From contig NZ_CP030941.1 of NCBI RefSeq assembly GCF_036621415.1, positions 1,054,001 to 1,118,000 of the forward strand: a stretch of DNA of 64,000 bases, written 5' to 3'. The notes below the pieces were generated by a model. It did no database searches and was not told the DNA's origin. It worked only from the letters and a program-made list of their open reading frames with translations. Position numbers and translations under genes: made by a program. Source of the stretch: Nitratireductor thuwali. GTDB lineage: Bacteria; Pseudomonadota; Alphaproteobacteria; Rhizobiales; Rhizobiaceae. Below are positions 1-64,000 of the stretch, one piece after another; position 1 is the stretch's first letter, and the number at the start of each line of letters is the position of its first letter.

Positions 1-1
1 C

Positions 2-262
2 CTTCCCCGGCTCCGCGCGGACTTTTCCGCCCTGTGGGACGGACCGGCGGACCGGCGGATCTTCGCCCTTAACGCCGGGCGGTTCAGCCACGGCATCGCC
101 GAACCTCAGCTAAGCCTGATGGCCTGGCGCAGCGCGGTGATCGCCAACGCGCTCACCGGCCGGCGGCATTTCGACCTCGAGCAGCCACGCGAGCCGCTCG
201 TGCAATGGACGGCCGACGATTTGGGCGCCTTTGCTGCCGACGCCTTGAACCTGCGCGCCTGA
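2..262 (+). CDS. C-terminal part of an unidentified protein (5' end outside window)
   Basis: An open frame runs from the left edge to a TGA at 260-262 and gives about 86 residues with ordinary high-GC codon use. Segments such as FALNAGRFSHG and a final ADALNLRA are visible, but I do not recognise a family. It reads toward the convergent methyltransferase at 402-1661, with a 139-bp gap that shows no obvious terminator. The start lies outside the window, so neither length nor function can be judged. Confidence 0.5.
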   Translation, partial: LPRLRADFSALWDGPADRRIFALNAGRFSHGIAEPQLSLMAWRSAVIANALTGRRHFDLEQPREPLVQWTADDLGAFAADALNLRA

Positions 263-401
263 TGCATCGGCGGATTTAGGCGAAAGCCAAAGCGATACCT
301 TGGTGAAGGTTCAGGCTTGAGCCAAGAACCGGCAGGGGCGCCGCCTCCTGGCGACGCTCAGGGCGTTCGCCGCCATGCTCCACCGTGGCCTGAAGGAACC
401 T

Positions 402-1661
402 TCATCCTCGTTCCGGTCCTGGTCGTCCAACCGGTCCTTCGTCGCGCGCTGAAGGCGTGCATTCGGCCCGATAGATCTCGTAGAGATCGAGCCCGACGCC
501 GATGAGAATGACCGCGAATCCTAGCCCCTCGATCAGCGGATTGTAGGCCCAGAACATGACATAGGCGACGAGGAGAGCGCCGAGACCTGTCGCCATAAGC
601 GGCCAGGGCTGCCCATGACGCGGCAGGTTGAAGGCGGTGGCAACGACCGCCAGGGCGGCGGCAGCGACGATGGTCGCCGCCCACGCGCCCTCGGGAAGCA
701 CAACGGCGAAGCCCAACAGCGACAGAAGCCCCACGAAAGCGAGCGTGCCGTAGCAGGCGATGATCGAAGCCACGGCCGCGACCGCCCCCCACAGCCCCCG
801 CCCTCCAATCGCCGACGTCAGGCGCCGCGGGTGCAGCCGGCTCGCCAGGCGTCTAGCAACGGCCCGCCTCTTCGCTTCCGCCGGCCGGCGCATGACCACG
901 TCGATCGAGCGGGCGCCGAGGCCCGAGGCGATGCGGCGCGTATCGGCGCTCGGGCTTTCGGCGAAGTAGTCGAATTCGGCGAGCACCTCCGCATCGGCGA
1001 AGCCGGTTTCGCGGAACAGTTCCAGATAATCCTCGTCGACCGACGCGCCGACCACGCATTCGGCCCACAGCTTGGGGTCACTGCGCCCGCCGAGCGGCAC
1101 CGGTCTCTTGATGACGATGTCGGCAAGCTGCACGCGCCCTTCGGGCTTCAGCACGCGGAAGATCTCGGCAAACGCCTTGCGCTTGTCCGGCACGAGATTG
1201 AGCACGCCGTTCGAGGTGACCACGTCCACCGAATTGTCGGGCAGCGGGATGTTCTCGGCATCCGCCTCGATGGTCTCCACATGGTCGATTCCGCCCTCTT
1301 CCAGCGTCTCCCTTAGCCGGGTCAGCATGTCGGGCGTCATGTCGAGCGCCCAGACCTTGCCGGTCTCCCCGACCATCCGGCTGGCGATCAGCGTGTCGGT
1401 TCCCGAGCCCGAGCCGATGTCGAGCACCGTGTCTCCCGGCCCGATGACGCCGGCGCGGAAGGGATAGCCGACGCCGAGGAAGCGGTCGAGGACGGCAGGC
1501 GGCAGGCGGTCGAGTTCTTCCTTGGGATAGCCCAGGGCGAGCGCCGCCCGCCGGCCCACCGGAAAGTGGAAGCCCTGGTGCGGATCGTCCGCCACGCTGC
1601 CATACATGGCCTTCACCGCCTCTTTGACCTGCTCCTTCGAGAATCCCAGGATCGCAACCAT
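402..1661 (-). CDS. SAM-dependent methyltransferase (ArsM-like) with C-terminal membrane domain
   Basis: The N-terminal 260 residues form a class I SAM methyltransferase. Motif I reads DIGSGSGTDT at residues 81-90, and a post-motif stretch NGVLNLVPDKRKAF and an LKPEGR turn are typical of the ArsM/UbiE group. A single cysteine at residue 202 in the context CVVGA matches the position of a metal-ligand cysteine in arsenite methyltransferases. The other cysteines of a canonical ArsM are not evident, so the substrate is open. Residues about 290-395 hold four likely membrane helices, which would anchor the enzyme to the inner membrane. GGAGG lies five bases before the ATG at 1661. The gene sits 57 bp downstream of the sigma/anti-sigma pair and is probably in their operon. 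Confidence 0.75.
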   Translation of the reverse strand: MVAILGFSKEQVKEAVKAMYGSVADDPHQGFHFPVGRRAALALGYPKEELDRLPPAVLDRFLGVGYPFRAGVIGPGDTVLDIGSGSGTDTLIASRMVGETGKVWALDMTPDMLTRLRETLEEGGIDHVETIEADAENIPLPDNSVDVVTSNGVLNLVPDKRKAFAEIFRVLKPEGRVQLADIVIKRPVPLGGRSDPKLWAECVVGASVDEDYLELFRETGFADAEVLAEFDYFAESPSADTRRIASGLGARSIDVVMRRPAEAKRRAVARRLASRLHPRRLTSAIGGRGLWGAVAAVASIIACYGTLAFVGLLSLLGFAVVLPEGAWAATIVAAAALAVVATAFNLPRHGQPWPLMATGLGALLVAYVMFWAYNPLIEGLGFAVILIGVGLDLYEIYRAECTPSARDEGPVGRPGPERG

Positions 1662-1718
1662 CTCGTCCTCCGGTTCCCCTTTGAGCGCCGTGCCGCCGGC
1701 ACTCGTCCTTGCGCGTGT

Positions 1719-1952
1719 TCAGTAGTGCTCGACGATCGCCCGGACGCGCCGGCGCAGCGAATCGGGCGCCTTCGCCTTTCCGGTCTCGCTGACGCGCGCC
1801 CGCAGCTTCCGCTCGAACTCGGCCCGCGTGAAGCAGGCCCGGCAGGTCGCCATGTGGTGGGCGAGCGCCTGTTCCGTCTCCGCATCGAGCTCGCGGTCGA
1901 GATATTCGAGGAGCTTGTCGATCACTTCCTCGCAGCGCAGATCCTGGGTCAT
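1719..1952 (-). CDS. Zinc-binding anti-sigma factor (zf-HC2 type)
   Basis: This is a 77-residue soluble protein. His33, Cys37 and Cys40 form the H-x3-C-x2-C motif of ZAS anti-sigma factors (HMATCRAC). It has no membrane helix, so it would hold its sigma factor in the cytoplasm, and metal or thiol oxidation could release it. The start at 1952 is chosen because it overlaps the sigma-factor stop by four bases (ATGA). An upstream in-frame start at 2009 would run deep into the sigma gene. A redox-sensing role fits the neighbouring sulfur genes but is inference. Confidence 0.8.
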   Translation of the reverse strand: MTQDLRCEEVIDKLLEYLDRELDAETEQALAHHMATCRACFTRAEFERKLRARVSETGKAKAPDSLRRRVRAIVEHY

Positions 1953-2554
1953 CGGGGTCCACCTTTCGCATTGCAGGCCGCGATGCCCGCCTCGCCCGCC
2001 TGCCGCCACAGCATGCGTTGAAGCAGGCTGCGGCCGCGGGCGAGACGGGAGCGCACCGTGCCGAGGGGAATGTCGAGCGCGTCAGCCGCCTCGGCGTAGC
2101 TCAGATCCCACAGCTCGACCATGATCACCACCAGCCGGAATTCCTCCGGAAGCTCTTCCACCGCATGTTCGATGTCCTCGCGCAGGAGCTTGTTCAAAAG
2201 CTCCTGCTCCGGATTGCCCCACCACAGCAGGAAAGGCTGATGCACCGTCTCGAACAGGGAGAAGGAATCCTCGCCGCACTGCACCTCCGCCGTCACCTCG
2301 CGCGGTCTCGCCTGCTTCTTCCGGCGCGCGCTGATGAAGCTGTTGACGAGGATGCGGAAGACCCATTTCTCGAAAGCCTGCCTGTCCTTGAGTTCGGGAA
2401 GCTTGATCCATGCCTTGGCGAGCGTGTCCGCTACCAGGTCCTCGGCGTCGGCGCCGTTGCGGGTCATCCGCAGCGCCGTGCCGTAGAGCCGGTCCAGAAG
2501 GCGGTCCACCTCCGCTTCGAAGAAGGCGCGAAGCGGTTCGCCGACCTTGGTCAT
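1949..2554 (-). CDS. ECF-type RNA polymerase sigma factor
   Basis: This protein of 201 residues has a sigma-70 region 2 near its start (TALRMTRNGADAEDLVADT). Its region 4 helix-turn-helix lies at the end (LSYAEAADALDIPLGTVRSR). The start at 2554 gives the usual ECF length and begins just before region 2. A longer frame to 2719 adds an arginine-rich segment with no family resemblance. It is translationally coupled to the zinc anti-sigma gene. Like other ECF factors it probably drives its own operon, including the membrane-anchored methyltransferase, when the anti-sigma factor lets go. Confidence 0.85.
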   Translation of the reverse strand: MTKVGEPLRAFFEAEVDRLLDRLYGTALRMTRNGADAEDLVADTLAKAWIKLPELKDRQAFEKWVFRILVNSFISARRKKQARPREVTAEVQCGEDSFSLFETVHQPFLLWWGNPEQELLNKLLREDIEHAVEELPEEFRLVVIMVELWDLSYAEAADALDIPLGTVRSRLARGRSLLQRMLWRQAGEAGIAACNAKGGPR

Positions 2555-2862
2555 GGGATGCCTCGCTCCCTCACGAGCACGCGGCAGATCGCGGCGATCT
2601 CGTGCCATCTCCGTGCTCCATCCGCATCGCCGTCGCAACTTGCCGCCTGCGCTCTTAGCCGCGCCTGCGCAGGAGCGGCCAGCCCGCTTCGCCGCGCGAG
2701 CCCGCGTGCGGACCTCCACAGGGCGATGTCGACGATCTCCGCCTGCGGAGGCCGCGGCCGAACATCGGCCGCGGCGGGCTTCTCGCCTGCACTGTTTCGC
2801 AATCGTCGCATGCCCATCATAACCCAGTTGCAGCTCGACTTCACGTCATGGGATGCCCGCCT
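2555..2862. other. 308-bp intergenic stretch upstream of the sigma factor
   Basis: No convincing gene lies here. A minus-strand frame of 97 codons (2551-2844) overlaps the sigma start and encodes a low-complexity Arg/Ala-rich peptide without a ribosome site, so I do not call it. The stretch should hold the promoter of the sigma operon. I could not fix a -35/-10 pair with confidence. Confidence 0.4.
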
Positions 2863-3231
2863 CTAGAAGCTCAATGTCGCAGCACCCGCCTTGATGCGCT
2901 CATGCATCGGGCTTGCGCCGGTGATGATGACGCCGTCGATCAGGTCCGCCTCCTCATAGCCGCGCGCCTTCACGCAAGGGGTGCAGGCCCACAGCGTGCC
3001 GCCGCGTTCCAGAAAGTCGCCGATGAGCGAAGGAAGCGGCTCCAGCGGCTCCACATGGGTCATGTCGATTGCCCGCTTGCGCACCAGGTCGACCGCCGCG
3101 CTGGTCAGAAACACCGACACCTTGAGCCCGGCGGTGATCCCGCCATTGGCGATGGTGAAGGCGACGGACGACAGTTCATGGTCGGCGCCATGGGTGATCA
3201 GAACGACGAGTTCTTCGGTCGGATTGGCCAT
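2863..3231 (-). CDS. DsrE-family sulfur-relay-like protein
   Basis: The 122-residue product has the DsrE/DsrF-like fold. It opens with a beta strand and LITHGADHE, continues with AxxGLKVSVFLTS, and carries the conserved cysteine region CTPC (Cys83, Cys86) followed by KARGY. DsrE/TusD relatives carry persulfide sulfur on such a cysteine, so it could receive or donate sulfane sulfur in the cytoplasm. AGGAGG lies ahead of the ATG at 3231. It follows the 102-residue gene by 92 bp, in the same direction, and is likely in that transcription unit under the 3733-3777 element. Confidence 0.8.
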   Translation of the reverse strand: MANPTEELVVLITHGADHELSSVAFTIANGGITAGLKVSVFLTSAAVDLVRKRAIDMTHVEPLEPLPSLIGDFLERGGTLWACTPCVKARGYEEADLIDGVIITGASPMHERIKAGAATLSF

Positions 3232-3323
3232 CGTTTCCCTCCTAGTGATGTGTGTTGATCTGTGGTCGAGATGGCGCCGCCGCGCCTGCTTCGGCCGTCA
3301 GCGGCTGCCTTCCACCCGGCGTG

Positions 3324-3632
3324 TCAGCTTACCGCCCGCAGGACTTCCCAGCGGGTGTTACCGCTGACGATAAGCGGCTCGATGTCCCTGCCGAAGGCTT
3401 TGTGGTCTTCGTGGGCAGCCAGCTTCTCCCACTGCTCGTTGAGCTCGGCCAGGCTTTTCACCCTGACATCGACGGTGACGAGCGCTTCCTCGGCGCCGAT
3501 GCTGCCGGTGTAGATGGCGTAATCGGTCTGGCCGATCTCCTTGCCGATGGTCTCCCACCAGTTCTTGATGCGGTCGATCAACTCCGGCTTCTTGCCGAAG
3601 CGGGCATAGCAATACCAACGCGCGACGATCAT
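3324..3632 (-). CDS. Small conserved-type protein, possibly dimeric alpha/beta barrel
   Basis: The 102-residue product starts MIVARWYCYARFGKK and alternates strands and helices in the way of small ferredoxin-like dimeric barrels (NIPSNAP or monooxygenase-like). I cannot name the family from sequence alone. It contains one cysteine, near the start. GGGAGAAGGA precedes the ATG at 3632. It is the first gene after the 45-bp AraC-type element at 3733-3777 and is followed by the DsrE gene, so it is probably co-regulated with the sulfur operon upstream. Confidence 0.7.
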   Translation of the reverse strand: MIVARWYCYARFGKKPELIDRIKNWWETIGKEIGQTDYAIYTGSIGAEEALVTVDVRVKSLAELNEQWEKLAAHEDHKAFGRDIEPLIVSGNTRWEVLRAVS

Positions 3633-3732
3633 CTTCCTTCTCCCGTTGTTCGAGGCCGCGCCGTGGCCCGCCTGCATGGTGCACCCGGCGTCGGCAATCC
3701 TGATCACTTGATAGCCGCCCACCGCAGAGCCG

Positions 3733-3777
3733 TCTTTGCAATTGGGGAAGCAAGGTTTGGGGATTTGCGCACTGCAG
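3733..3777. promoter_or_regulatory. 45-bp element, copy A: putative AraC-regulator operator
   Basis: This stretch matches 9804-9848 at 37 of 45 positions, and the first 18 bases (TCTTTGCAATTGGGGAAG) are identical. Within it TTGGGGA occurs twice, at 3742 and 3757, 15 bp apart, which resembles tandem half-sites of an AraC-type binding region. It ends about 100 bp upstream of the 3632 start codon, in the same position and orientation as copy B has to the DUF302 gene. It lies between the SoxYZ stop and the small-protein gene. Confidence 0.7.
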
Positions 3778-3787
3778 TCCCGGTGGG

Positions 3788-4564
3788 TCACCGGACGTCG
3801 ATACGCACCTGCTCCACGGCGCGCCGGCCGGTATCCTCGCGCCATTCCAGCCGCAGCATGCCCGGGGCGCTCGGCGCCAGGAAGAAGCGCAGGTAGGGAT
3901 CGGCGGCCACCGAGCGGCCGAAGGTGGCCGTCAGCGCCGGCTCGCCGTCGAGCCGGGCCTCGAAGCGCTCGATGATGCGCTTGGGCGGAGCATCCGCCCC
4001 GAGCCCGTTCTCCATCGGGTGCTTGACGAGCGTGACCACCTCGCCCGGAACGCCGGCTTCGAAGACGGGCACGCGCACGCGCGTCCGCATCGCTTCCGCC
4101 CAGTCGCCGTTGCCCGGCGTGATACAGCCCGACGAGGCGATACGGATCGCCCGCTCGGCCACCCGCACCGCGCCCGAGCGCATCCGCGCCACGGCGATCA
4201 CCGTCTGGCTGTCGTCGAGGCGGATGCGCGTGGCGATCCGTGCCCGGCCGGCCAGCGGCGTGAAGCCGAAGACCGCCACCCGCGGGAAAGGGTTTTCCGG
4301 CGCGATCACGTGCACCGTGTCGGGAAAATCGTCCTTGGAATGTTTGACCGAGAGGCGAAGCGGCAGAAACGTGCCGCTATCGCTGACATTCGGCAGATGA
4401 AGCGAGATGCCCTCGGTGGTGGGCGTGGCGGCGCCGATGACGGCGCGCGCATCCGTGCTTTCCCGCCAGACACCTTGCGCGGCTGCGCCGGAGAAGGGCA
4501 GGGAGGCCAGAAGCGCGCTGCCGCCCATTATCAGCGCCCGCCGCCGCGACATGCCGTTCAGCAT
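3788..4564 (-). CDS. SoxYZ-like fused sulfur carrier protein
   Basis: This protein of 258 residues has a Tat-like signal peptide (SRRRALIMGG, then a hydrophobic stretch ending at AAA). A SoxY-like immunoglobulin-type domain follows, then a SoxZ-like domain (about 155-258). Cys147 in the context ASSGC sits where SoxY's sulfur-binding cysteine would be, but in mid-protein and without the classic C-terminal GGCGG tail. That arrangement is typical of the quinoprotein-dehydrogenase-associated SoxYZ fusion family. In the periplasm it would carry sulfur covalently. It overlaps the decarboxylase stop by seven bases; a second ATG at 4552 would remove the overlap. No soxAX, soxB or soxCD gene is in the window. 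Confidence 0.85.
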   Translation of the reverse strand: MLNGMSRRRALIMGGSALLASLPFSGAAAQGVWRESTDARAVIGAATPTTEGISLHLPNVSDSGTFLPLRLSVKHSKDDFPDTVHVIAPENPFPRVAVFGFTPLAGRARIATRIRLDDSQTVIAVARMRSGAVRVAERAIRIASSGCITPGNGDWAEAMRTRVRVPVFEAGVPGEVVTLVKHPMENGLGADAPPKRIIERFEARLDGEPALTATFGRSVAADPYLRFFLAPSAPGMLRLEWREDTGRRAVEQVRIDVR

Positions 4565-5982
4565 GCGATCTTCTTCCAGGCCGCCTCGATGGCCTCCGCG
4601 GCCGAGATGGCGGAGGCGACGTCCGTCGCATGGCCGATCACCGAAACGCGCAGCACCCTTCGCCCGCGCCAGTCGGCCGTCCTGAAGAAGAAGCGGCCGG
4701 TCTCGTTGAGCGCCGCCGCGACCGCGTCCGCGTGGTGGCCCGACGCCGACCCCGTCGCGCTCTCCCCGTGGAACGAGAGGACCACCTGGTTAAGGCAGAC
4801 GGCGTTCTCGACCCGGATGCCCGGCGTGTCGGCGAGATGCTCGGCGATCGCCCGCGCGCACTGGTGATGAGACCGGACCATCTCGGCGATCCCCTGCCGG
4901 CCGAGCGCCTGCAGCATCGCCCAAACGGCGAAGCCGCGGGCGCGGCGCGACAGCTCCGGCCCGAAATGCGTGGGATTGCGCCCGTCCTGCGCGTCATGGG
5001 ACAGATAGCCGGCGGTGATGTCCATCGCCCGGCGGTGGGCGTCCGCGTCGCGAACGATGGCAAAGCCCGAATCGTAGGGCACCTGAAGCCATTTGTGCCC
5101 GTCGACGGCCCAGGAGTGGGCGCGCTCCACGCCGCGGCACTGCGCCTTCATCTCCGGCACCGTGCGCGCCCACAGGCCGAAAGCGCCGTCGATATGCAGC
5201 CAACTCCCGTGCCGGGCGGCGAGATCGGCAAGCGGTTCGAACGGATCGAACGCGCCGGAGTTTATGTGGCCGGCCTGGCAGACGATGATGCCGGGGCCGG
5301 TTTCGCGCTTCAGCGCCGCCGCGAGCGCGGCATGGTCCAGCACGCCCTGATCGTCGGTGGGAATGCGGACGAAGTTCCGCTCCCCGAAGCCGAGATAGCG
5401 CAGGACCGCGAAGTTGGAGGCGTGCGCCTCCTCGCTGATGAAGATGTTGACCCTGGGCACGTCCTGCAGGCCGGCCTCGTCGAGATCGAAGCCCAGACGG
5501 CGGAGGACCTCGCCTCTTGCGGCCGCCAAGCATATGAATCCAGCCATCGTCGCGCCCGTGGTGAACCCGACCGAGCTCTCGCGCGGCAGGTCGAGCAGTT
5601 CGAGCAGCCATTTGGCGGCGACTTCTTCCGCCGTCGCCGCGGCCGGAGAGCACTGGTGGATGGCGGCGTTCTGCCCCCAGGCCGAGGTGAGCCAGTCCGC
5701 GGCGACGCCGGCGGGATGCGAGCCGCCCATCACCCAGGCGAAGAAGCCGGCCTGCGTGTTGCCCACAAGGCCGGGCTCGGCCGCATTCACCAGGTCGTCG
5801 ATCACGTCAAAGGGGTCGCGCCCCTGCTCGGGCAGGCCGCGGTCGAAGAGCCGGCGCAATTCCTCGGCGTCCGCCGAGGGATGCAAGGGCGGTCTGCCGT
5901 TGCGGTAGCGCCTGGCGTGAAACGCGGCGTGGTCGAGAACCGAGGCCGCGGCCTCTTGGACGGGAGCGGGTGCGTGTTTCAT
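4558..5982 (-). CDS. Group II pyridoxal-phosphate-dependent amino acid decarboxylase
   Basis: The product of 474 residues belongs to the aromatic amino acid/glutamate/cysteine-sulfinate decarboxylase family. Visible features are the cofactor lysine in VDGHKW (Lys297), the aspartate that pairs with the pyridine nitrogen in HIDGAFG (Asp265) and the ring-stacking histidine in SEEAHAS. The ATG at 5982 is preferred because it makes an ATGA overlap with the cysteine synthase stop; an ATG at 5997 is possible. The substrate cannot be read from the sequence. The context of cysteine synthase, SoxYZ and sulfide dehydrogenase suggests a sulfur amino acid such as cysteine sulfinate, cysteate or S-sulfocysteine, but that is inference. 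Confidence 0.85.
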   Translation of the reverse strand: MKHAPAPVQEAAASVLDHAAFHARRYRNGRPPLHPSADAEELRRLFDRGLPEQGRDPFDVIDDLVNAAEPGLVGNTQAGFFAWVMGGSHPAGVAADWLTSAWGQNAAIHQCSPAAATAEEVAAKWLLELLDLPRESSVGFTTGATMAGFICLAAARGEVLRRLGFDLDEAGLQDVPRVNIFISEEAHASNFAVLRYLGFGERNFVRIPTDDQGVLDHAALAAALKRETGPGIIVCQAGHINSGAFDPFEPLADLAARHGSWLHIDGAFGLWARTVPEMKAQCRGVERAHSWAVDGHKWLQVPYDSGFAIVRDADAHRRAMDITAGYLSHDAQDGRNPTHFGPELSRRARGFAVWAMLQALGRQGIAEMVRSHHQCARAIAEHLADTPGIRVENAVCLNQVVLSFHGESATGSASGHHADAVAAALNETGRFFFRTADWRGRRVLRVSVIGHATDVASAISAAEAIEAAWKKIAC

Positions 5983-7568
5983 CGCGGATGCAGCCATTTC
6001 GGGAAGAATTCATAGGGATCGACCGATTTCGACGCGTCGAACGCCACCCCCTTCGCCTTCAACAGGTCCTGGAGACGGCCGTCCTTGAAGGCATCCAGGG
6101 TCTCCGTGCACCCGCCCACGTGCTCGCCGCCGACGAAGATCTGCGGGATGGTCGGCGCACTGATCTTCTTGCGCAGGGCCACGCGGATGTCGCCGCCCCA
6201 GTTGTTCTCCTGATAGGCGACCGAATCGAGATCGACGGATCTGTAGGGGATGTCCGCCGCCGCGAAGAGCTTGCGCACGGACCAGCAGAACTCGCACCAT
6301 TCGAGGGCAAAGAGCACGACCTGTTCTTCCGGGTCGGACGTCACCTGCTCCACAAAATCCCATGCCGCTTTCGTGGGCTCCGGTACGGCCGCGTCACCGG
6401 CGGCGGGGGCGGCCTGAGAGGGCGCATCGAACCTGTAGGAAGGAGTCGAGGCCGCGATCTCGTTCTCTTCCGCATTCATCTCGTTCGAAATATCGTCGAA
6501 AAGCGGTGTCGAAAGGTAACGCTCGCCGGTGTCGGGGAGCATGGCCAGGATGCGCGAGCCCTGCGGCGCATCGCGGGCGATCTGAAGGGCCGCCGCAAAG
6601 GTCGCGCCTGCCGTGATGCCGCAGAATATGCCTTCCTGCCGCGCCAGCGCCCGGGCATATTCCAGCGCATCGGCGCCGCTCACCGGCACGAGCCGGTCGA
6701 TCAGCCGCGCCTTGAGCACGTCGTTGGTCAGCTTCGGGATGAAGTCGGGAGACCAGCCCTGCATGAGATGCGGGCGGAAGATCGGATGGCTTGCCGCCGG
6801 GCTGCCGTCGTCGCGGTAGCTCTGCGCGACCCCGCTGCCGAGCAAGGGGGAATTGTCGGGCTCGGTGGCGATGATCTTCGTTCCGGGGCTCTTCTCCTTC
6901 AGGACGCGCGCGACACCCTTGAGCGTGCCGCCGGTGCCGAAGCCGGTGACCCAGTAGTCGAGACCGTTCTCACCGAAATCGGCAAGGATCTCCTGCGCCG
7001 TGGTGCGGCTGTGCATGTCGGCATTGGCTTCGTTCTCGAACTGGCGGCACAGGAACCAGCCGTGCTTTTCGGCAAGCTCCCTGGCCTTGTTCAGCATCCC
7101 GCTGCCCTTCTCCGCCGCCGGCGTGAGGACGACGCGCGCCCCGAGATAGCGCATGAGGCGGCGCCGCTCGACGCTGAAGTTCTCGGCCATGGTCACGACA
7201 AGCGGATAGCCCTTCCGGGCGCAGACCATCGCCAGCCCGATGCCGGTGTTTCCGCTCGTCGCCTCGACGACCGTCTGGCCAGGCTTGAGTGTGCCGTCGC
7301 GCTCGGCCGCCTCGATAATGCCGAGCGCCAGCCTGTCCTTCACCGAACCCAGCGGATTGAAAGCCTCGAGCTTCACGTAGAGCGCCACGCCTCCGGGCGC
7401 GAGCTTGTCGACCCGCACCGACGGTGTGTTGCCGACGGTCTCCAGTATGGAACCGTAGAGACGGGAGGGCGCGGCATGGCGCTCCTCCCCGGCATTTGCC
7501 TGCCATGGGCCCGTGGACGGGCCGTTGTTCGTTTCCTCCTGGGGGAGCGGTTTGGTTGAATAGGTCAT
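5979..7568 (-). CDS. Cysteine synthase (CysK/CysM type) fused to a C-terminal glutaredoxin
   Basis: The product has 529 residues. Residues 40-360 are an O-acetylserine sulfhydrylase: Lys77 in SVKDR holds PLP, TSGNTG at 104-109 binds substrate and GTGGT at 209-213 binds phosphate. A linker of about 45 residues rich in Ala, Pro and Glu leads to a glutaredoxin at about 410-515. The glutaredoxin has a CEFC active site (423-426), the cis-proline segment PTIPQIFVGG and a glutathione-binding GGCTET. CysM enzymes use thiosulfate to make S-sulfocysteine, which glutaredoxin or NrdH reduces to cysteine, so the fusion may perform both steps. The start at 7568 is taken because upstream codons run into the fccB gene. 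Confidence 0.88.
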   Translation of the reverse strand: MTYSTKPLPQEETNNGPSTGPWQANAGEERHAAPSRLYGSILETVGNTPSVRVDKLAPGGVALYVKLEAFNPLGSVKDRLALGIIEAAERDGTLKPGQTVVEATSGNTGIGLAMVCARKGYPLVVTMAENFSVERRRLMRYLGARVVLTPAAEKGSGMLNKARELAEKHGWFLCRQFENEANADMHSRTTAQEILADFGENGLDYWVTGFGTGGTLKGVARVLKEKSPGTKIIATEPDNSPLLGSGVAQSYRDDGSPAASHPIFRPHLMQGWSPDFIPKLTNDVLKARLIDRLVPVSGADALEYARALARQEGIFCGITAGATFAAALQIARDAPQGSRILAMLPDTGERYLSTPLFDDISNEMNAEENEIAASTPSYRFDAPSQAAPAAGDAAVPEPTKAAWDFVEQVTSDPEEQVVLFALEWCEFCWSVRKLFAAADIPYRSVDLDSVAYQENNWGGDIRVALRKKISAPTIPQIFVGGEHVGGCTETLDAFKDGRLQDLLKAKGVAFDASKSVDPYEFFPKWLHPR

Positions 7569-7629
7569 GGTTCGCTTTCCGTTGTGCTTGTTGAACTGCG
7601 TTTTCCACAACGCGGCGACGCGCGGCGGG

Positions 7630-8910
7630 CTACCACCGCCGGCCCCAGACGTCCTGGGTGATCGCCTCGTACCAGCCGACGGCGTAGCGCGCCTCGGCAC
7701 GGCGGAAGGCGGAATCGGCATCGGCGGGGCTGAGGCCGCCGGCGTCCGGCACCTCGGCGATCTCGCCGTCGACCAGCCTGTAGTGGCCGGCGACCGAGAT
7801 GCCGTAGTCGGGCGAAAGCAGGCTGTAGCAGGTGTTGGTCCAGGCGGGCTGCGGCGGCGTGCGCCCGTTGAGCATCGCGGCGATCACTGCGGCGACCACC
7901 TTGCCCTGGGCACTGGCGGAGAAGCCGGATTTCGGCATGGGCGCGGCCACCGTGGCATCGCCCACCACGTGAATGCCGGGGACGACGCGAGACTCGAACG
8001 TCTCCGGCTTCACGGGCACCCACCCCGAGGAGTCCGTCACTCCGGCGCGCTCGGCGATCAGGCCCGCCTTCTGCGCCGGCACGACGTTGAGCACGTCGGC
8101 ACGATGGATGTTCCCGAACTCGGTCTCCACCTCGCGCCTTTCCGCGTCGACGCGGATCACCCGGCCGTCGTCGGACTGGCCCACCCACTCGATCATGCCG
8201 CCGTAAAGCTCCTTCCAGCCGGCGGCGAACAGGCCCTGCTTGGAAAAACCGTTCTTGGCGTCGAGGATGAGGACCTTGGAGCGCGGCTTGGCGCGCTTGA
8301 AGTAGTTGGCGACGAGGCTCGCGCGCTCGTAGGGTCCGGGCGGGCAGCGGAAGGGGTTGGGCGGCGCGGCCAGCACGAAGACGCCGCCATCCTCCATTTC
8401 CTCGAGCTGGCGCCTGAGAAGGCGCGTCTGGGCGCCGGCCTTCCAGGCATGGGGCACCTTCCCGGCGGCCGACGCGTCATAGCCTTCGATGGAATCCCAG
8501 CGCATGTCGATGCCGGGCGACAGCACCAGCCTGTCATAGGCAAGCTCCGCGCCGCCGGCCAGCCGCACCCGTTGCGCCGTGCCGTCGACGTCGTCGGCCA
8601 GATCGTGGATCACCTCCACCCCGAGGGCGCGGAGTTCATCGAAGCCGTGGCCGATCGCGGCGAAATCGCGCAGGCCCGCGAGATGGAGATTGGAGAACGG
8701 GCAGGTGTAGAAGCGCTCCGCCGGCTCCACCAGCGTGACCGCGATGGCGGGGTCGTGCCGCTTGAGATATTTCGCCGTGGTGGCGCCGCCGAAGCCGCCA
8801 CCGACGACGACTACCCGGCCAGCCTGGGCACGACCCGTACCGGGCAGGCCGAGCGAAGCGGCCGCCGCGGCGGCGCCCATCAGGGAGAGGGTCTGGCGCC
8901 GCGTCTTCAT
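7630..8910 (-). CDS. fccB: Flavocytochrome c sulfide dehydrogenase, flavoprotein subunit
   Basis: The 426-residue protein begins with a Tat-type signal (TRRQTLSLMG, then an alanine-rich core to about residue 29). An FAD-binding GGGFGG follows at 37-42. The YTCPFSN segment (Cys70), the RCPPGPYER cysteine and the NTCYS cysteine near the C terminus match the FccB family, the last two being the expected redox-active pair. It oxidises sulfide to sulfane sulfur in the periplasm and passes electrons to the heme subunit. Its start overlaps the fccA stop by four bases (ATGA). Confidence 0.92.
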   Translation of the reverse strand: MKTRRQTLSLMGAAAAAASLGLPGTGRAQAGRVVVVGGGFGGATTAKYLKRHDPAIAVTLVEPAERFYTCPFSNLHLAGLRDFAAIGHGFDELRALGVEVIHDLADDVDGTAQRVRLAGGAELAYDRLVLSPGIDMRWDSIEGYDASAAGKVPHAWKAGAQTRLLRRQLEEMEDGGVFVLAAPPNPFRCPPGPYERASLVANYFKRAKPRSKVLILDAKNGFSKQGLFAAGWKELYGGMIEWVGQSDDGRVIRVDAERREVETEFGNIHRADVLNVVPAQKAGLIAERAGVTDSSGWVPVKPETFESRVVPGIHVVGDATVAAPMPKSGFSASAQGKVVAAVIAAMLNGRTPPQPAWTNTCYSLLSPDYGISVAGHYRLVDGEIAEVPDAGGLSPADADSAFRRAEARYAVGWYEAITQDVWGRRW

Positions 8911-9230
8911 GGTTCTTCCTCCGCCGTCAGGTTTGCGAAGTAGCGCGCCAGCGCCTCAAGCTCATCGTCGCTGTATCCGGCGGCGATGCGCGACATGATG
9001 GTGGCGTTGGGATCGTTGCCCGCCTTGAAGGCGGCGAGCCTGTCCGCCGTCACCGCCTGCGGCGCGCCCGCCAGCGGCGGTACGGCGCCCGGCGAACAGC
9101 CCTCCGTGCCGTGGCAACTCGCACAGCTTTCCGCCAGCATCGACACCGGCTCTTCGGCCATCACGGGTGAGGAGACGGCGCTGGCCAGAAGAGCGCCGAG
9201 CCCCGCCGTTGCCGATCGCCTCATGCACAT
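8907..9230 (-). CDS. fccA: Flavocytochrome c sulfide dehydrogenase, cytochrome c subunit (mono-heme)
   Basis: This is a 107-residue exported cytochrome. After a signal peptide ending near VMA (about residue 25) there is one heme site, CASCH at 36-40. Met79 in TIMSRIAAGY is the likely distal ligand. The protein is about half the size of the di-heme FccA of Allochromatium but fits mono-heme FccA proteins. It takes electrons from FccB, to which it is coupled by ATGA, and passes them to a respiratory cytochrome. An in-frame ATG at 9224 has better spacing to an AGAGG than the one at 9230. Confidence 0.88.
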   Translation of the reverse strand: MCMRRSATAGLGALLASAVSSPVMAEEPVSMLAESCASCHGTEGCSPGAVPPLAGAPQAVTADRLAAFKAGNDPNATIMSRIAAGYSDDELEALARYFANLTAEEEP

Positions 9231-9268
9231 GGGTCCTCTCTCCCTTCCCGGCGGCATGGCGCTTGCGC

Positions 9269-9706
9269 CTATTGCAGCGTCGCTTCGAGGAGCTCGGCAA
9301 AGGCGGGCTTTCCCTTTTTTACCGCCTCCGCCAGATTGGGGTCGGGGTTGAGCTCGGTCATGAAGTCCAGGTCCAGCCTGGACATACGCGACTGGCCGTC
9401 CTCCTCGTAAAAGGCGAGGTGGCCGCACGGCATCATCGCCATGACGTGCAGGCCCGCCGCGACGATGTCGGGGCCGAGGGGCGCATAGCAGATCTTGACC
9501 GCCGTCACCTTGCCGCCGGCCAGGCCGAACTCGGCCATGTAGAGCCACTCGTCGCGGGCTTCGGCGTAATCGCGGATCGCTGCCACAGCCTCGTCCGGGC
9601 TCTGCGTGAGGTCGCGCACGACGAAGAGGTCGCCCTCCTGCCCCACCGCCTGTCCCGCGGAGAGCGCCAGCGCGCCGGCTGCGATCATGCCAAGGAAACG
9701 TTTCAT
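9269..9706 (-). CDS. Periplasmic DUF302 protein
   Basis: The product has 145 residues, with a signal peptide (KRFLGMIAAGALALSAG, cleavage near AVGQ) and a DUF302 domain recognised by KICYAPLG, MMPCGHLAFYEEDG and the following aspartate-rich strand. DUF302 proteins are small soluble proteins of uncertain role, often next to sulfur or redox genes. The ATG at 9706 lies eight bases after AAGGAG and is preferred to the GTG six bases upstream. It is the first gene of the fcc operon, with operator copy B about 100 bp upstream. It ends 38 bp before fccA. Confidence 0.82.
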   Translation of the reverse strand: MKRFLGMIAAGALALSAGQAVGQEGDLFVVRDLTQSPDEAVAAIRDYAEARDEWLYMAEFGLAGGKVTAVKICYAPLGPDIVAAGLHVMAMMPCGHLAFYEEDGQSRMSRLDLDFMTELNPDPNLAEAVKKGKPAFAELLEATLQ

Positions 9707-9803
9707 CTTCACTTCTCCTTATGTCGATCGGCCTGCCGCGCTGGACCAGCCCGGCGACCGGCATTGCCATTGCCAACGGGATAGCGGCTTTACCGGGAGC
9801 CTG

Positions 9804-9848
9804 TCTTTGCAATTGGGGAAGGCATGCTTGGCGATTTGTGCATTGGAG
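9804..9848. promoter_or_regulatory. 45-bp element, copy B: putative AraC-regulator operator in the divergent promoter
   Basis: This copy lies between the DUF302 gene and the AraC gene and matches copy A (3733-3777) at 37 of 45 positions. Its half-sites are TTGGGGA at 9813 and TTGGCGA at 9828, again 15 bp apart. A further related motif, GCAATCGGGGAAC, lies at 9881-9893 nearer the araC-type gene and may serve autoregulation. Confidence 0.7.
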
Positions 9849-9946
9849 CCCGATCCGCATCGCCGCTCGGCCCTCCTTCCGCAATCGGGGAACTTAATCG
9901 GAGCGTTTGCGTCCTTTGCCCCAACAGAAGGACAAGGAGGCAGAAC

Positions 9947-10957
9947 ATGGCCGAGATCGCCCCTGCAGGCACGTTCGAACCGGTAAGGAAGCTGCACGCG
10001 ACCTCCTGCAGCCCCGTGCCGGTGCGTCGGAGGCCCCTGCCGGACTCATTCGACGAATGCCGTGAAGGCACGAGCTTCGCCTGCCCGGTCCTGTGGAACA
10101 AGACGATCGACTTCCTCTGTGACGAGCCGGAAGCGCTCAGGATCCGGTCGTGCACCGTCGCAGACGCCGCTCTGGCCGAAATCGCCGCCCCTCCCATGAT
10201 AGTGACCCAGGATGGCTCGGCGGCGGACGATCCGCACCGCTTTCATCTGGTTCTCCTGCTCGAGGGATATGGGGATTACCGCTGGGCAGGCGGCACCGCC
10301 ACGCAATTGCCCGGTGACGTTGTGCTCATCGACACCGCCGCGCCGTCCCAGGTGGTCTCATCCGTGGATTGCCGCCTCGTGAGATGGAGCTTTCCCGAAC
10401 CGCTCATCGCGCCATTCCTGCCGCTGCGCGAAAATTGCCCGGTGCTGCATCTTCCGGCGCGGGAGGGGCTGATGACGGTCCTTGCGCAGCACACGCAGCT
10501 GCTTGCCCGCGAGGCAGAGCGGCTCGACCGCGCCACCGCGCAAGGGCTGCTTACGCATCTGTGCGGCCTGGTCGGCCTTGCCATCGAAACAGCGAGAGGG
10601 CCGCGCCCGGCACGCTGCCACAACTACCGCGCCCATCAGCGCCAGAGGGTTCTGTCCTATATCGAGACGCATCTGCGCGACCCGCGTTGCACGGCAAAGC
10701 GCGCGGCGCGCGATCTGGGCATGTCGGTGCGCTGGCTGCATGCGCTGCTCGCGGACATGGCGGACGGCTTCGCCGACCTTGTGGCCCGCCGCCGCCTGGA
10801 ACAGAGCCTCGCGCTGCTTGAGGATCCGGCCTCCGATCACCTTTCTATCGCCGAGATTGCATTCCTTGCCGGTTTCAACGACCTGTCGACCTTCTACCGT
10901 CGCTTCAGCGACTGCTATGCAATGACGCCGGGCGCCGCGCGGCGCCGGAAGACCTAG
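9947..10957 (+). CDS. AraC-family transcriptional regulator
   Basis: The product has 336 residues. Residues about 35-200 resemble the AraC ligand-binding domain type 2, a cupin-like sensor (PGDVVLIDTAAP). Residues about 225-330 are the two-part helix-turn-helix (AARDLGMSVRWLHALLAD and IAEIAFLAGFNDLSTFYRRF). AAGGAGG is placed ideally before the ATG at 9947. It diverges from the DUF302-fcc operon, and the two 45-bp elements sit upstream of minus-strand genes, so it likely activates both. The inducer is unknown; a sulfur compound is the simplest guess. Confidence 0.9.
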   Translation: MAEIAPAGTFEPVRKLHATSCSPVPVRRRPLPDSFDECREGTSFACPVLWNKTIDFLCDEPEALRIRSCTVADAALAEIAAPPMIVTQDGSAADDPHRFHLVLLLEGYGDYRWAGGTATQLPGDVVLIDTAAPSQVVSSVDCRLVRWSFPEPLIAPFLPLRENCPVLHLPAREGLMTVLAQHTQLLAREAERLDRATAQGLLTHLCGLVGLAIETARGPRPARCHNYRAHQRQRVLSYIETHLRDPRCTAKRAARDLGMSVRWLHALLADMADGFADLVARRRLEQSLALLEDPASDHLSIAEIAFLAGFNDLSTFYRRFSDCYAMTPGAARRRKT

Positions 10958-11120
10958 CGACCGTTGGCGGGCGATCGCCGAAGACCGGACAGCCTCTTAA
11001 TATTGATGCAGCGCACGAGAGACCCACATTGATGTTGCGATGGGCGGCGGAATGGTGCACCTGCGCACGCTCGTGAGGGCGACGAAAGCCCCTGGCGTTA
11101 CGCAATGTGGGAGACCCGGA

Positions 11121-11558
11121 ATGGATGTATTGAAGATCGCCGCCGTCGCGCTTTTTCTCTCGGGTTGCGTGGCCCCCACGCAGCCTGTCGTCGGTTCGAC
11201 ATCCGATTTTTCTGACGAGACGCTGCGGCTGATCAATGCCTACCGGTCGAGCAGCGGCCTGAGGCCCTTGTCGCCCCACCCGGTTTTGCAGCAATTGGCG
11301 CGCCAGCATAGCGAACGGCAGGCGCGCGGAAACAGGATGAGCCATGACGGCTATCGCCAGAGAGCGGCTCAGGCCAAGCGCGCCGGTCTTACCGCCAGAT
11401 GCGCTGAGAATGTCGGCTACAGGCAGCGCGACGCGCGGCATCTTTTCACCCTCTGGAAGAACTCTCCGGGGCACAATGTGAACCTGCTCAGGCCGAACCT
11501 GCGATACGCCGGCATGTCGGTCGTCAACGGGTATTCCACTTACTTCGCATGTGGATGA
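11121..11558 (+). CDS. CAP/SCP-domain lipoprotein
   Basis: The 145-residue product starts with a lipoprotein signal whose lipobox is LSGC (Cys16). The CAP (SCP/PR1, YkwD-type) fold follows: LINAYRSSSGLRPL, then HSERQARGNRMSHDG, then AENVGY and a final WKNSPGHNVNLLRP, which hold the family's conserved His and Glu residues. It would be anchored in the envelope; the biochemical role of bacterial CAP proteins is largely unknown. The ATG at 11121 is chosen for the signal peptide and the GGGAG upstream. It stands alone between AraC and PilZ. Confidence 0.85.
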   Translation: MDVLKIAAVALFLSGCVAPTQPVVGSTSDFSDETLRLINAYRSSSGLRPLSPHPVLQQLARQHSERQARGNRMSHDGYRQRAAQAKRAGLTARCAENVGYRQRDARHLFTLWKNSPGHNVNLLRPNLRYAGMSVVNGYSTYFACG

Positions 11559-11754
11559 AGGAAAGGTTGTTTGGCCGCTTCGTCCGGCCATTTTCGCCGC
11601 ACCCATTCAAGGAAGCGTCATCGTGATTTAATTGACCCGGAAGAATAGATTTCCGTGCATAGTCCTCCGGTTTCCGACGCTGCGGGAGTATCGAACAGGC
11701 ACGATATTCCACGCCCCGCTCGATCAACGGCCTGCAAGAACAAACGGGGATGAA

Positions 11755-12015
11755 ATGTCAGAGGAAAACGCCGAACCCAGCCGTCGCAGACAGCGGCGCA
11801 ACAGGACGTACAAGGCCGGGAAGATCGTGTTCAACGAAGGTTTTTCCACAATCGACTGCGTGGTCAAGGATCTATCGGAGACAGGGGCCAAGATTCGCCT
11901 GGAGAACGCCGTCCTCATACCCGCCACGTTCGATCTCGTCCTCTCCGACAACCGGACCTGGAACTGCCGGGTCCGGTGGAGAAGAATGACGGAATGCGGC
12001 GTGGAATTTCTGTGA
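11755..12015 (+). CDS. PilZ-domain protein
   Basis: This protein of 86 residues consists of one PilZ domain. A basic RRRQRRNR segment supplies the RxxxR c-di-GMP-binding motif, and DLSETGAKI gives the matching D/NxSxxG motif. The sequence ends in CGVEFL, as in many small rhizobial PilZ proteins. It probably binds cyclic di-GMP in the cytoplasm and adjusts motility or exopolysaccharide production. The ATG at 11755 follows a purine-rich ACGGGGATGAA. No operon partner is visible. Confidence 0.85.
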   Translation: MSEENAEPSRRRQRRNRTYKAGKIVFNEGFSTIDCVVKDLSETGAKIRLENAVLIPATFDLVLSDNRTWNCRVRWRRMTECGVEFL

Positions 12016-12112
12016 CGATGAGAATCCCGCAATAGGGCTCCAGCATGGCGCCGGCGCATAGGCTCCGCCGCTGCCGGCGCGGCTCCGCAGAACGTATCAA
12101 CGCGCACGCTTA

Positions 12113-12125
12113 TCCACATTGTGGA
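12113..12125. promoter_or_regulatory. Perfect 13-bp palindrome TCCACATTGTGGA, putative IclR-type operator
   Basis: The sequence TCCACA-T-TGTGGA is a perfect inverted repeat with a one-base centre, 152 bp upstream of the DctQM start. Its form is close to the IclR-family operator pattern (TGGAACA-N-TGTTCCA type). The operon downstream encodes an IclR regulator at 16071, which makes autoregulation plausible. Confidence 0.5.
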
Positions 12126-12277
12126 CCTTGATCGCGGCAAGTTTTCTTTGTGATGCGCGCCAATACGTGTCAAAAAGGCGGCGTCCCTGCAGATGGTCTA
12201 TATTATGGATCGGCGCAGGCGCAAGGAGAGGTCGTCCGAGCTGACGAGGACAGTGGGGACGAGGGGAGGAGGCGCAC

Positions 12278-14161
12278 ATGCAACTCGCCGGCAGCAAGCC
12301 GTCGGCCGAAGCGGCGATCGACGCCGATACGGCCGCCGAGGTCGTGGATGCGCGACCCGGGTCGCGGCTCATGCGGCCGGTGGAAGCTGTGGCCGCCATT
12401 CTGCTTCTCGTCGTGATCGGGTTGCTTTTGGCCGGCGTCGTCTCCCGCTACGTGCTGTCGCTCCCCATCATCTGGGTCGATGAGGCGGCGTCCATCTCGT
12501 TCCTGTGGCTTGCGATGCTGGGCTCCGCCATTGCGATCGACCGGAATGAGCATCTCCGGCTCACCCTGTTCCTCGGCATGATACCGGAGCGCGGCCGCGC
12601 CTTCGTTTCCACGCTGGCCCTTCTGATCGTGGCAACGGTGATCCTGTCGCTCATCGTGCCGGCCTATGTCTATGTCCGCGAGGAATCCTTCCTCACCTCG
12701 GCGGCGCTCAACATCTCGGTCGGCTATCGCGCCTCGGCCATCGTCGCCGGGCTCTTCCTCATGTTCGCCATCGCGGTGCTCCACGCGGTCAGGGAATCGA
12801 CCCTCGCCAATCTTGTCGGCGCGGCCGCCGTGATCCTGGGTCTGGCGTTGCTCGGCTGGGCGCTGTCGCCCACCCTCCTCACTCTCGGCTACGCCAACAT
12901 CCTCATCTTCCTCGTCGGCGTGGTCGCCGTCTGCCTGCTCATGGGCGTGCCGATCGCCTTCTGCTTTGCCCTCGGAACCATCGCCTTCATCGTCTTTTCC
13001 ACCCGCGTTCCGCTGATCGTGCTGGTGGGGCGCATGGATGAGGGCATGTCGAGCCTCATCCTCCTTTCGGTGCCCATCTTCGTGCTGCTCGGCTGCGTTC
13101 TCGACGCGACCGGGATGGGCAGGGCAATCGTCAATTTCATGGCTTCCCTGCTCGGTCATGTGAAGGCCGGGATGTCCTATGTGCTGCTTGGCTCGCTCTT
13201 TCTCGTCTCGGGCATTTCCGGCTCGAAAGTATCCGACATGGCAACGGTCGCGCCGGCGCTTTTCCCCGAGATGAAGCGGCGCGGCCACAAGCCGCGCGAG
13301 ATGATCGCGCTTCTGGCGACCGGTGCCGCCATGGCCGATACCGTTCCGCCATCCATCGTGCTCATCGTTCTTGGCTCCGTCGCCGGCGTTTCCATTGCCG
13401 CGCTTTTCACCAGCGGCTTCATCATCGCGATGGTGCTGCTGCTGGTGCTGGCCGTGCTGGCCCGCTGGAAGGCCGCAGGCGAAGACATGAAGGACGTGCG
13501 GCGCGCGCCCTTGGCCGTCGTGCGCTCCACGCTGCTCATCGCCGCGCCGGCGCTCCTTCTGCCCTTCCTGATCCGCGGCGCGGTCGGCGGCGGCATCGCC
13601 ACGGCGACCGAGGTTTCTACCATCGCCGTCCTTTATGCGATCGTTGTCGGCATCGTGCTCTATGGCGGGATCAGCCCGCGCAAATTCTACGCGATGCTGG
13701 TGGAGACGGCGGCTCTTTCGGGCGCCATCCTGCTCATCCTCGGCACGGCCTCCGCCATGGCCTGGGCGCTGACGCAGACCGGCTTCGCCAACCAGCTCGC
13801 GCTCTTCATGACCGACCTGCCGGGCGGCTGGTTCACGTTCATGCTCGTTTCGGCTGTCGTCTTCATGGTGCTCGGCTGCGTGCTCGAAGGCCTGCCGGCC
13901 ATCGTGCTGATGGCGCCGATCATGTTCCCCATCGCCGCGCGGCTGGGCATCCACGACGTGCATTATGCCATGGTGATCGTCACCGCCATGAATATCGGCC
14001 TGATGGCGCCGCCGATCGGCATCGGCTTCTATATCGCCTGCAAGATCGGCAATGTCTCGCCCGACGAGGCCATGGGCGCCATCTGGCCCTATCTCGGCGC
14101 CTTGCTGGTGGGCCTCGTCATCATCGCCGCCGTGCCGGCGCTGTCCACCGCCTATCTCTGA
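12278..14161 (+). CDS. TRAP transporter permease, DctQ-DctM fusion
   Basis: The product of 627 residues combines the small and large TRAP membrane subunits. Residues about 30-190 form a DctQ-like four-helix unit (VSRYVLSLPIIWVDEAA). Residues about 200-625 form the DctM channel, with many helices and family segments such as VPIAFCFALG, ATGAAMADTVPPSI and MAPPIGIGFYIAC. With the binding protein downstream it imports an organic acid using a sodium or proton gradient. GGGAGGAGG precedes the ATG at 12278. It is the first gene of a six-gene operon. Confidence 0.92.
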   Translation: MQLAGSKPSAEAAIDADTAAEVVDARPGSRLMRPVEAVAAILLLVVIGLLLAGVVSRYVLSLPIIWVDEAASISFLWLAMLGSAIAIDRNEHLRLTLFLGMIPERGRAFVSTLALLIVATVILSLIVPAYVYVREESFLTSAALNISVGYRASAIVAGLFLMFAIAVLHAVRESTLANLVGAAAVILGLALLGWALSPTLLTLGYANILIFLVGVVAVCLLMGVPIAFCFALGTIAFIVFSTRVPLIVLVGRMDEGMSSLILLSVPIFVLLGCVLDATGMGRAIVNFMASLLGHVKAGMSYVLLGSLFLVSGISGSKVSDMATVAPALFPEMKRRGHKPREMIALLATGAAMADTVPPSIVLIVLGSVAGVSIAALFTSGFIIAMVLLLVLAVLARWKAAGEDMKDVRRAPLAVVRSTLLIAAPALLLPFLIRGAVGGGIATATEVSTIAVLYAIVVGIVLYGGISPRKFYAMLVETAALSGAILLILGTASAMAWALTQTGFANQLALFMTDLPGGWFTFMLVSAVVFMVLGCVLEGLPAIVLMAPIMFPIAARLGIHDVHYAMVIVTAMNIGLMAPPIGIGFYIACKIGNVSPDEAMGAIWPYLGALLVGLVIIAAVPALSTAYL

Positions 14162-14193
14162 CAATCCATAAGACAACCAAGGAGGAAACCCGC

Positions 14194-15207
14194 ATGAAAA
14201 TGACCCGCCGCAGCCTGATGATCGGCGCCGCCGCCGTGCCGCTCGTCTCGACCATTCGACACGCCGGGGCGCAAAGCGCCGAGTTCAACTACAAATACGC
14301 CAACAACCTGCCGATCTCGCACCCGATGAACGTGCGCGCGCAGGAGGCCGTCGACAAGATCCGCGAGGAGACCGGCGGCCGGGTGGCGATCCAGATATTC
14401 CCGAGCAACCAGCTCGGCGCGGACACGGACATGCTGAGCCAGGTGCGCTCCGGCGGCGTCGAGTTCTTCACCCTGTCGCCGCTGATCCTGTCGACCCTGG
14501 TGCCGAACGCCTCCATCAGCGGCATCGGGTTTGCCTTTCCCGGCTACGACCAGGTGTGGCCGGCGATGGATGGCGCGCTCGGCAAATATGTGCGCGGCGA
14601 GATCGAGAAGGCCAATCTCGTCGTCATGGACAAGATCTGGGACAATGGCTTCCGCCAGGTCACCTCGTCCGTCGGACCCATCGAGACGGCCGAAGACCTC
14701 AAGGGCTTCAAGATCCGCGTGCCGGTGAGCCCGCTCTGGACCTCCATGTTCACCGCCTTCGAATCGGCGCCGGCCAGCATCAACTTCGCCGAGGTCTATT
14801 CCGCCCTGCAGACGGGCATCGTCGATGGCCAGGAGAACCCGCTCGCCATCATCTCCACGGCCAAGCTCTACGAGGTGCAGCAGTTTTGTTCCCTCACCAA
14901 CCATATGTGGGACGGCTTCTGGTTCCTGGCCAACAAGCGTGCGTGGGAGGCGATGCCGGAGGATGTGCGCGAGATCGTCGCGCGCAACTTGAACGAGGCC
15001 GGCGTCAAGGAGCGCGAGGACGTCGCCGCGCTCAACGCGACGCTCCAGCAGGAGCTCGAGGGCAACGGCATGAAGATCAACCAGCCCGATTCCGCCTCCT
15101 TCCGCCAGAAGCTGAAGGATGCCGGCTTCTATGCCGAATGGAAGGGCAAGTATGGCGAGGAAGCCTGGTCGATCCTCGAGGAGGCCGTGGGCACGAGCCT
15201 CGGCTGA
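14194..15207 (+). CDS. TRAP transporter substrate-binding protein (DctP family)
   Basis: The 337-residue periplasmic protein has a Tat-like signal (MTRRSLMIGAAAVPL, cleavage near HAGA). The DctP fold follows, with NQLGADTDMLSQVRSG and FKIRVPVSPLW; the latter arginine normally binds the substrate carboxylate. FAEVYSALQTGIVDGQENP is the family's helical signature. It delivers the ligand to the DctQM permease 32 bp upstream. The ligand is probably an organic acid to be activated by the CoA ligase of the same operon. Confidence 0.92.
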   Translation: MKMTRRSLMIGAAAVPLVSTIRHAGAQSAEFNYKYANNLPISHPMNVRAQEAVDKIREETGGRVAIQIFPSNQLGADTDMLSQVRSGGVEFFTLSPLILSTLVPNASISGIGFAFPGYDQVWPAMDGALGKYVRGEIEKANLVVMDKIWDNGFRQVTSSVGPIETAEDLKGFKIRVPVSPLWTSMFTAFESAPASINFAEVYSALQTGIVDGQENPLAIISTAKLYEVQQFCSLTNHMWDGFWFLANKRAWEAMPEDVREIVARNLNEAGVKEREDVAALNATLQQELEGNGMKINQPDSASFRQKLKDAGFYAEWKGKYGEEAWSILEEAVGTSLG

Positions 15208-15218
15208 TCCCAGTGTTG

Positions 15219-15240
15219 CGGAGGGGCCGCGGCCCCTCCG
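15219..15240 (+). terminator. 22-bp perfect GC palindrome after dctP (intercistronic hairpin)
   Basis: The core GGAGGGGCCGCGGCCCCTCC, with one extra C/G pair outside, is fully self-complementary. It begins 12 bp after the binding-protein stop and ends 24 bp before the SDR start. No T run follows, so it more likely stabilises or attenuates the transcript behind the binding-protein gene than ends it. Confidence 0.6.
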
Positions 15241-15264
15241 GCTTTCCCAGACTATGGAGGTTGC

Positions 15265-16068
15265 GTGGCAGATCGTCTCAAAGGCAAGGCAGCGATCGTC
15301 TTCGGCGCCGGCTCGTCGGGCCCAGGATGGGGCAACGGCAAGGCGGCGGCGGTTGCCTTCGCGCGGGAGGGCGCCAGGGTCGCCTGCGTCGACCTTTCCA
15401 TCGATGCGGCCGAGGAGACGGCCGGCATCATCCATGGCGAGGGTTTCGAGGCAATCGCAGTTGCCGCCGATGTGACCGATCTCGCCTCCATACGGGCGGC
15501 CGTCGAAAAGACTTCGACCGCCTTCGGCGGCATCGACATCCTGCACAACAATGTCGGCATGACGCATATGGGCGGCCCGGTGGAGCTCGACGAGGAGAAC
15601 TTCCAGGCTGCCATCGACCTTAACATCGGCGCGGTCTACCGCACGGCAAAGGCCGTCCTGCCGCTCATGCTGGAGGGCGGCGGCGGCGCCATCGTCAACA
15701 TCTCCTCCCTCGCCGCCATTCGTTATGTCGGCTACCCCTTCTTCTCCTACTACGCCACCAAGGCGGCGGTGAACCAGGCGACGCTTGCGCTGGCCATGCA
15801 GTATGCGCGCCATGGCGTGCGCGCGAACTGCATCATGCCGGGGCTGATCGACACGCCGATGATCTATAATCAGCTCTCGGGACAGTATGCTTCGACCGAG
15901 GAGATGGTGGCCGCGCGCGACGCCATGGTTCCCATGGGCAAGATGGGCACGGCCTGGGACGTGGCGGCGGCGGCCGTGTTCCTGGCCTCCGACGAGGCGA
16001 AATTCATCACCGGCGTCTGCCTGCCGGTCGATGGCGGCCAGAGCTGCGTTGCCGGGGAGATGCGCTGA
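15265..16068 (+). CDS. SDR-family oxidoreductase
   Basis: The 267-residue classical short-chain dehydrogenase has an atypical but recognisable nucleotide loop (GAGSSGPGWGNGKA, residues 14-27). NNVG lies at 95-98, the catalytic serine is in NISSLAA and the Y-x3-K pair is Tyr162/Lys166. It would reduce NAD(P) while oxidising a hydroxy intermediate. The start is a GTG at 15265 with TATGGAGG in front. It lies between the TRAP genes and the IclR gene and is two bases from the latter. Confidence 0.9.
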   Translation: MADRLKGKAAIVFGAGSSGPGWGNGKAAAVAFAREGARVACVDLSIDAAEETAGIIHGEGFEAIAVAADVTDLASIRAAVEKTSTAFGGIDILHNNVGMTHMGGPVELDEENFQAAIDLNIGAVYRTAKAVLPLMLEGGGGAIVNISSLAAIRYVGYPFFSYYATKAAVNQATLALAMQYARHGVRANCIMPGLIDTPMIYNQLSGQYASTEEMVAARDAMVPMGKMGTAWDVAAAAVFLASDEAKFITGVCLPVDGGQSCVAGEMR

Positions 16069-16070
16069 AA

Positions 16071-16931
16071 ATGGGCTTCTCCGCGCCGCCCGAACGCGAC
16101 CACACCGGCGCGCAGAGCGTCGACCGGGCGCTCGGCCTCCTGTCGCTGATCGGCCGGCATGCCGATCGCGGGGCGGCGCTCACCGATATCGTCGAGGAAA
16201 GCGGGCTCAACAAGCCGACCGCGCGCCGCCTGCTCCTCGCATTGATCCGCGCCGGGCTTATCGAGCAAGACGAGACCAGCCGGCGCTACTATCTCGGCGA
16301 GGAGGCCTATGTGCTGGGCAGCCTCGCCTCGCGCCGCTTCGGCCTGCTGCAGGTCGCCATGGACAGCCTCTTGCGCATGTCGAAGCAGACGGAGGATACG
16401 AGCTTTCTGTCGGTGCGGCGCGACACGTTTTCGGTCTGCCTCTATCGCGAGGAAGGCACCTATCCGGTACGCACCCATGCGCTGCAGGCCGGCTTTGAGC
16501 ACCCGCTCGGCGTCGGCGCCGGTTCGCTCGCCATGCTTGCCGCCCTTGCCGACGCGGAAGTGGAGGCGGTTCTTGCGGCCAACGACGCCGTGCTGAAAAC
16601 CAGATACCCGATGCTTCCCACCGAACGCATCCGCCAGGATGTCGAGACGACGCGGGCGAATGGCTACGCGCTCAACCCCGGCCTCATCTATGCCAATTCC
16701 TGGGGTGTCGGCGTGGCGATCCGCGATCAGGACGGCCGGCCGGCCGGCGCGCTTTCAATCGCCGCCATCGACAGCAGGATGCAGCCCGCCCGGCAGGCCG
16801 AACTCGCCGCGCTTTTGACAAAAGAGGCCCGCCGCGTGGAGGAGCGTCTCAGCCGCATGCTCTCCGCGCGCCGCGGACCGGTAGAGGACCAGCAGATCGT
16901 CAAACCCCAATTGAGGAGGTCGGCGCGATGA
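16071..16931 (+). CDS. IclR-family transcriptional regulator
   Basis: The product has 286 residues. An N-terminal winged helix (VDRALGLLSLIGRHADRG, TDIVEESGLNKPTARRLL) is followed by the IclR effector domain from about residue 90. NPGLIYANSWGVGVAIRDQDG is the typical ligand-domain segment. It lies inside the catabolic operon, overlaps the CoA ligase start by four bases and probably regulates the promoter near the 12113-12125 palindrome. The inducer is likely the imported acid or its CoA ester. Confidence 0.92.
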   Translation: MGFSAPPERDHTGAQSVDRALGLLSLIGRHADRGAALTDIVEESGLNKPTARRLLLALIRAGLIEQDETSRRYYLGEEAYVLGSLASRRFGLLQVAMDSLLRMSKQTEDTSFLSVRRDTFSVCLYREEGTYPVRTHALQAGFEHPLGVGAGSLAMLAALADAEVEAVLAANDAVLKTRYPMLPTERIRQDVETTRANGYALNPGLIYANSWGVGVAIRDQDGRPAGALSIAAIDSRMQPARQAELAALLTKEARRVEERLSRMLSARRGPVEDQQIVKPQLRRSAR

Positions 16932-18559
16932 GCCGTGCAGGCGCTGGCGGGGGCATTGTTCCCGCTTCCACGCGAGCGATGAACCTTTCGCATTTCCTGA
17001 CCCAGGCCGCGCGCCGGCATCCCGACGCCGTCGCCTTCGTCTGGCGCGAAAAGGTCTGGTCCTGGCGCCAGATGGAAGCGCGGGTCGATGCGCTGGCCGC
17101 CGCGCTGCGCGACCAGTTCGGCATCGCCAAGGGCGACCGCGTGCTGGTGCAGTCGACCAATTGCAACCAGATGTTCGAATCCATGTTCGCCTGTTTCCGC
17201 CTCGGCGCGGTCTGGGTGCCGGCGAACTACCGCCAGTCGCCCGACGAGATCGCCTATCTGGCCGAGGCGAGCGGCGCGCGCGGGATGATCTGCGGCGCGG
17301 CCTTCCCCGACCATGCGCGAACCTGCCGCGAGCGCGCGCCGGACCTCCGCTTCGTCCTGTCGATCGGCGCCAGCGGCTTCGGCGAGGACATCGACATCGC
17401 CATAGACCGCCATCTTGGCCGAACCGTCCCCGCCGCCGCCGTCGACCGGGACGATCCATGCTGGTTCTTCTTCACCTCCGGCACCACCGGCCGCCCCAAG
17501 GCGGCCGTTCTGACCCATGGTCAGATGTCCTTCGTCGTCACCAACCATCTGTGCGACCTGATGCCGGGCACCACCCATGAGGATGCCTCGATCGTCGTCG
17601 CGCCGCTCTCCCACGGCGCGGGCGTTCACCAGCTGGCGCAGGTGGCCCGCGGCGTGAAGACCATCCTGCTGCCTACCGAAAAGCTCGACGTGCCGACCGT
17701 CTGGTCGCTGGTGGAGAAGTGGCGCGTCACCAATCTCTTCACCGTGCCGACGATCCTGAAGCTGCTCGTGGAAGACCAAAGCGTCGACCGCCACGATCGT
17801 TCCTCGCTGCGCTATGTCATCTATGCCGGCGCGCCCATGTACCGGTCGGACCAGAAGAAGGCGCTCGAAAAACTGGGCCCGGTGCTGGTGCAGTATTTCG
17901 GGCTGGGCGAGGTCACGGGCAACATCACCGTGCTGCCGCCCGCCTTCCATTCGGTCGGGGACGGGCCGCAGGCGCGGATCGGTACCTGCGGTTTCGAGCG
18001 CACGGGCATGCAGGTGGAGATCCAGGACGATGCGGGCAATCCCGTTCCGGCAGGGGACACCGGAGAGATCTGCGTCATCGGCCCCGCCGTGTTCGCGGGC
18101 TATCACGACAATCCCGAAGCCAACGCCAAGGCGTTCCGCAATGGCTGGTTCCGCACCGGCGATCTCGGGCATATGGACGAGGAAGGCTTCGTCTATATCA
18201 CCGGCCGCGCCTCGGACATGTATATTTCCGGCGGCTCCAACATCTATCCGCGCGAGATCGAGGAGAAAATCCTGGCGCACCCGGACGTGAGCGAGGCTGC
18301 CGTTCTCGGCGTTCCGGACCCCCTATGGGGCGAGGTCGGCGTGGCGGTCTGCGTCGTCCGCCCGGGGGCGGATGCCGCGGCAATCGATCTTGCGGCGTGG
18401 CTCGAAGACAAGCTCGCGCGCTACAAGCTGCCGAAGCGCATCATATGGTGGGAGGAGATGCCGAAGACGGCCTATGGCAAGATCGCCAAGAAGCAGATCC
18501 GCGAGGAACTGGACCGCCGCGGCGACCTAGCCGCACCCGGCAAGAAGACTTCGGCATGA
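16928..18559 (+). CDS. Acyl-CoA synthetase (AMP-forming)
   Basis: The 543-residue ANL-superfamily ligase has the P-loop TSGTTGRPK at 183-191, the A5 segment FGLGEVTGN, the A7 segment WFRTGDLGH, the A8 hinge GRASDMYISGGSNIYPREIE and the C-terminal catalytic lysine in TAYGKI. It activates a carboxylic acid, probably the TRAP cargo, to its CoA thioester. The ATGA overlap with iclR supports 16928 as start; an internal ATG at 16982 would match the usual family start better. Confidence 0.9.
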   Translation: MSRAGAGGGIVPASTRAMNLSHFLTQAARRHPDAVAFVWREKVWSWRQMEARVDALAAALRDQFGIAKGDRVLVQSTNCNQMFESMFACFRLGAVWVPANYRQSPDEIAYLAEASGARGMICGAAFPDHARTCRERAPDLRFVLSIGASGFGEDIDIAIDRHLGRTVPAAAVDRDDPCWFFFTSGTTGRPKAAVLTHGQMSFVVTNHLCDLMPGTTHEDASIVVAPLSHGAGVHQLAQVARGVKTILLPTEKLDVPTVWSLVEKWRVTNLFTVPTILKLLVEDQSVDRHDRSSLRYVIYAGAPMYRSDQKKALEKLGPVLVQYFGLGEVTGNITVLPPAFHSVGDGPQARIGTCGFERTGMQVEIQDDAGNPVPAGDTGEICVIGPAVFAGYHDNPEANAKAFRNGWFRTGDLGHMDEEGFVYITGRASDMYISGGSNIYPREIEEKILAHPDVSEAAVLGVPDPLWGEVGVAVCVVRPGADAAAIDLAAWLEDKLARYKLPKRIIWWEEMPKTAYGKIAKKQIREELDRRGDLAAPGKKTSA

Positions 18560-18587
18560 CCGGCCCGGTATGGCGGCGCCAGGGAGC

Positions 18588-19424
18588 ATGAGGAGCATTC
18601 GCCATCCCGGCCCTGCCTCGGCCGAGCGGATTTTCTCCGCTCCCTGCCAAGCCGAGCGCCTGACGCTGACGCTGGAGCCTGGCCGCAGCGTCAATCGGGC
18701 CGTTGCCGAGGCTTTCGGCCGCGCCGGCTTTGCGGGCGGCTATATCCGGCTGCGGGGTGCCGCCGCCTCGCCCATGCGCTACGTCATTCCGGCAGCGGCG
18801 ATCGATGGCCGCCATGCGGCCTGGTACAGCGAGACCTTTACCCCGGAAGGCGTCACGATGATCGAGGATGCCGGCATGATCGTCGGGCGGAGGGACGGCG
18901 AACCCTTTCTGCATTGCCATGGCCTCTGGCGCACGCCGGATGGCGCCCGCCGCATGGGCCACCTCCTGCCGCTGGAGGCCGAGTTCGCAGAGCCGGTGGA
19001 GGCGGAGGCCTGGGCGGTTTCCGGCGCCGCTTTCCATGTCCGCGACGACGAGGAGACGAACTTCCGTCTTTTCCGTCCCGTCCCGCAGGACGACGGCACC
19101 CCGGTCACATGGAACGCCATCATCTGCGCGATCAAACCAAATCAGGACATAGGCGCGGCGGTCGAAGAGGCCTGCCGCCGACACGGCATCGCCAACGCCT
19201 CGGTTCACGGCATAGGCAGCCTCGTCGGCGCCGATTTCGAGGAGGCGGAACGCGTCCGTTCCTACGCGACCGAGGTGCTGATCGGCAGCGGCGAGGTCCG
19301 CGACGGGCAGTGCGGCCTCGATATCGCGCTCGTCGGATTGGACGGCGCGATCGGCCAGGGCCGCCTCGTGCGCGGCACCAACCCGGTCTGCGTCACCTTC
19401 GAAGTCCTGATTATCGCCCGGTGA
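18588..19424 (+). CDS. Tandem PPC/DUF296-domain protein
   Basis: The product of 278 residues contains two copies of the PPC (DUF296) fold. The first, at about 15-135, holds the metal-binding HCHG with the following GGHL-like stretch RRMGHLLPLEAE. The second, at about 165-278, holds NASVHGIGSLVGADFE but lacks the paired histidines. PPC proteins in bacteria are usually single-domain, so the duplication is unusual. An ATG at 18570 is possible but lacks a ribosome site, whereas 18588 follows AGGGAGC. It ends the TRAP operon; an enzyme role with the CoA ligase is as likely as DNA binding. Confidence 0.75.
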   Translation: MRSIRHPGPASAERIFSAPCQAERLTLTLEPGRSVNRAVAEAFGRAGFAGGYIRLRGAAASPMRYVIPAAAIDGRHAAWYSETFTPEGVTMIEDAGMIVGRRDGEPFLHCHGLWRTPDGARRMGHLLPLEAEFAEPVEAEAWAVSGAAFHVRDDEETNFRLFRPVPQDDGTPVTWNAIICAIKPNQDIGAAVEEACRRHGIANASVHGIGSLVGADFEEAERVRSYATEVLIGSGEVRDGQCGLDIALVGLDGAIGQGRLVRGTNPVCVTFEVLIIAR

Positions 19425-19458
19425 CGATACGAAACGGATCAAAAGCCTGCGGATCGGC

Positions 19459-20346
19459 TCAGTTTGCAGAGGCTGCGTGGGTTCTGAGGCGCGCCGTGCG
19501 GTAGGTCAGAAAGGCGGTTGCCGAAACGATGATCGCCGCGCCGATGACCGTATTGAGGCTCGGTATTTCGGAAAAGAAGACATACCCCACAAGACCCGAC
19601 AAGATCAGGCTGGAATAGCCGAGCGGCCCCAGAAAGCCTGCGTCGCCCAGCCAGTGGGCGCGCAGGAAGCAGAATTGCGCGGCCTGCGAAAAGACCCCGA
19701 CGGCCAGCAGGAACGGCCAGTGCCCTGCCGCCACCGGCTGCCAGCCCGAAAGCGCCGGCCAGGAGGTTATCAGCGCCAGCCCGCCCGTGTAGAACAGCAT
19801 CATCACCACAGGCGGCGTGCCCTTCAGCTGCCGCGTGACGATAATCGCTCCCGTGCCGGCGAGGACCGCCACGAGCGCCGCCAGCAGCGCCGGCGTCCAT
19901 GGCACGTTACCCGGACTTGCCGCGATAAAGGCGCCGACCAGCCCCAGCCCGGCCGCGAACCAGCGCGCGCCGGAAACCGTCTCGCGCAGGACCAGCGCCG
20001 AAAGCGCCACCAGCACCACCGGCCGCGTGAAATTCATGGTCATGTAGAAGGCGAGCGGTAGATGCGCCACTGCGTAGAAGCCGCCGGTCAGCGCGGCGGC
20101 CGAGAGCGCGACGCGGAAAAGATGCAAGGCGACCCGGTCGATTCGCGCAAGCACATGGCGCTGGCGAACGAGCCACGGCAGGATCAGCACAAGGCCCGTG
20201 AGCGCGCGCAGGAAAACGATCTGCCACGCGGGATAGCCCGCCCCCAGCGCCTTGACGATGGATATGGCCCAGATGTTCAGGCCCATATCCGCCATCAGCC
20301 ATAGACCGGCGCGGAAATTGTCCTTCGCCGAGGCGCCCTGACTCAC
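19459..20346 (-). CDS. EamA/DMT-family transporter
   Basis: The 295-residue membrane protein has about ten helices in two EamA repeats (first repeat LRALTGLVLILPWL; second GYSSLILSGLVGYVFFSE). Such proteins export or exchange small metabolites. The start is GTG and overlaps the PIG-L deacetylase stop by four bases (GTGA), so the two are in one operon behind the ROK repressor. It converges on the TRAP operon at 19424 with a 34-bp gap. Confidence 0.88.
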   Translation of the reverse strand: MSQGASAKDNFRAGLWLMADMGLNIWAISIVKALGAGYPAWQIVFLRALTGLVLILPWLVRQRHVLARIDRVALHLFRVALSAAALTGGFYAVAHLPLAFYMTMNFTRPVVLVALSALVLRETVSGARWFAAGLGLVGAFIAASPGNVPWTPALLAALVAVLAGTGAIIVTRQLKGTPPVVMMLFYTGGLALITSWPALSGWQPVAAGHWPFLLAVGVFSQAAQFCFLRAHWLGDAGFLGPLGYSSLILSGLVGYVFFSEIPSLNTVIGAAIIVSATAFLTYRTARLRTHAASAN

Positions 20347-22697
20347 GGCCTTGCCAGGAGATTGGCCATCAGGCGGAAGCCGCCCGGCACCAGCTTCTCC
20401 ATCTGGTGGTGCAGGATCAGCGCCACGTGGCTGTGCCGCCCCCTGCCGATCATTGCCGAAAGCAGCGCGCCCTTGTGCGCCTCCTCGTTCGGGTCGGCCA
20501 TGGAGAGCAGCGGTTCATAGGCCGCGTCCCAGCTCTTGGCGAAATAGAGGCCGCGCTCCTTGTGCCAATCCTTCCAGTCTTCCCCGGTGATGCGGTTCGG
20601 TGCATTGAGCAGCGGGTGCTCTGGCAGAAGGTGCGTGACCTCGGCGTTTTCGTCCGTCACGCGCCAGCGCAGCGACGGCTTTCCGATCTCCAGCCGGCGC
20701 GGCGGCACGGCCTCCGGATCCCAGGCGTCCCATGGCCGGTGGTAGAGCGTCACGAGATTGCCGCCCGCCTCGACCCAGTCACGGACGAGCGGCATTGCCG
20801 CCCTCAGGGCGGGGCGCGTGCGCATGGCGAAAATACCCACCACCAGCGTGTCGAAATCCGCAAGCCCTTCCGCCGTAAGTGCGCCGTCGGCCAAATCCGT
20901 CACGTCGAGCCCGAGCGTCCTCAGCCACCGGCCGACGCGGTCGTTGCCGCCGCCCACATAGCCGATCCGCGCTTCTGGCAGCGCCACGTCCAGAACGCGC
21001 ACGGAAAGCTCCGCCGCGAAGGCCCGCGCCCGCGCGCCGATATGGGGATAGGAGAAGCGGTGCACCGTCATCGCCGCCTTCCCGTCGAGCCTGAGCGGCA
21101 GCCTGTAGAGGCCGGGGGCCACGTCGTCCGGCGCCGTTACGCGGAACCCGCCTGTCGTGGCTTCGCCGCTCCAGCCGGCCGGCAGGTCGAGCGAGGGTTT
21201 CGCCTCCGCCGGAAAGGCATCGGCGATCCTCACGTCGATATCGCGGCTCTGAGTGGCGATATTGATCAATGCCCGGTCCGGAGCAAGAGTGGCCGAGCGC
21301 GCCGGCAGCACCAGGGGGGCCGCCTCCAGCGGCAGCAGCGTTTCGGCCGAGACGCCGTCCACCGTCACGCCGACCCGCATCGCCGGCAGCCGCGCCCTGG
21401 CCGGGCTGTATTGCGCCGGATAGGGATCCGACGGTTCCGCGTCCTCCGGCACGCGCACCGTGCCATCGGTAAAGTGCCATCCCCTTGGCAAAACGGGAGA
21501 GGCTTCCGCCACGGCGCCCGCCGTCTCGACAATCAGTGCCGCACCCTCGCCCGGCCGCAATGCATCTTTTGCCAGTGCCGCGCGTAGTTCCACACCGCAG
21601 GCAATCCGCATCACGTGGGAAAGCTGCAGCTCCTTGGCCACCAGCCGGTGCTGCACCTCGTCACGCGCATGCTGCGGGCAGGCCTCGCGCGCTGCGCGCA
21701 CCGCCTTCAGCGCGGCGGCCGCATGACGGGCAATGCGCTCGGCCTCGGGAAATGCGGCGATCGCGGCATCGCATTCTGCCTGCGCGGTGGCGAGATGCCC
21801 CTCGATCTCAGGCGCGCCGGCAAAGGCGGCAAGGTCGGACAGCGTCGCCGGCAGGCCGTCGGTCAGATGATTGTCCGGGCCGGGCACCTCGGAGCGGACC
21901 AGATGCAGCGGCCAGTCGTTCGGCGCACCATGCGGTACCCAGCGCCCCATGCCCTGCGTCCGGTGAAACGCGCGCGACTGCTGGCCGATCTGTGCCCAGC
22001 TCCAGCCCGTCACCGGATCCTCGCCCGTGGCCTTCACCGTCAGCGTGGCTTTGGGCGGCGGCAGGTCGTCGTCATAGGCGTCGCCGGCGCCCGACCATGC
22101 CGGCAGGTAGAGCTTTTTCACCTGCCACGCAGGCAGTCCGACATCGGGGAAGCCTGGATCGGCCGCCGCGCTCACAACCTCATGCGCCAGTTCCGTCATG
22201 GCGCGGTGATGACCGTGCTGGCCGGGAATATTCAGGAAGGTCGGGCAGATGATGTCGGGCCGCTCCGCGCGAACGATCTCGACAAAACGCTTCAGCGTCC
22301 GCTCGCGCCCCCATTTGCCCAGCGTTTCCGTGCCACTCTTGGAAAAGCCGAAATCGAAGATCGCGTCCTGCGGCGTTTCCGACAGCCAATAGAGATTGAG
22401 ACTGAGCACATCGGCGGCCCCCTCCATCTCGGCGGTGCGGACGACGCCGAGATCGTGCGTCACCTCCGTGCCGATGTCGTTCTGCCCACCTTCGCCGCGA
22501 TTGGCGCAGGCATAGGAGAGCAGCAGACCGTCGCGGAAGGCGAGCGCCGCCAGCATCTCAGAGGTCTCGTCATCCGGATGCGCGCCCGTGCTCATGAAGG
22601 AGACGCAGGATCTGAGCGGGGCCAGGGCGCGCCACAGGCGGACGATGCGCGGGCTGCGCGCTTGGGCGGCGATGCGCTCCTGATCGGAAACGGGCAT
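20343..22697 (-). CDS. Large PIG-L-family deacetylase with C-terminal GATase-like domain
   Basis: This protein of 784 residues is about three times the size of a simple PIG-L enzyme. Residues about 35-300 hold the zinc de-N-acetylase: AHPDDE at 39-44 and a GQHGHHRAM segment supplying the further histidine. A beta-rich middle follows at about 360-560. The last 220 residues (IGYVGGGNDRVGRWLRTLG, then WVEAGGNLVTLYHR) resemble a class I glutamine-amidotransferase or ThuA-like flavodoxin fold. PIG-L enzymes deacetylate GlcNAc conjugates. No signal peptide is visible. GGAGG precedes the ATG. It lies 17 bp after the ROK gene, so a sugar conjugate imported by the divergent ABC system is a plausible substrate. 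Confidence 0.85.
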   Translation of the reverse strand: MPVSDQERIAAQARSPRIVRLWRALAPLRSCVSFMSTGAHPDDETSEMLAALAFRDGLLLSYACANRGEGGQNDIGTEVTHDLGVVRTAEMEGAADVLSLNLYWLSETPQDAIFDFGFSKSGTETLGKWGRERTLKRFVEIVRAERPDIICPTFLNIPGQHGHHRAMTELAHEVVSAAADPGFPDVGLPAWQVKKLYLPAWSGAGDAYDDDLPPPKATLTVKATGEDPVTGWSWAQIGQQSRAFHRTQGMGRWVPHGAPNDWPLHLVRSEVPGPDNHLTDGLPATLSDLAAFAGAPEIEGHLATAQAECDAAIAAFPEAERIARHAAAALKAVRAAREACPQHARDEVQHRLVAKELQLSHVMRIACGVELRAALAKDALRPGEGAALIVETAGAVAEASPVLPRGWHFTDGTVRVPEDAEPSDPYPAQYSPARARLPAMRVGVTVDGVSAETLLPLEAAPLVLPARSATLAPDRALINIATQSRDIDVRIADAFPAEAKPSLDLPAGWSGEATTGGFRVTAPDDVAPGLYRLPLRLDGKAAMTVHRFSYPHIGARARAFAAELSVRVLDVALPEARIGYVGGGNDRVGRWLRTLGLDVTDLADGALTAEGLADFDTLVVGIFAMRTRPALRAAMPLVRDWVEAGGNLVTLYHRPWDAWDPEAVPPRRLEIGKPSLRWRVTDENAEVTHLLPEHPLLNAPNRITGEDWKDWHKERGLYFAKSWDAAYEPLLSMADPNEEAHKGALLSAMIGRGRHSHVALILHHQMEKLVPGGFRLMANLLARP

Positions 22698-22714
22698 TGG
22701 AACCTCCGGGACTG

Positions 22715-23914
22715 TCAGGTTTTTGCGGTTATGCGCGGGGTGATCGTGTCGTGAATGACGAGGGCCGCCCCGCCGAGGGCGGCAGTCAGGCGGCCGCTCG
22801 CCCCGCGCAGGACGCGCGGCGTCTTGCGGTCCGGGCGGACGGCAACCGAGCCGCCCGGCAGGGTGAGTATGGAAATCAGATGGTCGAGCACGGCATCCGG
22901 CATCGCCCCGCCGAGGATCACCGTTTCGGGATCGAATAGGTTCTCGATCATGCCGATCGCCTGCGACAGCGGCCCCGCCGCCACGTCGAGCCAGGCCATC
23001 AGCTCCGGGTTGCGCTCCTGATAGAGGCGTTCAATGTCGCTGGCGCTGCCGACCTCGATGCCGGCCTTGGCAAGCTCAGCCTGCGCCGCGATGCGGCTGG
23101 CATAAGTTTCCAGGCACCCCTTGTTGCCGCAGGCACACTGCCGTCCGCCGGGCGTCATCACCACATGGCCGATTTCGCCGGCATTGCCGAACGTGCCGCG
23201 CTGCACTTCGCCATCGGCCACGACACCGAGACCAAGGCCGGCGCCGAAATAGATGAAGCAGAACGTCCTGAGATCGGAGGCCACGCCGCGAACGCGCTCG
23301 GCCACGGCGGCCGCCGTCGCATCGTTTTCGACGATCACCGCCATGTGGAGCGCGTCCTCGAACAGGGCCGTCGCGTTGGTGTCTTCCCACCCCTGCAATG
23401 CCGATTGGCCGGCGCCCGAAATGCCGACATTGCCGAACGGCCCGGGCATCACCACGCCCGCCCCCAGGATCCGCTGGTCCGACATCAGCCGTGCCGCAAG
23501 CGCCTCGCCACGTATCTTGCGCGCCACCGCCGCCACGGTTGCCGGCGAATTGCCGGCAAGCGCCTCGCGCGTCGTGAACAGCGTCTCGCCTTCAAGGTTA
23601 ACCAGCGCGCCGAACATGGCGTCGGGCCTGACTTCGATGCCGAGGGCGGCCGCCCCGTCGCCGTTCAGCCGGTATTGCAGCGCCGGCAGACCACGCCCGC
23701 CGCTCTGCCGTCCGGCTTCCAGCAGCAGTCCGTCCTCCTCCAGTTCGGCGATGATGTTGCTGACGGCCTGCGTGGAAAGACCCGAGATGCGGGCGATCTC
23801 GGCGCGACCGATCGGCTGCTTCTCGCGCACATGACCGAGTACCACCTGGCGGTTGTGAAGGCGGGTGCGCTCAGCGTTCGATCCAACGATGCGGCGTGGA
23901 TTGGTGATCATCAT
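22715..23914 (-). CDS. ROK-family transcriptional repressor
   Basis: The 399-residue protein has an N-terminal winged helix (IGRAEIARISGLSTQAVSNI) and a ROK sugar-kinase-like domain. The ROK zinc signature is intact (CACGNKGCLE). The glucokinase-like phosphate region is present (VENDATAAAVAE). It should bind a sugar or amino-sugar ligand and repress both itself with the PIG-L/EamA genes and the divergent ABC operon. Two adjacent ATG codons open the gene. The palindrome at 23924-23963 lies directly upstream. Confidence 0.92.
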   Translation of the reverse strand: MMITNPRRIVGSNAERTRLHNRQVVLGHVREKQPIGRAEIARISGLSTQAVSNIIAELEEDGLLLEAGRQSGGRGLPALQYRLNGDGAAALGIEVRPDAMFGALVNLEGETLFTTREALAGNSPATVAAVARKIRGEALAARLMSDQRILGAGVVMPGPFGNVGISGAGQSALQGWEDTNATALFEDALHMAVIVENDATAAAVAERVRGVASDLRTFCFIYFGAGLGLGVVADGEVQRGTFGNAGEIGHVVMTPGGRQCACGNKGCLETYASRIAAQAELAKAGIEVGSASDIERLYQERNPELMAWLDVAAGPLSQAIGMIENLFDPETVILGGAMPDAVLDHLISILTLPGGSVAVRPDRKTPRVLRGASGRLTAALGGAALVIHDTITPRITAKT

Positions 23915-23923
23915 GCCTGCCTA

Positions 23924-23963
23924 TTAACTCAATTCACTTGAATATTCAATTCGATTGAGTTAA
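23924..23963. promoter_or_regulatory. Nested palindrome, putative ROK operator in the divergent promoter
   Basis: The outer arms TTAACTCAAT (23924-23933) and ATTGAGTTAA (23954-23963) are perfect inverted repeats 20 bp apart. Centred near them is a second perfect palindrome, TTGAATATTCAA (23938-23949). The element is AT-rich in a GC-rich background and lies 10 bp from the ROK start and 119 bp before the binding-protein start. It is well placed to control both directions. Confidence 0.75.
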
Positions 23964-24081
23964 ACCTTGTTCGTTCTGCCGGAGCCAAAAAGCCGGACAG
24001 AGGGTGAATGCCACCGCAGGTGAGAAAAGACGGGTGCATGCAATGCGCCTGCGGCTTGCGGCTCAAAAGGGAGCGAGTTTG

Positions 24082-25344
24082 ATGAAGAAGACCAGCAGGT
24101 TCCGGACCTTCATTCTGGGCGCCGCTACAGCGGCGCTGACGACCGCCGCGTCAAGTGCCTCGGCTGTCGAGATCGAATATTGGCAGTATTTCTTCGAGGC
24201 GCGCCTCGACGCGATGGAGAAGCTGATCGAGAATTTCGAGGCTGCCAATCCCGACATCACCGTCAAGATGACCCATTTCCCCTACGACAGCTACCGTACC
24301 AAGGTGGCGGCGGCGATTCCTGCCGGCCAGGGGCCGGATGTGGTGCAGCTCTTCTATGGCTGGCTGAACGACTATGTCGAAGCTGAGCTCATCCAGCCGC
24401 TGCCGGCCGATACCTTCCCGCCGGAGAAGATCGAGGAAGAGTTCTTCCCCATGGTGCAGGCCATGCGGATCGGCGACAGCTATTGGGCGCTGCCCACCGC
24501 CGTGCGTTCGCTTGCGCTGTTCTACAACGAGCGCATGTTCGCAGACGCCGGCATCGAGAATCCGCCGGCTAATCTCGACGAGTTGGTGGAATTCGCCAAG
24601 AAACTCACGCAGAAGGATGGCGCCGGCAATCTGACCGCCGTAGGCCTGACCACCGGCATGACCGCGCAGGACCATCACTGGATCCGCGAGGTGCTGATCC
24701 CTCAGTTCGGCGGCGAGCCCTATGTCGATAACTACAGGACCGTGAACTACAACAACGAGGCGGGTCTTGAGGCCTTCACCTTCTACAACGACCTGCAGGC
24801 CAAGCACGGCGTCACCAAGGCCGCCTTCATGGACGAGCCGCAGGCCGCCTTCAAGGCAGGCCGCGCCGGCATGCATATCGACGGCTCGTTCCGCATCGGC
24901 GCGCTGGAGGATGTACGCGGTCTCAAATGGGGCGTGGCCGAACTGCCCGCCGGTCCCGACGGCACCAAATCCAACTATGCCTCCTACTGGGTGAACGCGA
25001 TCACCTCCAAGGCAGAGGGCGAGAAGTTCGATGCATCGGTGAAGTTCATGGAGTACCTCACCTCCGATGAGGCCATGCAGATCTGGATCGAGATCGTCGG
25101 CGAGCTTCCGGCGAAACCCTCCGCTGCAATGACCGAAGAAAATATCAGCGACCCGGTCTATGGACCCTTCATCAAGGGGCTGGACTACGCAAGGACCACC
25201 GTCTTCGCCAACGAAAGCGCACAGAGACAGGTGATGGTCGATATGATGCAGCGCATAGAATTTGAGGGGCAATCGGTCGAAGAAAGTGTCGCCCAGGCAG
25301 CCGAGGAAGAACAGAAGATCCTCGACGAATATTACAAGAAGTAG
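24082..25344 (+). CDS. Sugar-type ABC transporter substrate-binding protein
   Basis: The 420-residue protein has a signal peptide (KKTSRFRTFILGAATAALTTAASSASA) and the SBP_bac_1 fold (YWQYFFEARLDAMEKLIENFEAANP, then GPDVVQLFYGWLNDYV). It delivers a sugar or sugar derivative in the periplasm to the permeases at 25430 and 26325. The start at 24082 follows GGGAGCG and gives the signal peptide; an upstream ATG at 24004 adds 26 residues that do not look like a signal. It is under the ROK operator. Confidence 0.9.
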   Translation: MKKTSRFRTFILGAATAALTTAASSASAVEIEYWQYFFEARLDAMEKLIENFEAANPDITVKMTHFPYDSYRTKVAAAIPAGQGPDVVQLFYGWLNDYVEAELIQPLPADTFPPEKIEEEFFPMVQAMRIGDSYWALPTAVRSLALFYNERMFADAGIENPPANLDELVEFAKKLTQKDGAGNLTAVGLTTGMTAQDHHWIREVLIPQFGGEPYVDNYRTVNYNNEAGLEAFTFYNDLQAKHGVTKAAFMDEPQAAFKAGRAGMHIDGSFRIGALEDVRGLKWGVAELPAGPDGTKSNYASYWVNAITSKAEGEKFDASVKFMEYLTSDEAMQIWIEIVGELPAKPSAAMTEENISDPVYGPFIKGLDYARTTVFANESAQRQVMVDMMQRIEFEGQSVEESVAQAAEEEQKILDEYYKK

Positions 25345-25351
25345 GCCTGCA

Positions 25352-25378
25352 AGGCGCCTGGATCCATTCCGGGCGCCT
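25352..25378 (+). terminator. Intercistronic hairpin after the binding-protein gene
   Basis: The arms AGGCGCCTGGA and TCCGGGCGCCT pair over 11 positions, with one T-G wobble, around a five-base loop. The hairpin starts 8 bp after the stop at 25344 and lacks a T run, so it most likely protects the binding-protein message or reduces read-through into the permease genes. Confidence 0.6.
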
Positions 25379-25429
25379 ATCGCGGACTGAGACTGGGCCG
25401 ACCAAGGCTGGGCTGACCGGGACGGGGCC

Positions 25430-26323
25430 ATGCGCTTCTACAGCACTCTCTCCATATCGCAGAAGCAGATCGTCTGGGCATGGGCTTTTCTGGCGCTGCC
25501 GGTGATCTTTTACGTCGTGATCCGCTTTTACCCGACGGCGAACGCTTTCGTCCTGTCGTTTCAGGAATGGAATCTCTTGAGCGACCGCACGTTCGTGGGC
25601 CTGGAAAACTACCACAGGCTGTTCAGCGATCCCGTGTTCTGGAAGGTTTTCCAGAACACCTTCATGTATCTGATCCTCGGCACGCCGATCAGCCTGGTCT
25701 TGTCCTTCATCATCGCCTATCACCTCGACAAAGTGCGCTTCATGCACGGCACGATCCGCGCCCTGTACTTTCTGCCTTTTATGACGAGCGCGGTGGCGAT
25801 GGCCTGGGTCTGGCGCTGGTTCTACCAGCCGGTGCCGATCGGCGTGTTCAACAATTTCCTGGCAAGCCTCGGCTTCGGCCAGATTCAGTTCCTGAACTCC
25901 ACCACCAATGCCCTGCCCTCCGTGCTTGCCTGCGCGGTGTGGGCCGGGCTCGGTTTCCAGGTCATCATTTTCATGGCCGGGCTGCGTGCCATCCCGCAAA
26001 GCTATTACGAGGCGGCGCGCATCGATGGTGTGTCCACCTGGACGGTGCTGACGGAAATCACAATTCCGCTTTTGCGGCCCACCATCGTGTTCCTGGTCGT
26101 GTTCTCGTCGATCGGCTTCCTGCGCATCTTCGACCAGGTCTTCAACATGACCACCAACAACCCCGGCGGCCCGCTGAATTCGACCAAGCCGCTGGTGCTC
26201 CTGATCTACGACACTGCCTTCAACGGCTTCAATATGGGCTATGCCGCCGCGCAGACGGTGGTGCTCTTCACCATCTTGCTGGTCGTCAGCCTGCTTCAGC
26301 TTCGACTGCTCAAGGATCGCTGA
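25430..26323 (+). CDS. ABC transporter permease (MalF/UgpA type)
   Basis: The product has 297 residues with six membrane helices. The cytoplasmic EAA loop reads YYEAARIDGVSTWTVLTEITIPLLRP at about 190-215, where it contacts the ATPase. The N-terminal LSISQKQIVWAWAFLALPVIFYV begins the first helix. It pairs with the permease at 26325, whose ATG is one base after this stop. Confidence 0.92.
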   Translation: MRFYSTLSISQKQIVWAWAFLALPVIFYVVIRFYPTANAFVLSFQEWNLLSDRTFVGLENYHRLFSDPVFWKVFQNTFMYLILGTPISLVLSFIIAYHLDKVRFMHGTIRALYFLPFMTSAVAMAWVWRWFYQPVPIGVFNNFLASLGFGQIQFLNSTTNALPSVLACAVWAGLGFQVIIFMAGLRAIPQSYYEAARIDGVSTWTVLTEITIPLLRPTIVFLVVFSSIGFLRIFDQVFNMTTNNPGGPLNSTKPLVLLIYDTAFNGFNMGYAAAQTVVLFTILLVVSLLQLRLLKDR

Positions 26324-26324
26324 C

Positions 26325-27206
26325 ATGGCAAACCAGGATCTTGCCATAAAGGCTTCCACCGACACGCTGTTTTCCGGTTCATCGCGCCAGCCGCGCCGCA
26401 ATGCCGGTCAGCTCGTCCGCTGGCTGCTGCTCTTCGGTGGCGGCGTGCTGATGGTCATGCCGATCGTCTTCATGATCTCCACATCGTTGAAGTTCCCCTT
26501 CGAGGTCTACAATCTCAACCTGATCCCCGAGGAACCGACCCTCGAAAACTACACCTATGTGCTCGAGGACGGCCGCTTCTACCGCTGGTTCGTCAACTCG
26601 CTCGTGATCTCCGTCGTGACGACGGCTTCGGCCGTTTTCTTCGACGCGCTGGTGGGCTATGCGTTGTGCAAGTTCAGGTTTCCCGGCCGCTACCTGGTCT
26701 TCATCGCCATCTTGTCGACGCTGATGATCCCGACCGAGATGCTGGTCATTCCCTGGTACCTGATGAGCAAGAGTTTCGGCTGGCTCGACACCTACTGGGG
26801 CATCATGTTTCCCGGTGTCATGACCGCCTTCGGCACCTTCCTGATGAAGCAGTTCTTCGAGACCGTTCCGGACGACTTCCTGGAGGCGGCGCGCATCGAC
26901 GGGTTGAACGAATTCCAGATCTGGTGGCAGGTGGCCATGCCGCTGGTGCGCCCGGCACTCGCCGCGCTTGCCATCTTCGTCTTCCTCGGCAACTGGACCG
27001 CCTTCATCTGGCCGCTGATCGTCACCAACTCGGCCGACATGTACACGCTGCCCGTCGGGCTATCGAGCTTCGGCGACGAGGTGGACGTGGCCTGGGAGCT
27101 GATCATGACGGGCGCGGCGATCTCCACGCTGCCGACGCTGCTCGTCTTCCTGATCTTCCAGCGCTTCATCATACGCGGCGTGGTCATGGCCGGACTAAAG
27201 GGGTGA
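26325..27206 (+). CDS. ABC transporter permease (MalG/UgpE type)
   Basis: The product has 293 residues and six helices. The EAA loop is FLEAARIDGLNEFQIWWQVAMPLVRP. FMISTSLKFPFEVYNLNLIPEEPTLENY is the usual segment after helix 1. The start at 26325 is the first ATG after the partner permease stop. It completes the membrane part of the importer; the ATPase follows after the lyase gene. Confidence 0.92.
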   Translation: MANQDLAIKASTDTLFSGSSRQPRRNAGQLVRWLLLFGGGVLMVMPIVFMISTSLKFPFEVYNLNLIPEEPTLENYTYVLEDGRFYRWFVNSLVISVVTTASAVFFDALVGYALCKFRFPGRYLVFIAILSTLMIPTEMLVIPWYLMSKSFGWLDTYWGIMFPGVMTAFGTFLMKQFFETVPDDFLEAARIDGLNEFQIWWQVAMPLVRPALAALAIFVFLGNWTAFIWPLIVTNSADMYTLPVGLSSFGDEVDVAWELIMTGAAISTLPTLLVFLIFQRFIIRGVVMAGLKG

Positions 27207-27215
27207 TCTGAAGGA

Positions 27216-28703
27216 ATGACGATGGACGAGAAATTTCCCCACCCCGTCTACAAGGACACGGTGCTTGCGCCGCTGTTCGAAGGCGTGAAGGCGCATTATG
27301 TCGGCGCCTTCCGCGCCATCAACCGCGCCCATCTCGTCATGCTGACCGAGACCGGCATCCTGCCGCTGGAAAAGAGCCGCAGGATCGCCGCCGCGCTCGT
27401 CGATATCGACGACACCGTCGATGTCGCCTCCCTCACCTATACGGGCGAGGTGGAGGACTATTTCTTCCTCGTCGAGGCGGAACTGAAGAAGCGCCTCGGG
27501 CCGGACATCGCCGGCATGCTGCATACGGCGCGCTCGCGCAACGACATGGACCACACGGTCTTCAAGCTCGTCCTGAAGGCCCACGCCGATGCGTTGATCG
27601 CCAAGGCTCGCACGCTTGCCGCCGCCCTGATCGACAAGGCCGAGGCCGAGCGCGACACGCTCATTGTCGCCTACACGCACGGCCAGCCGGCCCAACCTTC
27701 CACCTTCGGCCACTATCTCGCGGCGGCTGTAGAAGTGCTCCTGCGCGACACCGAGCGCCTGCAGGCCGCCCGCGCCAATATCGACCACTGCCCGATGGGT
27801 GCCGCCGCCATCACCACCAGCGGTTTCCCGATTGACCGCAAGCGCATGGCCAAGTTGCTCGGCTTTGCCGGCCCCCTGCGCAATTCCTATGGCTGCATCG
27901 CCTCGGTCGACTACGTCACCGGCTTCTATGCGGCAATGAAGCTCACCTTCCTGCATCTCGGCCGGTTGATCCAGGACATGCAGTTCTGGTCGGCGTTCGA
28001 GGTCGGCCAGCTTCATGTGCCAGCAAGCCTTGTTCAGATCTCCTCCATCATGCCGCAGAAGCGCAACCCGGTGCCGATCGAGCATCTGCGGCACCTGGCC
28101 TCCATGACGTGCGGGCGCGCCGATGCCATCGTCAACACGATGCACAACACGCCCTTCACCGATATGAACGACAGCGAGGGCGAGGTGCAGGTGGCAGGCT
28201 ATGCCGCCTTCGAGAGCGGCAGCCGGGTGCTCGACCTGCTCGCCGCCCTGATCGGCGCCGTCACCATCGATGCCGGCCGCGTGGCAAAGAACATCGATGC
28301 CGCCTGCATAACGGTGACGGAGCTCGCCGACACGCTGGTGCGCGCGGAGGACCTGTCGTTCCGTCAGGCCCATGAGATCGCCGCCGCTACGGCGCGCGCC
28401 GTCATCGCCGCCGGGAAACCGCTGGGCGAAGGTCATGCCGCCTTCGCCGAGGCCTTCCGCAATCTTTCCGGTCGCGACAGCACGCTCACCGAAAGTGCCT
28501 ATGCGGAAACGGTTAGCGCCCGTCATTTCGTCGCCCTGCGCGAGCGCTTCGGCGGCCCCGGCCCGCAGGCCATGGACGAAGCGCTCGCCGCCTACCGCGC
28601 GTCCCTCACCAGCCTTTCTGAACAACAGGCGGCAGGCCTTGCCCGCGCCGCCCGAGCCGAGGCCGCGCTCGACGCCGCCTTCGGCGCCCTTCTCCAGGAG
28701 TAG
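27216..28703 (+). CDS. Argininosuccinate-lyase-family C-N lyase
   Basis: The 495-residue member of the aspartase/fumarase superfamily is of argininosuccinate-lyase type. Its signature SSIMPQKRNP carries the flexible catalytic serine loop, TARSRNDMDHT is the first substrate-binding stretch and THGQPAQPSTFGHY is the second. It has an N-terminal extension and an insertion relative to ArgH (about 460 residues). It sits between the permeases and the ATPase of an importer and is not with arginine genes, so the substrate is probably an imported N-succinyl-type compound that is split to release fumarate. EDDS lyase of Chelativorans is a precedent for ArgH relatives acting on aminopolycarboxylates. 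Confidence 0.82.
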   Translation: MTMDEKFPHPVYKDTVLAPLFEGVKAHYVGAFRAINRAHLVMLTETGILPLEKSRRIAAALVDIDDTVDVASLTYTGEVEDYFFLVEAELKKRLGPDIAGMLHTARSRNDMDHTVFKLVLKAHADALIAKARTLAAALIDKAEAERDTLIVAYTHGQPAQPSTFGHYLAAAVEVLLRDTERLQAARANIDHCPMGAAAITTSGFPIDRKRMAKLLGFAGPLRNSYGCIASVDYVTGFYAAMKLTFLHLGRLIQDMQFWSAFEVGQLHVPASLVQISSIMPQKRNPVPIEHLRHLASMTCGRADAIVNTMHNTPFTDMNDSEGEVQVAGYAAFESGSRVLDLLAALIGAVTIDAGRVAKNIDAACITVTELADTLVRAEDLSFRQAHEIAAATARAVIAAGKPLGEGHAAFAEAFRNLSGRDSTLTESAYAETVSARHFVALRERFGGPGPQAMDEALAAYRASLTSLSEQQAAGLARAARAEAALDAAFGALLQE

Positions 28704-28707
28704 TTCC

Positions 28708-29766
28708 TTGGCCACCGTGTCCATCCGCAATCTAGTGAAAGCCTACGGCAAGGTCGAAGTGCTGCACGGCATCAGCCTGGACGTCGCCGATGGCGAATTC
28801 GTCGTCTTTGTCGGCCCGTCCGGCTGCGGCAAGTCAACCACGCTGCGCATGATCGCCGGCCTTGAAGATATTACCGGCGGCGAAATCCACATCGGCGGGC
28901 GGCTGGTCAACAATCTGGAGCCTAAGGACCGCGACATCGCCATGGTGTTCCAGAACTACGCCATCTATCCGCATATGTCGGTGAGGAAGAATATCGGCTT
29001 CGGGCTCAGGACTTCGAAGATGTCGAAGGCCGACAAGCAGAAGCGCATCGACGAGGTGGCGGGCATCCTCGGCATGACCGACCTTTTGGAGCGCCGCCCG
29101 AACCAGCTTTCCGGCGGCCAGCGCCAGCGTGTCGCCATCGGCCGCGCCATGGTCCGCAATCCCGCCGTCTTCCTGTTCGACGAGCCGCTGTCGAACCTGG
29201 ACGCGCAGTTGCGCACGCAGATGCGGTTGGAGATCAAGAAGCTGCACCAGCGTGTGGGCAACACCATCATCTTCGTCACCCACGACCAGGTCGAGGCGAT
29301 GACCATGGCCGACCGCATCGTCATCATGAAGGACGGTTACATCCAGCAGGTCGGAACGCCGCTCGAGGTCTATCACAGACCCGCAAACATCTTCGTCGCC
29401 CAGTTCATCGGCGCGCCATCGATGAACATGCTGCCCGGCACATGGACCGGCGGCGGCGTCCAGTTCGCCGACGGCGTCGGCGTGAAACTTCCCGCCCGCA
29501 AGGCCTCCGAAGGCACTGGCGTGGTGCTGGGCCTGCGTCCGGACGACCTGCTCGTGACGAAGGAGAAGGGGCTGTTCTCCGGCACCGTCAACATCGTTGA
29601 GCCGCTCGGCGCCGACACGCTCGTCTATGTCGGCGTCAACGGGCACGAGGTCATCGCCAAGGCATCGGGCCGCGAGCCGCCGAAGGTGGGCCAGACGGTC
29701 GAGCTCAGCGCGGATGCGGGAGAAATGCACCTGTTCGACGCCAGGAGCGGGGAGGCCCTGCCGTGA
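28708..29766 (+). CDS. Sugar-type ABC transporter ATP-binding protein (MalK/UgpC type)
   Basis: The product has 352 residues. It shows Walker A GPSGCGKST, signature LSGGQRQRVAIGRA, Walker B VFLFDEPLSNLD and the switch histidine in FVTHDQ. A C-terminal TOBE regulatory domain starts at about 240. No ATG fits; the TTG at 28708 follows CAGGAG by seven bases and starts the protein MATVSIRNL. A GTG at 28717 is an alternative. It energises the importer and overlaps the kinase start by four bases. Confidence 0.9.
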   Translation: MATVSIRNLVKAYGKVEVLHGISLDVADGEFVVFVGPSGCGKSTTLRMIAGLEDITGGEIHIGGRLVNNLEPKDRDIAMVFQNYAIYPHMSVRKNIGFGLRTSKMSKADKQKRIDEVAGILGMTDLLERRPNQLSGGQRQRVAIGRAMVRNPAVFLFDEPLSNLDAQLRTQMRLEIKKLHQRVGNTIIFVTHDQVEAMTMADRIVIMKDGYIQQVGTPLEVYHRPANIFVAQFIGAPSMNMLPGTWTGGGVQFADGVGVKLPARKASEGTGVVLGLRPDDLLVTKEKGLFSGTVNIVEPLGADTLVYVGVNGHEVIAKASGREPPKVGQTVELSADAGEMHLFDARSGEALP

Positions 29767-30620
29767 CGCCAGCCGACCGTTTCGGACGGGTGATCTGCGT
29801 CGGCAGGCTCTATTGCGATCTGATCTTCACCGAACTGCCGAAAATGCCGACACTGGGTGAGGAGGTTTTCGCCGGCGGCCTGTCTGTTAAGCCCGGCGGC
29901 GGCGCCTTCATCACCGCCGCCTGCATGGCGGCCCTTGGCCGCCCCGTATCGCTCGCCTCGGCGCTGCCGTCCGGCCCTTTCGCCGTCGCCCTGATGGCTG
30001 ATCTCGAGGCTAGCGGCGTCGACCTTTCCACGTCGGCGCCTTCCCCCGACATGTTGGAACCGCAGATCACGGTCGCCATGGCGTCCGGCAACGAGCGCGC
30101 CTTCCTGACGCGCCGCTCCGGCCCCGCCGTGCCCGCCGGTTTTGCAGCAACGCTCGCGACCGGCCGTTTCGGCCATCTGCATATCGGCGAGCTTGCGACG
30201 CTTGTCGAGCAGCCCTCGCTGGTACCGCTGGCGCGTGCCGCCGGCCTGACGATCTCGCTCGACTGCTCTTGGGACGACGCGGTTCTGGCCCGCGATGATC
30301 TCGCCGCCCTGATCGGCTCCGTCGACATTTTCCTGCCCAATGAGACGGAGGCCGACCGGCTGGGCGTCGCATCTTCCCCGCCGCCGCCCGCGCCTTTGAC
30401 CGTCATCAAACGCGGCGCGGAAGGTTCCGTCGCCATCAGCGCCGAAGGCGCGGTCTCCGCAAAGGTGCATCCGGTCGAGGTGATCGATTCCACCGGCGCG
30501 GGCGATGCGTTCAACGCCGGCTTCATCGACGCCTGGCTCGCCGGCCTGCCGCTCGAGCGCTGCCTGCAAGCGGGCAATTCCTGCGGCGCCGAAGCCGTCA
30601 CCCGCGTCGGCGGCTGTTGA
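29763..30620 (+). CDS. PfkB-family carbohydrate kinase
   Basis: The 285-residue ribokinase-like enzyme has the C-terminal PfkB signature DSTGAGDAFNAGF containing the catalytic aspartate. An N-terminal GGAFITAACMAALGR glycine motif and LPNETEAD are also present. It is slightly shorter than most PfkB kinases (300-330). The start is GTG within a GTGA overlap with the ATPase gene. It likely phosphorylates the sugar or nucleoside-like moiety released inside the cell from the imported compound. Confidence 0.88.
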   Translation: MTPADRFGRVICVGRLYCDLIFTELPKMPTLGEEVFAGGLSVKPGGGAFITAACMAALGRPVSLASALPSGPFAVALMADLEASGVDLSTSAPSPDMLEPQITVAMASGNERAFLTRRSGPAVPAGFAATLATGRFGHLHIGELATLVEQPSLVPLARAAGLTISLDCSWDDAVLARDDLAALIGSVDIFLPNETEADRLGVASSPPPPAPLTVIKRGAEGSVAISAEGAVSAKVHPVEVIDSTGAGDAFNAGFIDAWLAGLPLERCLQAGNSCGAEAVTRVGGC

Positions 30621-30691
30621 TACCTTAACTGTTGCCGACTAATCGGCTTTGGAAATCCGGCTGATCCAAGACCGCCGTCTCAACGATGCCG

Positions 30692-31555
30692 CTACTCGAA
30701 CATCCCCTTCGGCGTTTCGCCCTTCAGGAAGGGCTCGATGAAGGCGTGCAGCAGGTCGGGTTGGCCGATGACGGCCGTGTGCGATGTCGCCGGCATTACG
30801 GCAAGGCGCGATTCGGGCAGCGGCTCGCCCATATCGCCCATGCCGCCGCCGCCGAGCAGGCGGAACATTGCCACCGCATGCTCCAGCGTGTTCACGTCGG
30901 CGTCGCCGGTGATGATGAGCACCGGGGTGTCGAGCGCCTTCACATCCTCCTCCCAGGCCATCGGCTCGTGTTCGAGCGCGATCAGCTTTTCCACCAGCGC
31001 GGGAAAACCTTCCGGATCGGGGGCGAGTTCGCGATAGTCTTCCGCGAACGGCATATCGAGGAACATCTCCACCGTCATCTGCGGGATGAACTGCCTGAAC
31101 GCCGGCTGCCAGCCCTCCTTGTCATAGGCGACGGAGGCGGCGATGAGTTGGTCGACCTTCTCCGGGTGGCGGATGGCCAGTTGCAGCCCCACCGCCGCGC
31201 CCATGGAATAGCCGAACACGTCGGCCTGTTCCAAGCCTACCGCGTCCATGAAGGCCGCGACGTCGTCGGCCAGGTTGGGATAGGTGATCGGCCGGTCGAT
31301 ATCCGTGGTGCGGCCATGGCCCTGCAGCTCGAGCGCATAGACCTTGTGCGTCTCGGCAAGCTTGGGGATAATCTCGCCCATGGTCGGGATGTTCATATAG
31401 GCGCCGTGCAGGACGATCAGCGGATCGCCCTGGCCCGAGACCTCATAATACATCTGCATGCCGTTGACTTCGACGCGGTCACCCGTCGGCTGCTCCTCGG
31501 CGATAGCGGGGCTGGCAATCAGCAGGATGCCAGCGAAAAGGATTGTGCGGAACAT
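30692..31555 (-). CDS. Exported alpha/beta-hydrolase
   Basis: The 287-residue protein has a signal peptide (FRTILFAGILLIASPAIA). The hydrolase fold shows the oxyanion segment LHGAY, the nucleophile elbow GYSMGAA, the acid in ITGDADVN and the histidine in TSHTAV. It resembles small esterases or epoxide-hydrolase relatives, and the substrate is unknown. AAGGAGAG precedes the ATG at 31555. It converges with the PfkB gene at 30620 and is 103 bp downstream of the Gfo/Idh gene, perhaps as a separate unit. Confidence 0.87.
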   Translation of the reverse strand: MFRTILFAGILLIASPAIAEEQPTGDRVEVNGMQMYYEVSGQGDPLIVLHGAYMNIPTMGEIIPKLAETHKVYALELQGHGRTTDIDRPITYPNLADDVAAFMDAVGLEQADVFGYSMGAAVGLQLAIRHPEKVDQLIAASVAYDKEGWQPAFRQFIPQMTVEMFLDMPFAEDYRELAPDPEGFPALVEKLIALEHEPMAWEEDVKALDTPVLIITGDADVNTLEHAVAMFRLLGGGGMGDMGEPLPESRLAVMPATSHTAVIGQPDLLHAFIEPFLKGETPKGMFE

Positions 31556-31658
31556 GATCTCTCCTTGTGTCTCGTGCGTTTGGCCACTGAAGATAAGACG
31601 ACCGGCCCTCCCGCAATCCGACAGGATCGCATCGAAACATTGAGGCCGCCAGCCATGA

Positions 31659-32717
31659 TCAGAAGTGCCGGCCCACCTCCGCGAAGAGCTCCAGGTCGGC
31701 AAGCGAATCCTCCAGGTCGGTCTTGGGGCGAGCGCCCTTCGTCACACATTCGTGGAACGCCCCGAGCTCCACCCGGAAGGAATCCTCGTAGAACGGGCCG
31801 ATGATCTGCGTTCCGGTTTCCCTATCGGTCGAGCTCGTGATCTCGAGGCGCGTCGGCAGGTTGCGGATATAAGGCGTGTCGTAATTGATCCGGTAATGCC
31901 GGTTCTGTGTCAGCACCTCGATCCCTGCATCGAAACGCGCCACATCGTGGATCACCGCCTCATAGACGCAGGTGAAGTGGCCGTAGTCGAACAGCACGAC
32001 GACGGCCTCCCCGCCCGTCTGCCGGGCTGCCGCGACGCCCTTGGGCCGGCCAAGCAGCTCGCGCATGGCCGAAAAGCTGTGCGAGGAGAGGCCGGTCAGC
32101 ACCTGATAGGCCCGTATCGCGGCCGCCGAACGTTGCTCGCCCATCGCCTCGCATACGAGCATGTGCGTCCTCGTCCGGCCTTCCTCGATGACGGTCTCGG
32201 GAATATCCGTGGCGCGCACGACATGACGCGTCTGGTCTATGAAGAAGCGGGATTCGCGAATGAGATCGCGGACGCGCACGTGGCGGATTTCATTCAGCTC
32301 CGGCAGGCGCTCCTTCAGCGCCAGGAACGGCCGTGCATAGCGGCGCATATAGCCGACGAAGACGGTTTTCGGATTGGACCCGTTGCGCTCGATGAGCGGC
32401 AGAAGCTCACGGCGGGTGAGGCATACCGGCTTCTCGATGAAGGCGTGCTTTCCCACGTCGATTGCCCGGCCGAGCAGTTCGGAATGCAGATAGTCCGGCG
32501 CGAGAATGAAGACTGCGTCAATTTCAGATGCGGCGAAGATCTCTTCCGCATCTGTAGTGCGAAGCGTGGCGCCGTAGCGCTTGCCCATCGCCTCGACCAG
32601 CATCGGCGAGACGTCGCAGACGCCGGCGATGCGGAAACGCGGATCGTCCGCCAGAAGCGGCAGGTGCATGAGCTGCGCAACCTCGCCCAGGCCGATCAGG
32701 CCGACTGAAATCTGCAT
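31659..32717 (-). CDS. Gfo/Idh/MocA-family oxidoreductase
   Basis: The 352-residue protein has an N-terminal Rossmann domain (GLIGLGEVAQLMHLP) and the catalytic-site EKPV at about 100. A C-terminal alpha/beta domain follows. Such enzymes oxidise or epimerise sugars and inositols with NAD(P). The ATG at 32717 is eight bases from AGGAG; the ATG at 32723 is only two bases away. It is the last gene of the ABC operon, next to a sugar-isomerase-like gene, which suggests catabolism of a polyol or keto-sugar. Confidence 0.87.
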   Translation of the reverse strand: MQISVGLIGLGEVAQLMHLPLLADDPRFRIAGVCDVSPMLVEAMGKRYGATLRTTDAEEIFAASEIDAVFILAPDYLHSELLGRAIDVGKHAFIEKPVCLTRRELLPLIERNGSNPKTVFVGYMRRYARPFLALKERLPELNEIRHVRVRDLIRESRFFIDQTRHVVRATDIPETVIEEGRTRTHMLVCEAMGEQRSAAAIRAYQVLTGLSSHSFSAMRELLGRPKGVAAARQTGGEAVVVLFDYGHFTCVYEAVIHDVARFDAGIEVLTQNRHYRINYDTPYIRNLPTRLEITSSTDRETGTQIIGPFYEDSFRVELGAFHECVTKGARPKTDLEDSLADLELFAEVGRHF

Positions 32718-32728
32718 CGGCATAGCTC

Positions 32729-33580
32729 CTAAAGAAGCGGTTTCAGAAATTCCGCATTGCGCCTTGCGAGCGCAGCCGGGCTCTCGCCGGAAGCCTCGAA
32801 ATAGTCCTGCTCCACCACGACCGGCCCGGAGAAGCCGCGATCCTTGAGCATCCGCATCGCCGCGGCGATATCCACGACACCGTCCGGCAGCGGGCACATG
32901 ATCCCCGCCTCGAAGGCCTCGCGCACACCGAGATTCCCGTCGAGCATGCGCTGCCGCACCGCGGCGTCGACATTCTTCAGATGCATATAGCCGATGCGAT
33001 CCCAGACCTTTTCCATATAGCCGAGCGGATCCTGGTTCCAGAAGGCGTGGTGGCCGGTATCGAAGCAGAGATCGATGTCGGTTTCCTGAAGCAGGCGGTC
33101 GATCTGCGTCTCGAGCTCCACGGCCGTCGCCACATGCGGATGGAAGGTGAGCGTGATGCCGAACTGCCGGTCGAGCAGCGCCTGCGCGTCGCGCAGCATC
33201 ACCGTCATGGCTCGCCACTGCGCATCGTCGAGCCGGCCGGCCGCGTCCGGCGGGTAGGCGTTGCCCTCGTCCATCAGCACCAACTGGTGGGTTCCAAGCG
33301 CATGCAGCAGCCGGCCGATCTTCTCGACATCGGCAAGCAATTGCGGTCCGCCGGCGGGATTGGAGAAGGTATGCACATGCACCGCTCCGGCAAGGCTCAG
33401 ACCGCGCTCGGCGAGCGCGTCTTGCAGCGCTGCGGGATCGGTGGGCAGGAAGCCGTACGGGCCAAGCTCGGTGCCTTGAAAGCCCGCAGCCGCGACCTCA
33501 TCCAGATATTGCTCGGCGCTCACGCGCGGAGTGTCGGGGTAGAACACGCCCCAGGAGCACGGGGCATTGGAAAGAAGCAT
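32729..33580 (-). CDS. Sugar phosphate isomerase/epimerase-like TIM-barrel protein
   Basis: The product has 283 residues of the xylose-isomerase-like (AP endonuclease 2) superfamily. Visible metal-site segments are TFHPHVATAVE, DTGHHAFW and HLKNVDAA. Relatives include IolE inosose dehydratase and hydroxypyruvate isomerase. With the adjacent Gfo/Idh enzyme (12 bp away) it forms the usual dehydrogenase-plus-isomerase pair. The product of the pair is unknown. Confidence 0.85.
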   Translation of the reverse strand: MLLSNAPCSWGVFYPDTPRVSAEQYLDEVAAAGFQGTELGPYGFLPTDPAALQDALAERGLSLAGAVHVHTFSNPAGGPQLLADVEKIGRLLHALGTHQLVLMDEGNAYPPDAAGRLDDAQWRAMTVMLRDAQALLDRQFGITLTFHPHVATAVELETQIDRLLQETDIDLCFDTGHHAFWNQDPLGYMEKVWDRIGYMHLKNVDAAVRQRMLDGNLGVREAFEAGIMCPLPDGVVDIAAAMRMLKDRGFSGPVVVEQDYFEASGESPAALARRNAEFLKPLL

Positions 33581-33589
33581 GTCGGCCTC

Positions 33590-34987
33590 CTACGGCGCGC
33601 TGTAAACAGGATTGGAGACGGAGCGGCGCAGCGGCTCGGCCGCAACCTCGCCCTCCGTCAGTCGCCAGGGCAGAGGACCTTCGCCGAGCGCTGCGCGGAA
33701 CTCTTCGATGAGTGAAGCGTGGCTGGCGTCGGCCAGCACTTCGCAGCGCAGGAAGCCTCGCGGTTGTGCCTCGAGCACCAGCCTCTGGTCGTCTTCGTCG
33801 ATCGGCATGCGGGCAATCTCCCCGCTTGCGTCGAACCAGGCGAGGATATCACCCGCCGCGCCCTTCACATGCGCCTCGGCCCGTCCGCCGGACACGGTCG
33901 AGCCCATCGGCGAACCGCCGATCGTGAGCACAAGATGAGGGCCTGCCGGGCTCTCGGTAACGTATCCCCGCCCCGCCTTCATCGCCGCCAGCACGGCATC
34001 CTCCGAAAGCTCCTCCAGCCACAGCACCGTCGTCGGCCGGCCGAGCGCGAAGGGGCCTTCCGGCATCAGCCGGTCCGGCTGGTGAAAGTCGCTGCCGCCG
34101 ATCGCCGACAATTGAAGGCCGGAGGCAAGCCGTTGCTGATAGCGCTCGAGCGATATCCAGTTGCGGCTGAGCCAGGCCTGCTGCCAGACCTCCATGCAGT
34201 CGATCTCGGGCAGGACGTAGTTCCAAGGGATCGGCGGCTTGTCGTGGTTGACCGAGAGCAGCCCGCCCTTCGCGTGCACGATGCGCGCCAGCTCGTGCGG
34301 GTCGTCAGGCCGGGTCATGCGGAAATCGATCCAATCGTCGACGCCGAAGACATTGGCGTGGCCCTCTGCCGTCGTCACCTCCATTGCCCGCACGAAGACG
34401 AGGTCGGGCGAGGAGTGCGCGTGGGAATAGCGGCGCTGCGTTATGGTGTTGTGATCGGAGACGGCGAGAAAATCGAGCCCCGCCTGCCTTGCCGCCGCAT
34501 GCAGCAGTTCCGGGCTGCCCTTGGCGTCCGAATGGAAGGTGTGGCAATGCAGATCGCCCTTGTACCAGCCGGCCCCCTTTCTCACCGGAAACGGGCGCAC
34601 GGGCTGAGGCGTGAGCGCACGGGGGCCGTCGTCGAGTTCGAATGCCAGTTCGACATCCACTCCGCGGGCCGGCACCTTGTAGAGCCCCAGGATCACGCGC
34701 CATGTGCCCGCCGGCATCTCGCCATGGACGTAGCCCGGCGTGGCATCGTCCGTGGCGATGAAGAAGCGGTCGCGCGCCCCGCCGCTCCAGCCGCGAAACC
34801 CATGCTCGCTCGGGAAATCGCCGAGGCGCGGATCGGCGCAGCCAAGATCGATGATGCAGTCGTCCGTCCTCTCGTAGCGCATCGCCACGTCGATGCGCGT
34901 TGTGCCCTCCGGCACTTCGAAAGACACATGGAAGTAGGGCGAACGCGCCTTGTCCGCCGGGGTGAGGTGCAGGTTCCGCGTCATCAT
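33590..34987 (-). CDS. CehA/McbA-type PHP-domain metallohydrolase
   Basis: The 465-residue protein has an N-terminal beta domain (about 1-150) and a PHP hydrolase domain recognised by GDLHCHTFHSD, AVSDHNT and the later GGSDFHQP. These hold the metal-binding His and Asp residues. CehA/McbA relatives hydrolyse phosphoesters or carbamates. The start at 34987 (two consecutive ATG codons) lies one base after the ATPase stop. Its place in a sugar importer operon suggests it splits a phosphodiester or ester on the imported substrate. Confidence 0.85.
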   Translation of the reverse strand: MMTRNLHLTPADKARSPYFHVSFEVPEGTTRIDVAMRYERTDDCIIDLGCADPRLGDFPSEHGFRGWSGGARDRFFIATDDATPGYVHGEMPAGTWRVILGLYKVPARGVDVELAFELDDGPRALTPQPVRPFPVRKGAGWYKGDLHCHTFHSDAKGSPELLHAAARQAGLDFLAVSDHNTITQRRYSHAHSSPDLVFVRAMEVTTAEGHANVFGVDDWIDFRMTRPDDPHELARIVHAKGGLLSVNHDKPPIPWNYVLPEIDCMEVWQQAWLSRNWISLERYQQRLASGLQLSAIGGSDFHQPDRLMPEGPFALGRPTTVLWLEELSEDAVLAAMKAGRGYVTESPAGPHLVLTIGGSPMGSTVSGGRAEAHVKGAAGDILAWFDASGEIARMPIDEDDQRLVLEAQPRGFLRCEVLADASHASLIEEFRAALGEGPLPWRLTEGEVAAEPLRRSVSNPVYSAP

Positions 34988-34988
34988 C

Positions 34989-36098
34989 TCAGGCCTGCTC
35001 GCGGTCGAGGGGGAGCCTTGTCCCGTTGGAGTCGAAAAGGTGCACATGTTCGGATGCGAAGCCGAGCGTCACCTTGCCGTCGAGCGCCAGCGAATCGTCG
35101 GTGAAAATGCGGGCGGTGAAGCGCACGGCATCCTCGCGTTCAAGCGTCACCAATGTCTCCGGTCCCATATTCTCGTTTGCGAAGAGCTGGCCGGAAATCA
35201 TGTTCCTTTCGCCGCTTTCGGCCACGGCCAGGTGCTCTGGCCGCACGCCCAGCGTCAGCTTTCCGTTGCCCTGCAGCGCTCTCGCCGCCGCCCGGCTTAC
35301 CGGCAGGGGCGCGGCCGAAAGGCCTTCCGCCTTCAGGTGAACGGCTCCATCGGCGATCGTCGCATCGACGGGCAGAAGGTTCATGGGCGGGTTGCCGACG
35401 AAGTTGGCGACGAAGGTTGTGGCCGGCCTCCGATAGATCTCGAGCGGCGGTGCGTACTGGACTACCTTTCCCGCGTCCATCACGGCGATGCGCGTTGCAA
35501 GTGCCATGGCCTCGGCCTGGTCGTGGGTCACATAGACCGCGGTCATGCCCAGATCGCGCTGGAGATGGTTCAGAAAGCCGCGCGCCTCGAGCCGCAGCTT
35601 GGCGTCGAGGTTCGAAAGCGGCTCATCGAAGAGATAGACGTCGGAGGGATAGACAAGCGCGCGCGCAAGCGAGGTCCGCTGCTGCTGCCCGCCGGAAATC
35701 TGCGACGGCATGCGCTCCAGGAGTTGCCCGATCTTCAGGACGTCGGCCACCTCGCGGGCGCGCGCGTGGCGCTTTGCCTCGTTCTCGCCGCGGACCTTCA
35801 GCGGATAGGCGATGTTGTCGGCCAGGTTCATGTGCGGGTAGAGCGCATAGTCCTGGAACACCATGGAGATGTTCCGGTCCTTCGGGTGCATGAAGGTGAC
35901 GTCGCGCTCCCCGATATGCACGCGCCCGCTCGTCGGCGTCTCCAGCCCGGCGATCATGCGCAGCGTCGTCGTCTTGCCGCAGCCCGAGGGGCCGAGCAGG
36001 CAGGTGAACTCGCCGTCGCCCATTTCCAGGTCGAGATCGGAGACGGCGGTGAAATCCCCGAACTTCTTGGTGACGCCGTCGAACCTTACTGAAGCCAT
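34989..36098 (-). CDS. Sugar-type ABC transporter ATP-binding protein (MalK/UgpC type)
   Basis: The product has 369 residues. It has Walker A GPSGCGKTT, the Q-loop VFQDYALYPH, signature ISGGQQQRTSLARA, Walker B VYLFDEPLSNLD and the switch VTHDQ. A C-terminal TOBE domain ends with FASEHVHLFD. It powers the permeases at 36103 and 36930 and is four bases from the first of them. Confidence 0.92.
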   Translation of the reverse strand: MASVRFDGVTKKFGDFTAVSDLDLEMGDGEFTCLLGPSGCGKTTTLRMIAGLETPTSGRVHIGERDVTFMHPKDRNISMVFQDYALYPHMNLADNIAYPLKVRGENEAKRHARAREVADVLKIGQLLERMPSQISGGQQQRTSLARALVYPSDVYLFDEPLSNLDAKLRLEARGFLNHLQRDLGMTAVYVTHDQAEAMALATRIAVMDAGKVVQYAPPLEIYRRPATTFVANFVGNPPMNLLPVDATIADGAVHLKAEGLSAAPLPVSRAAARALQGNGKLTLGVRPEHLAVAESGERNMISGQLFANENMGPETLVTLEREDAVRFTARIFTDDSLALDGKVTLGFASEHVHLFDSNGTRLPLDREQA

Positions 36099-36102
36099 GC
36101 GT

Positions 36103-36933
36103 TCAAGCCTTGATGCCGCCGAAGAACCGGAAGCCGAATTTCCAGCTCACGAACAAATAGAGGATGATGACAGGGAGCGAATAGATCAGCGAGTAGGCCG
36201 CCAGCAGCGTGACGATGGGCGTGCCGGCTTCCGAATAGAAGGAATAGATGGCGACCGCCGCCGGCATCTTTTCGCTGGAGCGCAGGAGAATGAAGGGGAT
36301 GAGGAAGCTTCCCCAGATGTTCACGAAGGCCCACACCACCACCACGACAACGCCCGGCCGGATAACCGGCAGCGCCACGTCGAAAAAGGCCTGCACGGGT
36401 GTCGCACCCGCCACCATGGCGCTTTCCTCATAGCTCTTGGGAATGCTGTCGATGAAATCGCGCAGGATGAACATGGCCGTGGGCAGGAGGCCGCCGGCAA
36501 AGACCAGGATCACCGCGATCTGCGTATCGATGAGGCCGATGCCGTTGACGATGAGGAAGATCGGCACCATCGCCGCCGAGCCAGAGACGACGGAGGAGAA
36601 GAGGAGGAGGATATAGGTGATGACATTCTTGCCCGGGATCGGCGAGCGCGACAGCGCATAGGAGGCCAGCGTTGCGCCGACGCCCACGAGGATCACCCCG
36701 CCAACGCTCTGAACCAGGCTGTTCCAGAGCCCGCGAAGCGCGAAGCGGTTTTCGAACACGGTCTCGAAATTGGAGAAGGAAAACGGGTCCGGAATGGCAA
36801 GGCCGAGCTCGGCGCGCGGGTTGAACGGCGCGAAGATGAACCAGATGAGCGGCAGCGCAAAGATGACGCCGATCAGCGCCGTCAGCACGGAAAAGCCGAT
36901 ACGGGTGAAATAAAGGCTCAGATACCGCCTCAT
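36103..36933 (-). CDS. ABC transporter permease (MalG type)
   Basis: The 276-residue permease has six helices and the EAA loop SYEESAMVAGATPVQAFFDVALP. The EAA motif is slightly degenerate (EESAMVAGA). Its ATG at 36933 overlaps the MalF-type stop by four bases (ATGA). It forms the channel with the permease at 36930-37859. Confidence 0.92.
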   Translation of the reverse strand: MRRYLSLYFTRIGFSVLTALIGVIFALPLIWFIFAPFNPRAELGLAIPDPFSFSNFETVFENRFALRGLWNSLVQSVGGVILVGVGATLASYALSRSPIPGKNVITYILLLFSSVVSGSAAMVPIFLIVNGIGLIDTQIAVILVFAGGLLPTAMFILRDFIDSIPKSYEESAMVAGATPVQAFFDVALPVIRPGVVVVVVWAFVNIWGSFLIPFILLRSSEKMPAAVAIYSFYSEAGTPIVTLLAAYSLIYSLPVIILYLFVSWKFGFRFFGGIKA

Positions 36934-37859
36934 GCCGCCACTCCCCTGGCCCGCCTGCGTGTGACCCACAGGTAGAAAAGCGCGAAGACCAGATTGATCA
37001 GCATGACGATCACCCCCACGGCAGCGCCCTTTCCGAACTCGAAATCTCGGAAGGCCACGCGGTAGGTGTAGATGGGCAGGATCTCGGTGCGGTAGGACGG
37101 GCCGCCATTGGTCAAAAGGAAGGGCGTGAAGACGTTGAACGTCCACATGGTGATGAGAATCAGGTCGGTCACCACGTGGCCGCGGATCAAGGGCAGCCCG
37201 ATATCGCGGAACTTCTGCCAGCTCGTGGCTCCAGCCACATCCGCCGCCTGGAAATAGCTGGGCGGAATGGAGGAGAAGGCCGAGTTGAACAGCATCATGG
37301 AAAAGGCCGTGCCGCGCCAGGTGTTGAAGACGACAATCACCCAGAAGGGGAAGCTCAAGAGCCAGTCGCCCTTTGGCAGGCCCAGCCCCTCCATGATCAT
37401 GTTCAGCGTTCCGTTATCGTAGTCCAGGAAGGCGAACCAGGCGAAGGCGATCACCACTTCGGGCAGGATCCATGCCGCAATGACCACCATTTCCGTCAGG
37501 CTCTTGAGCGTCTTCGGCACGGTTTGCAGCATCCAGGCCAGCAGCATTCCAAGCGCGGCCTGGCCCGCCAGCGCCGACAGGAGCACGAACTGGATGGTGA
37601 GGATCAGCGAGAAACCGAACTCGCCGCGCGTGAAGAAGGAGGCGGCATCGAACAGCGAGACATAATTGGCGAGCCCTATGAACTCGGGATTGAGCGCCGT
37701 GCGCCCGAGCAGCGTTCGGTTGGTGAAGGAGACGTAGATGACCCAGAAGAATGGCGCGATGACGAAGGCGCCGATCAGCAGCCCCGCCGGTGTGAGGAAA
37801 GCCGCGCCGGCGCTCCGCGATAGAAGGGAAAAAGGTCTCATACCCACCGCTGTTTTCAT
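36930..37859 (-). CDS. ABC transporter permease (MalF type)
   Basis: The 309-residue permease has six predicted helices and the EAA loop YFQAADVAGATSWQKFRDIGLPLIR at about 210-235. The first helix follows LLSRSAGAAFLTPAGLLIGAF. It is separated from its binding-protein gene by 197 bp containing a strong stem-loop. A second in-frame ATG nearby (MRPFSLL, six codons in) could be used. Confidence 0.92.
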   Translation of the reverse strand: MKTAVGMRPFSLLSRSAGAAFLTPAGLLIGAFVIAPFFWVIYVSFTNRTLLGRTALNPEFIGLANYVSLFDAASFFTRGEFGFSLILTIQFVLLSALAGQAALGMLLAWMLQTVPKTLKSLTEMVVIAAWILPEVVIAFAWFAFLDYDNGTLNMIMEGLGLPKGDWLLSFPFWVIVVFNTWRGTAFSMMLFNSAFSSIPPSYFQAADVAGATSWQKFRDIGLPLIRGHVVTDLILITMWTFNVFTPFLLTNGGPSYRTEILPIYTYRVAFRDFEFGKGAAVGVIVMLINLVFALFYLWVTRRRARGVAA

Positions 37860-37936
37860 CGATCGTCTTGCGATTTGAACCGTTCAGGCATGGACCACCA
37901 GCGATCATTGCAGTTCTCACCTGTCCTCCGCGCTGC

Positions 37937-37983
37937 CCGGTGCCGGTTCGGTCCGTTTCGTGACGGACGCGCGCCGGCACCGG
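37937..37983 (-). terminator. Compound stem-loop between binding-protein and permease genes
   Basis: The outer arms CCGGTGCCGG (37937-37946) and CCGGCACCGG (37974-37983) pair perfectly. Inside them GTCCGT (37951-37956) and ACGGAC (37963-37968) form a second stem with a six-base loop. The structure lies in the 197-bp gap downstream of the binding-protein stop. It should slow or terminate part of the transcription and protect the upstream mRNA. Confidence 0.65.
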
Positions 37984-38056
37984 CCAGGCGGGAGGATCAT
38001 GTGTTCGTTTGAACGGATGCGCGGCGGTCGCGCCCATCCCGGCAGGCAGGCTCAGC

Positions 38057-39409
38057 CTAGAGCAGGCTCACCGTGTTTTCCTCGCCGACGATCCGGACCA
38101 CCGCTTCGCCGTAGCGCTTCATCGCCTCTTCCGGCGAAAGTTCGCCCGACACGACAGCCTCGGTCATGCGCTGGATCTCGGCCGAGACGGCGTTGTAGTC
38201 GGCATCGTTCGGCCGCGCCGTGGTGAGCGGCAGGAGTTCCTGCGAGGTCTCCGTCAGAAAGGGCGAGTCCGGGATCGGCACGTCGTCGCGGATGCGGATG
38301 CGCGGCTGGAACTTCTGGAACTCGTTGAGCTGTTCCTTGCTGTTCATGAAGGCGAGCAACTCCCAGGCGAGTTCCGGCTCGTCGGTGTTCGGGTTGAGCA
38401 CGAAGCCCGTGCCGCCGGAAATCGTCACGAAGTCCTGGCCGCGGATGCCCGCACCCGGCTCCTTTGCCGGCATCTTGGCCCAGGTCATGACTTCGTCGCG
38501 GTTCTCCACCGCAAATTCCGAGCCCGGCGCGGTGACCGAGCGATAGAACCAGTCACCCTCCACCAGCATGGCCGTGATGCCGTCGCGGAAATTGGCGAAG
38601 GTGCGATTGCGGCCGTCGCCCAGAAGCTGTGCCCGCTGATCGCCCAGCTTCTCGTCGATATAGATGGTCTTGTAGAGGTTGAGCGTGTCGAGGATGTCCT
38701 GGCTCGCGACGATGTAGCGGCCCTGATCGTCAGTGACGTGCTCTCCCGTGCCGAGCAGCGCCATCCAATAGCCCTGCATGGTGGTCGCCTCGCCCATCGG
38801 CACGCCGGCATTGAGCTGCAGCGGGAAGGAGTCCGGGTTTTTCTCCTTGAGCGTGCGCGCCGTCTCCAGCAGTTCTTCCCAAGAGGCCGGCTGCCAGCTT
38901 TCCGGGTCGATGCCGGCATCCCGTAACAGGTCGGCGCGCACGAAGATCATGCGCACGTCGGTGCCAAGGGCGATGCCGTATGGCTTGTCCTGATAGGACA
39001 TCAGCGCCTGGGCTCCCTCGGAGATATGGCTCCAGCCTTCCCAGCCCGTAACCGCCTCCCCCGCAAGCGCGTCGAGCGGCTTCAGCAGCCCGCCCTCGAC
39101 GAAGCTCGGAATGAGAAAACCGTCGAAGCCGGCGACGTCCGGCCCCGCCCCCGTGGAAAAGTCCAATGCGAGCTGCTGCGTAAGCTGCTCGTCGGAGCCT
39201 GCGAACTCGGTCAAGGTAACATTCACGTCCCCGCCCTTCATCTCGGTGAAGGCGGGAATGACGCTTTCCTTGATCCATTTGGCCTGTTCGGAGTTCACGC
39301 CGCCGTCGACGCAGCGGCAGGTGATGGTTAGATCGACGGCCATGGCTGGCGTGGCAAGCGCGGTCGCCGCAGCAAGGCCCATCCAGAATGCATGTGAACG
39401 AATGCGCAT
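38057..39409 (-). CDS. ABC transporter substrate-binding protein (SBP_bac_1)
   Basis: The 450-residue protein has a signal peptide (MRIRSHAFWMGLAAATALATPAMA). Next come VDLTITCRC with two cysteines that may form a disulfide, and an SBP fold (STGAGPDVAGFDGFLIPSFVEGG). The start at 39409 is nine bases after GGGAGG. It is the first gene of the minus-strand importer operon; a 14-bp LacI-type operator lies 102 bp upstream. Confidence 0.9.
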   Translation of the reverse strand: MRIRSHAFWMGLAAATALATPAMAVDLTITCRCVDGGVNSEQAKWIKESVIPAFTEMKGGDVNVTLTEFAGSDEQLTQQLALDFSTGAGPDVAGFDGFLIPSFVEGGLLKPLDALAGEAVTGWEGWSHISEGAQALMSYQDKPYGIALGTDVRMIFVRADLLRDAGIDPESWQPASWEELLETARTLKEKNPDSFPLQLNAGVPMGEATTMQGYWMALLGTGEHVTDDQGRYIVASQDILDTLNLYKTIYIDEKLGDQRAQLLGDGRNRTFANFRDGITAMLVEGDWFYRSVTAPGSEFAVENRDEVMTWAKMPAKEPGAGIRGQDFVTISGGTGFVLNPNTDEPELAWELLAFMNSKEQLNEFQKFQPRIRIRDDVPIPDSPFLTETSQELLPLTTARPNDADYNAVSAEIQRMTEAVVSGELSPEEAMKRYGEAVVRIVGEENTVSLL

Positions 39410-39510
39410 CGCGATATTCCTCCCGTTCGCGACAGTACTAACGGCTTCGGCAACGCTGCCTCTCCGCTTCGATGCCGGGCAAGCACTCGCATTTTCCGGC
39501 TGCCTGAAAG

Positions 39511-39524
39511 TGAACACGATTTCA
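39511..39524. promoter_or_regulatory. LacI-type operator O1, TGAACACGATTTCA
   Basis: The site fits the LacI-family form TGAA-N2-CG-N2-TTCA with a central CG. It differs from O2 at one position. It lies 102 bp upstream of the binding-protein start. Confidence 0.7.
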
Positions 39525-39675
39525 TTTTCTCGTCAATCCTACTGAGTCGTTCATGACGACAGTGACTCATCAAAAGGCCTTTCCTGTTGATACCGTCATG
39601 GAATTGTCATGCTCAGCCGGGGAATGTGGAGCATATGCTTGACCAGACTGCTCCGTTGCGAAAATATGCGAAAAA

Positions 39676-39689
39676 TGAACACGCTTTCA
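39676..39689. promoter_or_regulatory. LacI-type operator O2, TGAACACGCTTTCA
   Basis: Thirteen of 14 bases match O1, with the same TGAA/TTCA ends and central CG. It ends 22 bp before the lacI-type start codon, consistent with autoregulation. Confidence 0.7.
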
Positions 39690-39711
39690 AAAATTTCGAT
39701 GGATTGGCCAG

Positions 39712-40761
39712 TTGACCGGTAAGTTTGGCGGATCGCCGCGGCGCACCACGGCGGAAATGGTGGCAAGGGCCGCCAACGTTTCGCGCGCCGCGGTGTCTCG
39801 CGCCTTCAATCCCGACGCACCCCTGAAGCCGGAGAAGCGGGCACGCATCCTCAAGCTTGCCGAGGAATTGAGCTATACGCCCGACCGCGCGGCGCGGGCG
39901 CTCGTCACCCGGCGCACCCATCTCGTCGGGGTGATCGTGCCGGACGTGTGCAGCCCCTGGGAAAGCCAGGAGATCGATGCGCTCACTTCCGCCCTCCAGG
40001 CCGAGGGCTTCGCGACGCTTCTTTTCAAAACGCGCACCGATTTCAGCATGGACGAGACGCTGCTTGCCTATATGCGCGGCTTCAACCCGGATTCGGTCAT
40101 CGCGTTCACGGAAAATGTGCGCCCGCACATCCTTACGCGCTTCCTCGACAGGGCCGTGCCGATCTATATCAACTACGTCATGGAGGGCGGCACGGACGGG
40201 CGGCGGCCGGGCGAGCCGGAAACCCTGTTCGACCGGATCGACGTCGACCAGTGGGAAGGCATGGAGCAGGCGGTGGCCCTGCTTGCCGGATATGGCTGCA
40301 GCCGCATCGCCTATCTCTGCGGCAAGGAGGATTTCCTGGCCGAGCACGCGCGCCGCAAAACGCTGCAGGCGCTGATGAAACGGCGCGGCCTGGGCAGTCC
40401 GGTCATCGTTCCCGGTGATTTCAGCTACGATGCGGGGCATGCGGGTATGCTCGACCTCTTCCGCGTCGGCGAAGGGGCGGACGCCGTGTTCGCCGCCAAT
40501 GACGAGAGTGCCTTCGGCGCGCTTGATGCGCTGCGCTACGAGCTGAAGCTCCGGGTGCCGGAGGACGTGAAGGTTATCGGCTTCGACGATATCGCCCAGT
40601 CCCACTGGCGCAGCTACAATCTCACCACGGTCAAGATCGACCTGGAGGCTCGCGTGCGGGCTATCGTGCGCCTGATCCTACGGCGCCTCAAGGCGCCCCA
40701 GGCTCCCGCCCTGTCCGAAACCGTCCGCACGCGCCTCGTCGTGCGCGGGACCGTCGGATAG
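39712..40761 (+). CDS. LacI-family transcriptional regulator
   Basis: The 349-residue protein has a LacI helix-turn-helix at its start (MVARAANVSRAAVSRAFN, then RAARALVTRRTHLVGVIVP). A periplasmic-binding-like effector domain follows. The start is the TTG at 39712; no in-frame ATG precedes the helix-turn-helix and the next ATG would remove half of it. It diverges from the ABC operon and probably represses that operon and itself through O1 and O2. The ligand is likely the imported sugar. Confidence 0.9.
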   Translation: MTGKFGGSPRRTTAEMVARAANVSRAAVSRAFNPDAPLKPEKRARILKLAEELSYTPDRAARALVTRRTHLVGVIVPDVCSPWESQEIDALTSALQAEGFATLLFKTRTDFSMDETLLAYMRGFNPDSVIAFTENVRPHILTRFLDRAVPIYINYVMEGGTDGRRPGEPETLFDRIDVDQWEGMEQAVALLAGYGCSRIAYLCGKEDFLAEHARRKTLQALMKRRGLGSPVIVPGDFSYDAGHAGMLDLFRVGEGADAVFAANDESAFGALDALRYELKLRVPEDVKVIGFDDIAQSHWRSYNLTTVKIDLEARVRAIVRLILRRLKAPQAPALSETVRTRLVVRGTVG

Positions 40762-40774
40762 GCGAGGCCGAGAC

Positions 40775-42721
40775 ATGACGGGCCGCATCCACCTGGTCTT
40801 CAAGACCCATCTCGACATCGGCTTCACCGACCACGCGGAGAAGGTCCGCCGGCTCTACCACGAGCGCTTCATCCCGCAGGCGATCGCCACGGGCGAGCAC
40901 TTCCACGCCGAGGATCCTTCGAACCCGAAATTCATCTGGACCACCGGCGCCTGGCTCATCTGGGACCATCTCAACACGCGTTCGAGCGTCGAGGTCGCGC
41001 GGCTTGAACAGGCCATAGAGAAGGGGGTGATCCGCTGGCACGGCCTTCCCTTCACCACCCATTCGGAGCTGATGAGCCCGCCGCTCTTCCGCGCCGGCCT
41101 CTCCTATTCCGCCGAGCTCGATCGGCGCTTCGGCAAAAAGACCATCGCCGCGAAGATGACCGACGTGCCGGGCCATACGCGGGGCATCGTGCCGCTGATG
41201 GCGGAGGCGGGGCTCAAATTCCTGCATATCGGCGTCAACACCGCCTGCCCGCCGCCGGACGTGCCGGAGATCTTCCGCTGGCGCGCGCCGGGCGGGGAGG
41301 AGATCGTGGTCATGTACCAGCGCTCCTATGGCGCCACCCATCTGCCCGAAGGCCTTTCGGAAGGCCTGAGCTTCGCCCACACCAACGACAATATGGGGCC
41401 GCAGCAGATCCATCAGGTGGTGGAGATCCTGCGCGAGATGGGCCACCGGCATCCCGGTGCGCAGATCCGGGCGGGCACGCTGGAGGACTACGGCGCATTC
41501 CTCTGGGAGAACCGCCAGCGCTTTCCGGTGGTCGATCTGGAGCTCGGCGACAGCTGGATCCACGGCAGCGCCAGCGATCCCGTCAAGATCGCCCGTTTCC
41601 GTGCCTTGCAGCGACTATACGACGCCTTCGAGGCGGAGGGGCTGAACGCCGCGCGGCGCGCCTTCGGCCGCGGCCTGACCCTCGTGGCCGAACATACCTG
41701 CGGTATCGACATCAAGACCTTCCTGCGTGACGAGACGGCGTGGGACCGGACGGACTTCGAGGCGGCACGCGGCAAGGATTTCCGCTTCCGCTACACGGAG
41801 GCCTCCTGGGCCGAGCAGCGCGCCTATCTCGACGAAGCCGTCGCTGCTCTCTCGGATGAGGACCGGCGCCGCGCGCACGAGGCGCTTGCGGAGACCGAGC
41901 TGCCTTCGGTCCCGCCGGTCGTCACCGGCGATGCGCCGGACAGGGCGATCGAGATCGACGGCTGGCATGTGGAGCTCGATCCCGCGACCGGCGACATCCA
42001 CGCGCTCGCCGCGCCCGGCGGGGAAAGGCTGACGGGCGGTGAAAGCCCCCTCTTCGGCTATCGCTACGAAAGCTATGACGCGGTCGACGTAGCCGCTTAC
42101 ATGGACAGCTACATCACCGCCCGGCCCGAATGGGCCGTTCTCGACCACGACAAGCCGGGGCTGGCAACAGCGCGCACCGCGCTATCGTCATGCTGGTCGC
42201 CGCGCTTCATTGGCATGGCGCAGACGAAAGAGCATCTCATCGTCGCCAACCAACTGCCCGCGGACGCCCATGAGAGGCTCGGCGCGCCGCGCAGGGTCGA
42301 CTATATCGTCTCGCCCGTGGCCGGCGGGGTGGAGCTTGCCGTCATCCTGCGCGAGAAGCCGGCCAACCGCATGCCGGAGGCTGGCTTTGCGGTATTCGCC
42401 CCGAGCGGAGCGCGCAATTGGGAACTCCTGAAGACCGGCCTTTGGCAGGACGCGGCAAGGACGGCGCGGCTTGGCGGCGGCGCGCTTCACGCGGTTTTCG
42501 CCGCACGCGCTGCCCGCAAGGAAGGCGGCCGGCTCGAAATCACACCGCTCGATTCGCCACTGGTCGGGCCGCTCGGCCAGCGCTTTATGGTCTTCCCCCC
42601 CGACCCGCCGGACTATCGCGACGGCCTGCGCTTCAACCTCCACAACAACAAATGGGGCACCAATTTCCCGATGTGGTGGGAAGGCGATCTTGTTTCGCGT
42701 TTCCTGATTTCCCATGGCTGA
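40775..42721 (+). CDS. GH38-like protein (DUF5054 type)
   Basis: The 648-residue product has the N-terminal fold of alpha-mannosidase-type GH38 enzymes: HLVFKTHLDIGFTD in place of the usual HIDxAW motif, KMTDVPGHT, TNDNMGPQ and LGDSWIHGSASDP. The C-terminal half is beta-rich. No signal peptide is visible, so it should be cytoplasmic. The start lies 13 bp after lacI. With the opposite ABC operon this suggests import and intracellular cleavage of a glycoside, perhaps a mannoside, though activity in this subfamily is little known. Confidence 0.78.
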   Translation: MTGRIHLVFKTHLDIGFTDHAEKVRRLYHERFIPQAIATGEHFHAEDPSNPKFIWTTGAWLIWDHLNTRSSVEVARLEQAIEKGVIRWHGLPFTTHSELMSPPLFRAGLSYSAELDRRFGKKTIAAKMTDVPGHTRGIVPLMAEAGLKFLHIGVNTACPPPDVPEIFRWRAPGGEEIVVMYQRSYGATHLPEGLSEGLSFAHTNDNMGPQQIHQVVEILREMGHRHPGAQIRAGTLEDYGAFLWENRQRFPVVDLELGDSWIHGSASDPVKIARFRALQRLYDAFEAEGLNAARRAFGRGLTLVAEHTCGIDIKTFLRDETAWDRTDFEAARGKDFRFRYTEASWAEQRAYLDEAVAALSDEDRRRAHEALAETELPSVPPVVTGDAPDRAIEIDGWHVELDPATGDIHALAAPGGERLTGGESPLFGYRYESYDAVDVAAYMDSYITARPEWAVLDHDKPGLATARTALSSCWSPRFIGMAQTKEHLIVANQLPADAHERLGAPRRVDYIVSPVAGGVELAVILREKPANRMPEAGFAVFAPSGARNWELLKTGLWQDAARTARLGGGALHAVFAARAARKEGGRLEITPLDSPLVGPLGQRFMVFPPDPPDYRDGLRFNLHNNKWGTNFPMWWEGDLVSRFLISHG

Positions 42722-42803
42722 GGCCGCCGCAATCGCGATCCCGTTCAGGCGATGATCGTGCCCCGGCGGCCATGGGTTGCGGTGCTGGTGCCCATCGCCG
42801 CCC

Positions 42804-45014
42804 TCATGCGGTCGTAAGAACCTTCACCTGACCCTGCCGCCGGAGCACCTCGACGACCACCTGCTCCCCGGACCGGCGAAGAGATACGTCCACCGAGCCG
42901 CGCCCTGCGGAAAGTTGTTTCAAGGTTATCTGCTCGAGAAATGCGGGAAGATGCGGTTCGTGGAAAGTGATCTCGTTGCCTTCCGGTTCGAATCCGAGGC
43001 CCAGGCACGACTGAAGGAGGGAGAGCGGGGCCGCGGCTGCCCAGGCCTGAGGAATGCAGGCAACGGGATAGAAGGTCGGGCCGTGCGCGCGCTGGCGGGC
43101 GAAGCCGCAGAAGAGCTCCGGCAGGCGCCGGAGATCGATATAGGTCGAAGCAGTGAAAAGTCCTTCGAAGATCCGAGCCGCCTCGCGCTTGAAGCCATAA
43201 TTGGCGAAGCCGGCCGCAATCAGCGCATTGTCATGGGGCCAAACCGAGCCGTTGTGATAGCTGATGGGGTTGTAGCGGCGTTCGTTCGCGGCGATCGTCC
43301 GTATGCCCCAACCGCAGAACGAATCGCTCGACATGAGCGTGCGCACCACGGTCTGCGCTCTTTTGGGTAAGGCGATCCGGGTGAACAGCGCGTGACCGGC
43401 ATTCGAAGACCTGACCCGGCAAGGCCGCTTGTCCCCGTCGAGCGCCAGCACATATGTCCCCAGAGCCTCGTCGAAGAAGGCTTCGTCGAAGCGGGTGCGC
43501 AAGGCCTTGGCTTTGCCGTCGAAGCTTGCGGCCTGTTCCGCGAATCCGATTGCGCGTGCAATGCGGGCAGCGGCGCGCCAGGCGCCGTAGACATAGGCCT
43601 GCACTTCGGCAAGAGCGATCGGACCGCGTGCGAGAGAGCCGTCATGGTGGAAGACGGAATCGTGGCTGTCTTTCCAGCCTTGGTTTATGAGGCCTTCTTG
43701 GGTCCGGCGCCCGTATTCCACGAAGCCGTCACCGTCCCTGTCGCCGAAATCCTCTATCCAGCCGAGCGCGGATCGAAGCGAGGGCCAGAGTTCCCGGACA
43801 GTGGCCACGTCCCCGGTTCTTTTGAGGTATTCGCCGGCGAGCACGACGAACAGCGGCGTGGAATCGACACTGCCATAGTACCTGCGGAACGGCACCTCTC
43901 CCAGTTCCGCCATTTCTCCGTTGCGCACCTCGTGGAGGATCTTGCCCGGCTCCGCGTCGGCGACCGGGTCGATATCGCTGGCCTGGTGCGCTGCCAGGTG
44001 GCGAAGCACGCCCGCAGCGACGGCCGGATCCAGCCACAGCGTTTCCAGAGCCGTGATCAGTGCGTCCCTTCCAAATACCGTGCTGAACCATGGTATGCCC
44101 GCATAGGGATACGGGCCTTCGGGAGTGTCGGTGATCAGCATGTAAAGGTCGGAGACGCTGCGCCGCACCGCCTCATTGAAGATTTCGTTCGAGGTGATCA
44201 CCGCCGTCGCGCGGGAAGAGGAGGCCCGCAGGGCCCGGCGTGCTTCCATGAATGCCGGGAAGAAGCGCTGCCGCACCGGGGTGTTGTAGCTATCCCAGCC
44301 GCAATTGATCTCCATGAACAGCGATGCTGGTTCATGGGGGGCCAGTTCGAGTTCAAACACCGCTCGGTTCGCCGTCAGTTCGGCTGGACATGGATCGAAG
44401 AGCAAGGTGGTGGCGCGGCGCTTGTCGTCGAGGCCGGTATAGCTGAGAACGACGCTGTCTGCCGCGATTTCAGCCTGGTGGATCTGGCCCCTCCGCTCGC
44501 GCCGGGTGCCCCGCACCTCGAAGAGATCCGCGAAATCCGCCCCGAAAGCGACTTCGAAGCGGATCCGGCGCTGCCTTTCATAGAAGCTATGGATGCCGAG
44601 GCGTTCGAAGCAGCGACCTCGCCAGAGAAAGCGCGACCTGCGCACATGGATCAGATCGTGCTCCAGTATGATGCGGCCTCCCGCATCGTAAAGGTCCGGG
44701 TTCGTGAGATCGCAAGTCAGCGTGGCGTTGTCGTCCCTGAGGATCGAGCTGAGCAGGATCGGCCGATGGCCTTCGATCGTGAGATAGAAATGCGAAAGAT
44801 GCCGCGTATCGCGATGAAAGATGCCCTCGGGACTGCCGGGGCCGGAGATCGCATCTCCATTGTGATCGAAAAGGCCGAAAGTATCGCCGTGCTTGAGGGT
44901 CCGTGGCCGCCGCTCCTGCAGTGACGCCGCGGCCGGGATGAAGAATTGCGCAATTTGCTCCCCTGCTCCGGAAGCATCCGCAGCATGGGGAATCTCGGCA
45001 CCTGTTGTATCCAT
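42804..45014 (-). CDS. Amylo-alpha-1,6-glucosidase-like protein (GDE type)
   Basis: The product has 736 residues. An N-terminal GDE_N-type beta domain (about 45-240; TFGLFDHNGDAISG, RDTRHLSHFYLTIEGHRP) is followed by an (alpha/alpha)6 barrel. The barrel shows YPYAGIPWFSTVFGRDALIT, IEDFGDRDGDGFVEY, WKDSHDSVFH and YHNGSVWPHDNALIA. These match glycogen-debranching-type enzymes. The ATG at 45014 is favoured because the frame further upstream runs into the palindromic repeat at 45054-45114. It converges with the GH38-like gene and follows the GT4 gene by about 150 bp. Confidence 0.82.
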   Translation of the reverse strand: MDTTGAEIPHAADASGAGEQIAQFFIPAAASLQERRPRTLKHGDTFGLFDHNGDAISGPGSPEGIFHRDTRHLSHFYLTIEGHRPILLSSILRDDNATLTCDLTNPDLYDAGGRIILEHDLIHVRRSRFLWRGRCFERLGIHSFYERQRRIRFEVAFGADFADLFEVRGTRRERRGQIHQAEIAADSVVLSYTGLDDKRRATTLLFDPCPAELTANRAVFELELAPHEPASLFMEINCGWDSYNTPVRQRFFPAFMEARRALRASSSRATAVITSNEIFNEAVRRSVSDLYMLITDTPEGPYPYAGIPWFSTVFGRDALITALETLWLDPAVAAGVLRHLAAHQASDIDPVADAEPGKILHEVRNGEMAELGEVPFRRYYGSVDSTPLFVVLAGEYLKRTGDVATVRELWPSLRSALGWIEDFGDRDGDGFVEYGRRTQEGLINQGWKDSHDSVFHHDGSLARGPIALAEVQAYVYGAWRAAARIARAIGFAEQAASFDGKAKALRTRFDEAFFDEALGTYVLALDGDKRPCRVRSSNAGHALFTRIALPKRAQTVVRTLMSSDSFCGWGIRTIAANERRYNPISYHNGSVWPHDNALIAAGFANYGFKREAARIFEGLFTASTYIDLRRLPELFCGFARQRAHGPTFYPVACIPQAWAAAAPLSLLQSCLGLGFEPEGNEITFHEPHLPAFLEQITLKQLSAGRGSVDVSLRRSGEQVVVEVLRRQGQVKVLTTA

Positions 45015-45053
45015 GGCAGGTTTCCGTATCGCCGGTTTCCGTGTCGCCTTTCG

Positions 45054-45114
45054 TTGCTGGAGCATGATCGCGAAAAGTGGATACCCGTTTTCGGAACGGA
45101 TCATGCTCCAGCAA
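45054..45114. repeat. Intergenic palindromic repeat with 16-bp perfect arms
   Basis: The arms TTGCTGGAGCATGATC (45054-45069) and GATCATGCTCCAGCAA (45099-45114) are exact inverted repeats. Inside is a core CGAAAA...TTTTCG. Similar repeats with AAAGTGG and CGGTTTTC cores are widespread between rhizobial genes, and the R2 and R3 copies in this window share that core. It lies between the GT4 stop and the GDE start, where it can form a strong hairpin. Confidence 0.75.
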
Positions 45115-45160
45115 GGAGATAGGTCACGATGGCGCTTTCGGGAAGCGTCGTCGTGGTGAT

Positions 45161-46255
45161 CTAGCTCACCGCCCTTTGAGCGAAGTCTCCCGGTTCGGAC
45201 ATGAACGGAATCGGGTCTTGACGGGATGTCGCCGCCAGGCGGCGGTAGATCTCGACATAGTCCCGCGCCATCCGGTCGGCGGTGAAGCGCTGCTCGAACG
45301 CCTCGCGGACCTTTCGGCGGTCATGCGCCCTTGCGCGATCGACCGCGGCAACCGCTCCCTCGATGTTCTCGACGATGAAACCGGACACGCCATCATCGAT
45401 GACCTCGGGAACCGATCCGCGGTCGAACGCGATGACCGGTGTGCCGCAGGCCATCGCTTCGATCATCACCAGACCGAATGGTTCGGGCCAGTCGATGGGG
45501 AACAGAAGCGCGCTGGCGTTTCCAAGGAACTCCGCCTTCTGGTGCTCGGCGATTTCCCCGATGAACTCGACATTCCGATGCGTGGCGACCAGCGGCTCGA
45601 CGACCTCTTTCCAATAAGGCAGATCGGCATTGTCGACCTTTGCCGCCATCTTCAACGGCATGCCTGCGCGGGCCGCGATCTCGATGGCGCGGTCCGGCCG
45701 CTTCTCCGGCGAGATCCGCCCCAGGAAAGCGAGATATCCGGGAGCGGGCTTGGCCGTGAACGGGAGCAGATCGCGCGGCAAGCCATGATAAACGGTGCCC
45801 ACCCAGTTCACGGGCGGCATCGGCCCACGCTGGTCGTTGGAGATCGACACTAAAGGCACGTCGGAAAACGCCGAATAGAACGGCTTCAGGTCGAGCAGAT
45901 CGAGGCGCCCGTGAAGCGTCGTCAGCGTGCGGCTGGCGAATTCGCGAATGAGCGGGAAATGCAGGATGTCGATATGGAAGTGCAGAACGTCGAACTCTTC
46001 CGCGCGACGAGCCACCTTGTCCAGCATCATGACGTGATAGGGGATAGGATCCTTGACCGCCGGGTTCAGGCGCAGGGGGCGGTCGACACAGGCGACCAGT
46101 TCCGCCGACGTCAGCGAATCGGCGCTGGCAAAGAGCGTGACGTCGTGGCCTTGGCGCACAAGTTCCTCGGTCAGATAGGAGACGATCCGCTCCGTACCCC
46201 CATACAATCTGGGCGGCACGCTTTCGGCTAGCGGAGCGATCTGGGCTATTCTCAT
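45161..46255 (-). CDS. Glycosyltransferase family 4
   Basis: The 364-residue GT-B enzyme has GGTERIVSYLTEELVRQGHDVTLFAS at the N terminus and PGYLAFLGRISPEKRPD in the middle. The sugar-nucleotide E-x7-E motif lies in PEPFGLVMIEAMACG, followed by FDRGSVPEVI. It transfers a hexose in the cytoplasm; family members of this type are often in glycogen or trehalose clusters. AGGAGG lies nine bases before the ATG. Its start is 71 bp from the DUF982 gene, in the same direction. Confidence 0.88.
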   Translation of the reverse strand: MRIAQIAPLAESVPPRLYGGTERIVSYLTEELVRQGHDVTLFASADSLTSAELVACVDRPLRLNPAVKDPIPYHVMMLDKVARRAEEFDVLHFHIDILHFPLIREFASRTLTTLHGRLDLLDLKPFYSAFSDVPLVSISNDQRGPMPPVNWVGTVYHGLPRDLLPFTAKPAPGYLAFLGRISPEKRPDRAIEIAARAGMPLKMAAKVDNADLPYWKEVVEPLVATHRNVEFIGEIAEHQKAEFLGNASALLFPIDWPEPFGLVMIEAMACGTPVIAFDRGSVPEVIDDGVSGFIVENIEGAVAAVDRARAHDRRKVREAFEQRFTADRMARDYVEIYRRLAATSRQDPIPFMSEPGDFAQRAVS

Positions 46256-46325
46256 CTTCAGACCTCCTCGAATTGAGCGAAGCAGAATTCTGCCGCCGGC
46301 TATGCCGCACGGCATCAGGAATGGA

Positions 46326-46625
46326 TCAGCCTGCGACCCGGTTTGCCGCCTCGAGCGCCCGCGCGGCAATGACGCCTTCGGTCTCGGGCGCCAGTATTGA
46401 ATGTCGCTTGGCGAACTCGAGGAAAGCGGCTCGGGCGGTCTCCGGCTCGACCTCGTTGAGAAGGGCTGCCCTGCAAGCCTTGAGAGCGACGGCATGAGCA
46501 GCATCCCGCCCGTGCACGGGCCAGTCGCTCAGGAAGACATAGGCTTCTTCCACGTTCTCGATCTTCGACGGACGGTTCAGCCCGACGAACAGCAGCACTG
46601 GATTTTCGAATGGTATGCGGTTCAT
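46326..46625 (-). CDS. DUF982-domain protein
   Basis: The 99-residue protein matches the DUF982 pattern common in Rhizobiales: an N-terminal FENPVLLFVG strand, then FLSDWPVHGRDAAHAVALKACRAAL. No function is established. The ATG at 46625 is eight bases after CAGGAG; a TTG two codons upstream is less likely. It is the first gene of a short run with the GT4 and debranching-type genes. Confidence 0.8.
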   Translation of the reverse strand: MNRIPFENPVLLFVGLNRPSKIENVEEAYVFLSDWPVHGRDAAHAVALKACRAALLNEVEPETARAAFLEFAKRHSILAPETEGVIAARALEAANRVAG

Positions 46626-46987
46626 CCACAAGACTCCTGCATTGAACTTGGGAGGAGCGCCTGCAAAGACATCTCCTCCGCTAGGCGGCGCCGCTAACGC
46701 AGAAGCTGCGGATTGGTTCCACGCTCCGAGAAATTTTTTTGCGCATGATGAAGCGGCCCGGAAGACCGCTTCCTGGCGCTGTTTTGGCAGGCCAGGGAAG
46801 GCGCATGTCGGCGGCTTTCAGAGCTGTCTTTGGCCTTCGCCGCCTGCGCCGGCCGCTCTCGCCATGGCTGCGCGCGAGCGGCCGACGACCGCCGCCTTGA
46901 ACCCGTACTCCTCTTCATGATGCCTCTTTCAAAAAACGCAAAACTTGCGTAAGCAGGGAAATCGGCTCACGCGAGGCAGAATCCGTC
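46626..46987. other. 362-bp gap upstream of the second LacI gene
   Basis: No credible gene is present. A minus-strand frame of 74 codons (46694-46918) is basic and repetitive, and I do not call it. The right end holds the LacI-type palindrome at 46936-46950, and the run of T on the minus strand near 46735 is AT-rich. The stretch should contain promoters for both directions. Confidence 0.5.
46936..46950. promoter_or_regulatory. Palindrome ACGCAA-AAC-TTGCGT, putative LacI-family operator
   Basis: This perfect six-base inverted repeat with a three-base spacer lies 37 bp upstream of the LacI start. The adjacent heptamer TTGCGTA (46945-46951) recurs three times before the binding-protein gene at 50101, which links the regulator to that operon. 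Confidence 0.65.
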
Positions 46988-47998
46988 ATGACAGCAAACG
47001 CCAGGCGCCCCAACCAGACAGAGATCGCCTCGCGGCTGGGCGTATCGGTGAGCACGGTTTCGCGTGCGCTCGCCAACGAGGCCGGCGTCAGCGAGCCCGT
47101 CCGGCGCGAAGTGCAAAAGCTTGCCCGGACCCTCGGCTACAAGAGCAAGCATCCGAGCCTGTCCGGCGCCGATCGGCGCGCTGTGGCGCTGGTGCCGCTG
47201 GGCGGCGCCACCAGCGGAATGTCCGGCTTCTATGTCGGGATATTCGACGGCATGCGCGCGGCGGCCGAGGAGGCCGGCCTGGCGCTGGACGTGCGGCTGG
47301 TCAACGAGACGCAGGTCACCCTCGATCTGATCGAGCGCCATCTGGCGCATTCGGAGGCGAGCGGCGTGCTCCTGGCGGGCATCGATGCCTGGGACGGGCT
47401 GGTTGCCTGGTGTGCCGAGCGGGATATTCCCGCCGTGCTTGTCAACGGCACCGATCCGCTGATGCGGCTGAGCTCGGTCTCGCCCGCCAATTTCTACGGC
47501 GCCTATCTCGCCACGCAACGTCTACTGGAGGCCGGCCACCGCCGCATCCTGCACTATACCCACTTGGCGCGCCCTACGATCCTGGAGCGCCGCCGCGGTT
47601 TCGAAACCGCCATGGCCGCCGTGCCCGGCGCCGAAGCTGTTGTCGTGAGCACCACGGAGCGAAGCATCGGCGAACTGCTCCAGGACATCCTCGCCGACCG
47701 CCACGGCGTGACGGCGCTCTTTTCCTGGAACGACCTGGCTGCCGTGGAGATCATGGAAGGGCTCCATGGCGGCAGCGGGGTTCTTCCCGAGACCTTCTCC
47801 ATCATCGGCTTCGACGACCTGCCGCTCGCCGGCATGACCAGCCCGCGGCTCTCGACCGTGCGGGTCGACCGTGAGGCAATCGGGCGCGGCGCCATCCGCC
47901 TCCTCATCAGCCAGATGGAAGGTGAAACGGCCGTGCAGCAGCTTGAAATCGGCGTCACCCCGGTCGACGGGCAGACCATCCGCCGGCTCGAGTTCTAG
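46988..47998 (+). CDS. LacI-family transcriptional regulator
   Basis: The 336-residue protein has the LacI helix-turn-helix (TEIASRLGVSVSTVSRALANE), the hinge PVRREVQKLARTLGYK and a sugar-binding effector domain (AHSEASGVLLAGIDA, FSIIGFDDLPLAGMTSPRLSTV). It opens the polysaccharide locus and precedes the heparinase-like gene by 32 bp. It probably represses the locus through the TTGCGTA sites until an oligosaccharide is present. Confidence 0.92.
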   Translation: MTANARRPNQTEIASRLGVSVSTVSRALANEAGVSEPVRREVQKLARTLGYKSKHPSLSGADRRAVALVPLGGATSGMSGFYVGIFDGMRAAAEEAGLALDVRLVNETQVTLDLIERHLAHSEASGVLLAGIDAWDGLVAWCAERDIPAVLVNGTDPLMRLSSVSPANFYGAYLATQRLLEAGHRRILHYTHLARPTILERRRGFETAMAAVPGAEAVVVSTTERSIGELLQDILADRHGVTALFSWNDLAAVEIMEGLHGGSGVLPETFSIIGFDDLPLAGMTSPRLSTVRVDREAIGRGAIRLLISQMEGETAVQQLEIGVTPVDGQTIRRLEF

Positions 47999-48030
47999 AA
48001 GCGCAGTTCGCTTCGACAATAGGAGATGGC

Positions 48031-49863
48031 GTGACATCGCTACGGCTCTGGAACGTACGCAGCATGGATGCCGCGCTGGCGCAGGCGGCCGATTTCCGGC
48101 CCTTCCCGGCGGGCGCGGAGCGCGAGGCCTGGGTCGGAATTGCCTCAAGAGCCGGGCAGCAGAGCGTGGATCTTCTACATGCCCGGGCGGTCGAGGATGC
48201 CGCGACCCCGATTCCCGCGCTGCCGGCAAGCCTTTATCTCGACTTTCAGCGCACCGGCCGGCGCGAGCCCTACGAGGACGCGCAGCGCCGCCGCCGCAAC
48301 ATGCTCTACCGCCTCGTCCTCGCCGAATGCCTGGCGTGGCAGGGCACGTTCCTCGACGCCGTCGCCGACCTGCTCTGGGCGCGGCTGGAGGAGACCAACT
48401 GGGCATGGCCGGCCCATGCCCACACCCTTGACCTGCCCGGCCGTCCGACCCTGGATCTCGCCGCAGCCATGACCGCGCTCGACTTGGCCGAGATCGACTA
48501 TCTGCTGGGCGACCGGCTGGAACCGAACCTGCGTGCCCATATCCGCGCGGAGGTCGGCCGGCGGGCGGTTTCGCCCTTCCTCGAACGGCACGACCATTGG
48601 TGGCTGCATCCGACCCCCGACAGAAAAATCAACAACTGGACGGCGGTCTGCGTTACGGGGGCGGCCGGCGCTGCCTGCTATCTGGAGCCGGACAATGCGC
48701 GCCTGGCCGAAATCCTGGCGCGTGCCATGGCCTCGCTCGCGGACTATCTGGAGACCTTCGATCCGCGCGGCGGCTCGACCGAAGGACCCGACTACTGGAG
48801 CTACGGCTTCGGCAATTTTGTCGTTCTGGCCCAACTGCTGGAGGCGCGGACTGGCGGCGCCGTGCGCCTGCTGCAAGATTCCTTCGTGCGTGAGATCGCG
48901 CAATTCCCGCTGCGCACGATCCTGACCCCTGGCCGGTGGGTGAGCTTTTCCGATTCAGATCTCGACGCCGCCTTTCATCCTGGCCTTCTGTCCCATCTTG
49001 CGGAAAATCTCGACCTGCCGCAATTGGCCCGGCTGGGCGTTGCCAACGACTTCGCCGTCGATCATTTCAACCAGTTCGCCTGGCCGTTGCGCCAATATCT
49101 CTGGCCGCTTCGCGGCGGGGCCCCCGCCTTCGCCGGAGCCGTGCACGACTGGTTTCCGCACATGGCCTGGATGATCGCCAGGCTGGATCCGGCCGATCCG
49201 GGCTCGCTGCGGGTCGCGATCAAGGGCGGGCACAATGACGAGATGCACAACCAGAACGACGTTGGCGCGCTGATCGTGATGACGCGCGGCCGAGCCGTCA
49301 TCGCAGATCCCGGGCGCGGGCGCTATTCCAAGGCCTATTTCGGGCCGGAGCGCTACAACAACCTGATGGCCTCCTCGCGCGGGCACTCGGTTCCGGTGGT
49401 CAATGGGCATCTGCAGCGTTCCGGCCGAACCTATGCGGCGCGCGTCCTCCATCATCGACATGACGCAGCGGGTGACCATTTGCTGCTCGACATGGCCGCG
49501 GCCTATCCCGCCGAGGCGGGCCTTGGGATGCTTGAAAGGTCCCTCGAGATCGACCGGCATGCGCCGGGCGGGCTGGTCACGCTGACCGACGCGTTCGAAT
49601 TTTCGGGGCAGGCCGGCGACTTCGAGAGCGTGCTGGTGACCACAGGCGATATCGAGCCTGGAAACGGCTTCGTCATCCTGCGCGAGGGCGCGGGAGCCTT
49701 GGAGGTCTCGTTCGATCCGGAGAGCGTCGCCGTGCGGCTGGAGCGGCACCGCGGTATCGAGAAGCAATATGCGCCTTCCATCGATCTGACGCGCGTCATC
49801 TTTGCCGTTGCCGCGCCACGAAGAGCCGGCCGGTTGACGCTCGTGATCCGCCCCCACGGCTAG
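48031..49863 (+). CDS. Heparinase II/III-family polysaccharide lyase
   Basis: The product has 610 residues. An (alpha/alpha) toroid fills the N-terminal half (WWLHPTPDRKINNWTAVC, DYLETFDPRGGSTEGPDYWSYG). The heparinase II/III beta domain begins near residue 390 (GGHNDEMHNQNDVGALIV, then ADPGRGRYSKAYFG). The family cleaves uronate-containing polysaccharides by beta-elimination. No signal peptide is visible, so it may act on imported oligosaccharides. The start is GTG at 48031 after AGGAGATGGC. Confidence 0.85.
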   Translation: MTSLRLWNVRSMDAALAQAADFRPFPAGAEREAWVGIASRAGQQSVDLLHARAVEDAATPIPALPASLYLDFQRTGRREPYEDAQRRRRNMLYRLVLAECLAWQGTFLDAVADLLWARLEETNWAWPAHAHTLDLPGRPTLDLAAAMTALDLAEIDYLLGDRLEPNLRAHIRAEVGRRAVSPFLERHDHWWLHPTPDRKINNWTAVCVTGAAGAACYLEPDNARLAEILARAMASLADYLETFDPRGGSTEGPDYWSYGFGNFVVLAQLLEARTGGAVRLLQDSFVREIAQFPLRTILTPGRWVSFSDSDLDAAFHPGLLSHLAENLDLPQLARLGVANDFAVDHFNQFAWPLRQYLWPLRGGAPAFAGAVHDWFPHMAWMIARLDPADPGSLRVAIKGGHNDEMHNQNDVGALIVMTRGRAVIADPGRGRYSKAYFGPERYNNLMASSRGHSVPVVNGHLQRSGRTYAARVLHHRHDAAGDHLLLDMAAAYPAEAGLGMLERSLEIDRHAPGGLVTLTDAFEFSGQAGDFESVLVTTGDIEPGNGFVILREGAGALEVSFDPESVAVRLERHRGIEKQYAPSIDLTRVIFAVAAPRRAGRLTLVIRPHG

Positions 49864-49865
49864 AA

Positions 49866-49956
49866 GCAGTTCCAGGAAAGGTGGAAGCCGGTCGGGAATT
49901 GCGTGGGAATAGTGGATCCGTTCTGCATTTCTATCAAACGGTGACCTGATCTGAAA
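49866..49956. repeat. Rhizobial-type intergenic repeat (copy R2)
   Basis: This stretch aligns with 52096-52200: a core AGTTCCAGGAAAGGTGGAAG near the left end and a tail TATCAAACGGTGACCTGAT near the right end. It lies between the lyase stop and the operator region of the Dpp-type operon. Such sequences are dispersed extragenic elements without coding content. Confidence 0.6.
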
Positions 49957-49986
49957 TCGCTCCCACAGAAGGATTAACGCACGCTC

Positions 49987-50030
49987 TACGCAAATTACGC
50001 AAAAATTGGAAATTTGTTGCGTATGCGCAA
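49987..50030. promoter_or_regulatory. TTGCGTA/TACGCAA cluster, putative LacI operators upstream of the Dpp-type operon
   Basis: TACGCAA occurs at 49987-49993 and 49996-50002, and TTGCGTA at 50017-50023, the last within TTGCGTATGCGCAA (50017-50030). The outer copies 49996 and 50017 form an inverted repeat with a 14-bp spacer. The set lies 70-115 bp before the binding-protein ATG and repeats the heptamer found before the LacI gene. Confidence 0.65.
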
Positions 50031-50100
50031 AATCCTGCTAGCCTTGGCTCCCGTTGAAGGAGGGGCCGCATATGCAGCGGCCGAATGGGAGGAAAAACCA

Positions 50101-52041
50101 ATGCTCAAGCGTATCCTGCATCGATATGCCCCTGCCCCGGCAGGTCGATCCCGCAACGCCGCCGCCATTCTCCTGGCCGGCATTGCCCTTTCGCCGCTGC
50201 CTGCGCTGGCCCAGCAGCAGGCGCCCATGCTGGACGAGGGCGTCGCCAGCGGCGAGCTTCCGCCGGTCGCCGAGCGCCTGCCGAAGAACCCGCTCGTTGT
50301 CCAGCCGCTCGAAAGCGTCGGCAAATATGGCGGGGTCTGGCGCATGGGCCTGCGCGGCGGCGACGACAATGGCATGATCGCCAAGACCGTGGCCTATGAG
50401 GGCCTCGTGCGCTGGGATCACAGCTGGGAGAAGGTCATTCCCAACCTCGCCGTTTCCTGGGAGATCAGCGACGACGCCACCGAATACACCTTCAAGCTGC
50501 GCGAAGGGCTGAAGTGGTCCGACGGGCACCCGCTGACATCGGAAGACATCGCCTTCGCGGTCGAGATGTTCAACAACCCAGAATACCCGGCAAACAGCAA
50601 CTGGATCGACGTGCAGAGCAACCCTGCCTCGGTCGAGGTCATCGACGAAATCACCTTCAAATTCGTCTTTGAAAAGCCGAACGGCACGCTGATGGACACG
50701 CTGGCCAGCATCAACGGCACCCAGGTCCTCACCATCCCCAAGCACTATTGCGGCCAGTTCTACCCCGGCACCAACCCTGACGCCGCCAAGATGGCGACCG
50801 ACGCCGGTTTCCAGAACTGGTCGTTTCTGATGGAAGACAAGTGCGCCTGGGGCTGGGAAACCTCGCGTTGGACCAATCCGGAACTCCCCACGATAAGCCC
50901 GTGGATCGTCAAGGAGCCGCTGTCCGGCGATGCCGCCCGGATCATCTGGGAGCGCAACCCCTACTACTGGAAGGTCGACACGGAGGGCAACCAGCTGCCC
51001 TATATCGACCGCCTGAACATGCGCGTCAGCCAGAGCCTTGAGGAACTCACCCTCCTTGCGCTGAACGGCGAGATAGACTTCCAGGACCGGCACATAGCCA
51101 CCAATGCCAACCAGGCCGTGTTCTTCGACGGCCAGGACAAGGGCGACTATCGTCTGGGCAAGGTCGTCCAGTCGACGTCCTCCAGTCTGGTGCTGCAGCT
51201 CAACCTGAACCACGACGACCCGGTCAAGCGCGCGCTTTTCCAGAACAAGGACTTTCGCATCGGCCTGTCCCACGCCATCGACCGTCAGGAGATCATCGAC
51301 GTTGTCTTCATCGGCCAGGGTGAGCCCTTCCAGGTGGCGCCGCGCCCCGAATCTCCCTTCTATGACGAGAAGATGGCCAAGCAATATACGGAGTTTGACC
51401 CCGAACTGGCGGCAAAGCATCTGGATGCCGCGGGCCTGACGGAGAAGGACGGCGGCGGCACCCGCCTCATGAGCGACGGGCGCCCGGTGCGTATCACCGT
51501 CGACGTCATCGCCGCCCTTCGGCCGGAGTGGGTCGATATGCTCGAGCTGATGCAGTTGCAGCTCGCCGGGGCGGGTATCGATATCGAGATCAACAACATC
51601 GATCGCGCCCTGTTCTACGACAAGCGCCCGAACAATGACTACGACGCCCAGGTATGGGCCGGCGATGGCGGCCTCGATGTGATGCAGGAGCCTCGCTACT
51701 ACTTCCCCTCCTCGCCGGAATCGGTGTGGGCCTACAAATGGCAGGCCTGGTACACCGGCGCCGAGCCGTCGATCGCCGAAGAGCCCGCCGATTGGGCGAA
51801 GAAGCAGATGGAGCTCTATAATGAGCTCAACGCCGAAGGGGATGCGGAGCGCCGCAGCGAACTGATGCGCGAGATCCTCGCCATTGCCAGGGAAAACTTC
51901 CCGGTGATCGGGGTCAGCCTCATGCCTGACGGCTACTACATCGCCAAGAACAATCTGCGCAATGTGGCGCCGTCGATGATCAATGCCTGGCTCTTCCCCG
52001 AGCCCGGCGGCTACGATCCCGTCCAGTGGTACTTCGAGTAG
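50101..52041 (+). CDS. Dpp/Opp-type ABC transporter substrate-binding protein
   Basis: The 646-residue protein has a signal peptide (AAAILLAGIALSPLPALAQ) and the SBP_bac_5 fold (YTFKLREGLKWSDGHPLTSEDIAF, KDFRIGLSHAIDRQEIIDVVF). It is longer than most peptide-binding proteins (about 530). GGGAGGA precedes the ATG at 50101. In a polysaccharide locus such Dpp-type binding proteins usually carry oligosaccharides. It serves the permeases at 52282 and 53274. Confidence 0.9.
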   Translation: MLKRILHRYAPAPAGRSRNAAAILLAGIALSPLPALAQQQAPMLDEGVASGELPPVAERLPKNPLVVQPLESVGKYGGVWRMGLRGGDDNGMIAKTVAYEGLVRWDHSWEKVIPNLAVSWEISDDATEYTFKLREGLKWSDGHPLTSEDIAFAVEMFNNPEYPANSNWIDVQSNPASVEVIDEITFKFVFEKPNGTLMDTLASINGTQVLTIPKHYCGQFYPGTNPDAAKMATDAGFQNWSFLMEDKCAWGWETSRWTNPELPTISPWIVKEPLSGDAARIIWERNPYYWKVDTEGNQLPYIDRLNMRVSQSLEELTLLALNGEIDFQDRHIATNANQAVFFDGQDKGDYRLGKVVQSTSSSLVLQLNLNHDDPVKRALFQNKDFRIGLSHAIDRQEIIDVVFIGQGEPFQVAPRPESPFYDEKMAKQYTEFDPELAAKHLDAAGLTEKDGGGTRLMSDGRPVRITVDVIAALRPEWVDMLELMQLQLAGAGIDIEINNIDRALFYDKRPNNDYDAQVWAGDGGLDVMQEPRYYFPSSPESVWAYKWQAWYTGAEPSIAEEPADWAKKQMELYNELNAEGDAERRSELMREILAIARENFPVIGVSLMPDGYYIAKNNLRNVAPSMINAWLFPEPGGYDPVQWYFE

Positions 52042-52052
52042 GACGCTCGGTT

Positions 52053-52080
52053 CGCGCCCGTTCGCCGGGCGCGGTTTTCC
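52053..52080 (+). terminator. Hairpin with short T run after the binding-protein gene
   Basis: The arms CGCGCCCG (52053-52060) and CGGGCGCG (52066-52073) pair perfectly across a five-base loop, and GTTTTCC follows. It lies 11 bp after the stop at 52041. Partial termination or mRNA protection ahead of the permease genes is likely. Confidence 0.65.
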
Positions 52081-52095
52081 GGCTGCGGCCGGCGT

Positions 52096-52200
52096 TGGAG
52101 CGGTTCCGGGAAAGTGGAAACCGGTTTTCCGTCCGGAATTGCCTGGAACCAGATAGTTGGATCAGTTCAGCGCTTCTGTGAAACGGTGAGCTGATTCTAA
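52096..52200. repeat. Rhizobial-type intergenic repeat (copy R3)
   Basis: The stretch has a core GGTTCCGGGAAAGTGGAAAC followed by CGGTTTTCCG and the tail TTCTGTGAAACGGTGAGCTG. The tail is repeated at 61670-61690, and the whole aligns with 49866-49956. It occupies most of the gap between the binding-protein and permease genes. Confidence 0.65.
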
Positions 52201-52281
52201 AGCGGCGGCGGGTGTTCGAAAACCTCCCCGAGCGCCCGCCGCGCTCCATGCTGATGATCTGAACAACCGGAGTCCGGACCC

Positions 52282-53277
52282 ATGCTCCGTTTCCTTGCCG
52301 GCCGATTGATCTCGATGGTCCTGACGATCTGGGCCATCTCCTTCGTGGCCTTCGCCATCATCCAGTTGCCGCCGGGCGATTATCTGACGGCCTACATGGC
52401 GACGGTGAGTGCCGCGGGCGAGCGGGTCAATCCCGCCGAGCTTGAAGCCATGCGCCGGCAGTATGGCCTCGGAGACCCCTTCCTCGTCCAGTATTGGAAA
52501 TGGATCACGGGCATCTTCACGAACGGCGATTTCGGCCGCAGCTTCGAGTGGAAACGGCCGGTGACGGAGCTGATATGGGGCCGGCTCGGCAATTCCATCC
52601 TGCTCGAGGGCCTTGCCGTGCTCGTCATGTGGCTGGTCGCCCTGCCCATCGGCGTCTATGCGGCGGTGCGCAAATATTCCCTCGGCGACTACCTGGCCAC
52701 GGTCTTCGGCTTCCTCGGGCTCGCCGTTCCCAATTTCCTCTTCGCGCTCGTGCTGATGTATCTTTCCTACGTCTGGTTCGGCAACACGCTGGGCGGCCTG
52801 TTCTCCCGCGAGTTCGAAACCGCCCATTGGAGCCTGCCGCGGCTCTGGGATTTCCTCACCCATGCATGGGCGCCGGTCATTGTGCTTGCCACCGCCGGCA
52901 CGGCGCAGCTCATCCGCATCATGCGCGCCAACCTGCTCGACGAATTGAAGAAGCCCTACGTGACCACCGCCCGCTCCAAGGGGCTGCCGGAGTGGAAGGT
53001 GATCGTGAAATACCCGGTGCGCGTGGCGCTCAACCCGCTGGTTTCGACCATCGGCTGGCTGCTGCCGACGCTCGTCTCCTCATCCGTGATCGTATCGGTG
53101 GTGATGAACCTGCCCACGGCCGGCCCGCTGCTCCTGCGCTCGCTCACCAGCCAGGACATGTACCTGGCCGGCGCCATCATCATGCTGCTGGGCGTGCTCA
53201 CCGTCGTCGGCACGCTGGTCTCGGACCTGATCCTCGCCTGGCTCGACCCGCGCATCCGCTATGGAGGCGGCCAATGA
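52282..53277 (+). CDS. ABC transporter permease (DppB type)
   Basis: The 331-residue permease has six helices. Its conserved N-terminal segment is LRFLAGRLISMVLTIWAISF, and the cytoplasmic loop is YVTTARSKGLPEWKVIVKYPVRVALNPL. It pairs with the DppC-type protein and overlaps its start by four bases (ATGA). Confidence 0.92.
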   Translation: MLRFLAGRLISMVLTIWAISFVAFAIIQLPPGDYLTAYMATVSAAGERVNPAELEAMRRQYGLGDPFLVQYWKWITGIFTNGDFGRSFEWKRPVTELIWGRLGNSILLEGLAVLVMWLVALPIGVYAAVRKYSLGDYLATVFGFLGLAVPNFLFALVLMYLSYVWFGNTLGGLFSREFETAHWSLPRLWDFLTHAWAPVIVLATAGTAQLIRIMRANLLDELKKPYVTTARSKGLPEWKVIVKYPVRVALNPLVSTIGWLLPTLVSSSVIVSVVMNLPTAGPLLLRSLTSQDMYLAGAIIMLLGVLTVVGTLVSDLILAWLDPRIRYGGGQ

Positions 53278-54410
53278 CCGCGGAAGCGTTGATCCATCGG
53301 GCCGCACTCCCCGCGGCCAGGCACCCGCGCGAATCCCGGGCCGCGCTCATGTGGCGGCGCTTCCGCCAGCACCGCTTGGCGGTCTGGAGCCTGTGGATCG
53401 TCGTCCTTTTCTATTTGGTGGCGCTCTTTGCCGAGTTCATCGCCCCGTTCGACCCCTCCGCCTACAACCCGCGCTACACTTATGCCGCGCCGCAGGGCAT
53501 CCATTTCGTCGACACCGACGAGGCGGGCAACTGGCGGTTCCAGCCTTTCGTCTACGGCTACAAGACCGAGATCGACCAGGCCGCCATGCGCCGCATCTTC
53601 GTCGTCGACACGGAGGTGAAGCATCCGATCGGCTTCTTCGTCGATAGCGAGCCGTATCAGCTGATGGGATTCGTCCCGATGACGGTCAAGCTGTTCGGGC
53701 CGACCGACCCGCGCGCGCCGTTCTACATCCTGGGTGCCGACCGCCTGGGACGCGATCTCCTCAGCCGCCTCATCCACGGCACTCGCGTCTCGCTCTCCAT
53801 CGGACTGATCGGCGTGGTGATGAGCCTTTTCTTCGGCGTCATCATCGGCGGCTTCTCGGGCTATTACGGCGGCTGGTTCGACAGTGCCGTCCAGCGCATC
53901 ATCGAGTTCATCCGCTCGCTGCCCACCATACCGTTGTGGCTGGGACTGGCGGCGGCACTGCCGCGTGACTGGTCGTCGCTGCAGACCTACTTCGCCATCA
54001 CCGTTATCCTTTCGCTGGTCGGCTGGACCGAGCTTGCGCGCGTCGTGCGCGGCCGTTTCCTGGCGCTGCGCACGGAGGATTTCGTCACCGCCGCCCAACT
54101 CGACGGGGCGAGCGACTGGCGCATCATCACCCGCCACATGGTGCCGAACTTCACGAGCCACATCGTCGCCGCGGCCACGCTCGCCATCCCCGGCATGATC
54201 CTCGCCGAAACCGCGCTCTCCTTCCTCGGCCTCGGCCTTCAGGCGCCGATCGTCAGCTGGGGCACGCTGCTGCAGGAGGCCCAGAACATCAGGACCCTGG
54301 CCAGCGCGCCGTGGCTGCTCTTGCCCGGCGTGGCGGTGGTGGTGGTGATCCTTGCCCTCAACTTCCTCGGAGACGGCCTTCGCGATGCCGCAGACCCCCA
54401 TGGCCGATAA
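53274..54410 (+). CDS. ABC transporter permease (DppC type)
   Basis: The product has 378 residues, about 80 more than most DppC proteins. The extra length is a periplasmic insertion between helix 1 and helix 2 (about 60-150, with VYGYKTEIDQAAMRR). ILGADRLGRDLLSRLIHGTR and FVTAAQLDGASDWRIITRHMVPN are the family segments. The insertion is shared by transporters of larger substrates and may widen the translocation pathway. Confidence 0.9.
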   Translation: MTAEALIHRAALPAARHPRESRAALMWRRFRQHRLAVWSLWIVVLFYLVALFAEFIAPFDPSAYNPRYTYAAPQGIHFVDTDEAGNWRFQPFVYGYKTEIDQAAMRRIFVVDTEVKHPIGFFVDSEPYQLMGFVPMTVKLFGPTDPRAPFYILGADRLGRDLLSRLIHGTRVSLSIGLIGVVMSLFFGVIIGGFSGYYGGWFDSAVQRIIEFIRSLPTIPLWLGLAAALPRDWSSLQTYFAITVILSLVGWTELARVVRGRFLALRTEDFVTAAQLDGASDWRIITRHMVPNFTSHIVAAATLAIPGMILAETALSFLGLGLQAPIVSWGTLLQEAQNIRTLASAPWLLLPGVAVVVVILALNFLGDGLRDAADPHGR

Positions 54411-55428
54411 ACCCCTCCTGAAACTCGAAGATGTCGAGATCGCCTTCTCGTCCCCCGACGAGGCGGACATCGTCGCCGTGCGTCAGGTCGACCTGACGCT
54501 CGCTGCCGGCAAGACGCTCTGCCTCGTGGGCGAAAGCGGCTGCGGAAAATCGGTGACCGCCCGCGCCATCCTGCGCCTGCTCGACGCCAATGCCGTGATT
54601 AGCCGCGGCCGCATCCTCTTCTGCCCGCCGGGCGAAGAGGCGGTGGACATCGCCGCGCTCGAGCCCAACAGCCTGCCCATGCGCAAGATCAGGGGCAACA
54701 AGGTGTCGATGATCTTCCAGGAGCCGATGAGCTCGCTCTCGCCCGTGCACACCATCGGCGACCAGATCGACGAGATGATCATGCTGCATGAAGGGCTCAA
54801 GCCGAAAGAGGCGCGGGAGCGCACGGTGAGCCTTCTCGATCAGGTGGGCATACCGGGGCCGCGCGAGCGCGCCGACGCCTATCCGTTCCAGCTTTCAGGC
54901 GGGTTGCGCCAGCGCGCGATGATCGCCATGGCGCTTTCCTGCACGCCCAACCTGCTGATCGCGGACGAGCCCACCACCGCGCTCGACGTGACCACCCAGG
55001 CACAGATCCTCGACCTTCTGAAAAAGCTCCAGGACGACTACGGCATGGCCATGCTCTTCATCACCCATGATCTAGGCGTCGTGGCCGAAATCGCGGATGA
55101 TGTTGCGGTGATGTATCTGGGCGATGTGGTCGAGCAGGGCAATGTGTTCGACGTTTTCCGCGCTCCGCGCCATCCCTACACCCAGGCGCTGATGCGCTCG
55201 ATCCCCACCATCGCGCGCAAGAGCGAACGGCAGCGCCTTTCGCCGATCAAGGGCACCGTGCCCTCCGCGAAGGACCGGCCCGAAGGCTGCGCCTTCACCA
55301 GCCGCTGCCCCCATGCCTTCGAGCCCTGCACCGGCCGGCAGCCCGGCCGCACGCCCATCGGCGGCAATCACGTGGCGCGCTGCCATCTGCTGACCGAGGA
55401 CAGGCTAGAGGCGGAGGTGCCGGCATGA
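54385..55428 (+). CDS. Dpp/Opp-type ABC ATP-binding protein (DppD type)
   Basis: The product has about 347 residues. It has Walker A GESGCGKS, signature [15 protein letters not shown], Walker [15 protein letters not shown] and a C-terminal oligopeptide/dipeptide extension ([15 protein letters not shown]) with clustered cysteines. The start is uncertain between 54385 and 54400; both overlap the DppC end. It forms a heterodimer with the ATPase at 55425. Confidence 0.9.
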
Positions 55429-56456
55429 CGACGCTGCTCTCGGTCGAGAATGTCTCGAAAACCTTCGCCTTCCGCAGCGGCTGGTTCGGGCCGATGCGCA
55501 CGCTCGATGCGCTCGCCGATGTCAGCCTTTCGGTCGCCGCCGGCGAGACGTTGGCGATCGTCGGCGAAAGCGGATGCGGCAAGACCACGCTCGGGCGCTC
55601 CATCGTCCAGGCGCAGCCCGTGAGCGCTGGCAAGGTGACCTACCGTCCGCCGGGCCGCGATCCGGTGGAGCTCACCGCGCTCGACAAGCGGGCCATGAAG
55701 CAGTGGCGGCGCGATATCCGCATGATCTTCCAGGATCCCATGAGCTCGCTCAATCCCATGATGCGGGTGTTCGACATCGTGGCCGAGCCACTGCGCATCC
55801 ACAACGTCGCGTCGAGGCGCGACCTCGAGGAGCGCGTCGTGGGCGTGCTTGAAAAGGTCGGCATCCCGGCCGACGCCATGGGGCGCTACCCGCATGCCTT
55901 TTCGGGCGGTCAGCGGCAGCGGATCGGCATTGCCCGCGCGCTGGTGCTCGATCCCAAGCTCGTCATCGCCGACGAAGCCGTCTCGGCCCTCGACGTTTCC
56001 ATCCAGGCCCAGGTGCTGAACCTGCTCGAAGACCTGAAGGAGGATTTCGGCCTCACCTATATCTTCATCAGCCACGACCTCGGCGTGGTGAATTACATCG
56101 CCGACCGTGTGGTGGTGATGTATCTGGGCCATGTGGTCGAGAGCGCGCCGACGGAGGCGCTTTTCGAGCGCCCGCGCCACCCCTACACGGAGGTGTTGCT
56201 TGACGCCCTGCCGGTCGCCGACCCGACCCGGCGCGGCAGGCGCACGAAGGAGGTGCGCGGCGAAATCCCCTATCTCGGCCATCGCCCGGCCGGTTGCCCC
56301 TTCCACACCCGCTGCCGCTTTGCGGAAGCCCGCTGCCGCACCGAGAAGCCGGCGCTGCGCAAGGTCGCGCAGGCCGACGTCGCTTGCCATTTTGCCGAAA
56401 CCCTCCATTTGAGGGGCGCCTATGCAGAGGCGCCCGCCGCAAGGACCCCTGCCTGA
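55425..56456 (+). CDS. Dpp/Opp-type ABC ATP-binding protein (DppF type)
   Basis: The 343-residue ATPase has Walker A GESGCGKT, signature FSGGQRQRIGIARALV, Walker B LVIADEAVSALDVS and the tail GCPFHTRCRFAEARC. Residue D in the Walker B-glutamate region reads IADEA, as in most DppF proteins. It overlaps the DppD stop by four bases (ATGA) and its own stop TGA directly precedes the next ATG. Confidence 0.92.
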   Translation: MTTLLSVENVSKTFAFRSGWFGPMRTLDALADVSLSVAAGETLAIVGESGCGKTTLGRSIVQAQPVSAGKVTYRPPGRDPVELTALDKRAMKQWRRDIRMIFQDPMSSLNPMMRVFDIVAEPLRIHNVASRRDLEERVVGVLEKVGIPADAMGRYPHAFSGGQRQRIGIARALVLDPKLVIADEAVSALDVSIQAQVLNLLEDLKEDFGLTYIFISHDLGVVNYIADRVVVMYLGHVVESAPTEALFERPRHPYTEVLLDALPVADPTRRGRRTKEVRGEIPYLGHRPAGCPFHTRCRFAEARCRTEKPALRKVAQADVACHFAETLHLRGAYAEAPAARTPA

Positions 56457-58316
56457 ATGACATACGATCCCCTGAGCGCCAACCCGCTCGCCGGCAATCC
56501 GTTGAAGACGCGCGCCGACGTCGAGAAGGCGGCGCACGACGTTTTCAATCCACTGCTCCCCTTCTTCTCGGAAGGCCGTGCGCGGGTGCGGCTGAGCGCG
56601 GCCGCGGCCCATTTCGACCGCATCGCCGCCGATGTGGAGGGTTTCGCCCGTCCGCTCTGGGGCCTCGCGCCGCTTGCCGCCGGCGGCGGCCGGTTCGACC
56701 ATTGGGCGCTCTACCGCGAGGGCCTTGCCAACGGCATGGACCCCGAGCATCCGGAATATTGGGGCGAGGTAAGCTCGACCGACCAGCGTATGGTCGAGAT
56801 GGCGGCCATCGGCTTTACCTTAAAGATGGTCCCGCATCTCACTTGGGAGCCGCTGCCCGAGCGCGCCAAGACAAACATCGCCGCCTATCTCAAGCACATC
56901 CGCCGCTTCGACTACGCCGACAACAACTGGAAGTTCTTCCGCATCCTCGTCGACATGGGACTGGAGGAGGTCGGCGTCGATTTCGACCGCTCGCTGACGG
57001 AAAGATATCTCGAGGAACTTGACGGTTTCTATCTCGGGGACGGCTGGTATCGCGACGGCAATGTGCGCCGGATCGACCATTACATTCCCTTCGCCATGCA
57101 CTTTTATGGCCTGATCTATGCCAGGATCGCGAAGGGCGAGGATGCGCGCGCCGCCCGCTACGGCGAGCGGGCGGCGCAGTTCGCCCTGGATATCCGCCAC
57201 TGGTACGACGAGGACGGCGGGGCGCTCGCCTTCGGCCGCAGCCTTACCTACCGCTTCGCCTGCGCCGGCATCTGGGGCGCGCTCGCCTTTGCCGATCTGG
57301 AGGCGCTGCCCTGGGGCGAGATCAAGGGCCAGTATCTGCGCCATTTGCGCTGGTGGGCGCGCCACCCGATCGCCGACCGCGACGGCGTCCTGTCCGTCGG
57401 CTACGCCTATCCGAACCTCTTGATGAGCGAGAACTACAATTCCGCCGGTTCCCCTTACTGGGCGATGAAGGCCTTCCTGCCGCTGGCCCTGCCCGAAGGT
57501 CACCCGTTCTGGCAGGCGGAGGAAACGCCTGCCGTGACCTCGAAGAAGCCGGTTCCGCTGAGGCATCCCGGCATGGTGATGATGCACACGCCCGGCAATG
57601 TGGTGGCACTTTCAAGCGGGCAGCAGAACTACCAGATGCGCTTCGGCGCGGAGAAATATGCCAAGTTCGTCTATTCCTCGCGCTACGGCTTTTCGGTCGA
57701 GAACGACGAGCGGGCCTACCGCTCCGCCTGCTTCGACGGCATGATCGGCTTCTCCGACGACGGCCGCCACTACCGCGTGCGCGAAAGCAACGAGGCGGCG
57801 CTGATCGCGGGCGACAGCCTCTACGGGCGGTGGAAGCCGTGGCACGATGTGACGGTGGAGACCTGGCTGGTGCCGGCCAATCCCTGGCATGTCCGGGTCC
57901 ATCGCATCGAGACGCCGCGTTCGCTGCATGCCACCGAGGGCGGTTTCGCGATTGCCCGTGCGGACTTTGACGCGGATACCTGCAAGGACAGCGCCGGCAG
58001 TGCCCTCGCCCGCTCCGCCACCGACCTCAGTGTCGTGCTGGACCTGACGGAAGGGACGAAGCGCGCCGGCCGCGCCCATCGCGCGCAGCCCAACACCAAC
58101 CTCATCGCCGCCAAGACGATCGTGCCGCAACTGGCGGGCGAAATCCCTCCCGGCACCACCGTGCTCATCACGGCGGCCATGGCCTTGCCGGCGGGGGGAG
58201 AAGCCGATGCAGCACTGAACAGCCCGCCGCAACCGCCCGATCTTGCCAGGCTGGAAGCCCTCTTCGCGCAGGAAGCCATTGAAGTCAGCGCCATGAAGGT
58301 GGCGGAGAGGTTCTGA
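56457..58316 (+). CDS. DUF2264-domain protein (putative uronoside glycosidase)
   Basis: The 619-residue protein has a DUF2264 (alpha/alpha) toroid over the first 350 residues: FDHWALYREGLANGMDPEHPEYWG, FDYADNNWKFFRILV, FYLGDGWYRDGN and SENYNSAGSPYWAMKAFL. A beta-rich second half follows. Some DUF2264 proteins are placed in CAZy as beta-glucuronidase-type enzymes (family GH154, from memory). No signal peptide is visible. The start follows the DppF stop without a gap, so it is translated with the importer. Confidence 0.82.
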   Translation: MTYDPLSANPLAGNPLKTRADVEKAAHDVFNPLLPFFSEGRARVRLSAAAAHFDRIAADVEGFARPLWGLAPLAAGGGRFDHWALYREGLANGMDPEHPEYWGEVSSTDQRMVEMAAIGFTLKMVPHLTWEPLPERAKTNIAAYLKHIRRFDYADNNWKFFRILVDMGLEEVGVDFDRSLTERYLEELDGFYLGDGWYRDGNVRRIDHYIPFAMHFYGLIYARIAKGEDARAARYGERAAQFALDIRHWYDEDGGALAFGRSLTYRFACAGIWGALAFADLEALPWGEIKGQYLRHLRWWARHPIADRDGVLSVGYAYPNLLMSENYNSAGSPYWAMKAFLPLALPEGHPFWQAEETPAVTSKKPVPLRHPGMVMMHTPGNVVALSSGQQNYQMRFGAEKYAKFVYSSRYGFSVENDERAYRSACFDGMIGFSDDGRHYRVRESNEAALIAGDSLYGRWKPWHDVTVETWLVPANPWHVRVHRIETPRSLHATEGGFAIARADFDADTCKDSAGSALARSATDLSVVLDLTEGTKRAGRAHRAQPNTNLIAAKTIVPQLAGEIPPGTTVLITAAMALPAGGEADAALNSPPQPPDLARLEALFAQEAIEVSAMKVAERF

Positions 58317-59323
58317 TGCTGCCAAAACTCGCCTTCGCCATGGCTCCAGCCAAGACACGGCATGTGTTCGATGAGCGCCTGCTCGCCCGGCTTGGCACAA
58401 GCTGCGACATCCTTTCGGCAGCTCCGCTGGAGGAGTTCTCCAGCCCCGCCGCGCGCAGCCTCCTGCGGCAGGCCGAAATCCTGGTAACGGGCTGGGGCTG
58501 CCCATACGTCTCGCCCGAGCTGTTGGCAGGAATGCCCCGCCTCCGGCTCGTCGCCCATGCCGCCGGCACGGTCAAACACACGCTCGACCCCGCCGTCTAC
58601 GAAGCGGGCATCGTCGTCACTCACGCCGCGGAGGCCAATGCGGTGCCCGTCGCCGAATTCACGCTGGCTGCGATCATATTCGCCAACAAGCGCGTGTTCG
58701 AGCTGCGCGATCTCTACCGTTCTGATCCCTCCCGCAGCTCCACCTGGGCGCTGATGGACGAGCCCATCGGCAATTACCGCCGCACGGTGGGGCTGGTGGG
58801 GGCTTCCCGCATCGGCCGCAAGGTTGCCTCTCTGCTGCAGATGCTGGAAATCGACGTGCTTCTGGCCGACCCTTTTGTGGACGAAACGGACCCCCTCGCC
58901 AGGCTGGCCGAGCTCACCGATCTCGACGATCTCCTGGCACGCGCGGATATCGTGTCGCTGCACGCGCCGTCGCTCGCCTCCACCCGCCACATGATCGGCG
59001 CGCGCGAGCTCAAGCTGATGCGCGACGGCGCCACCTTCATCAATACCGCGCGCGGCGCGCTGGTGGACGAGGCCGCGCTTATCGCTGAATTGCAGACCGG
59101 CCGTATGCAGGCGGTGATCGATGTCACGGACCCGGAAATCCCGCCGTCCGGCTCGCCCTTCTACACGCTTCCCAACGTGTTCCTAACGCCGCATGTGGCA
59201 GGTGCCGCCGGCCTCGAACGCCTGCGGCTCGGGAAGATGGTTATTGAGGAGATCGAGCGCTTTATCGCCGGTGAGCCGCTGCGCTACGCCATAGAGCCGC
59301 ACATCCTGGAGCGGCTTGCATGA
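58316..59323 (+). CDS. D-2-hydroxyacid dehydrogenase
   Basis: The 335-residue protein of the D-isomer 2-hydroxyacid family has a nucleotide site at GLVGASRIGRKVASLLQ. Catalytic-loop segments are NTARGALVDEAAL and DVTDPEIPPSGSP, and the general-acid histidine is in TPHVAGAAG. It oxidises or reduces a hydroxy acid with NAD(H), perhaps in uronate catabolism. It overlaps the DUF2264 stop by one base (TGATG) and the next start by four. Confidence 0.88.
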   Translation: MLPKLAFAMAPAKTRHVFDERLLARLGTSCDILSAAPLEEFSSPAARSLLRQAEILVTGWGCPYVSPELLAGMPRLRLVAHAAGTVKHTLDPAVYEAGIVVTHAAEANAVPVAEFTLAAIIFANKRVFELRDLYRSDPSRSSTWALMDEPIGNYRRTVGLVGASRIGRKVASLLQMLEIDVLLADPFVDETDPLARLAELTDLDDLLARADIVSLHAPSLASTRHMIGARELKLMRDGATFINTARGALVDEAALIAELQTGRMQAVIDVTDPEIPPSGSPFYTLPNVFLTPHVAGAAGLERLRLGKMVIEEIERFIAGEPLRYAIEPHILERLA

Positions 59324-60987
59324 GCATGGCGGAGCGCATCGGCGGCAACCTGAGCGAAACGGAAAGCGAGCACGAGGCGCGCCTGCAGTTTCTCACCTGG
59401 GAGCGCACGCAAGCCGACCTCGACAGCCCCGCGCAGCGCGCCCGCAAGGAAAGCCTTGCCCGCCTTGCCGGCGCCCGCATCGCCGATACCGCCTATGTCG
59501 CCGCGCAAGCGCGCATCTTCACTGCCCGCCTCGTCCTTGGCGATCATTCATGGATCGCCGGCCATGCGCTGGTGCGCGGCGATGTGGAATTTGGCGCCCA
59601 TTGCACGGTCAACTCCTATGCCTGCATCTCGGGCAAGCTCCGCTGCGGCGACGGCGTGCGCATCGCCTCCCACGTTTCCATCGTCGGTTTCAACCACGGT
59701 TTCGACGACCCCGACCGGCCGATCCATGCTCAAGAGCATGAAACGGTCGGCATCACCATAAAGGACGATGTCTGGATCGGCGCCAACGCGGTCATCGTCG
59801 ATGGCGTGACGGTGGGCCACGGCGCGGTGATTGCGGCGGGCGCCGTGGTGACGAGGGACGTGCCGGAAATGGCGGTCATGGCCGGTGTGCCCGCCAGGAT
59901 GGTGCGCCGGCGCGGCGCGCCATCGGCCGGGCCCCGGTCGCCGCGCGCGGAGGTCGAAGCCGCGTTGACGGCAATCGGCCGCGCCGCCGCCGCCGAATGG
60001 CCCCAGGTGCTGGCGCGAAACCTGACCGCGGATGGCTACCTGTCCATCGAAGCCGACGGAACGGCGCGCATGAGCATCCGGCATTTGTGCGACGCCATCG
60101 AGATCGCCGCGGGCTTCGGTGCTCTCCCCGAAGGGCTCGACGTCCCTGCGACCATCGAGCGATTGCAGGCGGTGCAGCACCCGGAGAGCGGCCTATTCCC
60201 CGACCCGTTTCGCCCTATGGAAGAGGGCAAGGCGCTGCGGGATGACGGGCTGGCGCTCTACAATGTCCTCGCCGTCGGTTACGCCTTGGAGGCGCTGGGG
60301 GCAAAGCCGCTCCATCCCGTATCCGCCGTCGAACTCGACGCCCCCGCCCTCTGCGACTGGCTCGATAGCCTGCCGTGGAGCACGCGCGGCTGGAGCGCGG
60401 GCGCCCATGTCGATGCCATAGGCACCGCGCTCTATTTCAACGCGCGATATTTCGCCAGCGCACGAGCCCGCGAGACGTTGTTCGGCTGGCTGGCAATGAA
60501 TGTCGACCGCGGAACCGGCCTCTGGGGCAAACCGACCGCGGAGGAAGGGCTTCTGCAGCCGGTCAACGGCTTTTATCGGCTGACGCGCGGCACCTATGCG
60601 CAATTCGGCCTGCCGGTGCCGCGCCCCGAGGCGGCAATCGACGCCGTGCTGGCGAACTACCGCAATCATGGCGGCTTCTGCGCAAACACCTGCACCGCCT
60701 GCAATCTGCTCGACACCATCCACCCGCTCTGGCTCTGCCTCAAGCAGACGGACCATTGCCGTGCCGAAGCCGAAGCGATCGCCGAGGCGGTCATCCTGCG
60801 GGCTCCGCTGCGCTGGCTGGCAGGAGAAGGTTTTCCTTTCGCCGACGGCCAGAGGGGCAGCCTTCAAGGCACCGAAATGTGGCTATCGGTGCTGCATCTT
60901 TCAGCCGGGCTTCTGGGCCTCGCCGACGTCTTCCCCTTCGTGCCCAAGGGCATTCACCGCACGCGCCCGATTGGCTTGGGGCTTTAG
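59320..60987 (+). CDS. Hexapeptide-repeat acetyltransferase fused to a helical-toroid domain
   Basis: The product has 555 residues. Residues about 45-205 are a left-handed beta-helix acyltransferase of the maltose/galactoside O-acetyltransferase type (WIGANAVIVDGVTVGHGAVI, catalytic-site FNHGFDD and VPARMV). Residues about 215-555 are alpha-helical, with tandem segments such as GWSAGAHVDAIGTALYFNARYF and NTCTACNLLDTIHPLWLC, resembling a prenyltransferase-like or glycosidase alpha-toroid. I know no common protein with this pairing. ATGA overlaps the upstream gene. An O-acetyl transfer during processing of an oligosaccharide is inferred. Confidence 0.75.
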   Translation: MSMAERIGGNLSETESEHEARLQFLTWERTQADLDSPAQRARKESLARLAGARIADTAYVAAQARIFTARLVLGDHSWIAGHALVRGDVEFGAHCTVNSYACISGKLRCGDGVRIASHVSIVGFNHGFDDPDRPIHAQEHETVGITIKDDVWIGANAVIVDGVTVGHGAVIAAGAVVTRDVPEMAVMAGVPARMVRRRGAPSAGPRSPRAEVEAALTAIGRAAAAEWPQVLARNLTADGYLSIEADGTARMSIRHLCDAIEIAAGFGALPEGLDVPATIERLQAVQHPESGLFPDPFRPMEEGKALRDDGLALYNVLAVGYALEALGAKPLHPVSAVELDAPALCDWLDSLPWSTRGWSAGAHVDAIGTALYFNARYFASARARETLFGWLAMNVDRGTGLWGKPTAEEGLLQPVNGFYRLTRGTYAQFGLPVPRPEAAIDAVLANYRNHGGFCANTCTACNLLDTIHPLWLCLKQTDHCRAEAEAIAEAVILRAPLRWLAGEGFPFADGQRGSLQGTEMWLSVLHLSAGLLGLADVFPFVPKGIHRTRPIGLGL

Positions 60988-60998
60988 GAGGCCTTCCC

Positions 60999-61655
60999 AT
61001 GACCGCACGACGCAAAGCCCTGATCGTCCACGGCGGCATGGAACTGCACACCCCGAGGCGCGGCGCCGAGACGGTGCGCGATCTGCTCGAGGCGGAGGAT
61101 TTCGAGGCAACCCTCACCGAAGACTATGACGCGCTGGGCGCCGGGGACATCGACACCTACGATCTCGTCGTGCCCGTCGTCACGGGCGGCACGCTCAGCC
61201 GGGAAAAAGGCGCGCGCCTTGGCGCCGCCATCCGCGCCGGCACCGGCCTTGCCGGCTATCACATGGGCCTGGCGACGAGCTTTCGCGATTGCGTGCCCTT
61301 CCGCTATGCGGCGAGTTGCTACTGGGTGGCCCACCCAGGCGACATCCTCACCTACCGCGTCGAGGTCGCACGGCCCGACCACCCGATCATGGCCGGTATC
61401 GAAAGCTTCGAGCACACTTCGGAGCAGTACTACCTCAACTACGATCCGGCGGTCGAAGTGCTCGCGACCACCACCTTCACCGGCGCCGTGCACCCCTGGC
61501 GCAGGAATGTGGTGATGCCGGTGGTCTTCACCACGACACATGGCGAAGGCCGGGTATTCTACTCCTCCCTTGGCCACACGGCCGACGAACTGGAGATCCC
61601 GCAGATCCGCACGATCCTGCAGCGCGGCCTCGTCTGGGCCGCGCGGCCCCGATAA
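60999..61655 (+). CDS. ThuA-like domain protein
   Basis: The 218-residue protein has a class I glutamine-amidotransferase-like flavodoxin fold of the ThuA family: LIVHGGMELHTPRRGAETV, a VVPVVTGG strand and VFTTTHGEGRVFYSSLGHTADEL at the end. ThuA proteins occur with sugar catabolic genes and their activity is unclear. TAGGAGG precedes the ATG at 60999. It ends the locus before the intergenic repeats. Confidence 0.85.
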   Translation: MTARRKALIVHGGMELHTPRRGAETVRDLLEAEDFEATLTEDYDALGAGDIDTYDLVVPVVTGGTLSREKGARLGAAIRAGTGLAGYHMGLATSFRDCVPFRYAASCYWVAHPGDILTYRVEVARPDHPIMAGIESFEHTSEQYYLNYDPAVEVLATTTFTGAVHPWRRNVVMPVVFTTTHGEGRVFYSSLGHTADELEIPQIRTILQRGLVWAARPR

Positions 61656-61666
61656 GCTCGCTCAAG

Positions 61667-61790
61667 GGCGTTTCTGTGAAACGGTGAGCTGATCTATAGC
61701 ATTTTGCGGTCAGGTGGAATCACCTGACGTCCGCATAAATGCGGAAAAACAAAGAGATGGAGCGTTCTTGTGTAGCGTCCGAATGGACGC
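61667..61790. repeat. Cluster of extragenic palindromes at the convergent gene ends
   Basis: A copy of the R3 tail (TTTCTGTGAAACGGTGAGCT) comes first. It is followed by the hairpin TCAGGTG-GAAT-CACCTGA (61710-61727) and the hairpin GCGTCC-GAAT-GGACGC (61775-61790). Both hairpins use the same GAAT loop. They lie between the ThuA stop (61655) and the GH15 stop (61799), and could terminate both convergent transcripts. Confidence 0.65.
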
Positions 61791-61798
61791 ACGGCGCT

Positions 61799-63628
61799 CT
61801 AGGACGTCGGCTTTTCGGTCGGCTTTGTCCGGTCCGCGCGCTGTTCGGCCGGTCCTTGCGCCGACATCAGGTTATGCGCCGTATTGACGATGCCCACATG
61901 GGAGAATGCCTGCGGAAAATTGCCCAGCTGCCTGCCCAGGAGCGGATCGTACTGTTCGGCCAACAGCCCCAGATCGTTGCGCAGTGACAGCAGCCGCTCG
62001 AAAATCTTCGAGGCCTCCTTCACGCGGCCCATCATGGTGAGAGCGTCGGCGAGCCAGAAACTGCAGACAAGGAAGGTACCTTCCGTTCCGCTCAGCCCGT
62101 CCGGCGCGTGCTCCGGGTGGTAGCGAAGGACGAGGCCGTCTTGTGTCAGCTCCCGCTGGATCGCCTCCACCGTACCGATCACGCGCGGATCGTCCGGCGG
62201 CAGGAACCCTGTCAACGGTATCAGGAGCAGCGAAGCGTCGAGGGCCGTGCCGCCATAGTGCTGGACGAAGGACCGCTTTTTCTCGCTCCAGCCTTTCGAC
62301 AATATTTCGTCCCGGATCTGCTCGCGTTCGGCTTTCCAGCTCTCCGAAGGTCCGTCGAGCCCGAAATCCTCCACCGCCCGCACGCCGCGGTCGAAAGCCA
62401 CCCAGGCCATCAGCTTGGAATGCGTGAAATGCCGCGGCTCCCCGCGGATCTCCCATATGCCTTGATCGGGCGAGCGCCATTGCCCCTTGAGCTCCCCCAG
62501 CAGCGTCCTTTGAAAGTTCCACGCCTCGTGGGACGGTTCGAGCTGAAACTTTCGGCCGACATGCAGGGCGTCCAGCAGTTCCCCATAGACGTCGATCTGC
62601 AATTGGCCATAGGCGCCGTTGCCGATGCGCACGGGCTTGGAACCTTCGTAGCCCGCAAGCCAGGGCAGTTCGACCTCGGTGAGGCGCCGCTCGCCGGCAA
62701 GCCCGTACATGATCTGCAATTGCGCCGGATGCCCTGCGGCTGCCCGCAGCATCCACTCCCGCCACGCCTTGGCCTCGTCCCGGTAGCCGGACGTCAGGAA
62801 CGCATAAAGGGTCAGCGTCGCGTCGCGGATCCAGCAATAGCGGTAGTCCCAGTTCCGTTCCCCGCCCAGCTGTTCGGGCAGAGACGTCGTCGGCGCGGCG
62901 ACAATTCCGCCGGTCGGTGCAAATGTCAGCGCTTTCAAGGTTATCAGCGAGCGCGTGACCGCGTCCCGCCAGGGATGCTCCTTGTCGATCCGGCACTGGC
63001 TGGACCAGTCGCGCCACCAGGTCTCCGCTTCCTCCAGCCGCTGCTGCGGATCTATGTCGCGCTCCTCGACGCGGTGCGAGGGATGCCAGGCAAGCACGAA
63101 CGGGACGGTCGCGCCCGCGCCGACGGTGAACTCGGCGGTCGTGCGAAGGTTCTCGCTGACGAGCTTGACGCGCGTGCGCAGCTCGATCGCATCGGGGCCG
63201 GCCACGGCCCGCGCGCCGAAATCGGCCCGCTGCAGCCAGGGAACGGTACTGCCATAGCCGAAGCGCAGGACGAATTCGCAACGCATGCGGACCCGCCCGC
63301 GATCGCCGCGGACAAGGCGCACCACATCGACATGTTCCTCGTCACGGGCGAGCGGCATGAAGTCGATGAGCGTCACCGCGCCCTCTTCCGTCTCGAATGT
63401 CGTCTCCAGGATCATCGTGTCGGGCCGGTAGCGGCGCGAGATCTTGGCGCCCTCATCGGCCGGCGCCAGGCGCCAATAGCCGTTGTCCGGCTTGCCGAGC
63501 AGAGCCGCAAAGCAGGCGTCCGAATCGAACCGTGGGAGGCAGAGCCAGTCGAGCGAGCCATCTCGCGCCACCAGCGCGCAGGAGAGCATGTTGCCGATCA
63601 GGCCGTAATCTTCGATGGGCTTGCTCAT
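61799..63628 (-). CDS. Glycoside hydrolase family 15 protein (glucoamylase/trehalase type)
   Basis: The 609-residue protein has an N-terminal beta domain (IEDYGLIGNMLSCALVARDG, WLCLPRFDSDACF) and an (alpha/alpha)6 GH15 barrel. The catalytic region is GERNWDYRYCWIRDATLTL, with later YGGTALDASLLLIP and FPQAFSHVGIVNTAHNL. The family releases glucose from alpha-glucans or trehalose. No signal peptide is visible. It starts 5 bp after the SDR stop, so the two are co-transcribed. Confidence 0.9.
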   Translation of the reverse strand: MSKPIEDYGLIGNMLSCALVARDGSLDWLCLPRFDSDACFAALLGKPDNGYWRLAPADEGAKISRRYRPDTMILETTFETEEGAVTLIDFMPLARDEEHVDVVRLVRGDRGRVRMRCEFVLRFGYGSTVPWLQRADFGARAVAGPDAIELRTRVKLVSENLRTTAEFTVGAGATVPFVLAWHPSHRVEERDIDPQQRLEEAETWWRDWSSQCRIDKEHPWRDAVTRSLITLKALTFAPTGGIVAAPTTSLPEQLGGERNWDYRYCWIRDATLTLYAFLTSGYRDEAKAWREWMLRAAAGHPAQLQIMYGLAGERRLTEVELPWLAGYEGSKPVRIGNGAYGQLQIDVYGELLDALHVGRKFQLEPSHEAWNFQRTLLGELKGQWRSPDQGIWEIRGEPRHFTHSKLMAWVAFDRGVRAVEDFGLDGPSESWKAEREQIRDEILSKGWSEKKRSFVQHYGGTALDASLLLIPLTGFLPPDDPRVIGTVEAIQRELTQDGLVLRYHPEHAPDGLSGTEGTFLVCSFWLADALTMMGRVKEASKIFERLLSLRNDLGLLAEQYDPLLGRQLGNFPQAFSHVGIVNTAHNLMSAQGPAEQRADRTKPTEKPTS

Positions 63629-63633
63629 AGCGC

Positions 63634-64000
63634 TCACCCGCTGCCGCGGAAGGCGGGGTAAAGGGCCATACCGCCGTCGACATAGAGCGTGGCACCCGTA
63701 ACGTAGTCGGAAAGATCCGAGGCGAGGAACAGCACCGCATTGGCGACATCCGGCGGTTCCCCGATCCGGCCGTAGGGGATCAGCTTGAGAAGCTCCGATT
63801 CGGCCTGCGGCGTCTCCCACGCTTCGCGGTTGATCGGCGTGCGGATCGCGCCGGGCGCGATCGCGTTGACGCGGATGCGATCGGGAGCAACCTCCTGGGC
63901 AAGGGACTGCATCATGAGGGCGATGCCTCCCTTGGAGGAGGCATAATTCACCTCGAAAGCCCAGGGTATCCTCTGATGGACGGAGCTCATGCAGATGATC
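63634..64000 (-). CDS. SDR-family oxidoreductase, C-terminal part (glucose 1-dehydrogenase-like; start outside window)
   Basis: The frame runs from the right edge to a stop at 63634-63636 and gives about 121 residues. It contains the catalytic MSSVH serine segment, the YASSKGG tyrosine-lysine pair, VNAIAPGAIRTPIN and the terminal VTGATLYVDGGMAL typical of glucose 1-dehydrogenases and 3-oxoacyl-ACP reductase relatives. The N-terminal nucleotide-binding part lies outside the window. Pairing with GH15 suggests a glucan or trehalose-to-gluconate function. Confidence 0.85.
   Translation of the reverse strand, partial: IICMSSVHQRIPWAFEVNYASSKGGIALMMQSLAQEVAPDRIRVNAIAPGAIRTPINREAWETPQAESELLKLIPYGRIGEPPDVANAVLFLASDLSDYVTGATLYVDGGMALYPAFRGSG

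Follow-up and report, generated by a model that had tools for sequence, protein, structure and literature searches.

An unusual sulfur-handling operon of Nitratireductor thuwali, in which a SoxYZ-FccAB cassette is split around a synthase-glutaredoxin and decarboxylase gene pair

Between positions 3788 and 9706 of the window (the whole 64,000-nucleotide stretch of Nitratireductor thuwali DNA that we analysed) lie six ORFs, all on the - strand, that bring together the genes of a SoxYZ-FccAB cassette, a synthase-glutaredoxin fusion and a PLP decarboxylase. SoxYZ and FccAB without core Sox genes alongside make up an already known, ordinary cassette; the unusual features are that the cassette is split around the synthase-glutaredoxin/PLP-decarboxylase pair and that SoxY and SoxZ are fused. 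The reading that we favor, tentatively and at somewhat less than an even chance, is that of a coregulated sulfide-handling operon, in which a two-enzyme module was inserted into the ordinary cassette and would act as a sink that carries sulfide or persulfide sulfur into a decarboxylated amine. From first to last the genes are:

9269..9706, - strand: operon gene 1, small protein of 145 aa, predicted to be exported (Sec-like N-terminus by eye)
8907..9230, - strand: FccA, exported monoheme cytochrome c (PF00034, 1.8e-7; one CASCH)
7630..8910, - strand: FccB, flavocytochrome c sulfide dehydrogenase flavoprotein (PF21706/PF09242; twin-arginine-like N-terminus)
5979..7568, - strand: CysK-type synthase with a C-terminal CEFC glutaredoxin (PF00291 and PF00462)
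4558..5982, - strand: group II PLP decarboxylase (PF00282, Pyridoxal_deC, 2.8e-47)
3788..4564, - strand: fused SoxY-SoxZ (PF13501, 2.2e-21; PF08770, 3.9e-17; twin-arginine-like N-terminus)

The ORF coordinates bear out the order and placement of the six same-strand genes given in a preliminary description of this DNA, and its view of the locus as a sulfur-handling operon of unusual combination is supported. Its "mostly overlapping junctions" apply to three of the five (+38, -4, +61, -4 and -7 bp, from the first gene to the last), the remaining two being gaps of 38 and 61 bp. None of the seven terminator-like sites in 1600-10100 is on the - strand, and a sigma-70 promoter scan, which carries little information, returned 0 sites.

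Enzymes of the FccAB family oxidize periplasmic sulfide to sulfane sulfur or polysulfide and pass the electrons to cytochrome c. The presence of FccAB is confirmed by the FCSD domains of FccB (FCSD_central, 1e-50; FCSD-flav_bind, 7e-30) and by the adjoining partner cytochrome gene, fccA, which has one CXXCH and overlaps fccB by 4 bp. FccB matches the FCSD structure in PDB entry 5n1t at E 8.9e-148, and its C189 and C361 align with cysteines of 5n1t that we take to be the redox pair. The SoxYZ fusion is likewise as first described, with both domains in one frame; C147, its sole cysteine, aligns with the SoxY cysteine of 2ox5, and the SoxY arm that carries it is internal to the fusion. The protein misses the cut-off of TIGR04557, the quinoprotein-associated SoxYZ fusion (108.1 vs 140 bits). 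The claim that core Sox genes are lacking stands genome-wide for SoxB, whose best match in this genome, at 116 bits, falls below the 550-bit cut-off, and for the other core genes, SoxAX and SoxCD included, it stands, by reading, within the operon. In the SoxYZ-FccAB/SoxEF cassettes of the Phyllobacterium zundukense plasmid, S. meliloti pSymA and P. alcaliphilus p402633, SoxY, SoxZ, a cytochrome c and FccB are grouped as in the window, again with no annotated SoxAXB alongside. In those three plasmids, however, soxY and soxZ are annotated as separate genes, and soxYZ is not parted from fccAB by synthase and decarboxylase genes as it is here.

The first gene had been labelled DUF302. That label is unsupported: the 145-aa protein matches no Pfam family at E<=1, the PF03625 (DUF302) profile finds no match at E<=1 in the organism's own genome, and a PDB sequence search gave a single, meaningless match (E 1.3). 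Among 385 genomes of the class, a strong match was found only in the organism's own genome, and weaker ones in two further genomes (E 0.0014 and 0.0076); a structure predicted from the single sequence (pLDDT 46.8) is too poor for judging the fold. Divergent membership of DUF302 is possible, since the sequence looks DUF302-like by eye; sox operons with DUF302 genes are reported in the part of PMC5248467 that we consulted.

The synthase had been described as CysM fused to a glutaredoxin. The glutaredoxin fusion is indeed present, and CysM identity for 5979-7568 is ruled out by the models and the residues: the protein falls short of the cysM model (240 vs 394.2 bits) and narrowly passes the TIGR01139 cysK equivalog (354 vs 350.95 bits), and Q and G occupy the columns of CysM Arg210/Arg211 in a MAFFT alignment. 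The register of Arg210 is uncertain, MAFFT placing it opposite Q and a passage of PMC3805590 opposite Ala231 of the A isozyme, but neither register gives the window synthase an arginine, and there is none in the region matching CysM 210-212. Sections of PMC9547175 tie these CysM arginines to the use of thiosulfate.

These assignments bear on the pathway first proposed for the operon, in which thiosulfate or sulfane sulfur would be built into S-sulfocysteine, reduced by the glutaredoxin to cysteine and sulfite, and carried on by the decarboxylase to a taurine- or cysteamine-like product. According to the consulted portion of PMC3528435, E. coli Grx1 and NrdH turn S-sulfocysteine into cysteine, so a fused glutaredoxin fits such a route; the window would place the synthase/glutaredoxin logic of the E. 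coli CysM route in one polypeptide, and the synthase tree confines the glutaredoxin fusion to essentially one clade. The S-sulfocysteine step is nonetheless weakened by the CysK-type character of the synthase, in which the Arg210/Arg211 region of CysM is missing; there is, besides, no thiosulfate transporter gene in the operon, by reading, and no SoxB. We consider this pathway quite improbable.

The synthase also departs from CysK itself. Its loop reads QGWSPDFIP against QGIGAGFIP in CysK, with W.PDF present in 68 of 69 distinct sequences, and its best solved relative is an O-ureidoserine synthase; to judge from these two features, its nucleophile may be something other than sulfur. The pair might then make a non-sulfur beta-substituted ethylamine from a nucleophile such as an amine or a hydroxylamine-type compound. 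In that case the proximity of the pair to FccAB and SoxYZ would reflect shared regulation under redox stress. Members of the fused family elsewhere have OsmC, truncated haemoglobin and sensor genes as neighbors, a setting that suggests general redox stress and speaks against the favored reading. The passing cysK equivalog score, the CEFC glutaredoxin fusion, which suggests thiol chemistry, and the operon shared with FccAB and SoxYZ all argue the other way, and we hold a non-sulfur product to be fairly unlikely.

The group II PLP decarboxylase was correctly recognized, and it retains the catalytic residues K302, H192, D270 and Y331 (residue numbers count from an ORF start at 5997). Its best PDB match is the DOPA decarboxylase 7xin (2.3e-42, compared with 9.1e-21 for CSAD), and its closest solved relatives are aromatic (DOPA and tryptophan decarboxylases), not CSAD. 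Action on an aromatic amino acid with no connection to sulfur would agree with these relatives, but is in our judgement very improbable in view of the way in which two decarboxylase branches pair with one synthase family. Such a synthase adjoins 25 of 113 decarboxylase matches (four loci counted twice). On a quick decarboxylase tree of 108 rows, made without bootstrap after removal of 4 duplicate loci and of short or identical rows, the 22 paired rows need 5 changes, compared with a mean of 20.4 after shuffling and with 0 of 500 shuffles as low; the paired rows fall in two distant branches (9 and 13 rows) that have one synthase family in common. The synthase tree, from which 32 duplicate locus ids were removed, is likewise quick and without bootstrap; long branches were flagged in both, most of them in the decarboxylase tree, and one pair cut by a contig start (L232 of genome G403; 53% over 100 aa) received its paired label manually in the synthase tree. 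Because a second, distant decarboxylase lineage also pairs with the same synthase family, the recurring gene pairing supports the coupling of the two enzymes put forward earlier and suggests that the decarboxylase acts on the product of the synthase. Weighing against the favored reading, no paired decarboxylase was found for 15 of 22 fused-synthase rows, and 75 of the best 80 of at least 588 decarboxylase relatives have no such synthase beside them in the stretches examined.

Diverse Alphaproteobacteria have the pair too, with neither FccAB nor SoxYZ next to it. Novosphingobium pentaromativorans pLA3, Alphaproteobacteria bacterium BRH_c36 and Rhizobiaceae bacterium HKST-UBA62 have adjoining CysK-Grx and decarboxylase genes in the same order as the window, with fused synthases 60-71% and decarboxylases 51-58% identical to those of the window; unlike the window, they have no FccAB or SoxYZ match in the stretches examined. 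An OASS-family enzyme and a PLP decarboxylase also occur together in siderophore pathways of the SbnA/SbnH type, a likeness that does not extend to the SbnA model, for which the window synthase scores 208 bits against a cut-off of 349.95.

The six-gene order was found in no other locus examined. FccB or SoxYZ stood beside the synthase or the decarboxylase in 0 of 20 and 0 of 16 regions, and in none of four further synthase-bearing stretches (L174, L175, L177 and L257); the best 80 of the at least 588 loci of decarboxylase relatives held no SoxYZ and one weak FccB match (33%, L140). The arrangement is thus unique within this sample, whose loci span 3-21 kb, some of them short, and which may omit the window's own species. 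Our literature search found no report of the six-gene combination or of the synthase-decarboxylase pair, and the consulted part of PMC11237559 has nothing on the six-gene arrangement. Because no other examined locus puts FccAB or SoxYZ beside the pair, its link to sulfide rests on one genome. The pair might accordingly be a chance or recent acquisition between fccAB and soxYZ, co-transcribed without a common pathway, as could also be read from the absence of FccB at 1e-60 from 15 of 15 congeners and from nearest relatives that differ from part to part of the operon. Against this stand the overlaps of the decarboxylase gene with both neighbors (-4 and -7 bp) and a repeat that links the operon to a DsrE-bearing unit; we regard mere insertion as rather improbable.

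That repeat, a divergent AraC-family gene and a second, downstream unit are features of the region that the preliminary description did not include:

9824..10957, + strand: divergent AraC-family gene, candidate regulator (PF12833, 1e-13; by reading, translation probably begins near 9944)
9803..9851, - strand: 49-nt repeat, copy 2, upstream of operon gene 1 (96 nt before the start codon)
3732..3780, - strand: 49-nt repeat, copy 1, ahead of the second unit (99 nt from the start codon of the NIPSNAP gene)
3324..3632, - strand: NIPSNAP-like small protein, gene 1 of the second unit (the longer ORF 3324-3845 matches PF07978 at 4.5e-5)
2863..3231, - strand: DsrE-family protein with CxxC (C83, C86; PF02635, 5.6e-14)
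1949..2719, start uncertain, - strand: ECF sigma factor (PF04542, PF08281)
1719..2009, - strand: zinc-finger anti-sigma factor (PF13490, 5.9e-9)
402..1661, - strand: ArsM-like methyltransferase fused to a MerC-like domain (PF13847, 1.4e-27; PF03203, 3.6e-6)

The two copies of the repeat are 82% identical with an exact 18-nt core, and this core occurs only twice in the genome at <=3 mismatches. In seven related loci the repeat was not found beyond the shuffled background, the best match being 24 of 40 positions, compared with shuffle maxima of 21-24; this counts against the favored reading. Genome G075 keeps the ECF-antisigma-ArsM order (62, 51 and 61% identity), and adjoining that unit is a relative of the AraC gene (43%). 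The divergent AraC gene and the similarly spaced repeat common to both units suggest, at the level of sequence, that the operon and the second unit are coregulated.

The mechanism that would follow from a coregulated sulfide-handling operon begins in the periplasm, where FccAB would oxidize sulfide to sulfane sulfur or polysulfide and the fused SoxYZ may hold sulfur on Cys147. In the cytoplasm, the CysK-type synthase would join sulfide or persulfide sulfur to O-acetylserine, giving cysteine or an S-substituted cysteine; the use of glutathione persulfide by cysteine synthases is described in the consulted portion of PMC13188885. The fused glutaredoxin might reduce a persulfide or disulfide on the donor or the product, and the decarboxylase would then remove the carboxyl group of the synthase product; the resulting cysteamine, or S-substituted cysteamine, would serve as a sink for sulfur. 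Direct passage of sulfur from SoxYZ to the synthase, as had been proposed for sulfane sulfur, is unsupported because the predicted compartments differ: SoxYZ has its twin-arginine-like N-terminus and would lie in the periplasm, the synthase and decarboxylase have no signal-like N-terminus by eye, and no transporter gene lies within the operon.

A more far-reaching proposal, which we consider fairly unlikely, is that the CysK-Grx/decarboxylase pair represents an undescribed bacterial route of two enzymes from O-acetylserine and sulfide or persulfide to cysteamine or an S-substituted cysteamine, which arose twice with different decarboxylase branches and here serves as a sulfide sink wired to sulfide oxidation in the periplasm. 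Should cysteamine or a taurine-like amine be what the pair makes, this would constitute a short bacterial route to such compounds, of a kind for which a limited full-text literature search found no bacterial example. It would also assign a role to a fused enzyme that, in a sample of 397 genomes of the order, is present in 11, including the genome of the window.

The six-gene operon, whose gene order and place at 3788-9706 had been proposed in a preliminary description, is credible as a single unit: the genes follow one another on the - strand (9706 to 3788), their five junctions measure, in order, +38, -4, +61, -4 and -7 bp, and that strand carries none of the 7 terminator-like sites in 1600-10100.

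Features of the window and of compared loci (L-numbers); other coordinates are window positions
9706-3788, - strand: in gene order, small exported protein, FccA, FccB, synthase-glutaredoxin fusion, PLP decarboxylase and SoxY-SoxZ fusion
3732-3780 and 9803-9851: copies of a 49-nt repeat, two in the genome, before two neighbouring transcription units
402-1661, and L256 5258-10151: ArsM-like methyltransferase fused to a MerC-like domain, after ECF sigma and zinc-finger anti-sigma factors
L173 9543-14323: plasmid cassette of P. alcaliphilus with cytochrome c, FccB (63-65%), YeeE, a second flavoprotein, SoxY and SoxZ, and no annotated SoxAXB adjoining

The proposed FccAB and SoxYZ parts are both borne out. 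Profile matches to FCSD domains and a match to 5n1t (8.9e-148) in which the two conserved cysteines are kept argue strongly for the predicted identity of FccB, and FccA has a single CXXCH; PMC9774590 names polysulfide as the product of FCSDs. At 1e-60, 17 of 61 relatives (own genome counted) have an FccB match but none of 15 congeners does, and the FccAB part may therefore have been acquired. One open frame holds both the SoxY and the SoxZ domains, with the arm cysteine retained as C147, and scores below the cut-off of TIGR04557, a named family of SoxYZ fusions. Such a fusion is unusual within the class sample: SoxYZ matched in 18 of 289 genomes at 1e-25, own genome counted, and all 18 places other than its own contain an in-match stop, as expected from separate soxY and soxZ genes. 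The reported lack of core Sox genes stands to the extent that no SoxB in the genome reaches the model's cut-off, but it is not an oddity. In Phyllobacterium and on S. meliloti pSymA, SoxY, SoxZ, cytochrome c and FccB are grouped with no annotated core sox genes adjoining, as is also true of P. alcaliphilus, where YeeE and a flavoprotein gene separate SoxY/SoxZ from cytochrome c/FccB; in Roseomonas the four are accompanied by SoxA and SoxX. FccB lies near 5 of the 18 non-own SoxYZ loci (flanks of ~1.5 kb), one of them weak at 33%. The grouping without adjoining core sox genes is an ordinary cassette. The small exported protein encoded first had been called DUF302, for which Pfam, genome and PDB searches gave no support; its only strong match among 385 class genomes is in the window's own genome.

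The synthase had been labelled CysM, a label that we reject: the cysK model passed by a narrow margin and the cysM model failed, and in the alignment QGWSPDFIP replaces the CysM Arg210-Arg211-Trp212 segment, which PMC9547175 links to larger donors such as thiosulfate. The loop exactly matches that of neither isozyme, CysK or CysM, and W.PDF is retained in 68 of 69 distinct relatives. O-ureidoserine synthase is the best solved relative, and one more cysteine synthase-like gene, at 37% identity, is present in the genome. The family, fused and unfused, occurs in 22/289 class, 58/397 order and 8/16 genus genomes. The glutaredoxin fusion, counted where the match extends to the query's C-terminus, occurs in 8/289, 11/397 and 2/16, each of these three counts taking in the window's genome, with an in-match stop in one of the 8 and one of the 11; the order sample has a twelfth candidate, G488, whose match extends to residue 522 and contains stops. 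On a quick tree of 69 rows, two changes suffice for the 22 fusion rows, while shuffling gives a mean of 18.9 (0/500 as low).

The decarboxylase keeps K302, H192, D270 and Y331, which we take to be catalytic. A synthase of this family adjoins 25 of 113 decarboxylase matches, a count inflated by near copies, and on a quick tree the 22 paired of 108 rows need only 5 changes. The paired decarboxylases fall into two distant branches of 9 and 13 rows. Synthases of both kinds, 7 fused and 3 unfused with L232 included by hand, accompany the first branch, and only unfused ones are seen with the second. Mainly because two decarboxylase branches thus join one synthase family, the decarboxylase may be thought to act on the synthase's product. 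In a collection of 84,980 species, the synthase adjoins only 5 of the best 80 of at least 588 decarboxylase relatives, so most of these 80 seem to function without it. Limited full-text searching found no paper on the gene combination or on the pair. The arrangement of the whole operon is real and unusual, half of it a known cassette and half the recurrent synthase-decarboxylase pair, the less ordinary of the two.

Sulfane sulfur had been proposed to be channelled to S-sulfocysteine and then cysteine. The periplasmic proteins oxidise sulfide and may also carry sulfur, but for sulfur to pass straight from SoxYZ to the synthase is unsupported because both PLP enzymes are, by eye, without signal-like N-termini. 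It is more likely that cytoplasmic sulfide or persulfide would be fixed on O-acetylserine by the synthase, the glutaredoxin domain reducing where needed, and that the product would then be decarboxylated. Two papers offer precedents, one in E. coli for the glutaredoxin step (PMC3528435) and one for persulfide as sulfur donor (PMC13188885).

The 49-nt repeat, its copies 82% identical, stands ahead of both the operon and a second, downstream unit (NIPSNAP, DsrE, ECF sigma factor, anti-sigma factor and ArsM-MerC) at similar distances from the first start codons, 96 and 99 nt. With up to 3 mismatches allowed, the genome contains the repeat's 18-nt core twice, both times in this region, and a search of 7 related loci did not find the repeat. 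One copy is overlapped or adjoined by a divergent AraC gene, and we infer control by AraC. Another sampled genome, G075, has the ECF sigma, anti-sigma and ArsM-MerC genes in the window's order, with a 43% AraC relative ~2 kb away; the 385-genome class sample held no other ArsM-MerC at 1e-60. At L091 5660-6028, a small protein 32% like the MerC-like end of the window's ArsM-MerC lies directly upstream of CysK-Grx. At L067, L091, L107, L177 and L232, the pair repeatedly has a large regulator next to it that contains TPR or cyclase-like parts (the L177 cyclase by annotation, the others by eye).

A near-identical order, OsmC-flavoprotein-truncated haemoglobin-PAS-kinase-regulator-CysK-Grx, is seen in a congener and on Novosphingobium pLA3 (L257 8918-17362; L174 2563-12909). 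On pLA3 the genes are, in order, OsmC, two flavoproteins (neither with an FccB match), truncated haemoglobin, sensor genes and the synthase-decarboxylase pair; in the congener, G009, they are OsmC, flavoprotein, truncated haemoglobin, PAS protein, kinase, regulator and fused synthase, named by eye. A third genome, G403, has a DsrE relative and, by eye, a cysteine-desulfurase-like gene near the pair. These contexts suggest a role in redox or sulfur stress, more than in growth on sulfur.
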